Shown here: positions 1-64,000 of the stretch, piece after piece | How the letters are laid out: every line of letters starts with the position of its first letter | Numbering within the stretch: position 1 is the stretch's first letter | Assembly (NCBI GenBank): GCA_001604385.1 | Contig: LVBK01000016.1 | Coordinates: 62,001 to 126,000 of the forward strand | Length of the DNA stretch: 64,000 bases | Reading direction: 5' to 3' | Origin: Spirochaetales bacterium Spiro_09 | GTDB taxonomy: Bacteria > Spirochaetota > Spirochaetia > Treponematales > Treponemataceae | Notes under the pieces: model-generated | What the model saw: only the letters and a program-made list of their open reading frames with translations | What the model was told of the DNA's origin: nothing | The model's database searches: none | Translations under genes and position numbers: made by a program

Positions 1-1038
1 AAGGAACAGATGGCGGTCATAGACGAACGCAACCGCGAACTGGAGGCCATCCTGACCGGCATGAATGACGCCCTGATCGCCATCGACAGACGTCAATACA
101 TAACCCGGGCAAACCGGGCCGCCGCGGAGCTTTTTCTTTTTGACGGACAGGGAGCGACAGGCAGACAGTTGATCGAGGTAGTCAGGAATACGGCCATCGT
201 CGATTTTGCGATGTATCCAAAACCGGAGGAAACCGAAACCACCGTTGAAATCCATACTCCCTCTCCCGCCGGGAACCGTTCGCTCCTGGTCAAACGCAGC
301 CCCCAGGGCACCGGAGACGGCATTGTTCTGGTATTCAGCGACATTACCCGGCTCAAAAAACTGGAAAGAATCCGCAGGGATTTTGTGGCGAATGTGTCCC
401 ATGAGCTGAAGACACCGGTCACGTCAATCCAGGGGTTCATAGAAACGCTGCAGGATGGGGCAATAGAGGATGCCTCGACCGCCCGCCACTTTCTTTCAAT
501 TATGGAACAGCAGTCCGCGCGGCTTGCCGCCATAATCAACGACCTCCTTGCCATTTCCCGCCTTGAACAGGATGAGGGCGCGCATATTAACAGGGAAAAA
601 ACAGACATTTCACGAATTTTCGAGTCGGTACGACTGCTGTGCGACGCGGAAGCGGTTAAAAAGAAAACCCGGCTTTCGTTCAACGCCGCCTCGATTACCT
701 GGAGCGTCAATCCGGGTCTCCTTGAACAGGCAGTTCTCAATTTGGTACAGAACGCGATCCGGTACAGCCCGGAAGGCGCGACGATAGCGGTCGAGGCCGC
801 GCGGGCGGGAGACTGTTTGCACATTACCGTAGCGGACGATGGGCCGGGAATTCCGGAAAAGCATCGGGAAGCGATTTTCGAGCGTTTTTACCGGATTGAC
901 CGGGGCAGAAGCCGGGAACAGGGAGGAACGGGATTGGGGCTTTCTATCGTCAAGCATATAGCCCTTGCCCATGAGGGAAAGGTTGAGCTTGTCAGCCGCG
1001 AAGGGGAAGGAAGCGTCTTTACCATCAGTATTCCCTGA
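1..1038 (+). CDS. Sensor histidine kinase, PhoR-like (PAS + HisKA + HATPase), 5' end probably truncated by window edge
   Basis: DFVANVSHELKTPVTSIQGF H-box, N box NLVQNAIRYSPEG, G boxes DDGPGIP and GTGLGLSIV; frame is open upstream of the first ATG at 10. Confidence 0.9.
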   Translation, partial: KEQMAVIDERNRELEAILTGMNDALIAIDRRQYITRANRAAAELFLFDGQGATGRQLIEVVRNTAIVDFAMYPKPEETETTVEIHTPSPAGNRSLLVKRSPQGTGDGIVLVFSDITRLKKLERIRRDFVANVSHELKTPVTSIQGFIETLQDGAIEDASTARHFLSIMEQQSARLAAIINDLLAISRLEQDEGAHINREKTDISRIFESVRLLCDAEAVKKKTRLSFNAASITWSVNPGLLEQAVLNLVQNAIRYSPEGATIAVEAARAGDCLHITVADDGPGIPEKHREAIFERFYRIDRGRSREQGGTGLGLSIVKHIALAHEGKVELVSREGEGSVFTISIP

Positions 1039-1063
1039 GCGGTCTTTTTGGTATACTGGGCCA

Positions 1064-1828
1064 ATGAAGAAGAACGATTTTTTTTCCGTCGTGTACGAGG
1101 ATGACGCGATAGTGGTATTGAACAAGGCCTCGGGACTCCTTGTTGCCGCCGATCGCTGGGAAGAGGACGCGCCGCGGCTTGACCTGGCCGCCACGGAAAC
1201 GCTCTGCTCCGAGGGGCAGCGGCTGTATGCCGTTCACCGCATCGACAAGGACACCTCGGGACTGGTTATATACGGAAAAACGGAAGAAGCACACCGGACG
1301 CTGAGTATGGCATTCCAGGAACGGAACGTCGAAAAAACGTACCATGCGCTGGTCTACGGCCGGCCTGACCGGGATGAATTCACGGTCGACATTCCGCTCC
1401 GGGCGGATGGAGACCCCCGACACAGAACGGTAAAGGACAAAAAAAACGGCAAGGAAGCGCAAACCCTGTTCCGCTACATTGGGCCCTGCGGGCCGATGGC
1501 ATGGATCGAAGCGCAGCCGGTAACCGGAAGAACGCACCAAATACGGGTTCATTTGCAATTATCGGGGATGACTATTGTCTGCGATCCGCTCTACGGAAAC
1601 GCGGAGCCGGTACTGCTTTCCAAAATCAAGCGTTCGTGGCATGGCGACCCCTGGACCGAACGCCCGCTTCTTAACCGGCTGGGCTTGCATGCCTGGAAGA
1701 TGCGCATCGCGCACCCGGTCAGCGGCGACATGATGGAATTTGTCGCGCCCTATCCGAAAGATTTTGATACAACGCGAAAACAGCTTGCCAAGATTTTCAA
1801 AACAGACCCGCTGGAAAAAGCGGACTGA
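1064..1828 (+). CDS. RluA-family pseudouridine synthase
   Basis: HRIDKDTSGL catalytic motif, GRTHQIRVHL motif; internal ATG at 1064 chosen over the longer ORF. Confidence 0.9.
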   Translation: MKKNDFFSVVYEDDAIVVLNKASGLLVAADRWEEDAPRLDLAATETLCSEGQRLYAVHRIDKDTSGLVIYGKTEEAHRTLSMAFQERNVEKTYHALVYGRPDRDEFTVDIPLRADGDPRHRTVKDKKNGKEAQTLFRYIGPCGPMAWIEAQPVTGRTHQIRVHLQLSGMTIVCDPLYGNAEPVLLSKIKRSWHGDPWTERPLLNRLGLHAWKMRIAHPVSGDMMEFVAPYPKDFDTTRKQLAKIFKTDPLEKAD

Positions 1829-1835
1829 GCGAAAA

Positions 1836-3395
1836 CTACCGGCGAGGGCCCTTCCCGGGCGAAGGCTTTCCGAGCGGCACCAGTATGGCGCCGCTTTTTT
1901 CATCCCTGCGGGGATTCGATACCGGGGGAGCGTCTACCTCGATCAGGGAACCGGAATGACAGGTTTCAAGGTAATCCGCGGCCTGATAGGTTCCGGTCAG
2001 CAATACCATTCCCAAACGCGAACAGCCATAGCGTCCGACATGATAGTCGGGAAGCCGGATCGGATCCGACACGATGCGAACCGGCAGACGTCCAACCAGG
2101 GTGTTGAGCCGGGCGACGATTGTTGACGGGCTCGATTCAACCCCGGCAGCTTCGGTTTCACCTTCGACGGAGGCTTGAGTCCGGGAGGCAAAGACAAAGG
2201 AGAGGGCAGCCCGGTCTTTTGCGAGGCCGGCATCCTCTGAAAGTTTGTGCAATTTTGCCGGCGCATCGCCGGTATTGAAGACAAAATGGCACCATTTACC
2301 GTTTTTCATACCGGGAAACGGACAGGGACCATCGTGAGGGCAGGGGGAGAGGGCCTGAAAACCCAGCCGCATAAGAGAGTCGCGCAAAAGCGAGACAAAT
2401 CGGCCGCAGACGGGAACGCCAGGTTCGATGACCAGTATCCGGGCGCTTTCGGCAGCATAGGTGACCAGTTCACGGGCATGTTTTTTGGCCACAGCTTCAA
2501 TCGGATCGGCAAGATCCCAAAACAGTTCGTTGAACATATTGGCACTGGATACAAACTGAACCTTTCGCTTGACCGAGACGCCGAATTCGCCCTTGATCCG
2601 GATTATCTGCCAGGGCTCATGACCCGTTTTAGCCGCAAGGGATAAAAACAGTTCTTCCCCGGCCGACAACACGCCCTGGGAAATGTCGACACAATACCAC
2701 AGCAATTTTTTATTTCGTAAATCCGGACGGGCCATCCACAAGGCAATGAGGACGGTGAGCGGGCCGGAACCAAGGTCAACCGCCGCATCCCCGTCTGCAA
2801 GTTCAAGCGGCAGGGAGGCAAAAAGCCGGGTCAGACGCACAAGATTCCACCACATGTAGTAGCGGATGTAGGCAGAAATTACCGATGGCTCGTTCAAATA
2901 ACCTACCCTGCGGGTGGAACGCTCGTCGGTCAGCGTATGCGAAAGTTCCCGCACTGCCTGCGGCAGGCCCTGCAGCTTTTTGCTGTCCAGGGGAAGGCTT
3001 TGCTGGACAAGGGTATGGAAATCCTCAAGAAGCGCGCGGGTTTCAGGAGATAGCTGACCGAATACCGGGTCGCCAGAGGGCGGCGCATCGAAGGGATAGC
3101 GGACAGGCGCAGTGCGCGGACGGTCAGCGTCGGGTCGGTGCGAAGACGGCCGGGGTACGCCTGAACGGGGGGCTGCCCCAGAGCGTGACGAGCCGGGCCG
3201 TCCGGAGCGTCTGTCCTCGCTGCGGGGAGCGTTCGCTCGTGGAGCGCTTTCATCTGAAGCGGTACGGGGCCGGCCAGAGCGTCCTTCTTCCCTGCCCTGA
3301 CCCCGTGATGCGGGTTTTTCTGTTCTGCGTTTCTTTTTATCGACAATATTCGAGTAAAAGGGCCTCGACGGGTCATCATTTCGTGTATGTTTCAT
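1836..3395 (-). CDS. Rsm22-like small ribosomal subunit methyltransferase-family protein with Arg/Ser/Pro-rich N-terminal extension
   Basis: AAVDLGSGPLTVLIAL SAM-binding motif, CPHDGPCPF cysteine motif typical of the Rsm22 family. Confidence 0.75.
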   Translation of the reverse strand: MKHTRNDDPSRPFYSNIVDKKKRRTEKPASRGQGREEGRSGRPRTASDESAPRANAPRSEDRRSGRPGSSRSGAAPRSGVPRPSSHRPDADRPRTAPVRYPFDAPPSGDPVFGQLSPETRALLEDFHTLVQQSLPLDSKKLQGLPQAVRELSHTLTDERSTRRVGYLNEPSVISAYIRYYMWWNLVRLTRLFASLPLELADGDAAVDLGSGPLTVLIALWMARPDLRNKKLLWYCVDISQGVLSAGEELFLSLAAKTGHEPWQIIRIKGEFGVSVKRKVQFVSSANMFNELFWDLADPIEAVAKKHARELVTYAAESARILVIEPGVPVCGRFVSLLRDSLMRLGFQALSPCPHDGPCPFPGMKNGKWCHFVFNTGDAPAKLHKLSEDAGLAKDRAALSFVFASRTQASVEGETEAAGVESSPSTIVARLNTLVGRLPVRIVSDPIRLPDYHVGRYGCSRLGMVLLTGTYQAADYLETCHSGSLIEVDAPPVSNPRRDEKSGAILVPLGKPSPGKGPRR

Positions 3396-3726
3396 CTTCT
3401 GTTCCTGTTTCCTTCCATTTCGCCGCCAGCGTATAGACCCTGGCCAGTTCTTCGCGGATTTTGCTCATTGTAAACCGCAGTTCATTCAGTGAATTGTCGG
3501 ACAGTTCGGCCATGAGCCGCTGTCCCGCGCCTTCAAGGGTATATTTTTTTTCCTGTACCAGAAACTTTACCCGGTTGATGAGCTCCAGATCGCGGGCAGA
3601 GTAAAACCGGCGACCGACATCATCTTTACGGGGACGGATAAGCGGAATTGCCTCTTCCCAATACCGGAGGACATGCGCCTTAATGCCGGTCAACCGCTCC
3701 ATTTGCCCGATCGAATAGTCGGCCAT
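3376..3726 (-). CDS. MerR-family transcriptional regulator
   Basis: YSIGQMERLTGIKAHVLRYWEEAIPLIRPRKDDVGRRFYSARDLELI winged-helix MerR signature. Confidence 0.9.
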   Translation of the reverse strand: MADYSIGQMERLTGIKAHVLRYWEEAIPLIRPRKDDVGRRFYSARDLELINRVKFLVQEKKYTLEGAGQRLMAELSDNSLNELRFTMSKIREELARVYTLAAKWKETGTEDETYTK

Positions 3727-3730
3727 AGAC

Positions 3731-5143
3731 TTACCGGAGCCGGTTTTCCCACTTTTGTCGGCTGCCCTTTACCTCGACCACAATGGGAATCTCGGAAAAG
3801 CCCAGATCCTTTCGCGCACGATTTCGGATGTAGGAGATATAGGATTCGGTGACGGCCTCGGGCCGTGTCGCAAACACAAGAAATTTTACGGGGTTTGTCT
3901 GCGTTTGCACCATATATCGAATTTTAAACTTGTTGACACGACCCTGGGGGGGAGGAGCAGCAGTAACCCAGTCGGAAAGCGCAAGATTGAGGGCAGACGT
4001 TTCCACCTTATGCGAAAGCTGACCGTAAATCCGTAAAATGGTGTCCAGAAGTTCCTTTACGCCGGTACCTTCCAGAGCCGACAGCGCAAGCACGGGCGCG
4101 TATTCCATCTGTCCAAACATGATCTTCATTTTCTTGACGGTATCCCGGAACGTCTTTTTGTCCTGATCCATCATATCCCACTTGTTCAGGACAAAAACGA
4201 CACCCAGTCCTTCCGCACAGGCATGGGCTATTATTTTCTTGTCCTGGTCAGCGAGGCCTTCCTGTGCATCTATCATGTGAACCACTACATCGGCGTGTTT
4301 GAGCGTTTTAATCGCGCGGTTTACCGAATAATATTCAATATCTTCCTTGACGCGCGACTTCCGCCTGATACCGGCGGTATCGAGGACATGAATACGGGAA
4401 CCCTTGTATTCGAAGTCCCCTTCGACGACATCGCGGGTGGTGCCGGCAATGTCCGAAACAATCGAGGAATTTGATCCGGTCAGGCGGTTCGACAATGTCG
4501 ATTTTCCGGTGTTCGGTTTACCCACAATGGCAACCCGGATTTTTTTCTCTTCCTCGCCCTCTTCCACCCGGGAAAAATCAAGCTTTGCGGTCATGGCTTC
4601 GGCAAGCTCGATGATATTGTCGCCATGTTCTGCGCTGATAAAAAGAACTTCCGGAAAACCGTATTGCAGGAAGTTCCATGCGTCGGATTCCCTGCGCCCG
4701 CCTTCCGTTTTGTTGACGGCAACCAGCAGACGGTTACGGTAGGGTCTGAGCAACTCTATAAATTCCTCGTCCTCCGCGGTCGCAGGTCCCGCCTCCAGGA
4801 GCAACACGATTTCGTCGGCGCGTTTGAGCGACTCAAGGGTTTTCTGTACGACCAGCTCGTCCATTTCTGCTTCTTTCGAGCCGGCAACCCGTTCAAGCTT
4901 GAAACCGCCGGTATCCAGAAGTCGAACGGGTTTCCCGTTCACGAAGGCGGTTTCCTCGATCGGGTCACGGGTAACACCGGGAGTCGGATCGGTAATGGCC
5001 CGCCTCTTGTGAAGCAGGCGGTTGAACAGGGTAGACTTGCCCACATTGGGTCGGCCGACAATCGCTATGAGCGGCAAATTGCGGTATGTTTTTGTCTCGT
5101 CGAATTCAGGGCCCGGCAGGACCTCGTCAATATCATCATTCAT
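3731..5143 (-). CDS. der: Ribosome-associated GTPase Der (EngA), two tandem G domains
   Basis: GRPNVGKSTLFN and GKPNTGKSTLSN P-loops, DTGG and DTAG, NKTE/NKWD motifs. Confidence 0.97.
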   Translation of the reverse strand: MNDDIDEVLPGPEFDETKTYRNLPLIAIVGRPNVGKSTLFNRLLHKRRAITDPTPGVTRDPIEETAFVNGKPVRLLDTGGFKLERVAGSKEAEMDELVVQKTLESLKRADEIVLLLEAGPATAEDEEFIELLRPYRNRLLVAVNKTEGGRRESDAWNFLQYGFPEVLFISAEHGDNIIELAEAMTAKLDFSRVEEGEEEKKIRVAIVGKPNTGKSTLSNRLTGSNSSIVSDIAGTTRDVVEGDFEYKGSRIHVLDTAGIRRKSRVKEDIEYYSVNRAIKTLKHADVVVHMIDAQEGLADQDKKIIAHACAEGLGVVFVLNKWDMMDQDKKTFRDTVKKMKIMFGQMEYAPVLALSALEGTGVKELLDTILRIYGQLSHKVETSALNLALSDWVTAAPPPQGRVNKFKIRYMVQTQTNPVKFLVFATRPEAVTESYISYIRNRARKDLGFSEIPIVVEVKGSRQKWENRLR

Positions 5144-6905
5144 AATTCTTCATTCGCTCCTGTACCAGTTTGCGGATTTCACGGGCGGCCGACAATTCCA
5201 TGGCGGCTTCGGCAAGCTCCGCCGCATCGTTCAGGGAAACCCGGCGAACCAGCTCCTTGACCGGCGTGAGCAACGCGGGTGACATACTGAAATTCCGCAG
5301 TCCCAATCCCATCAATAAAAACACGGAGGCCGGATCACCGGCCATTTCCCCGCACATCGAAACCTCGGTCCTGGTTTTAATTCCAGCCAGAATCGTTTGA
5401 CGGATCAATCGCAACACGGCCGGATTGAAACCGTCATACAAATGAGCGACTTTCGGATTTTCCCGGTCGGTCGCCATCGTATATTGAATCAGGTCATTCG
5501 TTCCGATAGACATAAAATCGACCTTCTTCGCGAGCAAATCGGCGCACACCGCGGCGGACGGTATTTCTATCATGACGCCGACCTTCAGCCTCTTTTTCCA
5601 GGGAAGGCTGTCGCGCGCCAGGGAGGCCTTCGCCTCCTCAAGCACATCAAGAACTGCGTCAAGTTCCTCGACATTCGAGATCATCGGAAACATGATGCGG
5701 ATATCGCCGTAATGCGATGCTCGCAGAATCGCGCGGAGCTGCACCAGAAAGACATCACGCCGGTCAAGGCAGTACCGCACCGCACGCCACCCCAGGAGGG
5801 GGTTTTTCTCTTTCAGCGACAACTGTTCGCCGATCATTTTGTCGGCACCGGCATCCAGCGTACGGATAATCACCGGAGCGCCGTTCATGTGCTCGACAAC
5901 TGACAGGTAGGCCTCGTATTGAGTTTCCTCATCGGGGAACTCTTCGGAGCCCAAAAAGAGAAATTCCGAACGGAAGAGTCCGACTCCGGCTGCTCCTTCT
6001 TCCCGTGCGGCCTCCGCCTCTTCGGGCAGCGCGATATTGGCACGCAGACTGACCTGAACCCCGTCAGTCGTTACGGCGGGAGAGCGGATCAGCTCGATTC
6101 GTTCGGCCTCGCTGACGGTTTCATGCCGCTGATCGCTCATTGAACGGGAGCGATAAACATTTATCAAGTCGTTTCCGGGATTGACAATGACCAGGCCTTC
6201 GCTGCCGTCAAGAATTAGTTCAACACCATCTACAACCGCGTCCAGGGCGTTTCGGACGCCCATGACCGCAGGAATTTTCCAGCTTCGGGCCAAAATCGCC
6301 ACATGACTGGTCGCACCGCCCTCTTCAAGTACAACGCCGGCCACACCGGAATCCTTCAAAAAAAGGCTTTCTGAGGGTTTCAGATTCCGGGCAACCAGAA
6401 TAGCCCCGGGGGGAATGAAGCGGTTGGCAGGCGACGGATTTCTCGAACCCGGAGGCAGGCTTTCCCTTCCGATAGCATCCTGCAACAGGTGTTTCATTAC
6501 CCGTTCGAACGCATCCTCTATATCGACAGCCCGTTCGGCAAGATAGGTGTCACCGGTCATACGCAAAATACCGGCGGCCTCGCCGACCTTATCGGCAAGT
6601 ACCGTTTCAATATTCTGCAAACGGGCAAAAAGATCCCTTTTGACCTGCGGAATAAACTCGGGATCCTCGAGCATCATCAACTGTGCGGATAAAATATCCG
6701 ACTGTTCTGTGCTCCGGTCATCCTTGAGGAGGCTTATCTCGTGCGTGGACTTTCCTATTGCCTTTTGCAACCGGTTCCAGTGCGTTTCCGCTTCCGCTTC
6801 CGAAATAGTATACCGGGGGATGGGAGCGGACTCTTCCTGCACAAAACGGAACACCGGACCGATCGCGATTCCGCGGGAAGCCGACAATCCTTCGAGTTTT
6901 CTCAC
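5136..6905 (-). CDS. ptsI: Phosphoenolpyruvate-protein phosphotransferase (PTS enzyme I)
   Basis: GGATSHVAILAR phospho-His motif, GVGLFRSEFLF, SIGTNDLIQYTMATDR, MCGEMAGD. Confidence 0.96.
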   Translation of the reverse strand: MRKLEGLSASRGIAIGPVFRFVQEESAPIPRYTISEAEAETHWNRLQKAIGKSTHEISLLKDDRSTEQSDILSAQLMMLEDPEFIPQVKRDLFARLQNIETVLADKVGEAAGILRMTGDTYLAERAVDIEDAFERVMKHLLQDAIGRESLPPGSRNPSPANRFIPPGAILVARNLKPSESLFLKDSGVAGVVLEEGGATSHVAILARSWKIPAVMGVRNALDAVVDGVELILDGSEGLVIVNPGNDLINVYRSRSMSDQRHETVSEAERIELIRSPAVTTDGVQVSLRANIALPEEAEAAREEGAAGVGLFRSEFLFLGSEEFPDEETQYEAYLSVVEHMNGAPVIIRTLDAGADKMIGEQLSLKEKNPLLGWRAVRYCLDRRDVFLVQLRAILRASHYGDIRIMFPMISNVEELDAVLDVLEEAKASLARDSLPWKKRLKVGVMIEIPSAAVCADLLAKKVDFMSIGTNDLIQYTMATDRENPKVAHLYDGFNPAVLRLIRQTILAGIKTRTEVSMCGEMAGDPASVFLLMGLGLRNFSMSPALLTPVKELVRRVSLNDAAELAEAAMELSAAREIRKLVQERMKNYE

Positions 6906-6969
6906 AAGCTCAACTATACCCGAAAAAATCAGCCTTGCATACCGCAGTGAATCGGCGTATCATGGCTCC

Positions 6970-7809
6970 ATGGCAAACAGAAAAAAAAAGCCCGCCTCTC
7001 TTGGCTGTCTTTTCTGGATCGCATTTATCCTGCTAGTTTTAGTCCTCTTCTTCTTTAACAGAAAGAACATAGGTTCAGTACTGGAAAAAACCGGACTGAC
7101 AGAATTGTTGTTTGGGGGGAAACATACCGTTGAAAATACCAGCCCCGCAGTGACACCGCGGCAAGCGGACGAACCGCCGGAAGTCACACTTGTACCGGCG
7201 GAGGAAAAACCGTCCACCCCGGCCGACAAGCCTCCCGAAAAAACTCCGGACAAGCAGGAGCCCGCAACAACAAAACCACCGGAAAGCACAAAACCTGAAC
7301 CAGCCACAAAGCCCGTGGCAACAACCGACAATCAGAGCACGCCGCAACAAACCACGCCCACAGAGACAAAACCGGCAGAGACGGTGAATACCCGAAAGGC
7401 CAGTCTCTTTTTTGTCGTCATCGACAGCGACGGCCATGTTCTTCGAAAAGACGTTTCGCGCGACATTCCGCAAACGGCCTCTCCGCTCACCGAAACGCTC
7501 AAAACCCTGATTGCGGGTCCGAACACTGCCGAACAGGCAAAGGGTTTGCGGACACTCATTCCGCCGGGGACACGCCTTTTGTCGGTGAGCGTCAGGGACG
7601 GCGTTGCGTGGGTAAACCTGAGCGATGACTTTCAGATCAATCAATATGGTATCGAGGGCTATTTGGGGCAGCTTGCCCAGATAGTTTTTACCGCAACCGC
7701 CTTCAACACGGTCAAATCGGTGCAATTTCTTATCGAAGGACAGCGTCGGGAGTACCTGGGAGGCGAAGGGGTCTGGATAGGCACACCCCTTTCCCGAGAC
7801 AAGTGGTAG
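6970..7809 (+). CDS. GerMN-domain protein with N-terminal TM anchor and Pro/Thr/Lys-rich linker
   Basis: N-terminal TM LGCLFWIAFILLVLVLFFF; low-complexity KPPEKTPDKQEP linker; C-terminal LIPPGTRLLSVSVRDGVAWVNLSDDF GerMN-like. Confidence 0.8.
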   Translation: MANRKKKPASLGCLFWIAFILLVLVLFFFNRKNIGSVLEKTGLTELLFGGKHTVENTSPAVTPRQADEPPEVTLVPAEEKPSTPADKPPEKTPDKQEPATTKPPESTKPEPATKPVATTDNQSTPQQTTPTETKPAETVNTRKASLFFVVIDSDGHVLRKDVSRDIPQTASPLTETLKTLIAGPNTAEQAKGLRTLIPPGTRLLSVSVRDGVAWVNLSDDFQINQYGIEGYLGQLAQIVFTATAFNTVKSVQFLIEGQRREYLGGEGVWIGTPLSRDKW

Positions 7810-7812
7810 ACA

Positions 7813-8778
7813 ATGAACGACTCATCGGCAACACAGGTACATGACCTGGCTGAACGGCTTGAAACAGCGGTAGCTTCCGTGTTTATCGGTTCCCGGGATG
7901 TTATCCGGCAGGCAGTAACGGGTCTTTTGGGTTCCCTGCACATTCTGATCGAGGATATTCCGGGCGTCGGGAAAACCACCCTTGCCCTGGCGCTGGCCAA
8001 ATCTGCAGGACTAACATTTTCACGCATCCAGTTTACACCCGACATGCTGCCGGGCGACGTGTTGGGCATGCAGATTTGGGATCAGGCTCTTCACGATTTT
8101 GTCTGGAAAGACGGCCCGGTCAATGCCCAATTCATCCTGGCGGACGAACTGAACAGAACGTCGCCCCGGACGCAAGCCGCTTTTCTGGAAGCCATGCAGG
8201 ACGGAGCGATCACCATACAGGGCGAGACGAAACCCCTCCCCCAGCCTTTTTTCATGATTGGCACGCAAAACCCTGAAAGCTTTACCGGTACCTTTCCCCT
8301 GCCGGAAGCAGAACTGGACCGTTTCGGGCTTTCATTCTCGATCGGATATCCCTCTCCCGAAGGGGAAGCCGCCATACTGTCCCTGCGCCATGACGCCGGC
8401 AAAAACACCGCCCTTGATTCGCTGAAACCCGTTGCCTCGGCCGACGACATCGTTACAGCCCGACGCCTGGTCAGCGACACCTACATTTCCGACACTGTAC
8501 GGGACTACATAGTCTCGCTGGTTCGCTCAAGCCGCTCGAACGATCTGATACGCATTGGAGCGAGCCCCCGCGCCGCCATCTTTTTGCAGCAGGCGGCAAA
8601 GGCCCGCGCCGCCATCGAAGGACGGAACTTCGTGATGCCGGAAGACGTCGATGCCATGGCGGAAAGCGTTCTGGCCCACCGTATTCTCCTGTCGTCGAAG
8701 GCGCGCATAGCCCGCCAGAGCCCGGCGGCCTGCGTCCGGACCCTTGTCGCAGCCCAGCAAAAACCCGCCGGGGTCTGA
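7813..8778 (+). CDS. MoxR-family AAA ATPase
   Basis: EDIPGVGKTTLALALAKS Walker A, ADELNRTSPRTQAAFLEAMQD, GTQNP. Confidence 0.95.
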   Translation: MNDSSATQVHDLAERLETAVASVFIGSRDVIRQAVTGLLGSLHILIEDIPGVGKTTLALALAKSAGLTFSRIQFTPDMLPGDVLGMQIWDQALHDFVWKDGPVNAQFILADELNRTSPRTQAAFLEAMQDGAITIQGETKPLPQPFFMIGTQNPESFTGTFPLPEAELDRFGLSFSIGYPSPEGEAAILSLRHDAGKNTALDSLKPVASADDIVTARRLVSDTYISDTVRDYIVSLVRSSRSNDLIRIGASPRAAIFLQQAAKARAAIEGRNFVMPEDVDAMAESVLAHRILLSSKARIARQSPAACVRTLVAAQQKPAGV

Positions 8779-8786
8779 ATACCGCC

Positions 8787-9998
8787 GTGAAAATCCGCAT
8801 CCGCCTGCCAGGATTGACCGCCTTTCTTGCGTTCTCCTTCGTCATGGCAACCTTCTCCGGTCTGGCAGGACTTATGTCCGGTGTCGCCGCTGTTGCCTTG
8901 CCGGTATTTCTTGTCATATCCCTTATGCATCTTGTTTTTTCATGGCATTTATTCCGGTTTCACCAGCACTTTTCGAATGACCATCCACTCAAGGGTGAAA
9001 CCGTAACCTACCGTCTCTACATTGAAAACGGCGGGGTGTTCCCCCTGGCTCCGGGCATCTGCCGCTTTGCCGAAGACGGCACCGAGGGCGGACATTTCCG
9101 GGAAATTCAAATTCCCATCCGGCCCGGTAGCTCGGCAGAGCATACCGACGAAATCCGCTGCTCCTGGCGAGGAACCTATACCGTCGGACTTGTATCGGTA
9201 CTGTTCCGCGACATACTGGGCCTGTTTGAATTTGAACAGCGCATAGAGCCCCATGTCTTTTACGTGTATCCCGAACTGACCGATCTTGACCCCTCATTCG
9301 AGAGCCTGGCCGGCGTATCCGGCGGCGATAAAAGCGAGCTGCGCGCAAGCGAGCGGGATCCGTCGATCTATGAATACAGCGCCCCCCTGCGCACCGGAGC
9401 GGGAGCAGAACGGCTGGACGTAAAGCACATGGCCGCTACCGGGATTCCTGCGGCAATCATCTGCGGTCATTCGCGGTCTGCCGCGCTCAGAATCGTGCTT
9501 GACCTGTGGCCGGGGACAAAACGGACGGCCGCCACCCTTGCCGCCGAAGACAAGGCGGTCACCGCCGTTTTTTCCGCCCTCCGCCATCTTGCCGCCAATG
9601 ACATTCCGGCCACCTTTACCGCCGGGCCATCGGAGACCTCACTCCCCATCCTGTCAATGCCCGACTGGCAGGAATTATACGAACAGTCAACGAGCCTGCT
9701 GTTCAGCGAACCGGGCGTTCCGCTTGAAGCCTTTACTCCCGGAGCCGCCGTGCTGCTCGTCACCACGCGACCGCTTTCGGGGGCAAACGGCGACCTGTTT
9801 TCGCTGTTTGAGCAGACGCTCGCCCGGGGAGGGGAACCCCATCTGGTGGTATGCCCAGAAAAACACAATCTGGCGGAAACCAGGCGCATTGCCGAACTGC
9901 TTGATGACCGGGTTCGGGGAATGGGCGCCCGCACGCTGATACGGGTTATCGACCCGGATGAAGAAACAAGGGAGGTGCGCCGTGCGCTTTGTCCGTAA
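8787..9998 (+). CDS. DUF58-domain protein
   Basis: Follows moxR; two N-terminal TM segments; RASERDPSIYEYSAPLRTGAGAERLDVKHMAAT DUF58-like motif. Confidence 0.85.
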   Translation: MKIRIRLPGLTAFLAFSFVMATFSGLAGLMSGVAAVALPVFLVISLMHLVFSWHLFRFHQHFSNDHPLKGETVTYRLYIENGGVFPLAPGICRFAEDGTEGGHFREIQIPIRPGSSAEHTDEIRCSWRGTYTVGLVSVLFRDILGLFEFEQRIEPHVFYVYPELTDLDPSFESLAGVSGGDKSELRASERDPSIYEYSAPLRTGAGAERLDVKHMAATGIPAAIICGHSRSAALRIVLDLWPGTKRTAATLAAEDKAVTAVFSALRHLAANDIPATFTAGPSETSLPILSMPDWQELYEQSTSLLFSEPGVPLEAFTPGAAVLLVTTRPLSGANGDLFSLFEQTLARGGEPHLVVCPEKHNLAETRRIAELLDDRVRGMGARTLIRVIDPDEETREVRRALCP

Positions 9999-11889
9999 TT
10001 TGATATCAGCGCTTGTTTTTTCCCTTGTTCCCCCGGTATTGTTTTACCGCCTTTTCTCGGGCGAAGGCCCGCTTCCGGTGCTGCTCGTCTGGGTCGCCGG
10101 CGCCGCGGTCTGTCTTGTACTGTCGTCGGATATCGGCCGCAAGAGCCCGACACAACCGAGTGTCCGACCGTATATACAACGACTAGTGAAAGTTGCGACT
10201 GCGACCATTCTGGGTGTCGGGGCACTGGTTATCCTTATCCAGGTCAATGTTGCCCGCCGGTCCCTTGCCGAGGCATGGCTTGTCCTGGCCCGCGAGGGCC
10301 GCGCCTTCGGGTTCTTTTCCTTTTTTGCGACCGAAATATACAGCCTGTTCCATCTGGGCGTACTTGCCTTTATTCTCTCACAGCGCGAAGCCTCCATACC
10401 CCGCCGGATTGTTTCCGGATTTTCGGCGCTTGTCGCGGTCAATGCCCTGTGCGCCGGTATCATTTCGGGCAACCAGTGGTTTCTCACCCTCGCGGGCGCT
10501 GGTGCCGTCTGTGTCTTTTTATTCCAGGGATCCGAGAACATTGTCAGGCGCATTGAAGCGTCCATTTTCCCGACGCTTCTGGCGGGACTACTTGCCCTTT
10601 CCATCGCGGCGCTCGGAGGCGCGGGTATTTCGATCATTTCAGTCAGATTCTGGCCGGACTTTACCCCGATTATCAATTCAATCGCGCCGACTTTGCCGCT
10701 TCTCCGCGACGTTCCCGGCTATGGCTACACCATCGGGGCCACGAATATGCCCCGCAGCGTCTTCCTGACCGAACGAACCCTCTACCGGGCCTTTGGCCAG
10801 CCGAATACCCGCTATTATTTGAAGGAAAGCACCTTAGGCAGGTGGACGGGAACCAGCTGGGAAGACGACCTTTCAAGCGGCCTTGAAATACCCGTACAAA
10901 AGGAAGGCGAGTGGGAGGGCCGCGACCGCTGGGAACGGGAAAACACCCTCAGCCTCATTCTGGCCGAGGACTTTTTCCCCCTCTTCCCCCTTCCCTCAGA
11001 CGCCCGGGCTGTCAGACTCTACGGTCGCGAGGCAGGAGACTTTACCGCCTTCGAAAACCGTGGCATCCGGTTTTCTCCCGGAGCAGAACGGGGCTTGACC
11101 GCGGAAATACTTGTCGGAAGAACCGAAGCGACACCCGCGGCGGACACGCACCGCGGCGGAAACGATCATGTTGATCCGGCGCTCAGCGCGCTCGCGACCG
11201 AATTACGCGCGAAAACAGAAAGTGATGAAGAATATCTACAGGCAATCCTTGCCCATCTGGGAACAGGTTTCACCTATGCGCAGGAAGCTGGCCGGCTCCC
11301 TGTCGACGCTGATCCGGTGTCCTGGTTTCTCTTTGAATCCCGAACCGGTTTTTGCCTCTATTACGCAAGCGCCTTTGTTCTTTTGGCCCGCAGCGAGGGA
11401 ATTCCGGCGAGGCTGGCAGAGGGTTACATTGTCGACATGGATGAATGGGGAGGCGCGGAAATCAGCGGCTTGCAGGCCCATGCCTGGCCCGAAGTATGGA
11501 ACGGAAGGGAATGGAACATATACGAGCCAACCCCGCCCTACGCGGGAGGCAGACAGCAAAATGAAGCGGAAGAAATTCAAGGCGATGAAGTGAGCGACAA
11601 AGCAGAAGAGCACACGAACCGCCGGGTGCAAGTCCTTGCGGCAGCGATCGTCGCTTCGGCTTTCCTGGTGCTATTCGTGCGAACTGTCTTTGTGACTCCC
11701 GACACACGGCTCAAGCGCCGGGCGCGCCGTCTGGTAAAACAGGCTGCCTCGCGGGGTGTTCTCCGCCCGGACAAAACCGGCTGGCTTGCCTGGGAAAAGG
11801 GGGCGTGCTCGGTCTTTACGGGAAAGAAGGCGGAACGGGCTATTGAAACCGCAAGGAAGATGATCCTCTTCCTCTATTCCAAAAGATAG
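9982..11889 (+). CDS. Transglutaminase-like membrane protein
   Basis: GTG start at 9982 preceded by ggaggtg; multiple TMs; FLFESRTGFCLYYASAFVLLARSEGIPARLAEGY catalytic Cys and HAWPEVW His motifs. Confidence 0.9.
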   Translation: MRFVRNLISALVFSLVPPVLFYRLFSGEGPLPVLLVWVAGAAVCLVLSSDIGRKSPTQPSVRPYIQRLVKVATATILGVGALVILIQVNVARRSLAEAWLVLAREGRAFGFFSFFATEIYSLFHLGVLAFILSQREASIPRRIVSGFSALVAVNALCAGIISGNQWFLTLAGAGAVCVFLFQGSENIVRRIEASIFPTLLAGLLALSIAALGGAGISIISVRFWPDFTPIINSIAPTLPLLRDVPGYGYTIGATNMPRSVFLTERTLYRAFGQPNTRYYLKESTLGRWTGTSWEDDLSSGLEIPVQKEGEWEGRDRWERENTLSLILAEDFFPLFPLPSDARAVRLYGREAGDFTAFENRGIRFSPGAERGLTAEILVGRTEATPAADTHRGGNDHVDPALSALATELRAKTESDEEYLQAILAHLGTGFTYAQEAGRLPVDADPVSWFLFESRTGFCLYYASAFVLLARSEGIPARLAEGYIVDMDEWGGAEISGLQAHAWPEVWNGREWNIYEPTPPYAGGRQQNEAEEIQGDEVSDKAEEHTNRRVQVLAAAIVASAFLVLFVRTVFVTPDTRLKRRARRLVKQAASRGVLRPDKTGWLAWEKGACSVFTGKKAERAIETARKMILFLYSKR

Positions 11890-11899
11890 GTACGCATCG

Positions 11900-12712
11900 T
11901 CAAATGCCGTCAGTGACCGAAATCCGCTCAACCGCCGTCGCGCGCGCGGTTTCGGGTTCTATATCGACCAACAGCCCCCGCAGGACGCCAGGGCCGGCAG
12001 CGGCTTCCATGCGGTACAGAACCTGGGTGATATTGCGCTTTATGGCCAAAGCCGGATCGACTCCGATTACCGAATTGGTGGCACCGGTCATACCAAGGTC
12101 GGTCATGTAGGCCGTACCGCCGGGAAGAATGCGTTCATCGGCCGTCTGCACATGGGTGTGCGTACCGACCACGGCGGTCGCCCGGGAATCCAGATAAAAA
12201 CCCAGGGCTTCCTTTTCCGCCGAGGATTCAGCGTGAAAATCTATGATCAGGGGTATCGGAAAGGCGCTTTCCGTCACGGAAAGGCGCTCGCAGGCGGCAT
12301 CGGCGGCACGGAACGGACAGTCAAGGGGACTCATATCCTCGCGTCCCTGTAAATTCAGTACCGCCCACTTTCGGCCCTCTTTCTCGAACACGGCAAACCC
12401 CCGACCGGGCACATGGGCCGGCGGAAAATTATCGGGTCGAAGCAATTCACTCATGCTGTCAAACAGCGGCCAGAAATCGCGTTTTTCGAAGGAATGATTC
12501 CCGCCGGTAATTACATCGACCCCGGCGTCAAGCAGTATCCGGGCATCGGAAGCGGAAAGCCCGATTCCGAGCGAGGCGTTTTCCCCGTTCATGACGCAAA
12601 AATCAACCGCGTTATCGCGCAAAAAGCCGGGAAGAAGGGAGCGGACACAGTCCAACCCCACGGAGTTGAATACATCCCCCCCAAGAAAGAGTCTGAGCTT
12701 GTTATTCTTCAT
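11900..12712 (-). CDS. YmdB-type metallophosphoesterase
   Basis: NGENASLGIGLS, DVITGGNHSFEK, DFHAESSAEK, GTHTHVQTADE motifs. Confidence 0.9.
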   Translation of the reverse strand: MKNNKLRLFLGGDVFNSVGLDCVRSLLPGFLRDNAVDFCVMNGENASLGIGLSASDARILLDAGVDVITGGNHSFEKRDFWPLFDSMSELLRPDNFPPAHVPGRGFAVFEKEGRKWAVLNLQGREDMSPLDCPFRAADAACERLSVTESAFPIPLIIDFHAESSAEKEALGFYLDSRATAVVGTHTHVQTADERILPGGTAYMTDLGMTGATNSVIGVDPALAIKRNITQVLYRMEAAAGPGVLRGLLVDIEPETARATAVERISVTDGI

Positions 12713-13415
12713 CGGTATAAATTGCCGTCCTCAGGCTGTTGATTATGCCCGTACGCCAGGGAACCTTGCGCGCTTCAAGGGCTGCGACTGTTTTTTCTAT
12801 GTCATAGGGTATACGGATTACGTCAAAAAATGATGCGTCGCTTTCCAGGGTCAGGATACCAAACGAAGCCCGATTGTCACGATCAAGCGGTTTTCCAAGG
12901 CTTCCCGGATTCAGGATGCGGGCCTTACGCACATGCTGGTCACGGGGGATATGCGTGTGACCGCACAGATAGATGGTGCGGTGGCTTGTATCCAGGTCAG
13001 CGGCCTCCAGCGTCAGTTCATCGGAGTCATGTCGGCCGTGAATCATGTCTATATGAAAGCCTTCAGCATCAAACTGGTGGCGTATTTTTAGTTTTCTGAG
13101 CCACTCAAGGTTGTCGGCTGAAAGCTGATCCCGGGTCCATCGGCTGTGCAAGACCCCCTCACGGCTGCCAAAATAGGGATTATGGTCCAGGGCGTGTTCG
13201 TTTATGACGTAGCGGTCATGATTTCCCGCAAGATAGACTTTTCCGGGATAGGAACGGAGAAGAGAGACAGTTTCGTCGGGAAAGGGACCGAGATTGACAT
13301 AATCCCCCAGAAAATAGACCGGAGCGTCACTCAGGGAATGCGTTTCGAGATATTCGAAAAAGGCCTCGAGGGCAGGCAGGTTGGCATGTATGTCCGAGAC
13401 CGCTACGATTTTCAT
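12702..13415 (-). CDS. Metallophosphoesterase (YfcE/calcineurin-like superfamily)
   Basis: AVSDIHANLPAL, GDYVNLGP, GNHDRY, CGHTHIP. Confidence 0.9.
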   Translation of the reverse strand: MKIVAVSDIHANLPALEAFFEYLETHSLSDAPVYFLGDYVNLGPFPDETVSLLRSYPGKVYLAGNHDRYVINEHALDHNPYFGSREGVLHSRWTRDQLSADNLEWLRKLKIRHQFDAEGFHIDMIHGRHDSDELTLEAADLDTSHRTIYLCGHTHIPRDQHVRKARILNPGSLGKPLDRDNRASFGILTLESDASFFDVIRIPYDIEKTVAALEARKVPWRTGIINSLRTAIYTDEE

Positions 13416-13471
13416 CAGCCTCAGTATAAACCAGCTTGCCGGTCTTTTCAATCAGAGTTATAGTGAGCCCC

Positions 13472-14347
13472 ATGCAGTGCGTTTTCCGCCGTCATGCCAT
13501 GCCAATAATCGTATCAGTTTGCTTGTACTCCAGCCTCCTTCTATCCTGCCGCGCAAGCGCCCGCCAGGAAAATACCGGGGACGGCATTCGCATTGCGACC
13601 CTGGCACCCGCACTTACCTCGATAGTCTGCGACCTCGGTCTTTCATCCCGGCTCGTCGCGGTTGATAACTGGTCTGAGTCTCCAGCGAACGGCCCGCTTG
13701 TTCTTGACATGATGAATCCTGACGTAGAGCAGCTTGCAGCCATAGAGGCAGACATTCTTTTTGTATCTACCATGACCCGGGCAGGAACCTCGAAAGACCC
13801 CTTCAAGCCGCTGTCGGACACCGGAATCCGGGTGGAATATATAGATAATCCGGTGACCATCGAGGAAATCCGGGAACTGACGCGTTTCATGGCGGGCATC
13901 CTCGAGCGGGAAGAGGAAGCAGAACGGCTGATAACCGCCATGGATGGCGAGATTCAGCGAGTCAGCGCCATTACCTCAGCCATTCCCGCTGACAAGCGCC
14001 TGAGTGTCGTCTTTGAAATATCGCCCGCGCCCTGGCTCTATACCTTCGGAAAGGGTGTGTATCTGAACGAGGTTCTCGAACTTGCCGGGGCGGTCAATAT
14101 TTTCGCCGACCAGTCGGGGTGGATAGGTGTCAGCGCGGAAGCGGTGGCAGAACGGGACCCCGACGTTATACTGACGAATGCCGGCAGCCCGGAAGAAATC
14201 ATGAGCCGCCCCGGATGGAAAGAACTCAAGGCCGTCCGGAACGCTCGCGTGTATGCGATTGACCGCGACGCAAGCTCCCAGCCGACACCCGCTGTCGTGC
14301 GCGCGCTGGCGCAAATTGCGGAGGTACTCTATCCGGACCTTTTCTAG
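13472..14347 (+). CDS. Fe3+-siderophore/cobalamin-type ABC transporter substrate-binding lipoprotein
   Basis: Lipobox LLLSC; LAPALTSIVCDLGLSSRLVAVDNWS typical of PBP2_BtuF/FecB proteins; followed by FecCD permease and ATPase. Confidence 0.9.
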   Translation: MQCVFRRHAMPIIVSVCLYSSLLLSCRASARQENTGDGIRIATLAPALTSIVCDLGLSSRLVAVDNWSESPANGPLVLDMMNPDVEQLAAIEADILFVSTMTRAGTSKDPFKPLSDTGIRVEYIDNPVTIEEIRELTRFMAGILEREEEAERLITAMDGEIQRVSAITSAIPADKRLSVVFEISPAPWLYTFGKGVYLNEVLELAGAVNIFADQSGWIGVSAEAVAERDPDVILTNAGSPEEIMSRPGWKELKAVRNARVYAIDRDASSQPTPAVVRALAQIAEVLYPDLF

Positions 14348-14357
14348 TGCAAGACAC

Positions 14358-15380
14358 ATGACAAGTATAATCGCCGCATTCTCTATACTCAGCATAATCG
14401 CGGCAACGATTACCGGTTCGGTGGTTTTCGGGGCCGGCGAGCTGATAGACATTATCAGGTCGGCGGTAAGCGGTGCACCGCTTCCGGCAGGAATCACGGC
14501 AGGACGGGCCGGAATCATAGTCAACCTCCGGTTGCCCCGGGTTCTCCTTGCCTGGATCGCCGGAGCAGGGCTTTCGGCAAGCGGCGCCATCATGCAATCC
14601 GTGCTTAAAAACCCCCTCGCCTCGTCCTTCACCCTGGGCGTTTCGGCCGGAGCCTCCTTCGGCGCGGGCCTGGTCATTCTCGGGTCCACCGCGATACCCG
14701 CCCTGGCGTTTATTCCGCAGATCGCGTCGGTTCCGCTTGCGGGTTTTTTGTTCAGTCTGTTATCGATAGTTGTCGTTTTGCGCTTTTCCTCCGCAATCGA
14801 CTCCCGCCTTGACAACACCACGATCATTCTTTCCGGCATGATTTTTTCCCTCTTCATCAATGCCCTGCTGACCCTGCTTTCGGCCCTTGCACGCCAGGAA
14901 ATGAACCGCCTCGTACTGTGGCAAATGGGAAGTTTTGCGCTTAAGGGATGGCAACCGGTCATGCTCCTTTTCCCGCTGGTCAGCGCAGGATGCGTCATTG
15001 CGGCCCTGTTTGGCAGGCAGCTGGACATTCTGACCTTCGGCGACGATGAAGCGGTTTCGATGGGAGTCGCCGCGCCGACGGCAAAAAGCGCCCTTATCGC
15101 CCTTGCGTCGGTCATAACCGGCTGTATTGTCTCGTTTACCGGAGTCATCGGCTTTGTGGATCTTGCCGTTCCCCACCTCGTGCGCCGCCTTGCCGGCCCC
15201 GCCCACCGCAGGCTCATCCCCCTCTCGGCCCTTACCGGGGGCGCCTTTATGGTATGTGCCGACCTTGTCTCGCGAACCGCTCTTCCCCCGCTCGATATCC
15301 CGGTGGGCGCCATTACCGCAATCCTGGGAGCGCCCCTTTTTGCCTGGATTTTTTTCACCTCGGGGAAACAAAAAGCATGA
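14358..15380 (+). CDS. FecCD-family ABC transporter permease
   Basis: LRLPRVLLAWIAGAGLSASGAIMQSVLKNPLASSFTLGVSAGASFGA, GFVDLAVPHLVRRL. Confidence 0.95.
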   Translation: MTSIIAAFSILSIIAATITGSVVFGAGELIDIIRSAVSGAPLPAGITAGRAGIIVNLRLPRVLLAWIAGAGLSASGAIMQSVLKNPLASSFTLGVSAGASFGAGLVILGSTAIPALAFIPQIASVPLAGFLFSLLSIVVVLRFSSAIDSRLDNTTIILSGMIFSLFINALLTLLSALARQEMNRLVLWQMGSFALKGWQPVMLLFPLVSAGCVIAALFGRQLDILTFGDDEAVSMGVAAPTAKSALIALASVITGCIVSFTGVIGFVDLAVPHLVRRLAGPAHRRLIPLSALTGGAFMVCADLVSRTALPPLDIPVGAITAILGAPLFAWIFFTSGKQKA

Positions 15381-16147
15381 GCGAACCGGACATCATGATC
15401 AGGGCGTGCGGCCTGCATGCGGGATACGGCACTGGCCGAACCTACCTCCCTGCCATAGAAGACATATCCTTTGATCTTGAAAAAGGTCACCGTCTTGCCG
15501 TTATCGGACCAAACGGCTGCGGGAAAACGACCCTTCTGCGGGTACTCTCGGGAGCCATCGCCTGGAAGGGCTCGCTGTGGATAGCGGGATCCGACCGCTC
15601 CCGCATGAAAGCCCGCAGGGCGGCGCTCGACACCGCCCTGCTGTCCCAACTGAGCACCTCGTATTTTCCCTATACCGTCCGCCAGACGGTCGAAATGGGC
15701 CGGTATGCGGCGATCAAGGCCAGCAAAAGGCAATCATCGCGGGACGGAAAACAGTCGATAGATCGTCTTCTTGCCTCCTGCGGCATAGAAGACCTGGCGG
15801 AGCGACAGCTCCCCACCCTTTCGGGAGGACAGCTCCAGCGGGTTTTTTTAGCGCGAACGCTCGCCCAGGAACCCCGCGTGCTGCTCCTGGATGAACCAAC
15901 CAACCACCTTGACTTTCAATATCAAACCTCGCTTCTCGCCCTGGTCCGATCGACTGGACTGACCACGGTTGCGGTCTTTCATGACCTGGCCCTGGCCTTC
16001 GATTTTGCTGACTCGATCCTGCTGATGGAAGCCGGCCGACTGGTGTGCCGGGGAAGTGCGCAGGAGCTTGCTCATTCAAACGAACTGAACCGGGTCTACG
16101 GCATGGACATTGCCGCTCGCATGCGCAATCTTTTACAAAACTGGTAA
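15377..16147 (+). CDS. ABC transporter ATP-binding protein (FecE/BtuD-like)
   Basis: GPNGCGKTTLLR, LSGGQLQRVFLARTLAQEPRVLLLDEPTNHLD; ATGA overlap with permease. Confidence 0.95.
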   Translation: MSEPDIMIRACGLHAGYGTGRTYLPAIEDISFDLEKGHRLAVIGPNGCGKTTLLRVLSGAIAWKGSLWIAGSDRSRMKARRAALDTALLSQLSTSYFPYTVRQTVEMGRYAAIKASKRQSSRDGKQSIDRLLASCGIEDLAERQLPTLSGGQLQRVFLARTLAQEPRVLLLDEPTNHLDFQYQTSLLALVRSTGLTTVAVFHDLALAFDFADSILLMEAGRLVCRGSAQELAHSNELNRVYGMDIAARMRNLLQNW

Positions 16148-16167
16148 AATCTGTTATCTTTCAGCCT

Positions 16168-16524
16168 ATGACAGTACGCGACATAGTAGAAAATCTTCCG
16201 GCCCATGTCGTGACCGGTTCGGACGGCTACCGGGATTTAGAAATCGGCAAGGTGCTTGCCGGGGATATGATGAGCGACATGCTGGTATCCCTGGATTCGG
16301 ACGCCCTGCTCGTTACCAGCCTCGCGACCGAACAGACTGTCCGGTGCGCCGACATGATCGGCGCGTCCGTCATCCTGCTGGTGAACGACAAGCTGCCCCT
16401 TCCGGAGATGAAAACCATCGCAGAAGACTGCGGCATCACCATTCTTGCCACCCCCATGCCCATGTACGAGTCCTGTCTGACCTTGGGTTTCCTGCAAAGC
16501 ACGCGCCACAATGCAGACAGCTGA
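16168..16524 (+). CDS. DRTGG-domain-like small protein
   Basis: MTVRDIVENLPAHVVTGSDGYRDLEIGKVLAGDMMSDML pattern, similar to DRTGG proteins. Confidence 0.65.
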   Translation: MTVRDIVENLPAHVVTGSDGYRDLEIGKVLAGDMMSDMLVSLDSDALLVTSLATEQTVRCADMIGASVILLVNDKLPLPEMKTIAEDCGITILATPMPMYESCLTLGFLQSTRHNADS

Positions 16525-17683
16525 ATTTTCCCTGACCGGCCTTGTCTCGGCCAGTCTGTCGGATCCGGTACACAAAGACACCGATACGCGCGTGCGGATA
16601 CGATCCCTCGATCCGGACGGGAACCGGTATCAAATAGAGCGATTCCGCGATAACAAGGCGTATCACGAAAACATGAACGCGCACGAACTGGCAGCCCGCT
16701 TTGCGGAACTGTTCCCCCTCGTGTTCAGGCAGGCCGTATGTACCTTCATCGATCATGACATTCATGCCCGCTCAAGCAAAAAAGGGACCGTTACGGTAAA
16801 ACGCACGGAAAGAAAAGAGTCAACCGCGTGCCTGGTCGAAACCCTTTCGCACAACCGGCAAAAAAAGTATCTCTTGCCCGAGGGCATACCCCTGCCGTTT
16901 TTGCGGGAACTTGGCGTCTGCGCCGCCGACGGTAAAATTATCGCCGCAAAATATGACAAGTTCAGGCAGATCAATCGGTTTCTGGAATTTATAGAGGATA
17001 TCAGCGGGGAACTTGCCGCAATTGTCCGGGAAACGGGCGGAAAGGAATTGACCATTGTCGATTTCGGATGCGGCAAGTCGTATCTTACCTTCGCGGCGTA
17101 CTGGTATTTGCATGAGCAAAAAGGGCTACCCGTCACGATAGTCGGCCTTGACCTTAAAGAGGATGTCATTGAACGCTGCAACACGCTTGCCCTGTCCTGC
17201 GGTTACCGAAAGCTCTTCTTCGAAGTGGGGGACATAGCGGGCTACCGCGGCCTTGACAAGGCGGATATGGTAATCTCGCTTCATGCCTGCGATACCGCGA
17301 CCGATTTCGCCCTTGCCCAGGCCATAGCCTGGAAAGCCAGGGTTATCATGGCGGTTCCCTGCTGCCAGCATGAACTGAACGGCCTTCTTGCGGAGCACAA
17401 CGCTCCACCCCCGCTTGAAGCCGCCTTCCGGCACGGCTTGATACGGGAACGCATGGCCGCCCTCCTGACCGACTCGCTGCGGGCATCGCTTCTTGAACAG
17501 GCAGGCTACCGGGTTCAGATTCTCGAGTTTATCGATATGTCGCATACACCGAAAAACGTATTGATCCGCGCGGTGCGGGGTCCCGTACGCCAGGGAGCGA
17601 AACGGGAATACGAAGACCTGAGCGCCTTTTTGGGTCACAAGCTGACCCTAGAGCGCTCGCTCGCATCAAAGGCACACAACTGA
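16511..17683 (+). CDS. SAM-dependent methyltransferase
   Basis: TIVDFGCGKSYLTFAAYWYL motif I, DMVISLHACDTATDFALAQAI. Confidence 0.85.
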   Translation: MQTAEFSLTGLVSASLSDPVHKDTDTRVRIRSLDPDGNRYQIERFRDNKAYHENMNAHELAARFAELFPLVFRQAVCTFIDHDIHARSSKKGTVTVKRTERKESTACLVETLSHNRQKKYLLPEGIPLPFLRELGVCAADGKIIAAKYDKFRQINRFLEFIEDISGELAAIVRETGGKELTIVDFGCGKSYLTFAAYWYLHEQKGLPVTIVGLDLKEDVIERCNTLALSCGYRKLFFEVGDIAGYRGLDKADMVISLHACDTATDFALAQAIAWKARVIMAVPCCQHELNGLLAEHNAPPPLEAAFRHGLIRERMAALLTDSLRASLLEQAGYRVQILEFIDMSHTPKNVLIRAVRGPVRQGAKREYEDLSAFLGHKLTLERSLASKAHN

Positions 17684-17699
17684 GGGAGATACACAGGCT

Positions 17700-18809
17700 A
17701 TGGCAAAGATATTGGTGGGCATGAGCGGCGGAGTTGACAGCTCGGTCGCGGCAAAGCTCCTGGTCGACGCGGGACACGAAGTTGCCGGCGTCACACTAAA
17801 ACTGTTTTCGGAGGCGGACATACACATACCCGAGGGCGCGACCAGAACCTGCTGCGCGCTTTCTGATGTGGAGGACGCCCGGGCGGTTGCCTACAAGCTG
17901 GGAATTGACCATTTTGTCTTCAATTTTCGGGAGCTGTTCACGGAAAAGGTAATCGGCCGCTTTATCGACACCTATCTTGAGGGAGCCACGCCCAATCCCT
18001 GCATCGACTGCAACCGGTTCATCAAGTTCGATAAGCTGATAGAACGGGCCCTGCTCCTTGGCTATGACTATGTCGCGACCGGTCACTACTCAATCATTAC
18101 CACCGACCCGGCGAGCGGCCGCTACCTCCTTGAACGGGGAACCGATCTGTCAAAAGATCAAAGCTATGTGCTGTATGCCCTGACCCAGGAACAACTGGCG
18201 CACACCCTCTTCCCGCTTGGCGGCATGGACAAAATCTCCGTGCGCCGCATTGCCGAGGAAGCAGGTCTGGTCAATGCCCGAAAACCCGACAGCCAGGACA
18301 TTTGTTTTGTTCCCGACGGGGATTATTCATCCTTTATAGACCGCATGGCACCCGGCAGGGTACAGGGCGGCAAGTTTATCGACACGGCCGGAACGGAAAT
18401 CGGCGAACACCGGGGAATAACCCGGTACACCATCGGGCAGCGACGGGGCATTGCCGCCGCCTTCGGCAAGCCCATGTACGTCGCGGCAAAAAACGCCGCA
18501 GACAACACGGTAACCCTCGGGGAAAACCATGAATTGCTGGCCGGAAGCCTCATTGCCTCGGATATCAACCTCATTTCGATCGATTCACTCAGGAATCCTT
18601 TGCGGGTCACCGCGAAAATACGTTATAATCAGACAGAGCAGGATGCGGTACTGTATCCGCTTGACAACGGCGAAATGCGCGTTGTCTTCGCGCAGGCACA
18701 GCGCGCGGTCGCTCCCGGACAGGCAGTTGTCTTCTATTCGGGAAATACCGTGGTTGGCGGCGGCACAATCGTTCGAGCAGAAGGGCTTCACGGAGGAATA
18801 CAGGCATGA
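17700..18809 (+). CDS. mnmA: tRNA-specific 2-thiouridylase MnmA
   Basis: GMSGGVDSSVAAKLL, TPNPCIDCNRFIKFD, DLSKDQSYVLY, DSQDICFVPDGDY. Confidence 0.97.
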   Translation: MAKILVGMSGGVDSSVAAKLLVDAGHEVAGVTLKLFSEADIHIPEGATRTCCALSDVEDARAVAYKLGIDHFVFNFRELFTEKVIGRFIDTYLEGATPNPCIDCNRFIKFDKLIERALLLGYDYVATGHYSIITTDPASGRYLLERGTDLSKDQSYVLYALTQEQLAHTLFPLGGMDKISVRRIAEEAGLVNARKPDSQDICFVPDGDYSSFIDRMAPGRVQGGKFIDTAGTEIGEHRGITRYTIGQRRGIAAAFGKPMYVAAKNAADNTVTLGENHELLAGSLIASDINLISIDSLRNPLRVTAKIRYNQTEQDAVLYPLDNGEMRVVFAQAQRAVAPGQAVVFYSGNTVVGGGTIVRAEGLHGGIQA

Positions 18810-19579
18810 ATGAAGAAGATATCACGGGAAAAGTTCTGTACCAGGATGATAACCATACCTTTATATGGCTGGGCGGCGAAGGAAAATACCGCAAGGGCGT
18901 CATCCAAACCATGCAATACCTGATTATCGACAACGGACGGGGAACGCTCCTTGACCCGGGAGGGGTACACCTTTTTTCGCGCGTCGTGGCCGCGGTCAGC
19001 CGCTACATATCGATAGACAAAATCGACACCATATTCTTTTCACACCAGGACCCTGACGTGTCCTCGGGAATCGCCCTGTGGCTCGGAGTAACAAAGGCCA
19101 AGGTCTATGTTTCCGCGCTCTGGACGCGTTTTTTACCCCATTTCGGCATCGTCGACACCAGCAGGGTTCTGCCCATCGAAGACAAGGGCAGCTCGCTGAG
19201 CCTTCCCTCCGGCGCCGTCCTGAAATTCGTGCCGGCTCACTTTATGCATTCGTGCGGCCAGTTTGGCGTCTTTGACACCCGGTCAAAGATCCTGTTTACC
19301 GGAGACATCGGAGCCGCGGTCTTTGACGATGACAACGAGACGGTCTTTGTGGACGATTTCGAGAAACACCGGCCGCTGGTGGAGCCCTTCCATACCCGTT
19401 ATATCGCGTCCAATATCGTCGCGAAAAAATGGTGTTCCATTGTCTCGGCGTTGAATCCCGCCATGATCGCCCCGCAGCACGGGGCAATATACCGGGGTGA
19501 ATCGGTCAGACAATTTTTGTCCTGGCTTTCGAACCTGCGTTGCGGCGTGGATATTGCCGACAAGATTTTTGGCGTTTGA
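18806..19579 (+). CDS. Metallo-beta-lactamase-fold di-iron protein, ODP-like (FprA/ROO-related oxygen-binding protein)
   Basis: FFSHQDPDVSSG, PAHFMHSCGQFGVFD, LFTGDIGAAV, PQHGAIYRG metal-ligand motifs; flavodoxin domain absent; directly followed by a soluble MCP. Confidence 0.85.
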   Translation: MNEEDITGKVLYQDDNHTFIWLGGEGKYRKGVIQTMQYLIIDNGRGTLLDPGGVHLFSRVVAAVSRYISIDKIDTIFFSHQDPDVSSGIALWLGVTKAKVYVSALWTRFLPHFGIVDTSRVLPIEDKGSSLSLPSGAVLKFVPAHFMHSCGQFGVFDTRSKILFTGDIGAAVFDDDNETVFVDDFEKHRPLVEPFHTRYIASNIVAKKWCSIVSALNPAMIAPQHGAIYRGESVRQFLSWLSNLRCGVDIADKIFGV

Positions 19580-19596
19580 CAGTCACCGGAGGCTCC

Positions 19597-20454
19597 ATGG
19601 ACACACACGAACTGGCAGATAACTATAGCGACGCGCTCAAACGGTTCAGCGTCGGCTACAACAAAAGCATTATTCTCAATTCGGTAACGCTGCATTCGCT
19701 GGAAATACTGGATCAAGCGATGGATCAGGTCGAGACGGGACTCAATACCATCGTCAGCGCCTTCGAGGAAATGCGCGCAACCAGTTCGAGCACCTCCGAA
19801 AACGCGAACCGAATCGATTCAATGATGGGGGAAATTCTCGCGAAAAACAGCGCGATGGACAGCGGGATTGCCGAGCGCATGAAAGAAATCGAGCACGCGG
19901 CAAGCAACGCCAAGTCCATCGCCCTGCTCTTCGAGGACCTCAAGGAAAAAACAAAGGATGTCGCCGGGATCACCGGCTCCATCCAGGACGTTTCGGACCG
20001 CACCGGTATTCTTGCCATCAATGCCTCCATCGAAGCCGCACGGGCAGGCACCGTCGGCCGCGGCTTCCGCATAATCGCGAACGAGGTACGCACCCTGGCT
20101 ATCCAGACCGGCGACTTCGCAAAGCAAATAGAATCAAACTTGGGCGAATTTCAGACCGCAGTCGAATCCATCAACAAGCAAATGAGCCAGTTCACCGAAC
20201 TCTTCTCCCGCTTCAAGATGTCTTTCAGCGAAGTGCTTGCGAACTTTAACGAGAACGCGCGCACCATCAACGAAGCCGGAGACTCCCTGTCGCACATCAC
20301 CTCCGCCATCCGGGAGGAAGCGGCAGCCCTGACAGACGGTCTGAGCTCGCTCGAAACCGTCAACGACTCCATGCGCGACACCCACGCAATTCTTGAAGTC
20401 ATCCAGTCAACCCACACCTCTATCGACAGCCTGCTCGAAAAGGCGAACGACTAG
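19597..20454 (+). CDS. Soluble methyl-accepting chemotaxis protein (no TM segments)
   Basis: Hairpin-tip VSDRTGILAINASIEAARAGTVGRGFRIIANEVRTLA; no hydrophobic TM stretch. Confidence 0.93.
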   Translation: MDTHELADNYSDALKRFSVGYNKSIILNSVTLHSLEILDQAMDQVETGLNTIVSAFEEMRATSSSTSENANRIDSMMGEILAKNSAMDSGIAERMKEIEHAASNAKSIALLFEDLKEKTKDVAGITGSIQDVSDRTGILAINASIEAARAGTVGRGFRIIANEVRTLAIQTGDFAKQIESNLGEFQTAVESINKQMSQFTELFSRFKMSFSEVLANFNENARTINEAGDSLSHITSAIREEAAALTDGLSSLETVNDSMRDTHAILEVIQSTHTSIDSLLEKAND

Positions 20455-20470
20455 CGGAATCTTGCCGGTT

Positions 20471-22297
20471 TTACCCGACCGCTCCTTCCTCCACGGAACG
20501 CAGGGCGCGAAGCTGCTTTGAAAGGCCGGCAAGGCGGCTGTGGTCGCGGACGACGACCAGAAGATGGAGAATCCTTTTTTTACCCGCATCCATAATCCGG
20601 TGGCACTGAACCTCAAGCACCCGGTCTTCCCACTCCCCGTATCCGCGCGAAACCCTGAAGTGAGCCGCGGTCAGAGGATTCATGGACGCAATGGCCCGTT
20701 CATGGTGGGCAGGATCGAACATCTTCTGGACATATTCCCGGAACCGCGCGGACTTATCGGGGCTCAGCATGGAATCGAACAGGAGGCGCACGTCCTTGCC
20801 GCACAATTCCGAGGAGCGAAATATTTTTGTCGTCGCGGCAGAATGATTCGGGCAGATTCTGAATTGGGCATCCACCAGGAAAAGCCCGTCCGATACGGAA
20901 GAAAAAATGGCCGCAAATTCTTCCCTAGCGATGGTATTCTGCTCAAGACCGGAAATAACCTGGTTATACATGCGGGCAATCTGGCCGACCTCGGTAAAGG
21001 GTTCTACCGGAAGGCGGAGCGAAAGGTCTCCGCTGATTGCCTGTTCATGCATCGTCGTCAACAATTCTACCAGATCGGTCGAGGCGCCGTGTTCGGCAAT
21101 ATTGAGACCGTCATCTTCCTCCTGCGCGGTAACCCGAAGGCGAAAGAGGCGATTGAACACCCAAAAAAAGAGCAGGGAACTGCCAAAGGCCCAGACACCG
21201 CACACCGCGACGCCGATCAGCTGGGTCAAGACCTGGCTCCCGCCAAAGGGGCTCGTACCCAACAGTGCGCTGTCTCCAAAGAGTCCAACCGCCACAGTGC
21301 CCCAGATCCCGGCGGCAAGATGAACCGGTACGGCGCCAACCGCGTCGTCTATCTTCAATTTTTCCAGCAAGAAAGTTGCCCCGAGCATGACAAGACCGGC
21401 AACCGCACCGATAATAACCGCTTCCCCGGGACCGACGGCATGACAGCTGGCAGTTATGGCAACCAGACCCGCCAGGCTTCCGTTCATCACAAAACCGACT
21501 TCGGGAACACCGGTCACAAGCCAGCCGGCAAAGAGGGCCGAAAGCATACCGGCGCCTGCCGCGAGGCAGGTTCTGACAATTATGCCGGGAACCGCGTCGG
21601 TCATGGCAAGGGTACTGCCACCGTTAAAGCCTATCCAGCCGAACCAGAGCACGATGACGCCGGCAACCGCGAGCGGCACATTCGAGGCGGGCATGCGTAT
21701 TGCCTTCCCGTCGGCAGAAAAACGACCCTTCCGCGGGCCGATAACCAGAAGGGCGGCAAGGGCAACATAGCCGCCCACGGAATGCACCACCGTCGAGCCG
21801 GCAAAGTCAACAAAGCCGAGCGAGGCAAGCCAGCCCTGTCCACTCGACAGCTCCTCTCCTCCCAAACCGCCCCAGGCCCAGTGCCCGAAAAGCGGGTACA
21901 CAATAGCCGACAAAAAAAGAGTCGCGACAATATAGGCCGCATAACGCATACGCTCGGCCACCGCACCCGACACAATGGTTGCCGCGGTACTGCAAAACAT
22001 TACCTGGAATAAAAAGAACACGCCCAGACCGGGATAGGGAGAATGCTCGGGATTCACCGCAAACAAACTGCCGCCAAGGAAGCCGGAAAAGGAATCGCCG
22101 AACATCAGGGCAAAGCCGAAGGCCCAGTACACCAGCATTGACACCCCGACGTCCGTCAAGTTCTTGATTGCGACATTGATGTTGTTTTTTGCCCGCGTCA
22201 GTCCGGATTCCACCATTGAAAAACCGGCTTGCATAAAAAATACCAGCGAAGCGGCGACGATCACCCACAGATGATCCAGCATACTCTGAAAATCCAT
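20471..22297 (-). CDS. Ammonium transporter (Amt) fused to C-terminal HAMP/PAS-like region
   Basis: MQAGFSMVESGLTRAKNNINVAIKNLTD, GFVDFAGSTVVHSVGG, ASCHAVGPGEAVIIG; C-terminal ~220 aa EVGQIARMYNQVISGLEQ ... FAAIFSSVSDGLFLVDAQF PAS-like. Confidence 0.93.
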   Translation of the reverse strand: MDFQSMLDHLWVIVAASLVFFMQAGFSMVESGLTRAKNNINVAIKNLTDVGVSMLVYWAFGFALMFGDSFSGFLGGSLFAVNPEHSPYPGLGVFFLFQVMFCSTAATIVSGAVAERMRYAAYIVATLFLSAIVYPLFGHWAWGGLGGEELSSGQGWLASLGFVDFAGSTVVHSVGGYVALAALLVIGPRKGRFSADGKAIRMPASNVPLAVAGVIVLWFGWIGFNGGSTLAMTDAVPGIIVRTCLAAGAGMLSALFAGWLVTGVPEVGFVMNGSLAGLVAITASCHAVGPGEAVIIGAVAGLVMLGATFLLEKLKIDDAVGAVPVHLAAGIWGTVAVGLFGDSALLGTSPFGGSQVLTQLIGVAVCGVWAFGSSLLFFWVFNRLFRLRVTAQEEDDGLNIAEHGASTDLVELLTTMHEQAISGDLSLRLPVEPFTEVGQIARMYNQVISGLEQNTIAREEFAAIFSSVSDGLFLVDAQFRICPNHSAATTKIFRSSELCGKDVRLLFDSMLSPDKSARFREYVQKMFDPAHHERAIASMNPLTAAHFRVSRGYGEWEDRVLEVQCHRIMDAGKKRILHLLVVVRDHSRLAGLSKQLRALRSVEEGAVG

Positions 22298-22558
22298 ACA
22301 CGCTCTCCTTGCCGGCCCTAAAACCGGAGCAGCCGAACGGTATGGACACGGCGCCCCTGAATCATCGGCCGTGCTGTGTGGTTTCTGTATATATATACAA
22401 TAAAAAGGCATAATTATGCAATACCCTCTAATCTACCGGACAAGAGGCAGAACGGGCCACGCTTTTGCGCGCTCGACGCACGGAGCCGCCGCGAAGAAAG
22501 CGTGTACAGCAGTCCCATGCTCTTCTTTTTCAGCGGGTTTTCAGGCTATAGTGAGCAC

Positions 22559-23389
22559 ATGAAACACGATATCCGCCTCATCGCTATGGACCTTGACGAC
22601 ACCCTTTTCAAACACGACCTGACCATATCGGACCGCACCGTCCGCACCCTCAGAAGGGCGGCGGATCGCGGAATACGCCTTGTCCTTGCCTCCGGCCGCT
22701 CGCCGGAAGCCATGTACCCTGCCGCCGACCGAATCGGTATCTCGGCGGACGACAGTTTTATCATCGCTAATAACGGCTCCCAGATAATCGATTCCAGAAC
22801 GCGCACCATACTGCGCGAACACTTTCTGCCGACGGACATTGCGCTCGAGGCCTTCCGCCTGGTCCTGGCCGCCGGTCTTTCCTGCCACATTTACGAGGGG
22901 AACAGCATCCATGTCTCGAAAGAAACCGAGTACTCCGACCGGGACTGGCAGCTTTCCGGCCTGAAACCGGAAATACCCGCCGACTTTGAAGAGCTTATCC
23001 GCAAGGGCGTATACAAACTGGTAATCCCCGGCGACCCCGAATTTATCGTGCCCGTCCAGGCCGAGTTCAAGGTGCAGTTTGCCGGCCGCGCGACCGTCTT
23101 TGTCAGTAAACCCTTTTTTATGGAAGTTCTTCCGCTCAACGCCGGCAAGGGCGAATCCCTCAAAGAGGTGGCCGAAGACCTGCTCGGCCTTTCAGCGGAT
23201 CAGGTTATGGCCTTTGGAGACAGCATGAACGACGAGTCCATGCTCCGCTATGCCGGCCACAGCGTCGCCATGAGCAACAGCCGTCCGGAGATACTCGCCC
23301 TTGCCCGCCACACCAGCTTTCTGTCCAACGACGAAGACGGGGTCGCCGACTACATCGAGCGAGTAGTATTGGGGACCTCTAACAACTGA
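22559..23389 (+). CDS. HAD-superfamily hydrolase (Cof type)
   Basis: AMDLDDTLFKHDLTIS, LASGRSPEAM, AFGDSMNDESMLRYAGHSVAMSNS. Confidence 0.95.
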   Translation: MKHDIRLIAMDLDDTLFKHDLTISDRTVRTLRRAADRGIRLVLASGRSPEAMYPAADRIGISADDSFIIANNGSQIIDSRTRTILREHFLPTDIALEAFRLVLAAGLSCHIYEGNSIHVSKETEYSDRDWQLSGLKPEIPADFEELIRKGVYKLVIPGDPEFIVPVQAEFKVQFAGRATVFVSKPFFMEVLPLNAGKGESLKEVAEDLLGLSADQVMAFGDSMNDESMLRYAGHSVAMSNSRPEILALARHTSFLSNDEDGVADYIERVVLGTSNN

Positions 23390-23401
23390 GGTTATTAGAG
23401 G
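23376..23401. repeat. Dispersed hairpin repeat copy 1 (CCTCTAA...TTAGAGG)
   Basis: cctctaacaac-tgag-gttattagagg, one mismatch; flanks match copy 2 (ggggacctctaa, caaataaaaa-tgcaa). Confidence 0.75.
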
Positions 23402-23505
23402 CAAACAAATAAAAAATTGCAAGAAAATCTCCAATTTGTAAAAATAATAGCCCAAAACTGGCTCATAACTGGCATAAAGCGGCTCAATCCGGTACAAATA
23501 CCGGC

Positions 23506-24885
23506 ATGAAGCAGAACTTATTTGTTATGGCCAGCCTTGCGTTGGCCGCATTGTTTGCGTTGTCATGCCAGACAGCGGACGAGGCACCCCGTGTGTCAGA
23601 ACCGGGTCCGGATATCGGCACTGTCGCCGAGCCGGAATTCACCACCACCGACCTATTTGTTACCCTTCTGGGGAAAACACCCGAAGAGTCCCTGACAAAG
23701 GTGCAAACCGCAGTAAACCTCTTTTTCAACGGAACCACCGGAGAGTCGACAACCCCGGCAACCGACAGGCAGAGCGCATCAAACAACGGCCGCTACCGGA
23801 ACTACTACGAACTGCCCCAGGACCCCTCCAAGGCATTTATCTATAGTGCAGACTCGAACGACATCCGCTCCGAGGGAATGTCCTACGGCATGATGATCGC
23901 CGTGCAAATGAACATGAAAGATCAGTTCGACAGGCTCTGGCATTTCGCGAAAGATGAAATGCAGTATCCGTCAACCAGTTCGGTCACCGCCTGGCGGAAT
24001 TACTTCCGCTGGCAGCTGACCAATATCAATGTGTCAAACAGTTCTAGCTGGACCTGGTCAAAAACAGATGTGACCCCCGCACCTGACGGAGAAGTGTATT
24101 TCGCCATGGCGCTCTATTTGGCCGACCGCCGCTGGGGTTCCGCCGGAACGTTCAACTACAAGGCAGAAGCCGATGCCATTACAAACGCAATGATCAACAA
24201 TAAGGCATCGGGAAACCAGCACCCCATTATCCACACCACCCAGAACAAAATTTCTTTCTGCCCGATTGGCGCGGCCTATACCTTCTCGGACCCGAGCTAC
24301 CACCTTCCCTCGTTCTTCGACGCCTTCGCCGCCTGGGGCCCCGAGGCCAATGTCAATAGATGGCTCCTGGTTGCTCACACCAGCCGGCAGTTCCTAATCG
24401 ATTCCGCGCATCCGACAACCGGGCTTCACCCCGACTATGCGGCCTACGACGGCACACCGGTAAAGGATACCGGCGGCACCCGGGGTAACGGGCTTTCCGG
24501 CACCGAACACGACACCTTCCGCTATGACGCCTGGCGGCTTCCCATGAATCTAGCCATGGACTGGATATGGTGGGGAAAAGATACCCGGATACAAAACCAG
24601 GCTATCAAGTACCATGAATTTTTTACGAATTACAAGGGAACGAACAATACCACCGCGGCCTTGTTTACCCTTGACGGTAAAACCGGAACCGGGGGAGGGT
24701 CGACCGCACTCGTTGCGACTCTTGCTGCTGCAAGCCAGGTTTCGGACCATGCGGACAAAACCTTCTGGGTGCAGTCCCTGTGGAATGTCCAGCAGCAAAG
24801 CGGCCTGTACCGCTATTACCAGCAGTGCGTGTACCTTTTGGGCATGCTGGTTACAACCGGAAACTATCAGGTAAGCTGGGAGTAA
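23506..24885 (+). CDS. Glycoside hydrolase family 8 lipoprotein (endoglucanase/exo-oligoxylanase-like)
   Basis: Lipobox FALSC; SEGMSYGMMIAVQ GH8 signature; FRYDAWRLPMNLAMDW. Confidence 0.9.
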   Translation: MKQNLFVMASLALAALFALSCQTADEAPRVSEPGPDIGTVAEPEFTTTDLFVTLLGKTPEESLTKVQTAVNLFFNGTTGESTTPATDRQSASNNGRYRNYYELPQDPSKAFIYSADSNDIRSEGMSYGMMIAVQMNMKDQFDRLWHFAKDEMQYPSTSSVTAWRNYFRWQLTNINVSNSSSWTWSKTDVTPAPDGEVYFAMALYLADRRWGSAGTFNYKAEADAITNAMINNKASGNQHPIIHTTQNKISFCPIGAAYTFSDPSYHLPSFFDAFAAWGPEANVNRWLLVAHTSRQFLIDSAHPTTGLHPDYAAYDGTPVKDTGGTRGNGLSGTEHDTFRYDAWRLPMNLAMDWIWWGKDTRIQNQAIKYHEFFTNYKGTNNTTAALFTLDGKTGTGGGSTALVATLAAASQVSDHADKTFWVQSLWNVQQQSGLYRYYQQCVYLLGMLVTTGNYQVSWE

Positions 24886-24903
24886 GCAGGATTCAGAACC
24901 AAT

Positions 24904-24952
24904 GTACTGCCAGCATATTGTGTAGTATACTTTTTCAATATGTTGGCAATAC
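24904..24952 (+). promoter_or_regulatory. Long inverted repeat containing the CBS-HATPase start codon
   Basis: gtactgccagcatattg (24904-24920) pairs with caatatgttggcaatac (24936-24952); ATG at 24940. Confidence 0.6.
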
Positions 24953-25884
24953 CCGTACATCAAGACAATTCGCCCGAAGCGGTGCTGGACATTCTGTTCA
25001 AGCTCAAGGTCAAGGAAGTAATGACTCATCCTATCCTGACCGCACGCCCGTCGGACAGCCTGCGGCATATCCAGCAGGTAATGAAAAACAATCGCATTAC
25101 CGGTATCCCGGTGTCCGACGAGCACAGTACCCTGCTCGGCATCGTCTCCATGGACGATATCGTCAAAGCACTGGACAATGGCTGGATTGATGACCCCGCG
25201 GCCCTCCACATGACCACCAAGGTGATCGCCCTTCAGGACAATATGTCCCTTTCCTTTTGCGTATCTTACTTTAATAAATACTCGTTTGGCCGGTTTCCCG
25301 TGCTGGACGCGAACTCGCGCCTGGTGGGAATCGTCACCGCCTCCGATGTCATATCCACCCTGCTTGTCGCCCTGAACAAGGAAGTGGCTCGCCTGGAAGA
25401 AACACTCCCTCCACGGGAAGAAGAAGCGCAGGACACCGATAGCAAACGGGTGATAGAGTTCAAAACAGAACCCTTCAATTTCGAGCTGGCCGGGCAAGCC
25501 TCTACCGACATAAAAAAGCTTCTGAAGGCTGCCGGAGTCGAACAATCGATTCTGCGCCGCATCGGGATTGCAAGCTACGAGCTGGAAATCAATCAGGTAG
25601 TGCATTCGGAGGGCGGCGTCATGCGCTATACCATCACGGGAGACAGCCTGCACATTGAGGCGGCCGATACCGGTCCCGGAATCCCGGACCTGGAAAAGGC
25701 CCTGACCGAAGGCTTTTCTACCGCGACCGAACGCGTACGCTCGCTCGGTTTCGGCGCCGGCATGGGATTGCCAAATACCCGGCGCGTCTCGGATGAATTC
25801 AACATCGAATCGAAGGCAGGCGGTGGAACCACCGTCCGCGTCACGTTCAACCTGAAACCCGCCATCAAAGGAGACACACCATGA
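24940..25884 (+). CDS. Tandem CBS-domain protein with C-terminal RsbW-like HATPase
   Basis: VMTHPILTARPSDSLRHIQQVMKNNRITGIPVSD (CBS), GRFPVLDANSRLVGIVTASDV (CBS), IASYELEINQVVH ... AADTGPGIPDLEKAL ... GFGAGMGLPNTRRVSDEF (HATPase). Confidence 0.88.
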   Translation: MLAIPVHQDNSPEAVLDILFKLKVKEVMTHPILTARPSDSLRHIQQVMKNNRITGIPVSDEHSTLLGIVSMDDIVKALDNGWIDDPAALHMTTKVIALQDNMSLSFCVSYFNKYSFGRFPVLDANSRLVGIVTASDVISTLLVALNKEVARLEETLPPREEEAQDTDSKRVIEFKTEPFNFELAGQASTDIKKLLKAAGVEQSILRRIGIASYELEINQVVHSEGGVMRYTITGDSLHIEAADTGPGIPDLEKALTEGFSTATERVRSLGFGAGMGLPNTRRVSDEFNIESKAGGGTTVRVTFNLKPAIKGDTP

Positions 25885-26213
25885 ACACCTCGGAACTTCT
25901 GTCCCTCCTGAACGCCCGCTCGGCGCACGCCGAATGGGACGATAAACCCATTGCGGGCGCCTATACCTCGGACTTGCTGAGCGACGCCATGGCCAATGCC
26001 GTCGACGAGGGCATCCTGATAACCATTCAGGCGCACAAAAACACCGTGGCGGTCGGCACCCTCAAGGATCTGGCAGCGCTGGTCATTTGCAACAACCGCC
26101 CCCTTCCCGATGACATGATCGAAGCGGCAAAGGCTGAACGGATTGCCGTTCTGGTGACCGCTGAAAGCCAATTCACCGCATCCGGCAAGGTATACGCACA
26201 TCTGAACCCATGA
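25881..26213 (+). CDS. DRTGG-like small protein
   Basis: 110 aa, AGAYTSDLLSDAMANAVDEGILITIQAHKNTVAVGTLKDLAALVICNNR; overlaps neighbours by ATGA-type junctions. Confidence 0.7.
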   Translation: MNTSELLSLLNARSAHAEWDDKPIAGAYTSDLLSDAMANAVDEGILITIQAHKNTVAVGTLKDLAALVICNNRPLPDDMIEAAKAERIAVLVTAESQFTASGKVYAHLNP

Positions 26214-26932
26214 TCTGGCGTGCGGACTTCCACCTTCATTCCTGCCTGTCGCCCTGCGGAGACCTTGCCATGTCTCCGTCGGCCATTGCCCGTATAGTAC
26301 GCGAACGCGGGGTACAACTTGCCGCACTCACCGACCATAACAGCGCGCTCAACTGCCCGGCCTTCGATAGCGCCTGCCGGAAGGAGGGAATCATTCCCCT
26401 GTTCGGCATAGAAGCACAGGGACAGGAAGAATGTCACATTCTGTGCCTTTTTTCCCGCCCGGAAGACGCCCTGCACCTTTCCGGAGAATTGTATGACCTC
26501 ATGCCCCCCGTCATGAATATTCCCGAGAAAATGGGCGACCAGGTCTATGTGGATGAAAATGACGATATTCTGGGAGAAGTGGACAAGTATCTGGTCACCA
26601 GTGCGGATATCGATCTTGAGGGTTTATGCACGCGGGTGGAAGAACTGGGCGGGATTCTTATCCCCGCCCATGTCGACCGGCCGGCCTTTTCGCTGACGAG
26701 CCAGCTCGGTTTTATACCTGACGGCCCTTGGGCGGCCCTTGAAGTAGTCCGTATGGGCGGCGAAGTCGACACCCGCGGGTACCCACTTATCACCTCGAGC
26801 GATGCGCATTATATTGAACACATCGGGCGGCGCCCCTTTGAACTTGACACCGCCGATGACGAGCTCATTAACCGCGAAGGCCGCGTCCGCATGGACGTCC
26901 TGCGCGCTGCCCTCTCGAGGCGTCCGCGTTAA
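26210..26932 (+). CDS. PHP-domain phosphoesterase
   Basis: RADFHLHSCLSPCGDLAMSP, ALTDHNSALNCPAF, GIEAQGQEECHILCLF, ITSSDAHYIEHIG. Confidence 0.9.
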   Translation: MIWRADFHLHSCLSPCGDLAMSPSAIARIVRERGVQLAALTDHNSALNCPAFDSACRKEGIIPLFGIEAQGQEECHILCLFSRPEDALHLSGELYDLMPPVMNIPEKMGDQVYVDENDDILGEVDKYLVTSADIDLEGLCTRVEELGGILIPAHVDRPAFSLTSQLGFIPDGPWAALEVVRMGGEVDTRGYPLITSSDAHYIEHIGRRPFELDTADDELINREGRVRMDVLRAALSRRPR

Positions 26933-26967
26933 GCAGAACTGATGGATAGCGGAAAACGCATAAAAAA

Positions 26968-26994
26968 AAGCCGAAGAGACGCGCTCCCCGGCTT
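26968..26994 (-). terminator. Rho-independent terminator for the minus-strand acyl-CoA synthetase gene
   Basis: aagccgaagag-acgcg-ctccccggctt stem (two G-U pairs) with an A-run on + (U-run on -) at 26962-26969. Confidence 0.6.
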
Positions 26995-27053
26995 GATCGT
27001 TCACTCGCGCTGCTGCGCGCGGCCGACTTTCGCCAGCCATGGCCCGATCTGCA

Positions 27054-28787
27054 TCAGTCTTTTGACGTATATGTCCGCTTGACCTTGCGTGTGGTGGTCA
27101 TTGCAAGCGGTTCGTCAAGCAAGGTGATCTTCGATATACGCTGGTAAGGCTGTAAACCCTTGTTGACGGTGTCAACGATGGCCTCGATCGCCTCGGTCAG
27201 CTGAACCTCTGCCTCGGGAGTTCCACGCACAAGGGACAGGCGTTTGACCAGATCGTCGGAAGGATAGACCAGCGCCTCGATGCCCTCGCTCTTGGTCGCC
27301 TTGTCCATAATATAGCCTTGGACCGTCAGCTGTTCGATGTCGTTGTAATAGAGCTGGAAGGCGTTTTCAATTTCTTCGGGATAGACGTTTTTACCGCCCT
27401 CGGTAACGATCATGTTTTTGGCGCGGCCGCAAAGATAGAGGTAATGATCCTTGTCCAGCCAGCCCAGGTCCCCGGTGCGGAACCAGCCGTCATCGGTAAA
27501 GACTTTCGCGGTTTCTTCGGGCATTTTATAGTAGCCCTGCATAACCATCGAACCTTTGACGCAAATTTCTCCGACTCCCTTTTCGTCCGGGTCAAGTATT
27601 TTCATTTCCATATACGGGTGAAAGAATTTACCGACACTTTCAATCCGGAAATCGTCTTTCGGATTAAGGGCGATGATGGGAGAGGTTTCGGTCAGTCCAT
27701 AGCCCTGGATAAAGTCGATACCCATTTCGTTGTACACGCGGAATACGCTTGAGGCAAGCGGGCCGCCGCCTGAAATGGCAATGCGGATGGTCGAGAGGCT
27801 CGCCTTGTCCAGCACGGATTTGAAGAGTTTCTTGCCCGGGTTCACCCGGAATATCTTTTTGATCAGGTAGGAAACCCCCATCAGGAACTTGATGATACCG
27901 TAGACCACCGGGCCCTTGTCCCGGATGCCCTTCATGATTCCGGCAAGCAGCTTGTTAAACAAGAGGGGAACGCCAAGGAGCATGGTGATCTTTCCCTCTT
28001 TCAGTTCCTTGAGCATCTTGGTAACGGCCATGCTCTTTGCGAACACAATTTCGGCACCGACCGACACCGATTCGAGGAAGACGGCCAGCATGGTATAGGA
28101 ATGATGGATGGGGAGGAGGGCATAGAAGACGTCGGTTTCAAAGATGTCCAGATTGGTTTGAGCGATGTAGCAGTCGGAAACAAGGTTGCGGTGGGAGAGC
28201 ATAACGCCCTTGGGCGTGCCGGTCGTGCCGGAAGTGAACATGATCGCCGCGGTATCGGTTTCGATGGCGGGAACAATGGCGGCCTTTTTATCGGTTTTCA
28301 GGCCGTACACATAGGTGTCCGGGTATTTTTTGCTGAGCGAATAGACCTTTCCCGCCGCCTTGACGCCCTGGAAGTGGTCGTATTTTTCTTCGTCGACAAA
28401 GAAGAACTTCGGCGTTGCCGCCTTCAGGAGGTTTTCAATTTCCGCGTCATGCAGGCCGTAGTCTATGGGAATAACCGTAGCGCCGGTAAAAAGGGTTCCA
28501 AAATAGGCAACAGCCCACTCGGGCGAGTTTTTGCCCGAAACCGCGACGTGATCCCCGCGGGTGACACCATGCGCGGCAAGCCAGGACGCAAGCTGTTCAA
28601 TTTTCCCCAGTGCTTCTTTCCAGGTCAGGGTGACCCGGTCCGGTTCAAAAGAGGTAAACGCGGGGCGATCAGGATACCGCTCGACGGTAATACGGAACAT
28701 TTCCGGCAATGTCGGCCATTCTCCGGTAAATCCGCTGCCTCTCCATGCTTCAAGGAACGCCCAGGGCGTCTTTTGTGTTTCTTTCAT
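27054..28787 (-). CDS. AMP-dependent acyl-CoA synthetase/ligase
   Basis: IMFTSGTTGTPKGVMLSHRNL, GYGLTETSPIIALN, GWFRTGDLGWLD. Confidence 0.93.
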   Translation of the reverse strand: MKETQKTPWAFLEAWRGSGFTGEWPTLPEMFRITVERYPDRPAFTSFEPDRVTLTWKEALGKIEQLASWLAAHGVTRGDHVAVSGKNSPEWAVAYFGTLFTGATVIPIDYGLHDAEIENLLKAATPKFFFVDEEKYDHFQGVKAAGKVYSLSKKYPDTYVYGLKTDKKAAIVPAIETDTAAIMFTSGTTGTPKGVMLSHRNLVSDCYIAQTNLDIFETDVFYALLPIHHSYTMLAVFLESVSVGAEIVFAKSMAVTKMLKELKEGKITMLLGVPLLFNKLLAGIMKGIRDKGPVVYGIIKFLMGVSYLIKKIFRVNPGKKLFKSVLDKASLSTIRIAISGGGPLASSVFRVYNEMGIDFIQGYGLTETSPIIALNPKDDFRIESVGKFFHPYMEMKILDPDEKGVGEICVKGSMVMQGYYKMPEETAKVFTDDGWFRTGDLGWLDKDHYLYLCGRAKNMIVTEGGKNVYPEEIENAFQLYYNDIEQLTVQGYIMDKATKSEGIEALVYPSDDLVKRLSLVRGTPEAEVQLTEAIEAIVDTVNKGLQPYQRISKITLLDEPLAMTTTRKVKRTYTSKD

Positions 28788-28834
28788 GGGAACCCCTTTC
28801 AAAACAAAAAAAATGTAGTAGTATATTTACATAT

Positions 28835-29935
28835 ATGACTGTCAACACCACCGTCCGGTTGCAAAAAAGGCATTACTGCAATGCACTTTTCATACTTTTT
28901 ATGTTTTTTTCCCTCTCGACAGCTGGTGCCACAGAAGGAACGGCAGCAGTGCAGTCGGTGCGAATGAGTTTTATCCGTTCGGCCCATTCCTTTCTGGGTG
29001 TCCGCTATCTTCATGGAGGCACCACCAGTGCGGGGATGGACTGTTCAGGACTGGTATACACCGCGGCCCGACAGGGAGCGGGAAGGCAGGTTCCCCGCAC
29101 GGTTGCAGCACTTTCATCGGTCAGCCAGCGGGTGCAGGAGCATCTGCGTGAACCCGGCGACCTGCTTTTTTTCAATACCACCGGCAATTTAAGCCATGTT
29201 GGCATTTGGCTCGGAAATAATCAGTTCATTCACGCAGCTTCCGACGGCCCCAGAACGGGAGTAATTATCTCGAATATGTCGGAGGATTACTGGCGCAGGA
29301 CGTACTCCCACACTGGACGCATATTTGCCAACGAAGGGCTTGGCCCGGTGACCGCCATGACGAACGGCGACGCTCAAAATCCCGCCCGGATTTCGTCCGA
29401 CACGGACAGTCTTCCCGGCGTTCCGACCCGTACGCCCCGACAGCCGAATACCCTGCATGCGGACACCCCCTTTGAAAACCCCTATCCCTTCGAGGGAGAA
29501 ACCGGCTTCCGGTTTCAAATAACCGCCGGCCCTCTCTGGGACATTCTTCCCGACCGCTTTCCGATACGGGGCGTCACCGCCTTTGCCGACCTGTCCTGGG
29601 TACGGGGTACCGACATCTATCCCGGCATCGGGGCGGGTATTTCCTGGGACACCAGAACCTCGTCCCTGAGCATTCCGTTGACCGCCTCCGTAACGACCGT
29701 TCACGGCCTCCGTTTTTTTATCGGCACCCAGTTTCATCTTTTTGTCGACCAAACGCTTGATACCGATGCAATCTTTCCCGGCATCATCGGCCTTTCCTGG
29801 TACTCCCCCCCCCTCAGAATGGCATCCCAACGCATACGTTTTTACCAGAGTGCTGAATATTCCTGGTTTCTCGATGAAACCACCGGTACCGGTTTCAGGT
29901 TTAATACCGGAGTAACATTCAGTTTTGACCGCTGA
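28835..29935 (+). CDS. Exported NlpC/P60-family protein with beta-rich C-terminal domain
   Basis: Signal peptide; GMDCSGLVYTAA, LSHVGIWLGNNQFIHAAS, EPGDLLFF; C-terminal ~140 aa alternating aromatic/polar strands. Confidence 0.88.
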   Translation: MTVNTTVRLQKRHYCNALFILFMFFSLSTAGATEGTAAVQSVRMSFIRSAHSFLGVRYLHGGTTSAGMDCSGLVYTAARQGAGRQVPRTVAALSSVSQRVQEHLREPGDLLFFNTTGNLSHVGIWLGNNQFIHAASDGPRTGVIISNMSEDYWRRTYSHTGRIFANEGLGPVTAMTNGDAQNPARISSDTDSLPGVPTRTPRQPNTLHADTPFENPYPFEGETGFRFQITAGPLWDILPDRFPIRGVTAFADLSWVRGTDIYPGIGAGISWDTRTSSLSIPLTASVTTVHGLRFFIGTQFHLFVDQTLDTDAIFPGIIGLSWYSPPLRMASQRIRFYQSAEYSWFLDETTGTGFRFNTGVTFSFDR

Positions 29936-29954
29936 TGCACCCAAAGGATTACTC

Positions 29955-30668
29955 ATGAAAAAACCCGTCCTGGCGTTTGCCAGCATAGCTCTCGCAATTC
30001 TTTTCTCGGCCTGCTCGCCCGCGCTGGTCATTAGCCCGCTTCCGGGACAAACCGCGGAAGCCCGTTTCTCGCTGCGAACCGGACAGACCGCCGAAAGCGT
30101 GATCAAACGACTCCTTCCCGCAGCCAGTCAGTCAAACCAGTCAATTTTCGATCCTGAAGCGCTTGCCGCCCATCTTGAAAAACAGGGTGTCCGCGTGCGT
30201 TCCGTCAATCCCGCACGCACGGCCGACCTCGACATGATTCTTGACATTCCGCGCTCGGCGGCCATCCTGAACCGCGCACTTGTGCACACTGCCGAAACGG
30301 GAACGATCACGGTGACGCTCTCCCGCGCCATCATCGGGGACGCGATTGCGCTCTTGCCACCCGAAAGCGCGGACTACCTCGAGCTGCTCATGGCGCCCGT
30401 ATTTACCGGCGAACAACTGACCGCACAAGACTACCGGGACACTGTCGGCGCAATGTACGGAAAAAATTTGGCCCGTGAACTAGACGAGTCATTTTTTTAT
30501 CTGGTCATCGAAAGCCCCGGACCGATCTCCGCGGCCCGCATTACGGAGCCGGGCACTGTGACATCTGAAAACAGGCGCGCGCGGTTTGCCGTGCCACTGG
30601 TTGCCCTGCTTGTCATGGAAAAAGACGTAACCGCCACGGTCACCTACACAGCGACTGCTGCGAAATAA
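29955..30668 (+). CDS. Putative lipoprotein, unknown function
   Basis: MKKPVLAFASIALAILFSAC lipobox; no family recognised. Confidence 0.7.
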   Translation: MKKPVLAFASIALAILFSACSPALVISPLPGQTAEARFSLRTGQTAESVIKRLLPAASQSNQSIFDPEALAAHLEKQGVRVRSVNPARTADLDMILDIPRSAAILNRALVHTAETGTITVTLSRAIIGDAIALLPPESADYLELLMAPVFTGEQLTAQDYRDTVGAMYGKNLARELDESFFYLVIESPGPISAARITEPGTVTSENRRARFAVPLVALLVMEKDVTATVTYTATAAK

Positions 30669-30791
30669 GGCTGAAAAGGAACGCTTGACTCCTCGGTGAC
30701 GCAGAAAGCCCTTGCTCGCAGAACGTCCACGCGCGGAGCGGCCGCGAAGAACGGGCCATTCAGGGGCGAACGAACCTTCCCGATACTAGGG

Positions 30792-30895
30792 GACCTCTAA
30801 AAACTTCAGTTTTTTAGAGGTCAACAAATAAAAATGCAAATCCCGTAAGGATTTGCGGAGGCACCTCTAAATACTAACCGAGTATTTAGAGGTGC
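30792..30895. repeat. Dispersed hairpin repeat copy 2: three consecutive hairpins
   Basis: gacctctaaaaact...agttttttagaggtc (30792-30822); gcaaatcc-cgtaa-ggatttgc (30836-30856); gcacctctaaatact-aaccg-agtatttagaggtgc perfect 15-bp stem (30861-30895). Confidence 0.85.
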
Positions 30896-30984
30896 CCACT
30901 AATTGATAAAAAATGATTTTATTAGTACAATACCTCAAGTACATATCGATAAAGTTTTATCGACTATACATTGGGGGTTATTAC

Positions 30985-31461
30985 ATGGCTACAGCGTGCG
31001 AGTTCTCGAAGGAACTCAATGCTTTCATCGACGAATGGAAGAGCAAACCCGGGAACCTCATCATGATTCTTCACAAGGTCCAGGAAGAACAGGGGTTCAT
31101 TTCGCGGGAAGCCGCCGACCAGGTTGCGGCGCGAACCGGGAATCCATTGGCCCGCGTATACGGAACAATGTCTTTCTATCATTTCTTCAAAACAGTCAAA
31201 CCGGGCAAGAACAAGATCGCGGTCTGTCTTGGTACAGCCTGTTATCTCAAAGGCGGACAGGATCTCATTGATGAGGCCCGCAGTCTCCTTGGCCTTTCAG
31301 GCGAACAGATTACCACACCCGACGGACAGTTCTCGGTGGAACCGGTTCGCTGCATCGGCTGTTGCGGTCTGGCACCCGTTCTTTCCGTCAATGGCGACGT
31401 CTACGGCAAGCTGACACGCGATCAGATGGACGGCGTTATCGCAAAATACAAGGACGCCTGA
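30985..31461 (+). CDS. hydC: NuoE-like [2Fe-2S] subunit of bifurcating [FeFe] hydrogenase (HydC)
   Basis: CLGTACYLKGGQDL, CIGCCGLAPVLSVNGDVYGKL NuoE cysteine motifs. Confidence 0.9.
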   Translation: MATACEFSKELNAFIDEWKSKPGNLIMILHKVQEEQGFISREAADQVAARTGNPLARVYGTMSFYHFFKTVKPGKNKIAVCLGTACYLKGGQDLIDEARSLLGLSGEQITTPDGQFSVEPVRCIGCCGLAPVLSVNGDVYGKLTRDQMDGVIAKYKDA

Positions 31462-31469
31462 GGCAGTCC

Positions 31470-32015
31470 GTGCATTATACCCTCTGTGATATGTTCAGCG
31501 ACCTGACCCAAAATGCGGTAGAGTCGGGAGCTGATACCATCACTGTGGAACTGGAGCTGACCGCGGGGAAAATCTTTTTTTCCGTGACGGACAACGGCAA
31601 GGGCATGACGCCGGAAGAACAGGATCGCGCACTCGATCCCTTCTGGACAGACGGGGTGAAACATCCCGGACGGAAAGTCGGCCTCGGGCTCCCCTTCCTG
31701 ATACAGACAGCCGACGCCACTGGCGGAAGCTGGACGCTACAGTCGGAAAAAGGCGCGGGAACGACGGTTACCTGCACCCTAGATCCGGCGAATATCGACA
31801 CGCCGCCAGTCGGCAATGTCACCGGATTTTTCCGGCATATTCTGACGTTTGAAGGCCGGTACGAACTGTGTATAGCCTGCAAGGGCAAAGCGGAGTTTAC
31901 CGTGTGCCGCTCGGAGCTGCTGGAAGCCCTCGGAATTGAAGACGGTACATCCGGCATGGATGTAAATGCCTTGAGTTTGCTGGGGCACTATCTGGAAAGT
32001 TTAATGGAGGAATAA
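31470..32015 (+). CDS. HATPase-domain protein embedded in the hydrogenase operon
   Basis: GTG start at 31470; DLTQNAVESGAD N box, VTDNGKGMTPEEQ and GLGLPFLIQTADATGGSW G boxes. Confidence 0.82.
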   Translation: MHYTLCDMFSDLTQNAVESGADTITVELELTAGKIFFSVTDNGKGMTPEEQDRALDPFWTDGVKHPGRKVGLGLPFLIQTADATGGSWTLQSEKGAGTTVTCTLDPANIDTPPVGNVTGFFRHILTFEGRYELCIACKGKAEFTVCRSELLEALGIEDGTSGMDVNALSLLGHYLESLMEE

Positions 32016-32016
32016 T

Positions 32017-32412
32017 ATGGCAAAAATGTCCCTTGAGGACCTTCGGAAGCTGCGGGAACAAACCCAGCAGCAGATCAAAAAGCGTGAAACTGACGACAAG
32101 ATAGCCCAAATAGTAATCGGTATGGGCACCTGCGGAATCGCCGCCGGCGCAAAGGATACGCTTGACGCCTTTGTGAAAGAAGTGGACGACAAGAAGATGG
32201 GCGGAGAAGTTGTAATCCGTCAAACAGGCTGCATGGGCCTGTGCCAGAACGAACCGACTGTCGAGATCATCATGCCCGGCATGCCCAGCATTATTTACGG
32301 CCGCGTTGATGCAACTGTCGCGAAAGGAATCGTCGAAAAGCACATTATGAGAAAAGAATTGCTTGACGACCTGATTATTGACCGCCCCGCGGTAGATATT
32401 CTCAAAAAATAA
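32017..32412 (+). CDS. Thioredoxin-like [2Fe-2S] ferredoxin (HydD-type)
   Basis: VIGMGTCGIAAGAKDTLDAF, RQTGCMGLCQNEPTVEI. Confidence 0.87.
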   Translation: MAKMSLEDLRKLREQTQQQIKKRETDDKIAQIVIGMGTCGIAAGAKDTLDAFVKEVDDKKMGGEVVIRQTGCMGLCQNEPTVEIIMPGMPSIIYGRVDATVAKGIVEKHIMRKELLDDLIIDRPAVDILKK

Positions 32413-32423
32413 GGAGCACGGTA

Positions 32424-34205
32424 ATGGCCTATACCCACTATATCCTTGTATGCGGCGGAACGGGATGCGAATCCAGCAACGCCGACGGGATTTACAACAA
32501 CCTGCAGACAGCCGCGAAAGAAGCCGGTGTCAGCGACAAGGTTCAAATTGTCAAAACAGGATGTTTCGGTTTTTGTGAAAAGGGACCGATCGTCAAGGTT
32601 CTTCCCGAAGACTCGTTCTACGTCGAGGTCAAGCCGGAAGACGCAAAAGACATCATAAATGAACAGATCGTCAAGGGCCGCGAGGTTACCCGGCTTTTGT
32701 ACAACAAGGACAAGAAGAACACCGGATCAGTAGAAGAGATCGAGTTCTACCAGAAACAGCTGCGCATCGTTCTGCGTAACTGCGGTGTCATCAATCCTGA
32801 AAACATTGACGAATACATCGCCCGCGACGGATACCTCGCGCTCGAAAAAGCCCTGTTTGAAATGACCCCCGAGCAGATCATCAATGAAGTCAAGGCATCG
32901 GGCCTGCGCGGCCGCGGCGGCGCCGGGTTCCCCACCGGTTTGAAGTGGGAAGCAGGCATGAAAGCTCCCGGACCGGTCAAGTACGTCGTTTGTAACGCCG
33001 ACGAGGGAGACCCCGGAGCCTATATGGACCGCTCGACCATTGAGGGAGACCCCCACTCGGTCATTGAATCCATGGCCATCTGCGGAAAGGCCATCGGCGC
33101 AAACATGGGCTTCGTCTATATCCGTGCCGAGTATCCCCTTGCAATTGACCGCCTCAAGATCGCCATGAACCAGGCCCGTGAAGCAGGACTTCTGGGCAAA
33201 AACATCCTCGGCTCGGGCTTTGATTTCGATCTTGAAATCCGCCTGGGCGCAGGTGCCTTCGTGTGCGGCGAGGAAACAGCTCTCCTGCGTTCAATCGAAG
33301 GTCAGCGCGGTATGCCCACACCCAAGCCTCCCTTCCCGGCCCAATCCGGACTCTGGGGAAAACCGACCATCATCAACAACGTTGAAACCTGGGCGAATAT
33401 ACCGGTCATTCTGACCAAGGGAGCAAGCTGGTTCAACAAGATCGGTACCGAAGATTCCAAGGGAACAAAGGTTTTCGCCCTGACCGGCAAGGTCAAGAAC
33501 TCCGGTCTGGTAGAAGTTCCGATGGGAACCACCTTGCGGGAAATCGTGTTTGAAATCGGCGGCGGCATAAAGAATGGACGCAAGTTCAAAGGCGTTCAGA
33601 CCGGCGGTCCGTCCGGCGGTATCATTACCGAAGAAGCGCTCGACACCCCGATTGACTTCAAGGGCCTTCAGCAGCTTGGCTCCATGATGGGCTCTGGCGG
33701 TATGATCGTTATGGACGAGGATGACTGCGTTGTTGACGTTTCCAAGTTCTACATGGAATTCTGCGTCGATGAATCATGCGGAAAGTGCTCACCCTGTCGC
33801 ATCGGAACACGGCAGATCCACTCGATTCTGGAAAAAATTTCACGCGGAAACGGTACCTTGGCCGACCTCGACAAAATGAAGGAAATCGGCTTTGCCATGC
33901 AGAAAAGTTCGCTGTGTCAGCTTGGCGCCTCCGCTCCGAACCCGACACTGTCGACCATCAAGAAGTTCGAACATGAATATCTTGCCCACATCAACGATAA
34001 AACCTGTCCCGCGGGAAAGTGCAAGCACCTGGTGATATTCGACATCAACGACAAGTGTATCGGTTGCGGCGCCTGCGCCCGCAAGTGCCCGGCAAACTGT
34101 ATCACAGGCGAGAAGAAAACCCGCCATGTGATCGATCAGGAAAAATGCCTCAAATGCGGCGAATGCTTCAAGACTTGCAAGTTCGGCGCCATTGACAAGC
34201 GATAA
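32424..34205 (+). CDS. hydB: NuoF-like flavoprotein subunit of bifurcating [FeFe] hydrogenase (HydB)
   Basis: GLRGRGGAGFPTGLKWE, CNADEGDPGAYMDR, CGKCSPCRIGTRQ, C-terminal 2x[4Fe-4S] CIGCGACARKCP/CLKCGECFKTC. Confidence 0.95.
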   Translation: MAYTHYILVCGGTGCESSNADGIYNNLQTAAKEAGVSDKVQIVKTGCFGFCEKGPIVKVLPEDSFYVEVKPEDAKDIINEQIVKGREVTRLLYNKDKKNTGSVEEIEFYQKQLRIVLRNCGVINPENIDEYIARDGYLALEKALFEMTPEQIINEVKASGLRGRGGAGFPTGLKWEAGMKAPGPVKYVVCNADEGDPGAYMDRSTIEGDPHSVIESMAICGKAIGANMGFVYIRAEYPLAIDRLKIAMNQAREAGLLGKNILGSGFDFDLEIRLGAGAFVCGEETALLRSIEGQRGMPTPKPPFPAQSGLWGKPTIINNVETWANIPVILTKGASWFNKIGTEDSKGTKVFALTGKVKNSGLVEVPMGTTLREIVFEIGGGIKNGRKFKGVQTGGPSGGIITEEALDTPIDFKGLQQLGSMMGSGGMIVMDEDDCVVDVSKFYMEFCVDESCGKCSPCRIGTRQIHSILEKISRGNGTLADLDKMKEIGFAMQKSSLCQLGASAPNPTLSTIKKFEHEYLAHINDKTCPAGKCKHLVIFDINDKCIGCGACARKCPANCITGEKKTRHVIDQEKCLKCGECFKTCKFGAIDKR

Positions 34206-34231
34206 CCGGACATACCTCAAGGAGAAACGTC

Positions 34232-35974
34232 ATGATTAACGTCAAGATAAACGGAAACCCCGTTCAAGTGCCCGAGGGAACCTCGATCCTGGCCGCAGCC
34301 AAAATGGTAAACGTCAAGATCCCGTCCCTCTGCTATAATTCGGATCTGCCTGCATGGGCCTCATGCGGTATTTGTATCGTGCGCCTTGAAGGCTCGCCCC
34401 GTATGCTCCGCGCATGCTGCACCGCCTGTACCGAGGGCATGAGTGTCATCACCCATGATCCCGAGATCGTCAAGGCACGCCGCACCGTGCTCGAGCTCAT
34501 TCTGTCAAACCATCCGCAGGAGTGTCTGACCTGTACCCGCAACAACCAGTGCGAGCTGCAGAGTCTTGCGGCCGAATTTGGTCTGCGCCAGATTCGCTTC
34601 GAACAATACATCATCGACCGTCCCCTGGACGACAGCAATGACGCGATTGTCTTCGACCGCAACAAGTGCATCAACTGTGGCCGCTGCGTCGAGGTATGCC
34701 AGCGCATGCAGGGCGTCAATGCCATCGAGTACCAGGGACGCGGAGGCAAAACGGTCATCGGACCGGCCGCCCTCGTTGACCTTTCTGACTCTCCATGCGT
34801 ACGCTGCGGTCAGTGCGCGGCCCATTGCCCGGTCGGCGCTATCTACGAAGCGCACTCCAGCCGCAAGGTATGGGACCGTCTCGATGACGCCGAAACCGTT
34901 ACCGTCGCGCAGATTGCACCGGCTGTCCGTGTTGCCCTCGGCGAAGAATTCGGCCTTGCACCCGGATCGATCTCCACAAAGAAGATTTATTCCGCGCTTC
35001 GCCGCATCGGGTTTGACTATGTATTCGACACGAACTTTTCCGCAGACCTTACCATCATGGAAGAGGGCATCGAGTTCATCAACCGGCTGACCAAAAACAA
35101 GGGAGCAATTCCCCTGTTCACTTCATGCTGTCCGTCCTGGGTCGATTATGCGGAGAAAAACTGCCATGATCTGTTGCCCCATGTTTCCACCGCAAAGAGC
35201 CCCCAGCAAATGATGGGCGCGGTTATCAAGACCTACTGGGCACAAAAGGCCGGAATCGATCCCAAAAAGATTTTCTCCGTCTCGATCATGCCCTGTACCG
35301 CAAAGAAGTACGAACGCAAGCGTAACGATGACATGAAAAGCTCCGGTTTCGACGACGTTGACAGCGTCCTGACAACCCGCGAGCTTGCCCGGTTTATCCG
35401 CCAGGCCGGTATTGACTTCAACAGCCTCGAGGAAAGCGAAGCCGACAACCCCCTCGGACCGTACACCGGTGCGGGAACCATTTTCGGCGCAACCGGCGGT
35501 GTTATGGAGGCTGCAATCCGCACCGCATACGCGGTGATCACCGGCCAGGAACTGTCTGACATCAATTTCATGCCGGCACGCGGCCTGGAAGGCGTCAAGG
35601 AAGCGAAAGTCGATGTCAAGGGAACCGAAGTACGCATTGCCGTTGTACACCAGCTTGGTAATGTCGACGCGGTTGTCAGCAAGGTACGCGAGGCAATCGC
35701 GGCCAAGGCGGAACCCCCGTATCACTTCATCGAGGTCATGGCTTGCCGGGGCGGTTGTATCGCCGGCGGCGGACAACCCTACGGAGCGACCGACGAGGTT
35801 CGTGCTAAACGCATTGCCGGTCTCTACAAGGACGACGTTGACTCGAAAATCCGTGTTTCCCACAAGAATCCCTATGTACAGCAAGTATATACCGAGTTCT
35901 TCAAGGAGCCGAATTCAGAGAAGGCGCATCACCTTCTGCACACCCACTATGTAGAGCGCCCGCTCTACAAGTAA
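34232..35974 (+). CDS. hydA: [FeFe] hydrogenase catalytic subunit (HydA)
   Basis: H-cluster motifs FTSCCPSWVDY, SIMPCTAKKYE, MACRGGCIAGGGQP; N-terminal ferredoxin clusters; C-terminal small-subunit region. Confidence 0.96.
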   Translation: MINVKINGNPVQVPEGTSILAAAKMVNVKIPSLCYNSDLPAWASCGICIVRLEGSPRMLRACCTACTEGMSVITHDPEIVKARRTVLELILSNHPQECLTCTRNNQCELQSLAAEFGLRQIRFEQYIIDRPLDDSNDAIVFDRNKCINCGRCVEVCQRMQGVNAIEYQGRGGKTVIGPAALVDLSDSPCVRCGQCAAHCPVGAIYEAHSSRKVWDRLDDAETVTVAQIAPAVRVALGEEFGLAPGSISTKKIYSALRRIGFDYVFDTNFSADLTIMEEGIEFINRLTKNKGAIPLFTSCCPSWVDYAEKNCHDLLPHVSTAKSPQQMMGAVIKTYWAQKAGIDPKKIFSVSIMPCTAKKYERKRNDDMKSSGFDDVDSVLTTRELARFIRQAGIDFNSLEESEADNPLGPYTGAGTIFGATGGVMEAAIRTAYAVITGQELSDINFMPARGLEGVKEAKVDVKGTEVRIAVVHQLGNVDAVVSKVREAIAAKAEPPYHFIEVMACRGGCIAGGGQPYGATDEVRAKRIAGLYKDDVDSKIRVSHKNPYVQQVYTEFFKEPNSEKAHHLLHTHYVERPLYK

Positions 35975-35983
35975 AATCACCGG

Positions 35984-36022
35984 AAAAGTCCCGCAGGTTT
36001 ATCCTGCGGGACTTTTTTTTTT
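35984..36022 (+). terminator. Rho-independent terminator after hydA
   Basis: aaaagtcccgcagg-tttat-cctgcgggactttttttttt. Confidence 0.93.
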
Positions 36023-36091
36023 CGTTGACGCAAGGCTCACCACTCCTGATATAATATCGCGTAGCCGCCTTACGGGCCACGAGGTATAAAA

Positions 36092-37030
36092 TTGCCGCTT
36101 AAACGTTGCGTATCCATGCTTGTCGCGCTGTCATGGCTGACAATATCGGTAATGGCAGAAATCAACCCGTCGCATACCCTGTCAAAAAACCACACTGGCG
36201 TATTCATCTCGGTTATTCTGTATGTGTTAATTCCGCTTCTGTCAGTTATTATGCAACATGCAGTGTTTGCGATTGGAAAACCAGTGCGTTTTTTTATTGC
36301 GCTTACGGCATACCACATTTTTCTGACCTTCGCGGTCTATTGGGCTTCGGCGGTTTCACACCGTGATTATCAGTCGCTTCTATTCCAGCTGATACTGGTC
36401 TTCATTGCGGCCGTGCTGCTGCAAATTCCCGAATTCAGAATATCCCGAAATAAAAAGCAGATATACAAAACAACCTTCTATTTCGTCATGATTATTTTTA
36501 TTATCTTTCTTTTCTGGCTTATGTTGATGGGGTACGCTATCGTTACCCGAAGCGAGCCACGCTGGATTGAATCCACCGCCTACAATTTTGTCGGAGCGTT
36601 CATCTCGCTCGTGATGTTGATGTGCGCGGTAGCCCTCCATCACCGGACATACCAGGTATTCGAAGTCACCGGCAATAATATTGTATGGAATGACGATGAT
36701 ATCAGCGACCATTTTACCCAGGCAGAAAAGTCAGTCCTACTAACCTACGTTCACAATCCGGAATCCTGCACGTGTAACACCTTGACGGGCATAATAGAAC
36801 CGGAGGAAACGGGACAATGCCGCGTATGTATTGAAAAGGGCTGGAGCGCCATCAATTGCAAGAACTTCCGGAAGGCAAAGAAATACACACTTGCCATTAA
36901 AAAGTATCTCGAACTCTTGGGAGTCGGTACGATTGTTCAGGTATCAGAAAAATATCACCTGATCAAGCAGTACGGATGGAAATTACGCTTCTTTGATGAC
37001 GTTCTCTTCGTCAAATCCAGAAATAAATAA
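36092..37030 (+). CDS. Membrane protein with C-terminal Cys-containing soluble domain, unknown function
   Basis: TTG start with gaggtat upstream; ~5-6 hydrophobic segments then CTCNTL...CRVC...C. Confidence 0.65.
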   Translation: MPLKRCVSMLVALSWLTISVMAEINPSHTLSKNHTGVFISVILYVLIPLLSVIMQHAVFAIGKPVRFFIALTAYHIFLTFAVYWASAVSHRDYQSLLFQLILVFIAAVLLQIPEFRISRNKKQIYKTTFYFVMIIFIIFLFWLMLMGYAIVTRSEPRWIESTAYNFVGAFISLVMLMCAVALHHRTYQVFEVTGNNIVWNDDDISDHFTQAEKSVLLTYVHNPESCTCNTLTGIIEPEETGQCRVCIEKGWSAINCKNFRKAKKYTLAIKKYLELLGVGTIVQVSEKYHLIKQYGWKLRFFDDVLFVKSRNK

Positions 37031-37132
37031 GTGACCGGTCACTTATTGAACCTGCTTTCCTCTTGCGAATAATTCAGGACCGTCCAGATAATTGACTTCA
37101 TCTCGTAAAGATACGTTCCACTGGAGGAAGTC

Positions 37133-39250
37133 ATGATCAAGAAAGTATATCTGCTATGTATTGCGTGTGCATTCATTGCACTACTATGGACCGGTTGCGC
37201 ACAGGCAACGGACGGGAAAGATACTCCCCAGGAGGTCACCTTTACCGTTACGTTTCAGTGTAACGGTGGCTCACCGGTTGAGCCGGTACAAGTTGAGTCG
37301 GGAAGACGGTTCAGTGAACCGGTATCACCGGTCAGACAGGGCTTCGGATTTGCCGGATGGTACAAGGATAACAACTTCACGACACCTTGGGATTTTGAAC
37401 ACGATCGGGTGAATCAGAATATTACCCTTTACGCGCGATGGGAGCCGATTGAACAGCCACAAGAAATGGTGTATACATCCCTTCCCGCTTCCGCCGACGG
37501 CACCTGGTCGTATCAGGGCTCCACTATTTTCGTTATCAGCGGTTCTGTCATATCCTATAATGGCGTTTCCAATCTCCTTGCATTCTTCGATCAGGACGGG
37601 GAACTCTTTTATCAGGTTTCGGGTAACTATGTCCCGCTGACAAACTATACCTGGGACGGATCGGTTATCAGATTCTCGGGCGTCGCCCTTGACCATACCC
37701 CGCCCGGAGGTACCACCGAGCCGATAAACTATACTTTAATTCCCGCTTCCGCCGACGGCACCTGGTCGCTGAATGGAACGATCATCTTTACCGTAACCGA
37801 TTCCTGCATCGATTATGCGGGATTTACGATACTTCCCCTTGTCTACGATGACGAGGGGAACCTCTATTATCAATACACAGCATCCTATTACCCGCTGACC
37901 GGTTATACCTGGGACGGGTCGGTCATCAGAGACTCGGGTGTCGCCCTTGACCACACCCCGCCCGGAGGTACCACAGAACCAGTAAACTACACCGCTCTTC
38001 CCGCTTCCGCCGACGGCACCTGGTCGTATGAGGGAACAATCATTTTGACCGTAAGCAACTCGATTATTTCGTACAACGGACTGTCAAATCTACCAGCGGT
38101 TTACGATGATGAGGGTAATCTCTATTACGAGTATATGGAAAATTACGTTCCCCTTACCTATTATACCTGGGACGGGTCAGTAATCAGAATTTCCGGTGTC
38201 GCCCTTGACCACACCCCTCCCGGAGGTACCACAGAACCGGTAAACTACACCGCTCTTCCCGCTTCCGCCGACGGTACCTGGTCGCTCTATGGAACGCCCG
38301 CCTTCACCATAACCGATTCCTGCATCGATTATGCCGGCCTTTCGACCCTGCCTCTTGTCTATGATGACGACGGAAACCTGTACTACACCTACGGCGGCTC
38401 CTATTACCCCCTGTCCGGCTATACCTGGGACGGGTCAGTAATCAGAATTTCAGGTGTCGCCCTTGACCACACCCCTCCCGGAGGAACTACCGAACCGGTC
38501 AACTATACGCAGCTGCCCGCTTCCGCCGACGGCACCTGGTCGCTCTATGGAGTGGCCGTCTTTACCGTAACCGATTCCTGCATCGATTATGCCGGCCTTT
38601 CGTCCCTGCCCCTTGTCTACGATGACGACGGAAACCTCTACTATTCCTACGGCGGCTCTTATTATCCGCTGTCAGGCTATACCTGGGACGGTACCGTTAT
38701 CAGTGCGATGGGCCTCGCCCTTGACCACACCCCGCCCGGAGGTACCACAGAACCGGTTACCTACACCGCTCTTCCCGCTTCTGCTGACGGCACCTGGTCG
38801 CTCTATGGAACGCCCGCCTTCACCATAACCGATTCCTGCATCGATTATGCCGGCCTTTCGACCCTGCCCCTTGTCTTCGATGACGACGGGAACCTCTACT
38901 ATTCCTATGGCGGCTCCTATTACCCCCTGTCCGGCTATACCTGGGACGGGTCAGTAATCAGAATTTCAGGTATCGCCCTTGACCATACCCCGCCCGGAGG
39001 CAGCACCGGACCAGCTACTTACACGCAGTTGCCCGCTTCCGCCGACGGTACCTGGTCGTTCTATGGTACGGTAATTTTCAGCATCAACAACTCGATAATG
39101 AGTTATCAGACAATGACAAATATACCTGTCTTCTACGATTCAAACGGAAACCTTATCATGCAATATATGGGGGTGTATTCACCATTGTCCGGCTATACCT
39201 GGGACGGTACCGCCATCTACTTTCAGGGCTTTCAATTAACCAAGTCATAA
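37133..39250 (+). CDS. Putative lipoprotein with InlB B-repeat-like module and seven tandem 86-aa repeats
   Basis: Signal/lipobox ALLWTGC; TFTVTFQCNGGSPVEPVQVESGRRFSEPVSPVRQGFGFAGWYKDNN; repeated PASADGTWS...YTWDGSVIRISGVALDHTPPGGTTEPVNYT. Confidence 0.88.
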   Translation: MIKKVYLLCIACAFIALLWTGCAQATDGKDTPQEVTFTVTFQCNGGSPVEPVQVESGRRFSEPVSPVRQGFGFAGWYKDNNFTTPWDFEHDRVNQNITLYARWEPIEQPQEMVYTSLPASADGTWSYQGSTIFVISGSVISYNGVSNLLAFFDQDGELFYQVSGNYVPLTNYTWDGSVIRFSGVALDHTPPGGTTEPINYTLIPASADGTWSLNGTIIFTVTDSCIDYAGFTILPLVYDDEGNLYYQYTASYYPLTGYTWDGSVIRDSGVALDHTPPGGTTEPVNYTALPASADGTWSYEGTIILTVSNSIISYNGLSNLPAVYDDEGNLYYEYMENYVPLTYYTWDGSVIRISGVALDHTPPGGTTEPVNYTALPASADGTWSLYGTPAFTITDSCIDYAGLSTLPLVYDDDGNLYYTYGGSYYPLSGYTWDGSVIRISGVALDHTPPGGTTEPVNYTQLPASADGTWSLYGVAVFTVTDSCIDYAGLSSLPLVYDDDGNLYYSYGGSYYPLSGYTWDGTVISAMGLALDHTPPGGTTEPVTYTALPASADGTWSLYGTPAFTITDSCIDYAGLSTLPLVFDDDGNLYYSYGGSYYPLSGYTWDGSVIRISGIALDHTPPGGSTGPATYTQLPASADGTWSFYGTVIFSINNSIMSYQTMTNIPVFYDSNGNLIMQYMGVYSPLSGYTWDGTAIYFQGFQLTKS
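37484..39250 (+). repeat. Seven in-frame tandem repeats, 258-bp period (last unit partial)
   Basis: cccgcttc(c/t)gc(c/t)gacgg anchor at 37484, 37742, 38000, 38258, 38516, 38774, 39032 (every interval 258). Confidence 0.95.
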
Positions 39251-39274
39251 TCAAAAAATAATTAAAAAAAATGG

Positions 39275-39316
39275 CACCGGCTGAAACGCACCTTTTGTTT
39301 CAGCCGGTGTTTTTAT
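39275..39316 (+). terminator. Rho-independent terminator after the repeat lipoprotein gene
   Basis: caccggctgaaac...gtttcagccggtg followed by tttttattt. Confidence 0.88.
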
Positions 39317-39405
39317 TTCCATTGACCGTGTAATAAACCCCTTATATGATACACGTGGCAGCGGATGCAGCGTTATATGAATCATCCGCCCGGTAAAGGA
39401 GTCTT

Positions 39406-39882
39406 ATGCGAAACGGTAATAAATTCCTGGTTGTATTGATAATGCTCGGGCTGCTGTGTTCATTTGGTTTGAATGCCCAATCGAAGGGGACAATTCTTCT
39501 TGCCTCGGAAAAAACCCGCTTTAAAGACCTGTTGATCGAAGAGCTCGAGACTCTGTTTGTCAACGCGGGATACACAATCAAAAAGGCGGAACATCCCAAA
39601 GGCGGGCTGGACAGCTATAAGGCATCGGATTATAGAGCGGTATTCATTACGAACTCGGGCGTCAATTCCCGCGTTCGTCCCTGGGTTGTACAATGGATCG
39701 AAAAAAACCGCAACTCAAATGCATACATACTTCTTCACACTACCCAAATTCGGGACTGGACAGTAAAAACCGATGTCGATGCGGTTACCAGCGCATCGGC
39801 TAACGGTGATGTGAAAAAACTGGCAAGAGACTACTTTCTGCAAATAACGCGCAATATCGAGCAAAAAGGTTCTGTGCAATGA
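39406..39882 (+). CDS. Exported flavodoxin-fold-like protein, unknown function
   Basis: Signal peptide (FLVVLIMLGLLCSFGLNAQ); LLASEKTRFKDLLIEELETLFVNAGYTI...YRAVFITNSG. Confidence 0.55.
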   Translation: MRNGNKFLVVLIMLGLLCSFGLNAQSKGTILLASEKTRFKDLLIEELETLFVNAGYTIKKAEHPKGGLDSYKASDYRAVFITNSGVNSRVRPWVVQWIEKNRNSNAYILLHTTQIRDWTVKTDVDAVTSASANGDVKKLARDYFLQITRNIEQKGSVQ

Positions 39883-41231
39883 CAACCGTCTTGAAACGCA
39901 TGCTGATGCTTGCAGCGTTCGTGGTCTATCCACTCGCTGCGGTCAGTATGTTCTTTTACGGCAACTGGTACAGCTTCTTTCACAGCTATTCCCTTGCCAT
40001 GTTCTTCGGCCTGACAAGTTATTGCTATTTCAGCCTTTCCCTTGTGCTCAGCGCGCGATGGAAACCCCTGGACAGACTATTTGGCCATGACCGGCTTATC
40101 GTGTATCACGCTATCATCTCGACGCTTGCGCTTGTCTGCGGGGTTTTGCATGCCGTACTCAAGTTTGTATATTTTCCCGAGCCCACATTCCAGTCAATAC
40201 TCGGCGTTGCAGGACTCGGTATCTTTCTGTCTGTTATCCTCATTACCGTGATATTGATGCTCACCACTCCGGTAGACAGGATATGGCCATTTTCATTACT
40301 GCTTGCATGGGCGAAAAAAAGCATCCATATAGACTACACCCGGCTCAAGACATTCCATAATCTGACTGCGCCTGCCTTCGTTCTCATCATCATCCATGTT
40401 ATCCTTGCCTATCCTGTGCAGGAAACCGCAGGGAGGACAGCTGCTGTCGGTATATCTGGACTGGCTGCAGTTCTGTTCTATGTGTACCACAAATTGTTCA
40501 GGCCGCTTGTTAACTATCTGGCAGACTATCGGGTTACCGAAGTTACCCACCTTAGCCCGAACATCCTGCACATTGAATTAAGCGGGCGCAAAAACACACA
40601 ATTCAAGCATAGGGGCGGACAGTTTGCCTTTTTTCGTTTTCTCGATCCCGCCTGCGGTTTTGGAGAACATCCGTTCACCATAAGCAGCCCTCCCGGTGTG
40701 AAAAACCTGACGATAACCGTAAAAAACCTTGGCGATTTTACCGCGCGGTTAAGAGACTTGAAACAGAATACCCGATGCATGATTGACGGGCCCTATGGTC
40801 TTTTTTATCCGGAACAGAATTCATCAGACCTCCTGTTCATTGCCGGAGGAATCGGAATTACACCATTCCTGTCCATACTGGGAGAACTGCTGAATTCGCC
40901 CCGACCCACGCCCCGGAAGATCAGCATACTCTGGTCGGTACGCCATCAGGAAGAAGCTTTCGCATTGGAGTATCTGGAATCCCTTTCAGGGCAACTTGAG
41001 GGTTATCATGTGAGTATCTTTCTTACAGGAAAAACAGCTCTGGACAGCGACTTGGCACGCAATCGTATTGATTACTCCCGCCTGAAAGAAGAAGTTGACC
41101 GTTTTACCTCCCCCGAAGATATAAAAGCCTTTGTGTGCGGGCCGGAAAACTTCAATAAAGCGATGCAGCAATACCTGAAGCAAACAGGCGTGGCACAGAA
41201 AAATATCAAGATAGAGTCATTTTCGTTTTAA
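39879..41231 (+). CDS. Ferric reductase-like transmembrane protein with FNR-type FAD/NAD(P) domain
   Basis: Multiple TMs with His pairs; GGQFAFFRFLD, EHPFTISSPPG, FIAGGIGITPFLSIL, FVCGPENF. Confidence 0.88.
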   Translation: MTTVLKRMLMLAAFVVYPLAAVSMFFYGNWYSFFHSYSLAMFFGLTSYCYFSLSLVLSARWKPLDRLFGHDRLIVYHAIISTLALVCGVLHAVLKFVYFPEPTFQSILGVAGLGIFLSVILITVILMLTTPVDRIWPFSLLLAWAKKSIHIDYTRLKTFHNLTAPAFVLIIIHVILAYPVQETAGRTAAVGISGLAAVLFYVYHKLFRPLVNYLADYRVTEVTHLSPNILHIELSGRKNTQFKHRGGQFAFFRFLDPACGFGEHPFTISSPPGVKNLTITVKNLGDFTARLRDLKQNTRCMIDGPYGLFYPEQNSSDLLFIAGGIGITPFLSILGELLNSPRPTPRKISILWSVRHQEEAFALEYLESLSGQLEGYHVSIFLTGKTALDSDLARNRIDYSRLKEEVDRFTSPEDIKAFVCGPENFNKAMQQYLKQTGVAQKNIKIESFSF

Positions 41232-41305
41232 TTCTTTACCAGCTCATATTCCTGGAAAGCCCTTTCTCTTTTGCACCTAAACCGCGATCTTCATATCAAC
41301 AAAGC

Positions 41306-41348
41306 TGATATATATCAATTTTCTTGACAACTGCCAAAAACCAAAATA
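41306..41348 (+). promoter_or_regulatory. Putative promoter/operator upstream of the sugar ABC operon
   Basis: palindrome tgatatatatca at 41306-41317, then ttgaca-17 bp-tagagt. Confidence 0.4.
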
Positions 41349-41408
41349 GAGTAAACAGAATAAGGAATTATCCTTAAGAAATCTGCACTATATGCTAATT
41401 AGGGGGAA

Positions 41409-42710
41409 ATGATGATGAGATTCCGGAAAATTGCAGTTCTTTCTGCAGTATTTGCTCTTGTATTACCGGCTCTTGTGCTTGCAGGCGGAGCACAAGACAG
41501 TACTGGCGCGTCACAGGGAAAGCAAAAAGTCAGTTGGTGGCATATCGGTACAGCCGCAAATGACCGGGTAATGTATCAAGGCTTCGCGGATGAATTCATG
41601 AAGCTGAACCCGAATGTGACAATCGAGATCACCGTACTTGAAAATGAAGCCTTCAAGAGCAAGCTGACCACCGTCATGCAATCAGGGAATCCTCCCGATA
41701 TTTTCCAGACATGGGGCGGTGGCGTTCTGAGCGAGTATGCACGGGCCGGACTGACCCGGGATATAACTCCCCAAGTAAAGGGTACCGCATGGGGCAATTC
41801 TATGGCATCCGGTGTATGGGAATTATACAGCACGGATGGCAAGGTGTATGCCGTACCGAATGATGCCGGTTGTATTACTTTCTGGTACAACAAGGACTTG
41901 CTTGCCAAAGTAGGGTATACCTCATTTCCGACAGATTGGGACGATTTTCTGGTACTGGTGAAGAAACTTAAAGATGCAGGAATAACACCGATAGCGATTG
42001 CCGGAGGCGATAAATGGCCAGCAATGTTCTATTGGGCATATCTCTCCCTGCGTCTCGGCGGCCCTCAACTCTTCCAGGAAACCTTCTCCGGAAAGAATAC
42101 ACAGGGTTTCAATCATCCGTCTTTCGTCAAGGCAGGACAGATGCTTGCAGAACTTGTCGCCCTCAAACCATTCCAGGATGGATTCCTTGGAGCAACCTAC
42201 AACGACCAGGCAGCACTCGTTGGAAACGGGCAGGCGGCTATGGAGCTAATGGGTCAATGGGCCCCCAACGTACAACGTGATAATTCAACCAGCAAGGCCG
42301 GTATCGGCGACAAGCTGGCAGTGGCCACATTCCCGGCTATCAAGGGTGGCAAGGGAAAAACAACCGAAGTGATGGGTGGCGGCGGCGGATTCGCATTGGG
42401 TAAAAATGCCTCCGACATGGCGATTGAATTCGTCAAATTCCTGACAAACAAGGAAAATCAGATCACCATTGCAAAAACAAACGGTTCATTGGTAACCACC
42501 AAGGGAGCAGAAATAGGTATTGAAGATCCCAATGCCAAGATGGTTAAGGCTCTTGTGGATACCTGTACCTTCTTCCAGCTGTATCTGGATCAATATCTGT
42601 CTCCCTCCGCTGGTGGCATCCTCAATGACTCAGTGCAGGCCATTCTTGCCGGAACAAAGACACCGGAACAGGCTGCAGCGGCAATTCAGGCAGAGTTTAT
42701 AAACAAATAA
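41409..42710 (+). CDS. Sugar ABC transporter extracellular substrate-binding protein
   Basis: Signal peptide; SBP_bac_1 pattern, GGGGGFALGKNASDMAIEFVKFLTNKENQ; followed by two permeases. Confidence 0.93.
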   Translation: MMMRFRKIAVLSAVFALVLPALVLAGGAQDSTGASQGKQKVSWWHIGTAANDRVMYQGFADEFMKLNPNVTIEITVLENEAFKSKLTTVMQSGNPPDIFQTWGGGVLSEYARAGLTRDITPQVKGTAWGNSMASGVWELYSTDGKVYAVPNDAGCITFWYNKDLLAKVGYTSFPTDWDDFLVLVKKLKDAGITPIAIAGGDKWPAMFYWAYLSLRLGGPQLFQETFSGKNTQGFNHPSFVKAGQMLAELVALKPFQDGFLGATYNDQAALVGNGQAAMELMGQWAPNVQRDNSTSKAGIGDKLAVATFPAIKGGKGKTTEVMGGGGGFALGKNASDMAIEFVKFLTNKENQITIAKTNGSLVTTKGAEIGIEDPNAKMVKALVDTCTFFQLYLDQYLSPSAGGILNDSVQAILAGTKTPEQAAAAIQAEFINK

Positions 42711-42836
42711 AGGCAATGTATCCAAAAGCACCTGGAATTAACCCAATCGGGCATTCCAGGTGCCTTCCGGGCAGGAACGAAGGCACAGACCTGCTGATCG
42801 CAATGTACATCCAAAACCATTTCGTTGAGGTGTGAG

Positions 42837-43742
42837 TTGAAAATACGTACAAAACGGGCTGCACTGCCCGCACCTAATAAATTCTGGACGCTTGCCATTT
42901 TACTTGGTCCGGCCTTTATATTATTCTCGGTATTTGTCATCTTTCCCGTTTTCCAGGCAGCAGTATTCAGCCTTTTCAAATGGAATGGTCTTGGACCAAT
43001 GAAGGACTTCAGGGGTTTCGCCAACTATGTCCAGTTCTTCTCGGATACGATCGTACACAAGGCGCTATCGCACAACTTTATCATTGCCGTCATATCCCTT
43101 GCAGCCGAGTTGCCCCTGGCAATGACACTGGCCTTGATCGTAAGCGATAAAAAATTCAAGGGCTCCATTTTTTTCCGCACCTTTTTTTTCCTGCCCTATA
43201 TGCTGTCGGAAGTCATAACCGGCGTTCTGTGGCAGTTTATCTATCATCCACAATATGGATTGGTAAAAGGTTTTTTTTCGCTCTTCTTCCCTGCTGTACA
43301 GGCCCCTGCCCTGATGGGAAATCCATCGACAGTACTGGGTGCCATACTCGTGGTAATTATCTGGAAATACTTTGGTCTACACATGACGATTTACATAGCG
43401 GGACTTCAAGATATACCGCAGGAGCAAATTGAGGCAGCCCGCATAGACGGTGCTTCACGCAGCCAGGTATTTTGGTCGGTCATTCTACCAGGCCTGAAAA
43501 CGGCAGTGCAATTGTCGGTTTTCTTTTCCATTATCGGCTCATTTCAGTTATTTGATTTGGTGTGGGCTATGGGCAAAGGCGATCCGGTTAACGCCGGAGA
43601 AACTATTGTCACCTACATGTATAAAAGCGGCTTGATACGCTTCAACATAGGCTATGGAAGCACCATTGCCGTATGCATTTTCTTTATTTGTCTTGCGTTC
43701 AGCATTTTATATCAAAGACTGCTCGTCAAGGAGACACGATAA
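42837..43742 (+). CDS. Sugar ABC transporter permease (MalF-like)
   Basis: EAA motif EQIEAARIDGASRSQVFWSVILPGLK; probable TTG start at 42837 with gaggtgtg upstream. Confidence 0.9.
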   Translation: MKIRTKRAALPAPNKFWTLAILLGPAFILFSVFVIFPVFQAAVFSLFKWNGLGPMKDFRGFANYVQFFSDTIVHKALSHNFIIAVISLAAELPLAMTLALIVSDKKFKGSIFFRTFFFLPYMLSEVITGVLWQFIYHPQYGLVKGFFSLFFPAVQAPALMGNPSTVLGAILVVIIWKYFGLHMTIYIAGLQDIPQEQIEAARIDGASRSQVFWSVILPGLKTAVQLSVFFSIIGSFQLFDLVWAMGKGDPVNAGETIVTYMYKSGLIRFNIGYGSTIAVCIFFICLAFSILYQRLLVKETR

Positions 43743-43744
43743 TC

Positions 43745-44590
43745 ATGAAGTCAATAAAGCAGGACACCCTTTGGTTGAGGATCGTGCAATATTCTGTCTG
43801 TCTGGCAGTATTCACTGTTATCGTTATACCACTGTACATTTCGGTCATGGGCGGATTTAAAAGCGTCGGGCAACTCAGAGCGGCCCCGCTCTCGATACCG
43901 GACCCCTTTATTTGGCAACAATATACGAATATTCTGATTGGAAAATCAGGATTTTTTTGGCGACAATTGATAAACAGCCTGATTATAGGAGCAGGAACAG
44001 TCGCGGTTGTTCTGTTCACCGGATCATTCGCCGGTTATGCGCTTGCAAGAATCAAATTTCGCCTGAATTCGGTCATCTACACCTATTTCTGGCTAGGGCT
44101 CCTTTTCCCGCTCGCTGTTGCCATATTACCACTCTACGTTCAATTACGAAATTTGAAGCTTTTGGACACACATATCGGGGTCATTCTTCCCCAGGCTGCT
44201 TTTGGTTTGCCCATGATGATCATGTTATTGCGGGGCTTTTTTCGTCACATACCCATGGAACTGGAAGAAGCAGCCACAATGGACGGATACGGCCGGTTCG
44301 GTTTTTTCTTCGGGATAGTATTACCCTTGTCCAAGCCGATATTGGCTACGGTAAGCGTCCTGACCCTTGTGGGCAGCTGGAATAATTTCTTTACGCCACT
44401 ACTGGTGTTCAATACACAGCTTAATTTTACCCTGCCACTCGGTGTCATGGACTTTATGGGAGAGTATGCGGCGGACTGGAACATGATCCTGGGATTTTTG
44501 ACCTTGGCAATGGTTCCGGCAATCGTTCTGTATATTTTCTGCCAAAAATACATCGTTTCCGGTCTTACGAGCGGGGCGGTCAAAGGCTGA
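43745..44590 (+). CDS. Sugar ABC transporter permease (MalG-like)
   Basis: EAA motif ELEEAATMDGYGRFGFFFGIVLPLSKP. Confidence 0.93.
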   Translation: MKSIKQDTLWLRIVQYSVCLAVFTVIVIPLYISVMGGFKSVGQLRAAPLSIPDPFIWQQYTNILIGKSGFFWRQLINSLIIGAGTVAVVLFTGSFAGYALARIKFRLNSVIYTYFWLGLLFPLAVAILPLYVQLRNLKLLDTHIGVILPQAAFGLPMMIMLLRGFFRHIPMELEEAATMDGYGRFGFFFGIVLPLSKPILATVSVLTLVGSWNNFFTPLLVFNTQLNFTLPLGVMDFMGEYAADWNMILGFLTLAMVPAIVLYIFCQKYIVSGLTSGAVKG

Positions 44591-44653
44591 TACACAACCT
44601 GCAATTAATTGGTCTTGTAAACTATTTAAGGCATTGGTATACTGCAACCCAGA

Positions 44654-45577
44654 ATGGGAGAAAAGAATCGCTGTTTGCTTATAACGCCGGAAACACATGC
44701 CGACGCAATTATTGCGTTATCCTCACGGGTTCGCCTTGATATTCTTTCGCTTGTTTCACGACAAAGCCTGAATATCAACGAAATCGCAGCCCAACTTCAA
44801 CTACCGCAATCCACGGTCGCGACCAATGTGGCAGCCCTGGAAAAAAGCGGTTTGCTCAATACCGAGGTAAGTACAGGTAAAAAGGGAAATCAGAAAAAAT
44901 GTACGGCATCCTGCGAAGAAATCGTAATCCGCCTTATTCCCGAGGAAAAACGATCTGATGACACCATCGAAGTCGAAATGCCGATCGGTCTTTTCACCCA
45001 GTATCAGGTTACCGCCCCGTGCGGTCTTTGTTCGCCGGACGGAATCATCGGTTTTCTTGATGTACCCGCATCCTTCCTTGATCCCGACAGAATGCGTGCC
45101 GCTCTGGTCTGGTTTGAGACCGGATGGGTAGAATATCAGTTTCCCGATAACAGTATGTACACCGACAAAAAATTGAAATCCCTGGAACTAAGTGCCGAAC
45201 TATCCTCTGAAACACCGGGAACAAACGCTTCCTGGAAATCGGATATCACCGTGTGGATAAACGGAGTCGATATCGGGATGTGGACATCCCCGGGAGACTT
45301 TGGCGACAAAAGAGGCAAATTCACCCCTGACTGGTGGAAACTTGAAGGGTCCCAATACGGTTTACTGAAAAAATGGTCCGTCACAGAGGACGGAACATAT
45401 GTCGACGGCATTCGGGTATCGGATATTGTTTTGAGCGATTTGAATCTGGGAGAACATCATTCCATCCGTATCCGCATGGGCGTCAAGGAAGACGCAAGAC
45501 ACCCCGGCGGACTCAATATCTTCGGCAAGGGCTTCGGAAACTACGACCACGCAGTACTTCTCCGATTACACTTTTAA
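44654..45577 (+). CDS. ArsR-type HTH regulator with large C-terminal beta-rich domain
   Basis: LSSRVRLDILSLVSRQSLNINEIAAQLQLPQSTVATNVAALEKSGLL; ~200-aa C-terminal domain. Confidence 0.82.
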   Translation: MGEKNRCLLITPETHADAIIALSSRVRLDILSLVSRQSLNINEIAAQLQLPQSTVATNVAALEKSGLLNTEVSTGKKGNQKKCTASCEEIVIRLIPEEKRSDDTIEVEMPIGLFTQYQVTAPCGLCSPDGIIGFLDVPASFLDPDRMRAALVWFETGWVEYQFPDNSMYTDKKLKSLELSAELSSETPGTNASWKSDITVWINGVDIGMWTSPGDFGDKRGKFTPDWWKLEGSQYGLLKKWSVTEDGTYVDGIRVSDIVLSDLNLGEHHSIRIRMGVKEDARHPGGLNIFGKGFGNYDHAVLLRLHF

Positions 45578-45614
45578 ATCGGATAACGGAGAGCCCCACA
45601 ACGTTGCCGGGCTC

Positions 45615-47888
45615 TTACTTGTCTTCCATAACAGTCAATTGGGAGAATACCGACTCCTGATCCTCGGCCATAACCCGCAAATCATTGGCCGTTTCCGACA
45701 AGTGCGAACCCTGTAGCGACAGTTCGTCAACCGAGACGGAAATTTCTTCCAGTCTGTTCATGGATGTACGGCTCATCTTGTCAATCGCTTCCATATTGTC
45801 CTTGACGGTTACCCCGAAGTCCGCGACACCTTCAAGTGCGCGGGTAATTCGATCTATGGATGACTGGGCTTCACCAAGGGCTGAATTGATTGACGAGAAG
45901 GATTGCTGGGCCGAGCGGGCCTGTTCAAGATTCTTGGCCACTCCAGCCGTTCCATTGTGAGCCAGATCAAGTATTCCGGTCATGGAACGGGTAATATCTG
46001 CGACAATCTCATTGATGTTTTCCGCAGTATGGCGAGAATTTTCCGCAAGAGTACGCACTTCTCCGGCGACAACCGCGAAGGATTTTCCCGCGGTTCCCGC
46101 ACGCGCAGCCTGGATGGAGGCGTTGATTGCAAGCACATTGGTATTTTCAGCAAGGCTTTCGATAATGCCCGAGAATTCACGAACACGTGCAATCTTTTCG
46201 TTGAAGGAAGCAAGTTCCGCTGCGATCCGGTCAATGGAGTCCTTCAAGCCGATTGTCTCGTCATAGGTGTCGCTGATTGCCTTGTCGCCCTGTCTGGATT
46301 CCGAATTCAGGCGTTCAACGAGCGTCACATATCCCGAAAGGGCATTCTGTACGTCGTTTATCATGCGATTCAAATTGGCAAGTTGCGCGTCATTATCGTC
46401 TATACGGTTCTTTTGCTCACCCATGTCGCCTTTAATGCCGGTAATCGCCGTACCGATTTGCTTGTTTGCCCGTGAAGATTCTTCAGCAGCTGCAGCCAGA
46501 TTCTGGCTCAATGACGCCAGCTGATTTATGTTTTCAATTATATTTATAATAATCTCACGGAAAATCGTCGGTTCAGCATTAAACGTCGTAACGATCAGAC
46601 CGGATTCAACGGCCCTGTTCAATTCCGATATGATATTCTTGTCGAGAATGGAGGTTGCAAAGCCGTCATACCGCTCCTTTACCAGTTTCTGTATTGCGGG
46701 ATTGTACGCTTTTGCGTTTCCGAAATTTTCTGCACCACTATACAGATCAATTACTTCAACCGAAACATTGAATTCCTCAAGTTTTTTTGCCGCACCATTG
46801 ATTCCCTCAACCAGGGAGGCAAAAAAACCGGTCACCTGCGGCATCAATACCGCAAAACGGTATTTTTTCCCTGTTCTGTTCGGTTCGGGAATGGCAAGCT
46901 GGGACAATTCTTCCTGTTTCATAATACGCTTGTTCGAACTGTCATCCCAATAGGTTGTATAATTGGACTTGTCAATAAAAATGGGATCCATAAAAAGTTT
47001 CTTGGAAAGAGGTCGCCAGGATGCCGCACAGGCATTATAGAGGTGTATAACGGCGTTAAACGTCTGCGCATAGGCATTTTGCTCGATAAGGGCGGCAACT
47101 CTGCCTTCCTTTAAAAGCTTGATGTTTTGCGCGATTGCGTCGTAGGCGACCATTTTAATCCGGGTATTCTTCAACGCGCTGATTTCATCCGCAATGCCGC
47201 GTGGGGTGTGTCCGTCGGTTACATATACCAGATCGCAATCCGGATGTTCGCCGTTCAGCTTACGTAAAGCCGCTGCAGCACCCTCGGGACTACCACCCGT
47301 TGCAACGACACCATGGCACTTAATATTCGGGTAACTCTCGGTTATGTAGTCCAGGCAGCCCTTCATGCGCAACACGTGATTCGTCTGGGTAAAATCGGGA
47401 ATAAAACACACAACGGTGCCTTTCCCGTCCAAAATCCTGGCAATATTCTGTCCGGCAACCCGGCCTTCCGCGTAACTGTTTGCGCCGACAAAACAAAGCC
47501 GTTTTGGCGGAATATTCGTTAGGGTATTGAAATCGTTTACACCGGAAAGTAGATGTTCGGCAACTGCAGCTGCCTCGGCAGTCTCGGCTGGAGGAGGCAG
47601 TCGGGAAATAACAAAGCGCATGTCACCTGCGGCAAAGGATGATATTGCCCGCACCAGGCGGCGTGAAAGAATTTCCAGAACATCACGCAGGTCGGCGGTC
47701 AACCCGCCAGCCCATTTCATTTCCCTCATCATAAATACCAGCGACATAATTGATGCACCAGTCAACAATAAAAACAAAATGGCTAGAACCGGCTGCGTCA
47801 TGGACAGAGTGATTCCGGCTAGTCCCAATACCGCACCCGCGATCGGGAACAGGAGGCTCAAACGTGTAATGGCGCGTGTTGTACTCAT
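45615..47888 (-). CDS. Chemoreceptor (MCP) with two N-terminal TMs and a type I periplasmic-binding-like module
   Basis: MCP signalling core [39 protein letters not shown]1-like segments [17 protein letters not shown]... and [31 protein letters not shown]. Confidence 0.93.
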
Positions 47889-47977
47889 ATTCTAATAATA
47901 CTCTGCAGCAAAATAAAGTGCAAATGTTTCCGACGTCAAATATCCAATATCTCATGCAATGCTCCGATAAAAAAAAA

Positions 47978-48001
47978 GGGCTCCGACCACCGTCGGAGCC
48001 C
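47978..48001 (-). terminator. Rho-independent terminator (minus strand) of the TrxR-like gene cluster
   Basis: gggctccgac-cacc-gtcggagccc, A-run at 47969-47977 (U-run on -). Confidence 0.9.
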
Positions 48002-48020
48002 GCAGAACCCGGTCACTGAA

Positions 48021-49256
48021 TCAGGAATTCCTGTCAATAAAGTCCTTGATTTTTACCTCGATACCGGTCAAGTCAGTGAGATTGTCCACCGTTACCCCGT
48101 CTCTCATCAAGATAAGCGACGGAGTTTTGGTATATGAAAGCCGGCACGCGATGCGGTCCGATTTATAGATGTCAATACGGCGCAATTGTATGCTGTCCTT
48201 GTGCTGGCGTTGTACCTCTTCGATCCGGCCAAGATATTCCCGGTCAACAGGTTCAACCGCATTGTAGACGAAGGCCATAACCAGTCCCTTGGCGTTCAGT
48301 ATTTCCTTGTTTACGTACTCGACTTCTTCTACGTATTTCTCCGCCATGAAGCCGGCAACGGCCCCGTCACCGACCGCGGTCGCGACCTGACGAAGCGTCT
48401 TGTCACGGCAGTCGCCAACCGCGTAAATACCGGGAACCGATGTTTCCATATCAGGGTTCGTTACGATATACCCGCGGTTAGTCATTTCAAGGAGCCCGTT
48501 GAAAACCTTTGTATTCGGCACATACCCGATAAACAGAAAACAGGTGTCAACAGCTACCGGAATTTTCTCTCCGGTCTTCATGTTTTTCAGAACAACCTGC
48601 TTCAGCATCTCATCCCCTTCGAAGGAATCAACCACGGTATTCCACATAAAAGTCATCCTAGGATTCGCCCTGGCCTTTTCCTGGGCGACCTTGTTTGCAT
48701 CCATAATGCCTTCATCGTGAATTACCGAGACGATCACTTCTTTGGCAAACTTTGTCAGGAACATGCCTTCTTCAATTGCGGCATCCCCCGACCCGATCAC
48801 CATAATGCGTTTCCCTTCATTTCGGGCAGCATCACAGGTCGCGCAAAAAGAAATACCCTTGTCATTGAGAAATTTCTCTTCGTTTGCCGCTCCGGTAAGC
48901 CGGGGTTTGTTGCCGGTCGCAATGACAACCGCCTTGGCAACATAATTTGTACGGAATGTGGAGACCACCTTCAGGTCACAGTCCACGGTCACTTCCTTGA
49001 CATCGGTAAGCTTGACGTCTACCCCGAACCGGCGGAACTGTTTGTCGAACATTTTCATCAGCTCAATACCGTCCACTGGCTCCGGGAAGCCGGGATAGTT
49101 TTCGATCTCGCTCGTATAGGTAGCCATCCCTCCTATCAACGACTTTTCAATCAGAAGCGTTTTCAGCCGGGCACGGCCGGCGTACAGGGCAGCAGTCATA
49201 CCGCCCGGTCCGCCTCCAATAACAACAACGTCATAGGATTCGACTTTCTTTTCCAT
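48021..49256 (-). CDS. Thioredoxin reductase-like FAD/NAD(P) oxidoreductase with C-terminal degenerate thioredoxin-fold domain
   Basis: VVIGGGPGGMTAALYAGRA, SFCATCDAA redox motif, VIGSGDAAIEEG, GIYAVGDCRDK; C-terminal ~90 aa thioredoxin-like without CxxC. Confidence 0.88.
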   Translation of the reverse strand: MEKKVESYDVVVIGGGPGGMTAALYAGRARLKTLLIEKSLIGGMATYTSEIENYPGFPEPVDGIELMKMFDKQFRRFGVDVKLTDVKEVTVDCDLKVVSTFRTNYVAKAVVIATGNKPRLTGAANEEKFLNDKGISFCATCDAARNEGKRIMVIGSGDAAIEEGMFLTKFAKEVIVSVIHDEGIMDANKVAQEKARANPRMTFMWNTVVDSFEGDEMLKQVVLKNMKTGEKIPVAVDTCFLFIGYVPNTKVFNGLLEMTNRGYIVTNPDMETSVPGIYAVGDCRDKTLRQVATAVGDGAVAGFMAEKYVEEVEYVNKEILNAKGLVMAFVYNAVEPVDREYLGRIEEVQRQHKDSIQLRRIDIYKSDRIACRLSYTKTPSLILMRDGVTVDNLTDLTGIEVKIKDFIDRNS

Positions 49257-49259
49257 TAC

Positions 49260-49985
49260 TTACAGTTCCCCCACTTTTTTCTTTCCATACCAATCAGCGA
49301 TAACATACAGAATGAACAAAAGGCCAAACTGGACGATCAGAGCGGGAAGCCAACCACCAAGGAGCTGTGGCAGGTATACCTTGAACGGAGTGTAGAGGAA
49401 ACCGGTCGCTTTCGCGCCAATAAGGGCATAACCGCCGATAATCGAGCCGGCAATAAAGAATACGAGCGTTATCCACTGCTGAAGGAAGCCCTCTCCCATT
49501 CTCATGAAGGTTCCCGAAGCGCAGCCGCCGGCGATTACCGCGCCGATACCGAACAGGAGACCGCCAATGATGGTATGAACACCGACATCCTGCACATATC
49601 CGGCAAGTTTGACCTCGGACAGTTTCAGGGCGCTCATATCCCAGCCGGTTGCCTTGATCTGGAGTGCCGCGAATATAACTGAGGCCAGGGACAGGGCAAT
49701 AATCAGGGCCTTGGTCAACGAGGTTCCACCGGTCAATACCGGATCGCGCAACGATGCGGTAAAGCAAAAACGGGAACGCTGCATGGTGTACCCGAACAGA
49801 ATACCCAGAACCCAGATAAAGGCGCCTGCTTTCGGATTTATGCCCTGAATATAAAAGGCCAGCCCAATTGCAATGATAACGAGCACAACACCGCTTATTA
49901 TTTGTATCTTCTTTTTCTTCGCCCGTTGTTCAGGAGTCTCTTTTGCAGCAGACCGACGGCCGGAAGTTGTTTTAATGTCACTCAT
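49260..49985 (-). CDS. YeeE/YedE-family (DUF395) transporter half
   Basis: GGLLFGIGAVIAGGCASGTFMRMGEG, RSRFCFTASLRD. Confidence 0.88.
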   Translation of the reverse strand: MSDIKTTSGRRSAAKETPEQRAKKKKIQIISGVVLVIIAIGLAFYIQGINPKAGAFIWVLGILFGYTMQRSRFCFTASLRDPVLTGGTSLTKALIIALSLASVIFAALQIKATGWDMSALKLSEVKLAGYVQDVGVHTIIGGLLFGIGAVIAGGCASGTFMRMGEGFLQQWITLVFFIAGSIIGGYALIGAKATGFLYTPFKVYLPQLLGGWLPALIVQFGLLFILYVIADWYGKKKVGEL

Positions 49986-49995
49986 CTTTCGCTCC

Positions 49996-50520
49996 TTACA
50001 TGAAATACTTGGTGAGTAGCTTGCTGCCGATTATGGCACCAAGGAAAATAAACACAAAAAAGACCCATCCATGCAGAGAAAATGCGGGCAGACCGCTAAA
50101 AAGCGCCCCAATGTTGCATCCCAGGCTCATTCTGGCTCCAATACCCATCAATAAACCACCACATACAGCCGCTGCAATATTTTTTGCGCTCTTGATTTTC
50201 TTGATCTTGAATTGAGCTGCAAGCAAACAGGAAATAAGGGCCCCGACGACAATACCGAGGTTGGTAACGGACGGCTGGCTCATCCAGAAATTGAATGTAG
50301 AAGCCGGACTTCCCTTGAAAATTGCCCAGGAATCAACATCAACGCCTATCAATGACAACAGCTTGCCACCCCAGAAAGCCAGAGGCCCGGTGACGCCCCA
50401 GGCTGCACCGGTAACAATAACCAGGGCAGCGGCAAACACTGCCAGCAAAACGGCCCCGGTTGTATAACTCCATTCCTTCTTGAGAAATGTTTCATGAAAG
50501 GGATACTTCTTTTCTGCCAT
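49996..50520 (-). CDS. YeeE/YedE-family (DUF395) transporter half
   Basis: CGGLLMGIGARMSLGCNIGALFSGLPAFSLHGWVFF. Confidence 0.88.
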   Translation of the reverse strand: MAEKKYPFHETFLKKEWSYTTGAVLLAVFAAALVIVTGAAWGVTGPLAFWGGKLLSLIGVDVDSWAIFKGSPASTFNFWMSQPSVTNLGIVVGALISCLLAAQFKIKKIKSAKNIAAAVCGGLLMGIGARMSLGCNIGALFSGLPAFSLHGWVFFVFIFLGAIIGSKLLTKYFM

Positions 50521-50530
50521 ATAACGCTCC

Positions 50531-50758
50531 TTATTTTGCCTTTTCGATTATTATGTCCCACTCACCTTCGCCGACTTCTTCGATTTCGACGTTGTGACCC
50601 GCTTCCCGTGCCCACTCGGGAACATTTTTCATTGCGCAGCTGTGATCGATGTTGACGATCAAAACATCACCGATGGCCATATCCGCCAGCGCTTTCTGCG
50701 CCTTTACGAGAGGAATCGGGCAGGCTTCGCCCAAGCAGTCAAGAGTTCTTTCAGCCAT
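50531..50758 (-). CDS. TusA-family sulfurtransferase
   Basis: TLDCLGEACPIPLVKAQKAL CPxP motif, ~75 aa. Confidence 0.93.
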   Translation of the reverse strand: MAERTLDCLGEACPIPLVKAQKALADMAIGDVLIVNIDHSCAMKNVPEWAREAGHNVEIEEVGEGEWDIIIEKAK

Positions 50759-50800
50759 TACACACTCCTTATAGATAAAAAAATACTGATATAACCTATC

Positions 50801-50816
50801 AGCATTTTTCGTGCCA
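50801..50816 (-). promoter_or_regulatory. Sigma-54 (-24/-12) promoter upstream of the tusA-like gene
   Basis: Minus strand TGGCACGAAAAATGCT: GG and GC at the canonical spacing; start codon at 50758 with aaggag Shine-Dalgarno. Confidence 0.75.
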
Positions 50817-50970
50817 ACTAAAAGCATCAGTGAAAGAAGAGGAAATAAGTCGGAGAACCGGACAGGAAGAGGGAGCTTTTTAGTTTAATGTCTTTATATT
50901 ACAAAGTTTTAAAACTAAATAAGGCAATGAAGAGTTTTGTCAGCTAAAAACAGGAAAACACCGGGGAGGG

Positions 50971-51012
50971 CCGCAAATGGGCGCCCGAAAACGGACAAAG
51001 AGCCGAAAACGG
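50971..51012. repeat. Short repeated motifs CCGCAAATGG / CCGAAAACGG / CCGAAAACGG, possible activator sites
   Basis: Copies at 50971, 50985 and 51003, between the sigma-54 promoter and the NtrC-type regulator gene. Confidence 0.4.
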
Positions 51013-51046
51013 GCACAATCAAGTCTAAAAAAGTGATACTACCCGG

Positions 51047-52432
51047 TCAGCGAAAATCTTCAGAATTGAGGGAAAACCGTTCAAGGCGGCGGTCAAGCGC
51101 CTGCCGGGTAAGGCCAAGCAGGGACGCAGCCCGGGACCGCACCCCCCGAGAACACATCAGGGCTTTCACGATCGTGTTCTTTTCGATGTGTTCCAGGTTT
51201 AATGATTCTGCACTGCATTCAACGGGGGGACTCATAGAAAAGGAAGAAACGAAACCAGGAATATAATCGATGATGGACGTACCATCGGAACGAGAATGTA
51301 TGGCCGCCCGTTCCATCAGGTTCCGCAATTCACGGATATTTCCCGGAAAGTCATACGCAGAAAGGGCAGAAAGCACATGATCGGAAAGAACCGCGGGACT
51401 TCGCTGTTTCCCTTCCAGAAAGCGCGACAGAAAATATGCGGCGAGCAAGGGAATATCGGATCGACGTTCGCGCAAGGGCACAACCGTAATGGGTAAAACG
51501 GCAAGCCTCCAATACAAATCGGCACGAAAGGAACCTTCCGTAACACAAGTTGCAAGGTCCCGATTCGTCGCGCAAATGATGCGTACATCTACAGGGTGTT
51601 CACGGTCTGCACCCACCGGGCGCACCTGGCCATTTTCAATGGTCCTCAGTAGTTTTGCCTGAAGCTCGAACGGAATCTCTGCAACCTCATCAAGAAAAAG
51701 AGTGCCCCCGTCAGCGGAACGGAAGAAGCCGTCCCTGCTTCCATGCGCATCGGTAAACGCGCCTTTTTCATGACCGAAAAACTCGCTTTCGAACATATCT
51801 CGCGGTATGGCTGCACAGTTAACTGCCATAAAGCGATGTGATGAACGCGAACCGCTCAGATGTATTTGACGGGCGACAAGCTCCTTGCCCGTTCCACTTT
51901 CCCCGGTAATAAGTACCGGGGAACTGGAATTGGTACCCGCAAGCATAATGTCGGAACGCAATCGTTCCATTTGAGAGGAAGTACCAATAAGGGTGTTATC
52001 TCCGGCCAGTTCGCGGTTCAATTGGGAACACAGATGAGCATACCGACGGGCACCAGACTGAGCCTCTACAAATCGCCTGGTACGACCGATAGCAGCCTGC
52101 AGTTCGAACACCGAAAAGGGCTTTTTCAGATAATCAAAGGCACCAAGACGGAACGCTTCGATAACACTGTCCATGTCGCCATGCCCGCTCATGACAATAA
52201 TCTCTATACCGGACAATGCATTCTTCAGTCTTTTTATCAGCTCAAGGCCGGAATATTCAGGAAGCTTTATATCCACAAGCGCAACATCAATATGGCGGCA
52301 CGAAGCGGTCTCCAACGCGACCGAGGGCCGGTCTGCGCTGTACACGGTGTATCCCCCCGATTCAAGATACTCCGAAAGCTCATCAATAATACGCTTTTCA
52401 TCGTCAATGACCAATACAGACAAGTCATTCAT
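51047..52432 (-). CDS. NtrC-family sigma-54-dependent response regulator
   Basis: Receiver VLVIDDEKRI; GESGTGKELVARQIH, GAFTDA (GAFTGA variant), EVAEIPFELQAKLLR; C-terminal Fis-like HTH. Confidence 0.95.
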   Translation of the reverse strand: MNDLSVLVIDDEKRIIDELSEYLESGGYTVYSADRPSVALETASCRHIDVALVDIKLPEYSGLELIKRLKNALSGIEIIVMSGHGDMDSVIEAFRLGAFDYLKKPFSVFELQAAIGRTRRFVEAQSGARRYAHLCSQLNRELAGDNTLIGTSSQMERLRSDIMLAGTNSSSPVLITGESGTGKELVARQIHLSGSRSSHRFMAVNCAAIPRDMFESEFFGHEKGAFTDAHGSRDGFFRSADGGTLFLDEVAEIPFELQAKLLRTIENGQVRPVGADREHPVDVRIICATNRDLATCVTEGSFRADLYWRLAVLPITVVPLRERRSDIPLLAAYFLSRFLEGKQRSPAVLSDHVLSALSAYDFPGNIRELRNLMERAAIHSRSDGTSIIDYIPGFVSSFSMSPPVECSAESLNLEHIEKNTIVKALMCSRGVRSRAASLLGLTRQALDRRLERFSLNSEDFR

Positions 52433-54683
52433 CGGAACACGACTCCTTTTCCCCCAGATATAGCGGAACGCGTACGGATACGCAGGTTCCCATTGAGTCC
52501 GGAATATTTTCCAGATAAATATCTCCCGCCATTTTCCGGATTATGCCAAAAGATATGGATAAACCAAGCCCGGTCCCCTTTCCTTCTTTCTTTGTGGTAA
52601 AAAACGGATCCAGGGCACGACGACGGCACTCTTCAGCGATGCCTGTTCCGTTATCCCGAACTTCAAGAACGACAAACGGGCCGTCAAGTCGAGTCTCTAC
52701 GCAAATGCGGCCGGGAACACTGTCCGCAAGGTTCTTCTCTGAGTCATCAATTAGCCGTTCCTCGATTGCATCCCGTGCGTTGGAAAGGAGATTGATCACA
52801 ACCTGTTCAAATTGATACGGATTTCCGCACAGCGCAATCCCTCCAGCCGCTTGCTCAAAGACTATCTCGATACCATGGCTGGAAAGCTGAACCCCGAGCA
52901 TGGCAAGAGCGTTCTCCACGCTCCGGTTCACGTCGAAGGCGACACTATATTCATCGGGCGTAGACCGGGCAAACAAACGCACATGATCGATTACGCGCCG
53001 GACACGATCAATGTCTGAATCGATTGACTTGATTTTCTTTTGAAGATAATCGCTATCAAGCGCGCCGCTGTGATATCTGTTCTGAATGTTTTCTACTGAA
53101 AAAGAGATGGCGTTAAGTGGTTGGGTAATTTCATGAGCCATTCCGGTTGCGAGTTCTCCGATGGAAGCAAGACGGGACTGCTGCTCGGCAATGCGCTCTC
53201 CCTCTTTCCGTTTTTCAACTTCCCGGTTAACCCGGTGTTCAAGATTGTCATTCAATTCCAGAAGCCGCTGTTCAGTTTCCTTGCGGTGTGTAATATCAGT
53301 CGAAATGCGTATCACATGGGTTACAAGACCCGCTTCGCTTCGTACCGGTACAGCGGCATGCTCCCACCACCGTCCGCTGCTTTCCCTTTCAACCGTGATA
53401 ACCGATCCCGAGAAGAAAGACGACGATAAAACCGCTTCTTCAGATGAAAAGAAAGAATCCTGAACGAGGGAGGGATCCGAGCCGACCAGAGAGGGAAACC
53501 GATCCATTGTCCGCCGGTTGGCCCACAACACACGCGGGCGGATATCCACGTAAAACACAAAACCGGGCAAACCTTCAACTATGGCCTGTAAAATGCCTTG
53601 TCGGTCGCGAAGCGCACTGATTATTTCGTTAACGGTATAAATGATATCTCTGAACTCGGGTGACAGGGTTTCAACACGGCCCCTGAATTCAAGATCGCCC
53701 CGAATAATCCGTGCGGATATCATGCGCGTTTCGTCGACAACCATGCGGAGCGGGCGCAGTAAAATAGTCATGGAAAGAGACAGGGTAAGAGAGAGAACCA
53801 AAAACAGAAGAACACCAAGCAAGCCAAGCCGCGAGCGGAGCTGGAGGAACGAATCTGCCAGGGGAATAATACGCAACTCGGCCTTGATAACGCCCGAAAC
53901 CCTGCCGGTGTAATCCCTGAAAGGGTACAAGGCAACCGGTAAGCCTGAATTACATTCCGTGGACCATACGGGTTTTCCACTTACCAGACGCGCAAGGTCA
54001 TCGCCGGCAGGAAGACAACCGCCCGCGCACCAGTTACCCGCCTGGTAGTATGGTGTATTGTCCTCATCCAACAGAAAAAGACAAAAATCAGCGGAGAACT
54101 TGTCTCTCATGTGGTTCATGAACACATTGTCCATGGCGATTCCTGCCTCAAACGCGCCAATGTATGTTCCGTTATGAAACACCGGCGAGATTGCCCGGAT
54201 TGCCGGACCGCTTTTACCGGTTTCAATGCCGGATACCGGTTCTCGCTCTTCATGAACCGCTCGAATCATGGGCCTGATTTCTGCAAGTTGGTCATGACCC
54301 TCCTCTTCTTTATGCACCCGTAAAAAAGAGGTCCCGTCTGGCCGATGAAAGTGAAAACGGGACACACGCAACTTGTTCGCCTCGTACACCGACATAACAT
54401 AGTCCAATAATCCCTTTCGGTCACCGGAAGCAAAGAGTTCCGACACCTGCTTGTCATGGCTGAGCGCACTCGTCAAAGAGCGTACCACATCCAGCTCCGC
54501 TTCTATTGACCAGCTTAAGGTTCGGGACACCAGGTTGAACATGTCCTTTTCCGACTCGCGCACCGCTTCCGAACCGCCTCTGATCAGCAGTATTACAAAA
54601 CCGCCATACAGAAGGGCCTGCATTACCAATACAAGAAGTATCAGTATGGAAGAAGTCCCGAAGCGAAAAAGGATGCGTTTCAC
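52425..54683 (-). CDS. Sensor histidine kinase with extracytoplasmic Cache-like domain and PAS
   Basis: GTG start at 54683; two TMs; GELATGMAHEITQPLNAISFSVENI H-box, GKGTGLGLSISFGI. Confidence 0.92.
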   Translation of the reverse strand: MKRILFRFGTSSILILLVLVMQALLYGGFVILLIRGGSEAVRESEKDMFNLVSRTLSWSIEAELDVVRSLTSALSHDKQVSELFASGDRKGLLDYVMSVYEANKLRVSRFHFHRPDGTSFLRVHKEEEGHDQLAEIRPMIRAVHEEREPVSGIETGKSGPAIRAISPVFHNGTYIGAFEAGIAMDNVFMNHMRDKFSADFCLFLLDEDNTPYYQAGNWCAGGCLPAGDDLARLVSGKPVWSTECNSGLPVALYPFRDYTGRVSGVIKAELRIIPLADSFLQLRSRLGLLGVLLFLVLSLTLSLSMTILLRPLRMVVDETRMISARIIRGDLEFRGRVETLSPEFRDIIYTVNEIISALRDRQGILQAIVEGLPGFVFYVDIRPRVLWANRRTMDRFPSLVGSDPSLVQDSFFSSEEAVLSSSFFSGSVITVERESSGRWWEHAAVPVRSEAGLVTHVIRISTDITHRKETEQRLLELNDNLEHRVNREVEKRKEGERIAEQQSRLASIGELATGMAHEITQPLNAISFSVENIQNRYHSGALDSDYLQKKIKSIDSDIDRVRRVIDHVRLFARSTPDEYSVAFDVNRSVENALAMLGVQLSSHGIEIVFEQAAGGIALCGNPYQFEQVVINLLSNARDAIEERLIDDSEKNLADSVPGRICVETRLDGPFVVLEVRDNGTGIAEECRRRALDPFFTTKKEGKGTGLGLSISFGIIRKMAGDIYLENIPDSMGTCVSVRVPLYLGEKESCSDE

Positions 54684-55357
54684 GCCTCCGGCCTCCGCGT
54701 ACCATGCGTGGACCGGTACACATAATAGGGAACCCCGATACATCCCGTAATGGCGGCAGGCAGCAGAAGAACCTGCACGCCAAAATGAACAAATAACAGG
54801 GCAGACACGAGGGCTCCGATAAAATATCCGCCGACCAGGATGGCCATCAGTTTCATTTTCTGAATATCGACCGCCAATTTGATCAAGGCATGTCCGAGCT
54901 GTATTCCAAGGTCTGTAATCAGTCCGGTTACATGGGTTGTCCGGACAACCGAGCGGGAAAAGGTTGTTGCCATGGCGTTTTGCAAGCCGCATACTGCTGA
55001 AAGCACCAGCTGGCTAATGATCGGAGCTGATTTGAACACGGCAAGCGCATACAGAATACCGACGGATTCCATAAAAAGAACGACCCCATACCTGCGTCCC
55101 AATCGCACATGATAGTCGCGGATTATCATGCCGCTGACAACCGATCCGGCAAAAAAACATACCAGCATGCCGCCGAGCCGGAGCGCATCCGGAACACGCC
55201 AAGCCGATAGCGCGATGGCAAAGTTCGTGGTCGTACCGGTCAAATGGGACACCGGTTCATGAACGACCGACAGCAGCATGCAGGCATTGATGGCCCCGGC
55301 AGCAAGGGCAAGGGTGAAACCTCCAATTCCAATCCAGCCCGGTAATTTTTTCTCCAT
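54680..55357 (-). CDS. YoaK/DUF1275-family membrane protein
   Basis: AAGAINACMLLSVVHEPVSHLTGTTTNFAIALS, CGLQNAMATTFSRSVVRTTHVTGLITDLGIQLG. Confidence 0.88.
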   Translation of the reverse strand: MEKKLPGWIGIGGFTLALAAGAINACMLLSVVHEPVSHLTGTTTNFAIALSAWRVPDALRLGGMLVCFFAGSVVSGMIIRDYHVRLGRRYGVVLFMESVGILYALAVFKSAPIISQLVLSAVCGLQNAMATTFSRSVVRTTHVTGLITDLGIQLGHALIKLAVDIQKMKLMAILVGGYFIGALVSALLFVHFGVQVLLLPAAITGCIGVPYYVYRSTHGTRRPEA

Positions 55358-55361
55358 CGTA

Positions 55362-56819
55362 CTACAGGTCTCCTGTCAATGTGTAATAGAATGAACAGCA
55401 CTTGACCAGTTTTTTAACCGGAAGACATTCATTTCGCCCATGCATGCTCGCCCGTTCTTCCCGTGAAAGCTCGAGTGCCGAAAATTTCAGCACCGTGTCG
55501 CACAGGCGCCCAAAATGACGGGAGTCCGTACAGGCAACCATAAGATAGGGAGCAACTATCGTGCCGTCCCAGGTGCGCCGTACCGCCCGGGAAACCAGGT
55601 TCCATTCCCGTCCATCCAGGCGCGCGGTCGCAGTCGGCTCCGTGGCATACAGAACCCGCATACGAACCGACGGATCCGCGACGCGGGAGCGCAAGCCTTC
55701 AAGCACTTTCTCTGAACTTTCACCGCTGAGGATTCTGATATTGATTATTGCGCGCGCGACCGAGGGCATTACGTTGAAAGCAGCGCTTCCTTCAAGCACG
55801 GTAAAACAGGTAGTGGTACGCATCATGGCTTCCATCTCGCCGCCGGCAACCGAGAAAAGACGCTTGAGAACGGGAAGAAAACACCAGAGATTCGCGAATA
55901 TCAGCCGAAGGGCAAAGGGCGCATGACGGCCCAGCGTGTCGAAAAGGGCGGCGACTGCCGGTACAAGCCGGAGGGGAAAGGGTCGTGCCGCGATTCGGTG
56001 TATTGCGCGGGAAAGACGACGAACGGGCTGGTTCTTCGGTGGCGCCGAAGCGTGCCCGCCATTACTGACAACGCTCAGCTCCACATTCATCATGCCTTTT
56101 TCCGCAATGCCGATCACGGCGCAGGGACTGGTAACGCCGGGGAAAATGCCGTCCACGACCGCGCCGCCCTCGTCGAGGACAAGGGCCGGTCTGACGCCCC
56201 GCGATTCAAGCAGGGCAACGATGGCGGGCGCGGACGGACCGAAGACCTCCTCGTCGCCCGAAAACGCGAGATACACATCATGCTCGGGCGTAAAGCCTTC
56301 GCTCAGACGCCGTTCGACGGCCTCCATGATGGCGCAGAGCGTCACCTTGGTGTCGATAGCTCCGCGGCCCCATATGCGGCCCGTTTCATCAATATGGCCG
56401 GAGAATGCGGGATGCACCCAGTCAGTCTCGTCGGCAGGAACCACGTCATAGTGGGCCATAAGTACGGTTGGCCGGTCCGGTGATCGTCCTTTCAGGGTAT
56501 ACAGAACGCCGGTTTCACCGACCCGCTCGCACAGACAGGAAGAGGTTATTCGCGGATAAAGCTCGGCAAGCAGCTCACGGAATTCGGCAAAGGGTGCGCC
56601 ATCGTTCAGCGCGGGAGCGGGAGCCGACACGGTGGGAATGCGAATCATGCGCGAAAGGGACGCGCCAGTCTGTTCCGTCGTAAAAGGAGCGTCGGGCGGA
56701 ACATCAGCTTCGCCCGCTCTCCCATCAATCCTGACCGGACGGAATAAAACAGAGCGTACGACAATAAGGACAATCCAAACAGCGCAGAGCGCCACAGCGA
56801 CGGTGATGACAAGGCTCAT
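55362..56819 (-). CDS. M20-family metallopeptidase/amidohydrolase with N-terminal TM
   Basis: VLMAHYDVVPADE, WGRGAIDTKVTLCAIMEAVE, SGDEEVFG, CTDSRHFG. Confidence 0.93.
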   Translation of the reverse strand: MSLVITVAVALCAVWIVLIVVRSVLFRPVRIDGRAGEADVPPDAPFTTEQTGASLSRMIRIPTVSAPAPALNDGAPFAEFRELLAELYPRITSSCLCERVGETGVLYTLKGRSPDRPTVLMAHYDVVPADETDWVHPAFSGHIDETGRIWGRGAIDTKVTLCAIMEAVERRLSEGFTPEHDVYLAFSGDEEVFGPSAPAIVALLESRGVRPALVLDEGGAVVDGIFPGVTSPCAVIGIAEKGMMNVELSVVSNGGHASAPPKNQPVRRLSRAIHRIAARPFPLRLVPAVAALFDTLGRHAPFALRLIFANLWCFLPVLKRLFSVAGGEMEAMMRTTTCFTVLEGSAAFNVMPSVARAIINIRILSGESSEKVLEGLRSRVADPSVRMRVLYATEPTATARLDGREWNLVSRAVRRTWDGTIVAPYLMVACTDSRHFGRLCDTVLKFSALELSREERASMHGRNECLPVKKLVKCCSFYYTLTGDL

Positions 56820-57484
56820 AGGAGGCCCTTTTTATAGAGGAAACGGGCAGCGCCGATGGCGATAAGGGCACCGACCGGAACCAGGACGCTGACCGCGCCG
56901 GCGAGGGAAGGGACAGCAACAAAAAGAAGGATCATGCCGGCAAGGGGCGCAACCGCAATCTTCCAGTTTCGTGCGACGAACACCACCGCAAGGGCGCCAA
57001 AAAGAGCGGGAAGAATCATTTTGAATGCGGGTTTCAGTACCGGCAGCTCAAGCACCGGGGCAAGGTAACTGAACAGGAGTATACCGCAGGCCAGAATGAG
57101 CGTTGTCACGATTGAGGTAACGGCTACCGCGATGGTCGAAATAACCTCGCCTTCCTCGGTTCCGCTCTTGCAGCCGGCGGTTTGCATGGCGGAAAGCGCT
57201 GCGGGAGCCTTCAGGTTGGTAATATTTCCGGTGACAAAGGAAAGATAGGTGCCCCCTGAACCGAGAAGCGGCGCATAGGTCAAAACCTCGATGGCACATA
57301 CCGTCCAATAAACGGGAGCAACGGCAAGCAGACCCTTCAGAACCGGCAGGAAGCCCGGCCAGGCACCATAATAGACCGACATGGAAACCGGGACACCCAC
57401 CATCAGGGCCAGGGCACAGAGCATCCAGATACGACCCCATCGGTGTACGCTGGATTGATATTGACCAAGCATATTTTCTTTCAT
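56816..57484 (-). CDS. Membrane protein, probable partner of DUF5058 transporter
   Basis: Five or more hydrophobic segments; overlaps the M20 gene and lies next to a DUF5058-like gene. Confidence 0.65.
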   Translation of the reverse strand: MKENMLGQYQSSVHRWGRIWMLCALALMVGVPVSMSVYYGAWPGFLPVLKGLLAVAPVYWTVCAIEVLTYAPLLGSGGTYLSFVTGNITNLKAPAALSAMQTAGCKSGTEEGEVISTIAVAVTSIVTTLILACGILLFSYLAPVLELPVLKPAFKMILPALFGALAVVFVARNWKIAVAPLAGMILLFVAVPSLAGAVSVLVPVGALIAIGAARFLYKKGLL

Positions 57485-57492
57485 GACGTACC

Positions 57493-58224
57493 TCAATTCC
57501 ACAAACCGGCGGGAAGCAATTCCGCAGGCAGGAGGGCGGCGAACACAATAGCCAGGGCCATTGCACACAACATACTGAGCGGCAGGGCAAAATCCTCAAG
57601 GATGCGGATGTTGCATTTCTTGATCAGAATGCCGCATACCGCCATGATGAGTGCCGAAGAAAGCAGGGTCAACACCGGAAGGAGGCCTCCGGAAACGCCC
57701 ATGCCAAGGAAGGCCGAGACCATACCCATAAAGAGCGCACTGATGAAAAGCTCGCCCCAGCGGGAATCTTTTTGACGGAGGGCAAACACGCCGTTCTGGA
57801 TGCGTTCCAGAAAGAGGGGGATGATGAAGAGCGGCGAAATACAGCCGAGCGTCATGACCCAGGCGATGGCAGTAAAGGCTTCGGGGGAACGAACCGGCTC
57901 GCCGATGTTCAATCCAAGGACATTGAGGGCGGCGGTTGCTGCAGGCAGCTCATAGGTCACGGCACCCAGCACGCTGAGGCGTATCCAGGGAAGGGGCAAG
58001 CCGAGCGCATGGGACAACGTTATCAAGCCAAGCAAAATTGACACTGACGGCAAAACGGCAAAGAGCGCGGATGAGACGATGACATTCGAGACCACCTTTT
58101 TACCGATACCGAGGGTCGTTGCCCGGGAGATTGCCTTGACCAAAAAAAATACCGACTGGGCGATGACAAAGAGGCCGACAATGCCGCCCAGGAGGTACAT
58201 AAACGGAAGCGATTTGAAATCCAT
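57493..58224 (-). CDS. DUF5058-like membrane protein
   Basis: MDFKSLPFMYLLGGIVGLFVIAQSVFFLVKAISRATTLG...; multiple TMs. Confidence 0.65.
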   Translation of the reverse strand: MDFKSLPFMYLLGGIVGLFVIAQSVFFLVKAISRATTLGIGKKVVSNVIVSSALFAVLPSVSILLGLITLSHALGLPLPWIRLSVLGAVTYELPAATAALNVLGLNIGEPVRSPEAFTAIAWVMTLGCISPLFIIPLFLERIQNGVFALRQKDSRWGELFISALFMGMVSAFLGMGVSGGLLPVLTLLSSALIMAVCGILIKKCNIRILEDFALPLSMLCAMALAIVFAALLPAELLPAGLWN

Positions 58225-58316
58225 GGTGAACACTCCTGTCCGGAAATTATACGGGCATTTTTCACCCGCGTACACCGGGTAGACGGCTTTTTTCCGTCTG
58301 CGGTACCTCCATTACC

Positions 58317-59207
58317 TTACGGACGAAGAGCGCAAAAGCGCAGAATATCATCCATGCGTTCGTCCGCGTCACAATAACCGCTGCGGTACAATCCGTTAAG
58401 GACAACAGGGTTCCGCTCGAGCCGCCTGAGGCCCTTTTGGGGAGACGGACGCAAAACAAGGATTGACCCCTCGCGTTCCAGACGTTCAATTGTTGCAAGG
58501 CTGTCATTATACTGTTCACTTCGCCTTTCCATGGCCCGGATCAAGGCCGGATACCGGCGATACACAAGGCGGAAGAGGGAGGATACACCGGATACCGGTT
58601 TCCGGTATCCGGCAGGCTGAGTCAGTACACATACAATACGGGTCATGCCGTCAGAGAGCATTTTCTCTATGGGTAAGGAATCGCTGATGCCGCCATCAAG
58701 ATAGGGAACACCGTCAATCATGACCGGGCGGGAAACAAGGGGAAGGGAACAGGTTGCCTGGGCAACCGACAAGAGGCAGGAACGGTCTTTCGGACAGTGA
58801 TATTCACTTGCGCCGGTTTCAACATTGGTCACCACCGCATGATAGCGCCCGACATAGCGCTCGAAGGAGTCAAAATCAAAAAGGTCAAGCTTGTAGGGTA
58901 TTTTCCTGAACAACAGATTCATCCCGAACAGAGAGCCTTCGGTCAACAAGCACCACAGGCCCATATAGTCAATTCTGCGGCAATAGTCGACATTTACCCT
59001 GCGGGCCCGCCCTTTTTGGCGCGAAATATAGGACAGGGCATGGGTTGCGCCGGCAGATACACCCATGATGTAGTCAAAATAAAGACTTTCGTCCATAAAA
59101 CGATCCAGGATGCCTGTGGTATAGATACCACGCATTCCACCACCTTCCAGCAACAGGGCAGTGTTTTGTACCGGCGAGCCATTCGAAGAATTTGTAGTAT
59201 TTTTCAT
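58317..59207 (-). CDS. Patatin-like phospholipase
   Basis: LLLEGGGMRGIYTTGILD oxyanion motif, GVSAGA nucleophile, DGGISDS Asp motif. Confidence 0.94.
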   Translation of the reverse strand: MKNTTNSSNGSPVQNTALLLEGGGMRGIYTTGILDRFMDESLYFDYIMGVSAGATHALSYISRQKGRARRVNVDYCRRIDYMGLWCLLTEGSLFGMNLLFRKIPYKLDLFDFDSFERYVGRYHAVVTNVETGASEYHCPKDRSCLLSVAQATCSLPLVSRPVMIDGVPYLDGGISDSLPIEKMLSDGMTRIVCVLTQPAGYRKPVSGVSSLFRLVYRRYPALIRAMERRSEQYNDSLATIERLEREGSILVLRPSPQKGLRRLERNPVVLNGLYRSGYCDADERMDDILRFCALRP

Positions 59208-59332
59208 GTATCCCAGTATAGCCGCTTTTTGCACCTGAAAGCACATACATATTCTGTTTTTCTTCACCAAGAATGAGAATATTTGACAAATTTGATATAG
59301 CAAGCAGTATATTTGTGGTATACTTACTCGGT

Positions 59333-59539
59333 ATGTCAACTGCAGAGGAACGAATTACAGAACTGGAAACGCGTTTTGCCTGGCTGGAAGATTTTACCAA
59401 TTCGCTCCAGGCAATTGTAGTACAGCACTCGGAATTGATTGAACGGCTGAAAAATGAAAATAAATTGTTGCGTGATAAAATGGTAGAGATAGACGACGCC
59501 ATGCAGGACATGCCGAACGTTAAACCGCCGCATTATTGA
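59333..59539 (+). CDS. slyX: SlyX-family protein
   Basis: AEERITELETRFAWLEDFTNSLQAIVVQHSELIERLKNENKLL coiled coil, C-terminal PPHY. Confidence 0.85.
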   Translation: MSTAEERITELETRFAWLEDFTNSLQAIVVQHSELIERLKNENKLLRDKMVEIDDAMQDMPNVKPPHY

Positions 59540-59604
59540 GCCGACCGGCAATAATACACGCGGATCTTCGGTAACCACGAACCAGGATTGGAGATTATGC
59601 TGGT

Positions 59605-59988
59605 ATGAAAAATAAAATACTGATCGTTGAAGACGATAACTCTATTTCCGAACTGATAAAAACAGTTCTGGAAGAAGAAGACTATACGGTAACAACAGCC
59701 CCCTCTGCGGAGGCTGCGAAAAAGATATTGCACGATTACACACCGGACATCGCCGTAGTGGATATAATCCTACCCGGACAGGGAGGAATGGACTTTATAC
59801 TGGACCTTCATTCCCTGTGCCCGAAACTGGCAATTGTGCTTACTTCGGGGAAAATTGACATGACCAAGGCAACCTTTAAAGTGCTTGCTCACCAATTCGG
59901 TGTAGTGTCCATCCTTCCCAAGCCCTTTACCGTAGAAGAACTGATCGATACGATAAACGAGGCCGCAAAGGCAAATCTGCAGGCCTGA
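59605..59988 (+). CDS. Single-domain response regulator receiver
   Basis: ILIVEDDNSI, AVVDIILPGQGGMDFI, PKPFTVEEL. Confidence 0.93.
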   Translation: MKNKILIVEDDNSISELIKTVLEEEDYTVTTAPSAEAAKKILHDYTPDIAVVDIILPGQGGMDFILDLHSLCPKLAIVLTSGKIDMTKATFKVLAHQFGVVSILPKPFTVEELIDTINEAAKANLQA

Positions 59989-60003
59989 TCAATGGCCTGT
60001 ATG

Positions 60004-60822
60004 TTATCCCTGGACCAGATGGACATCCATCTGGGGAAAGGGAATGGAAATACCTTCAGAAGCAAAACGTTTTGATACATCAACCATCATCGAATTTTTC
60101 AGATCAAGAAAATTTGCAGTATTTGCCCACACCCCGAACACAATATTGATCGATGACGCACCGAAAGAGTCAAAAATGACGACAGGTGCCGGGTCAGCTA
60201 TGGCGTATTCATTGTTGGATGCCAGTTCCAGCAATATTGACCGAACCTTCTCGAGATCGGTACCGTACGCCACTCCAACAGTCAGGGTAAAGCGTCTGAC
60301 CGGATAATGGGTCACGTTGACAAGCTGGGTCTTGATAACCGTTTCATTCGGAATACGGATAAACTGATTGTCAAAGGTCTTGAGCTTGATCGACAATAAA
60401 TCGATTGACTCCACAACCCCGGTAACCGCATCGAATTTGAGCGTGTCGCCTATTTCGAAGGAACGCTCGGTCATAATAAAAAAGCCGGAGATTATGTTCG
60501 ATACGGAGGTTTGCGCGGCAAAACCGATCGCGATACCGGCAATACCTGCGGCACCGAGCAAGGCGCTCAAATTTATTCCGAGCTTGTTAAAGGCTGTTAC
60601 CAGGATGATAATCAGCCCGACATAACGGAGCGCCTTGGCAAGTAAATATCCAGTCTGTCGGCCCATGCGGGGAGAGGCAATTCTCAAAATCGCAGTACCG
60701 GCAATTTTGAGGGCAGCAGCAAGAACAACAAGCAACAAAACGAAGGAAAGTGCTGCCCACAATCTTTCGGGCGTTATAATGGAGCCGGCAAGAGAATCAA
60801 AAAACGATTGAAGTTTATCCAT
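60004..60822 (-). CDS. MscS-family mechanosensitive channel
   Basis: LLGAAGIAGIAIGFAAQTSVSNIISGFFIMTERSFEIGDTL. Confidence 0.95.
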   Translation of the reverse strand: MDKLQSFFDSLAGSIITPERLWAALSFVLLLVVLAAALKIAGTAILRIASPRMGRQTGYLLAKALRYVGLIIILVTAFNKLGINLSALLGAAGIAGIAIGFAAQTSVSNIISGFFIMTERSFEIGDTLKFDAVTGVVESIDLLSIKLKTFDNQFIRIPNETVIKTQLVNVTHYPVRRFTLTVGVAYGTDLEKVRSILLELASNNEYAIADPAPVVIFDSFGASSINIVFGVWANTANFLDLKNSMMVDVSKRFASEGISIPFPQMDVHLVQG

Positions 60823-60875
60823 GCAGAAAGTATAGCATACCACAACGGAGAAAAAGAAATTGACGGGATCAAGGT

Positions 60876-60906
60876 AAAAAAAAAACCCGTCCGGATACCG
60901 GACGGG
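60876..60906 (-). terminator. Rho-independent terminator for the minus-strand acyl-CoA synthetase gene
   Basis: cccgtccgg-ata-ccggacggg with 10-nt A-run on +. Confidence 0.92.
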
Positions 60907-60932
60907 CTGTATAAATACACGAAAAAGAGCGA

Positions 60933-62840
60933 TCAGCTGAACAGCTGGGTAACTTCCTTGCGGTACAAATCTTCCATCCGGTAGTGCATTATCTCCTGTT
61001 TCGCTGACAGTTCAACTCCGACTTCAAAGGGCTTGCCCAACAGAATAAATTTGTTTATTCGCTCGAAAAGACGGAAACCGTTCTTCTGACTGACGAGTTC
61101 GGCAATCTCCGCTTCATAGAGCTTTCTTACCAGGGGATTATCCAGAAGCACATTGAAGTCGGCAGTGTCGATCGAGTTTTCCTGTGCCCAGGCAACAAGT
61201 TCATCCTTATTGACGACAACGAGCGCCGCAAGATACCGCTGATCCTGTCCAAGAACTACCGACTGGGATACATATCGGGACTCGTTTATTTTCATCTCGA
61301 TCGGTACCGGTTCGATGTTTTCTCCACCACGCAATACGATTGTGTCTTTTTTGCGGCCACGCAGGACGATCTCGCCCCGAAGAGTCTTGAAGCCTAAATC
61401 TCCTGTGTCAAACCAGCCGTCCGGACCGATCACCTTTGCGGTTAAATCGGGCTTCCGGTAATATCCCTGCATGACGTTGGAGCCCTTTACCAGGACAGTT
61501 CCCTTAACACCGGGACCTACCTCCTGACGCTGTTCATCGACAATACGAACCTCGCAGCAATCAATCGTAGTGCCGATGGTTCCGAACACCGGTTTCAGGG
61601 AATTTCTGACGGCGACAACCGGAGCCGTCTCGGTCAAGCCGTATCCTTCAATGACATTGACTCCAACGGCCCAGAAGAATTCATCCACATTGGGAGGAAG
61701 CGCTCCGCCACCGGATACGCCCACCCGGAAAGAAGTCCCCAGTTTTGCCCGAATCTTCTTGAACACCAAAAGACCGCCAAGGGCCTTGAGCGGGAACAAA
61801 AGGATGAACGGTATAAAACCGAAAATCGGGGAAAGTATCATTTGCCGGACCGAGGTAATAGGCCCATTCAGCAATACCGAACGGGCAGCGCGTGCATGGA
61901 TGATGGAAACAGAGACAAAAAAGCTGAACAATACCCAGCTGACACCGCCCTTTTTCCGCATTGCCCTGAAAATACCGTCGTACACCGATTCCCAGATACG
62001 GGGAACCGAGGGAAGGAGATGAGGGTTCATCTTTGCAAGGTCTGCCAACAGAATGCTTCCGACCGGTTTTGAATAGACAATCGCAGTTGCGCCCGCAAGA
62101 ATGACGTACTCGCACGTACGCTCGAAGGAGTGCCAGACAGGAAGAACGGAGAGGGCACGGTCTCCGGGGTGCAATACCAGACGGGTTAAAAGGTCATCCA
62201 GTTGGCAGGTGAAATTGGTATGCGAAAGCATGACCCCTTTCGGTTCACCGGTTGTCCCCGAGGTAAAAATAATGGTCGCAAGCTCGCTGCCCGTTCCCGA
62301 TTCAAGTTCCTGCTCGACACGCCCGGCCTGAGCGGCCCGGAAGGCCCGGCCCTTTTCCAGAATCTCGGTATACCCGAAAAGGGTATAGCCCGCGGCGCTG
62401 ACCTCAGCCGAAAGAGCCTGGTCGGGAGCGTCGAACACGATAAGGGTCTTTAAAAGTGACAGGGTTTCACGGTGCTCAAGGACCTTCCGGATTTGCGCGT
62501 CATTTTCAAGAATTGCAGTTTTACACTCGGAAAAAGAAAGGATGTAGGCAATATCTTTGGCATTGGCATCGCACCCGCGGGGAACATCGGCAGCCCCGAT
62601 GGCCATGATACCCAGGCTGGACTGAAACCATTCCTTGCGGTTATCAGCGATCAAACCGATATGATCAGCGCGTGCATTACCAATGGCAAGAAGGCCAGCG
62701 GCAAAGTCGAGGACTGTCGAGTACAGTTCCTTGTACAGTACAGGGGAAAACTCCCCGGAGGGCTCCTTGCTGTACTGGGCCGGAAGATCCGGATGTTCGG
62801 ACGCAATGCGTCGAAGCAGTTTGGGTATTGTCTGTTCCAT
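60933..62840 (-). CDS. Long-chain acyl-CoA synthetase (AMP-forming)
   Basis: IIFTSGTTGEPKGVMLSHTNF, GYGLTETAPVVAVR, GWFDTGDLGFKT. Confidence 0.94.
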   Translation of the reverse strand: MEQTIPKLLRRIASEHPDLPAQYSKEPSGEFSPVLYKELYSTVLDFAAGLLAIGNARADHIGLIADNRKEWFQSSLGIMAIGAADVPRGCDANAKDIAYILSFSECKTAILENDAQIRKVLEHRETLSLLKTLIVFDAPDQALSAEVSAAGYTLFGYTEILEKGRAFRAAQAGRVEQELESGTGSELATIIFTSGTTGEPKGVMLSHTNFTCQLDDLLTRLVLHPGDRALSVLPVWHSFERTCEYVILAGATAIVYSKPVGSILLADLAKMNPHLLPSVPRIWESVYDGIFRAMRKKGGVSWVLFSFFVSVSIIHARAARSVLLNGPITSVRQMILSPIFGFIPFILLFPLKALGGLLVFKKIRAKLGTSFRVGVSGGGALPPNVDEFFWAVGVNVIEGYGLTETAPVVAVRNSLKPVFGTIGTTIDCCEVRIVDEQRQEVGPGVKGTVLVKGSNVMQGYYRKPDLTAKVIGPDGWFDTGDLGFKTLRGEIVLRGRKKDTIVLRGGENIEPVPIEMKINESRYVSQSVVLGQDQRYLAALVVVNKDELVAWAQENSIDTADFNVLLDNPLVRKLYEAEIAELVSQKNGFRLFERINKFILLGKPFEVGVELSAKQEIMHYRMEDLYRKEVTQLFS

Positions 62841-62970
62841 TACAACAAATTAACACGATTTGTCATTTTGAGCAAACATTACCTTTGTAAAATGAATGTC
62901 GGAGGCGGGAATCAACAATATTGATAGCAGCAACCTCGCCGTGCCTGTCACAATCGAGTATAGTGTAAGC

Positions 62971-63858
62971 ATGAAAATCACCAATAAACCACGCATAGGC
63001 ATTACAGTCGGCGACCCGGCCGGAATTGGCCCGGAAATAGTCAGAAAAGCATTAGAAGACAAAGACATACACACAATATGCGACCCGGTTGTATTCGGAT
63101 TGACTGACGACCGCGACATACGGGCGAACGGAATCCAGTACGGACAGGTCAGTGCCAGGGGCGGAAAGATAGCTTTTGAGGCGATCGAACAGGCAGTTAC
63201 TGCCTGGAAGGACGGTAAAATAGACGCAATTGCGACCGGGCCCCTGAACAAGGAAAGCCTGAAAGCGGCCGGTGTTCCCTATATCGGGCACACAGAAATT
63301 CTGGCAGGCTTGACGGGAACGGAAGACCCCCTGACCATGTTCGAAACGCTCTCCCTGAGGGTTTTTTTTCTGTCCCGTCATGTGTCTCTCCGTCAAGCCT
63401 GCGAACTTGTGACGGAGGACCGGGTGTATCAGTATTTGGTAAGGTGCAGCATGGCAATAGAACAACAGCTGGGCTTGAAAAAGCCGCTTATCGGCGTTGC
63501 AGGACTCAATCCTCACTGCGGGGAACATGGGCTGTTCGGCACTGAGGAAGAATGTATTGGTCCTGCGATAGAACGGGCACGGGCAGAGGGTGTGCGGGCA
63601 GAAGGCCCGGTCGGAGCCGATTCTGTATTTCACCAGGCCAAGACCGGCCGCTATGATGCGGTCTTGTCGCTCTACCACGATCAAGGGCATATCGCGTGCA
63701 AAACGCTTGATTTTGACCGGACTATATCATTGACACTCGGGTTGCCATTTTTGCGTACAAGTGTAGATCACGGGACCGCCTTCGATATTGCCGGTAAGGG
63801 GATCGCAAGCGCAATCAGCATGATCGAGGCGATTCGGGTCGCTGCGCGGTATACATAA
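62971..63858 (+). CDS. pdxA: PdxA-family 4-hydroxythreonine-4-phosphate dehydrogenase
   Basis: [62 protein letters not shown]. Confidence 0.9.
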
Positions 63859-63912
63859 ACGTATTCTGGCCCCTTCAGGTCAAAAGAATGCAAATAAACA
63901 ACACAAAATTAA

Positions 63913-63928
63913 AGGCAACCGGTTGCCT
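63913..63928. promoter_or_regulatory. Perfect 16-bp palindromic operator candidate (LacI-type)
   Basis: aggcaacc|ggttgcct, followed by ttgaca at 63935. Confidence 0.6.
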
Positions 63929-64000
63929 AAATAATTGACAACGCAAACATTTTTACAGATACTTCATGCTAAGGATACATGCTGGATCACACAGCCTGAC

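Follow-up and report, generated by a model that had tools for sequence, protein, structure and literature searches.

The window (the whole 64,000-nt stretch analysed, from Spirochaetales bacterium Spiro_09) carries on its minus strand a gene for a TusA-like sulfur carrier, two genes for the halves of a YedE-type transporter and a gene for a thioredoxin reductase (TrxR)-like flavoprotein (Table 1). Pfam matches to TusA (85 bits), to Sulf_transp (C-half, then N-half) and to Pyr_redox_2 were obtained for the products, and the order given in the original prediction, tusA, yedE half, yedE half, TrxR-like, running to a terminator, was confirmed, the latter being a hairpin with a T-run. YedE is thus divided between two genes with the C-terminal half first, the pair being collinear with the YedE/FdhT model, and the thiosulfate-relay cysteines C22, C91 and C293 of the TsuA structure 6LEO are all retained across the halves. 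The TrxR-like protein has CATC at its active site, and its C-terminal extension is predicted to adopt a thioredoxin fold (AlphaFold2, ten relatives, pLDDT 87; Foldseek TM ~0.8 to thioredoxins). This extension (window 48021-48329, minus strand) has no CxxC in 10 of the 10 relatives compared, and it keeps a conserved proline where thioredoxins have their cis-Pro. Directly downstream of the operon terminator lies a gene for a chemoreceptor (MCP) with a Peripla_BP_4 domain (45615-47888, minus strand).

Upstream of tusA and in the same orientation, the NtrC-type activator gene noted in the original prediction was found again, preceded by a gene for a sensor histidine kinase (HK). The response regulator (RR) contains receiver, Sigma54_activat and Fis-type helix-turn-helix domains, with the receiver aspartate in the motif VDIKLPE. 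GAFTDA replaces GAFTGA in 6/6 intact RRs aligned; this variant, also found in the sigma-54 activator DVU2106, is among those expected to remain active (PMC4641369). The HK gene probably starts at a GTG that overlaps the stop codon (GTGA) of a gene for a DUF1275 membrane protein (54680-55357, minus strand), and its 3' end overlaps the start of the RR gene. Because of these overlaps, the DUF1275, HK and RR genes look translationally coupled, and the DUF1275 gene may be part of the regulator operon. A dCache domain is common to the kinases of the window, L015, L121, L122 and L159 and was lost in those of L012 and L017. The PAS domain contains the cysteine motifs ACY and QECWEH in six of seven aligned kinases, while the kinase of the window has neither cysteine; these cysteines might be taken as a lead for sulfane-sulfur sensing, and as nothing beyond a lead.

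Table 1. Coordinates of the regulatory elements and genes of the tusA locus in the window.
Feature	Position	Strand	Remark
Intrinsic terminator of operon, 10-bp stem, T9 tail	47978..48001	-	
Thioredoxin-reductase-like flavoprotein (CATC) with C-terminal thioredoxin fold without CxxC	48021..49256	-	
YedE N-terminal half, 241 aa; C74 = TsuA C22, C155 = TsuA C91	49260..49985	-	
YedE C-terminal half, 174 aa; C135 = TsuA C293	49996..50520	-	
tusA-like sulfur carrier, 75 aa; CPxP at C13, further Cys C8 and C41	50531..50758	-	
Predicted sigma-54 -24/-12 promoter TGGCACGAAAAATGCT	50801..50816	-	Predicted TSS near 50790
Weak third candidate UAS, CGCCCATTTGCGGCCC, 8/12	50968..50983	-	14-bp register kept in relatives
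Candidate UAS site 2, TGTCCGTTTTCGGGCG, 11/12	50982..50997	-	Comparison with relatives
Candidate UAS site 1, TGCCCGTTTTCGGCTC, 9/12	51000..51015	-	Comparison with relatives
NtrC-type RR: receiver, AAA+ with GAFTDA, Fis-type HTH	51047..52432	-	
Sensor HK: dCache_3, PAS_4, HisKA, HATPase_c	52425..54683	-	GTG start at 54683 (probable)

The near-consensus sigma-54 site proposed by the original prediction for the minus strand stands up to inspection: GG-N10-GC is present at -24/-12, and the only mismatch to the consensus TGGCACGNNNNTTGCW is at the first T of TTGC, where the site has an A. Its position also agrees, since the 3' end of the site lies 43 nt ahead of the tusA ATG, predicted to be about 45 nt away, and this start codon is preceded by a good ribosome-binding site, AAGGAG. 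Transcription from sigma-54 promoters starts approximately 12 nt past the -12 element, and this start disappears when rpoN is removed. The host genome (G000; 2.72 Mb, 88% complete) encodes a single rpoN, for a sigma-54 with its DNA-binding domain, so that the absence of rpoN, which would have spoken against the proposal, does not apply; strong Sigma54_activat proteins number seven, the neighboring RR among them. None of 500 dinucleotide shuffles of the 288-bp intergenic region matched the promoter score, and no sigma-70-like match was found on the minus strand in the region upstream of tusA. Taken alone, the -24/-12 site is weak evidence and proves little, because sites with at most one mismatch occur 28 times in the genome vs. 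23 times in the reversed control. Counts of -24/-12 matches in the window or genome are uninformative at one or two mismatches and were dropped as a measure. It is conservation among relatives that settles the reality of this predicted promoter.

Enhancer sites of sigma-54 promoters usually lie 80-200 bp away, and candidate upstream activator sequences (UAS), absent from the original prediction, are present here as two or three palindromes of the form TGYCCG-N4-CGGRCA, approximately 180 bp upstream of the promoter. In relatives, arrays of this palindrome have a 14-bp step, mostly followed by a further 19-bp step, and their distance upstream of the -24 box is 144-182 bp across the genomes compared; the copies in the window (11, 9 and 8 of 12) are weaker than in most relatives. 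No clean pattern of helical phasing between enhancer and promoter was seen by eye over this 144-182 bp range. A genome search for a wider regulon with the single palindrome was swamped by chance palindromes, and a two-copy pattern (TGYCCGN4YGG-N(1-14)-TCCRN4CGG) was used instead. It matched once in the 2.7-Mb host genome and once each in G070, G101 and G102, always at the tusA locus, while G091 gave two matches, one of them at the tusA locus. Because the two-copy pattern is nearly confined to this locus, the regulon looks local.

Relatives of the YedE C-half were gathered from 101 relatives, a genome-collection scan and 395 genomes of the phylum. The order tusA-yedE-yedE-trxR together with an orthologous RR was found in nine genomes, eight from spirochaetes and one a Syntrophus metagenome-assembled genome (MAG): the window, L004 (G091), L005 (G070), L012 (Syntrophus MAG, G101), L015 (G102), L016 (G105), L017 (G106), L003 (G084) and L163 (G197). 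All nine have a -24/-12 element, located -50 to -128 from tusA, with a score of 0.89 or more, as well as one to three palindromes of at least 10/12, counted in a fixed 300 nt (the L004 and L017 sites overlap the RR stop codon). Neither element is present in any of 13 tusA-first clusters without an orthologous RR, which comprise four of the same order (L013, L014, L018, which is the same contig as G029, and L162) and nine with fused YedE; that the RR is missing from L162 and from the fused clusters was judged on the retrieved flank alone. In these nine spirochaete clusters (L164-L167, L170-L173, L175), the fused YedE is ~400-430 aa long and no orthologous activator lies within the fetched flank. 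The association is significant by Fisher's test in all 22 clusters (p = 2e-6) and in the 13 split same-order clusters (p = 0.0014), with relatedness ignored in both values. As every activator-bearing relative keeps the GG/GC elements and the same-order relatives without an activator lack them, the conservation on which the original prediction had been staked is found where the activator is found.

One of the nine loci, that of G197, came to light once the rule had been fixed and served as an out-of-sample test. It fits the rule, having an HK-RR pair upstream (36% and 47% identity), a 12/12 palindrome and TGGCATGGTACGTGCT at -50, a -24/-12 element that was missed by the strict pattern and found by the weighted score. 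In a tree that left out G197 and the split G105 copy, the module's RRs group as a single monophyletic clade (100/100), separate from paralogues of the same genomes. A search for an orthologous RR in the site-less genomes, with G248 outside the search, yielded nothing closer than paralogues with full-length identities of 42% or less. Because rpoN is encoded in all 13 genomes examined, even those without sites, it is the activator, not the sigma factor, that the sites follow. The HK-RR pair of G084 lies 7 kb off on the other strand, with the tusA promoter (-128) and UAS kept; its RR gene (L159, 6942-8345, minus strand) is interrupted by a single in-frame TAA within the AAA+ domain, a sign of circuit decay or else a mistake in the assembly. 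Some flanking sequence is also shared between the intergenic regions of near relatives, and part of the conservation is therefore due to common descent.

Other sigma-54 sites were observed in the host genome. A perfect promoter (G000:C47:12275-12290, L093) lies 54 nt upstream of a gene for a 286-aa sigma-70-family factor (regions 1.2-4), which suggests a possible cascade from RpoN to a second sigma factor and recalls RpoN-RpoS of Borrelia. Exact sites are also present at G000:C49:95773, C73:13957, C73:14957 and C4:160015 (L094, L096, L097 and L092), upstream of genes identified from sequence only as an Hsp20-like gene, genes for NifX-like small proteins, which have a divergent pair of exact sites 1 kb apart, and a gene for a small secreted protein ahead of an HK.

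The retention of this arrangement in nine relatives with the RR and its absence from thirteen without it argue for a real regulatory circuit, one that appears undescribed for these genes. In the favored interpretation, to which a probability of about 0.87 is assigned, tusA-yedE-yedE-trxR is controlled from a sigma-54 promoter by the adjacent HK-RR pair acting through the UAS and serves in sulfur-anion import; the control by an adjacent two-component system that the original prediction had put forward is supported by rpoN, GG/GC conservation, the palindromes and the monophyletic activator clade. The kinase would sense a signal and phosphorylate the adjacent RR, which would bind the upstream palindromes, with looping of the DNA, so that its GAFTDA-containing AAA+ domain could open the sigma-54 holoenzyme complex at TGGCACGAAAAATGCT (50816-50801) and the operon be transcribed. 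Two other accounts of its expression were considered. It is very improbable that the -24/-12 match arose by chance and that a sigma-70-type promoter drives the operon: the genome has hardly more one-mismatch sites than the reversed control, but the element stands at the right place in every activator-bearing relative and in none of the thirteen others, and the region upstream of tusA has no sigma-70-like match on the minus strand. Just as little likelihood attaches to activation of the sigma-54 promoter by another enhancer-binding protein, with the adjacent pair controlling something else. Seven strong Sigma54_activat proteins would provide candidates for such a role; against this, the enhancer pair is found in the host genome only at the tusA locus, and it co-occurs only with the clade of the adjacent RR; this holds even where HK-RR has moved 7 kb away, in G084.

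As for the cargo, selD scored over the cut-off only in the Syntrophus MAG among eight genomes checked and is missing from the seven spirochaete genomes (G000, G029, G070, G084, G091, G102 and G106), including G070, a single contig that is 100% complete. Because of this absence, the operon most likely handles sulfur rather than selenium, and the retained relay cysteines make thiosulfate or a related sulfane-sulfur anion the best guess at its substrate. The two-piece YedE pore would import this anion and pass sulfur to TusA, and the TrxR-like enzyme would supply reducing power, perhaps by regenerating TusA or reducing a TusA persulfide. The reading of the operon as a selenium module, with YedE/FdhT and a YedF-like TusA (NF033796, TIGR03527), draws on membership in the same superfamily and on the YedE halves, whose highest scores are to the YedE/FdhT model, with which they are collinear. 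This reading is unlikely, since all YedE/FdhT-type model scores fall far below the cut-off, selD is absent in 7/8 genomes and all three relay cysteines are retained.

A broader and rather doubtful extension of sulfur-anion import under HK-RR control is that HK-RR, enhancers, promoter and TusA/YedE/TrxR genes together make up a self-contained cassette for sulfur uptake that moves horizontally and is shared by Spirochaetota and the Syntrophus MAG, with the kinase sensing sulfane sulfur via its PAS cysteine pair (ACY...QECWEH). This pair is still present in the L012 and L017 kinases despite their loss of the periplasmic dCache domain. If the cassette model were true, the HK of the window, from which the PAS pair has been lost, would sense only through dCache. 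The HK-RR circuit itself would extend sigma-54 control in spirochaetes to a regulon for sulfur uptake, and its substrate and signal are directly testable in cultured relatives carrying the same circuit.

Like TsuA/TsuB (YeeE/YeeD; Spirochaeta thermophila and E. coli; 6LEO, 8J4C; PMC11073785), the operon encodes a Sulf_transp protein with equivalents of C22/C91/C293 and a small TusA-family partner with CPxP; unlike TsuA/TsuB, the transporter is split in two genes, C-half first, and a TrxR-like fusion is added. The operon proteins scored below the TsuA and TsuB cut-offs of NCBIfam (TusA of the window, 61 bits vs. the TsuB cut-off of 147.5), and the TusA/YedE pair may work like TsuA/TsuB though not filed as such. 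For YeeE/YedE-family transport, the regulation of which was called unclear (PMC11073785), the HK-RR circuit would provide a dedicated sensor as well as an exact enhancer motif. YeeE and TusA genes also occur together in the anaerobe T. maritima, where yeeE, in one transcription unit with dsrE/tusA genes, is strongly induced by thiosulfate (42.6-fold) and a flavoprotein NAD(P)H sulfur reductase is induced alongside (PMC9431562), its reductase differing in family and location from the TrxR-like protein.

For the regulation, a partial literature search found no paper linking sigma-54 to TusA/YedE/YeeE, and Desulfovibrio and Clostridiales sigma-54 regulon papers leave these genes unmentioned in their main text. 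The original prediction had called such a regulon unusual, which stands for TusA/YedE in the literature searched and falls for sigma-54 two-component control of sulfur genes in general, as the closest precedent, TspS/TspR of Acidithiobacillus caldus, is a sigma-54-dependent pair that controls sox-II (Li et al., 2017, as reviewed in PMC6335251). The target there is periplasmic Sox oxidation in an acidophilic sulfur oxidizer, unlike the TusA/YedE/TrxR genes of spirochaetes and the Syntrophus MAG. The likeness rests on layout, with HK-RR directly upstream of sulfur genes and a sigma-54 promoter, and on the UAS, similar and not identical, rather than on protein sequence: the TspR UAS TGTCCCAAATGGGACA, of the form TGTCCC-N4-GGGACA, repeats the 6-4-6 palindrome, the innermost C/G alone being changed. 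Because TspS/TspR shares this layout and a near-identical palindrome, putting sulfur genes under sigma-54 control is a type of regulation already known.
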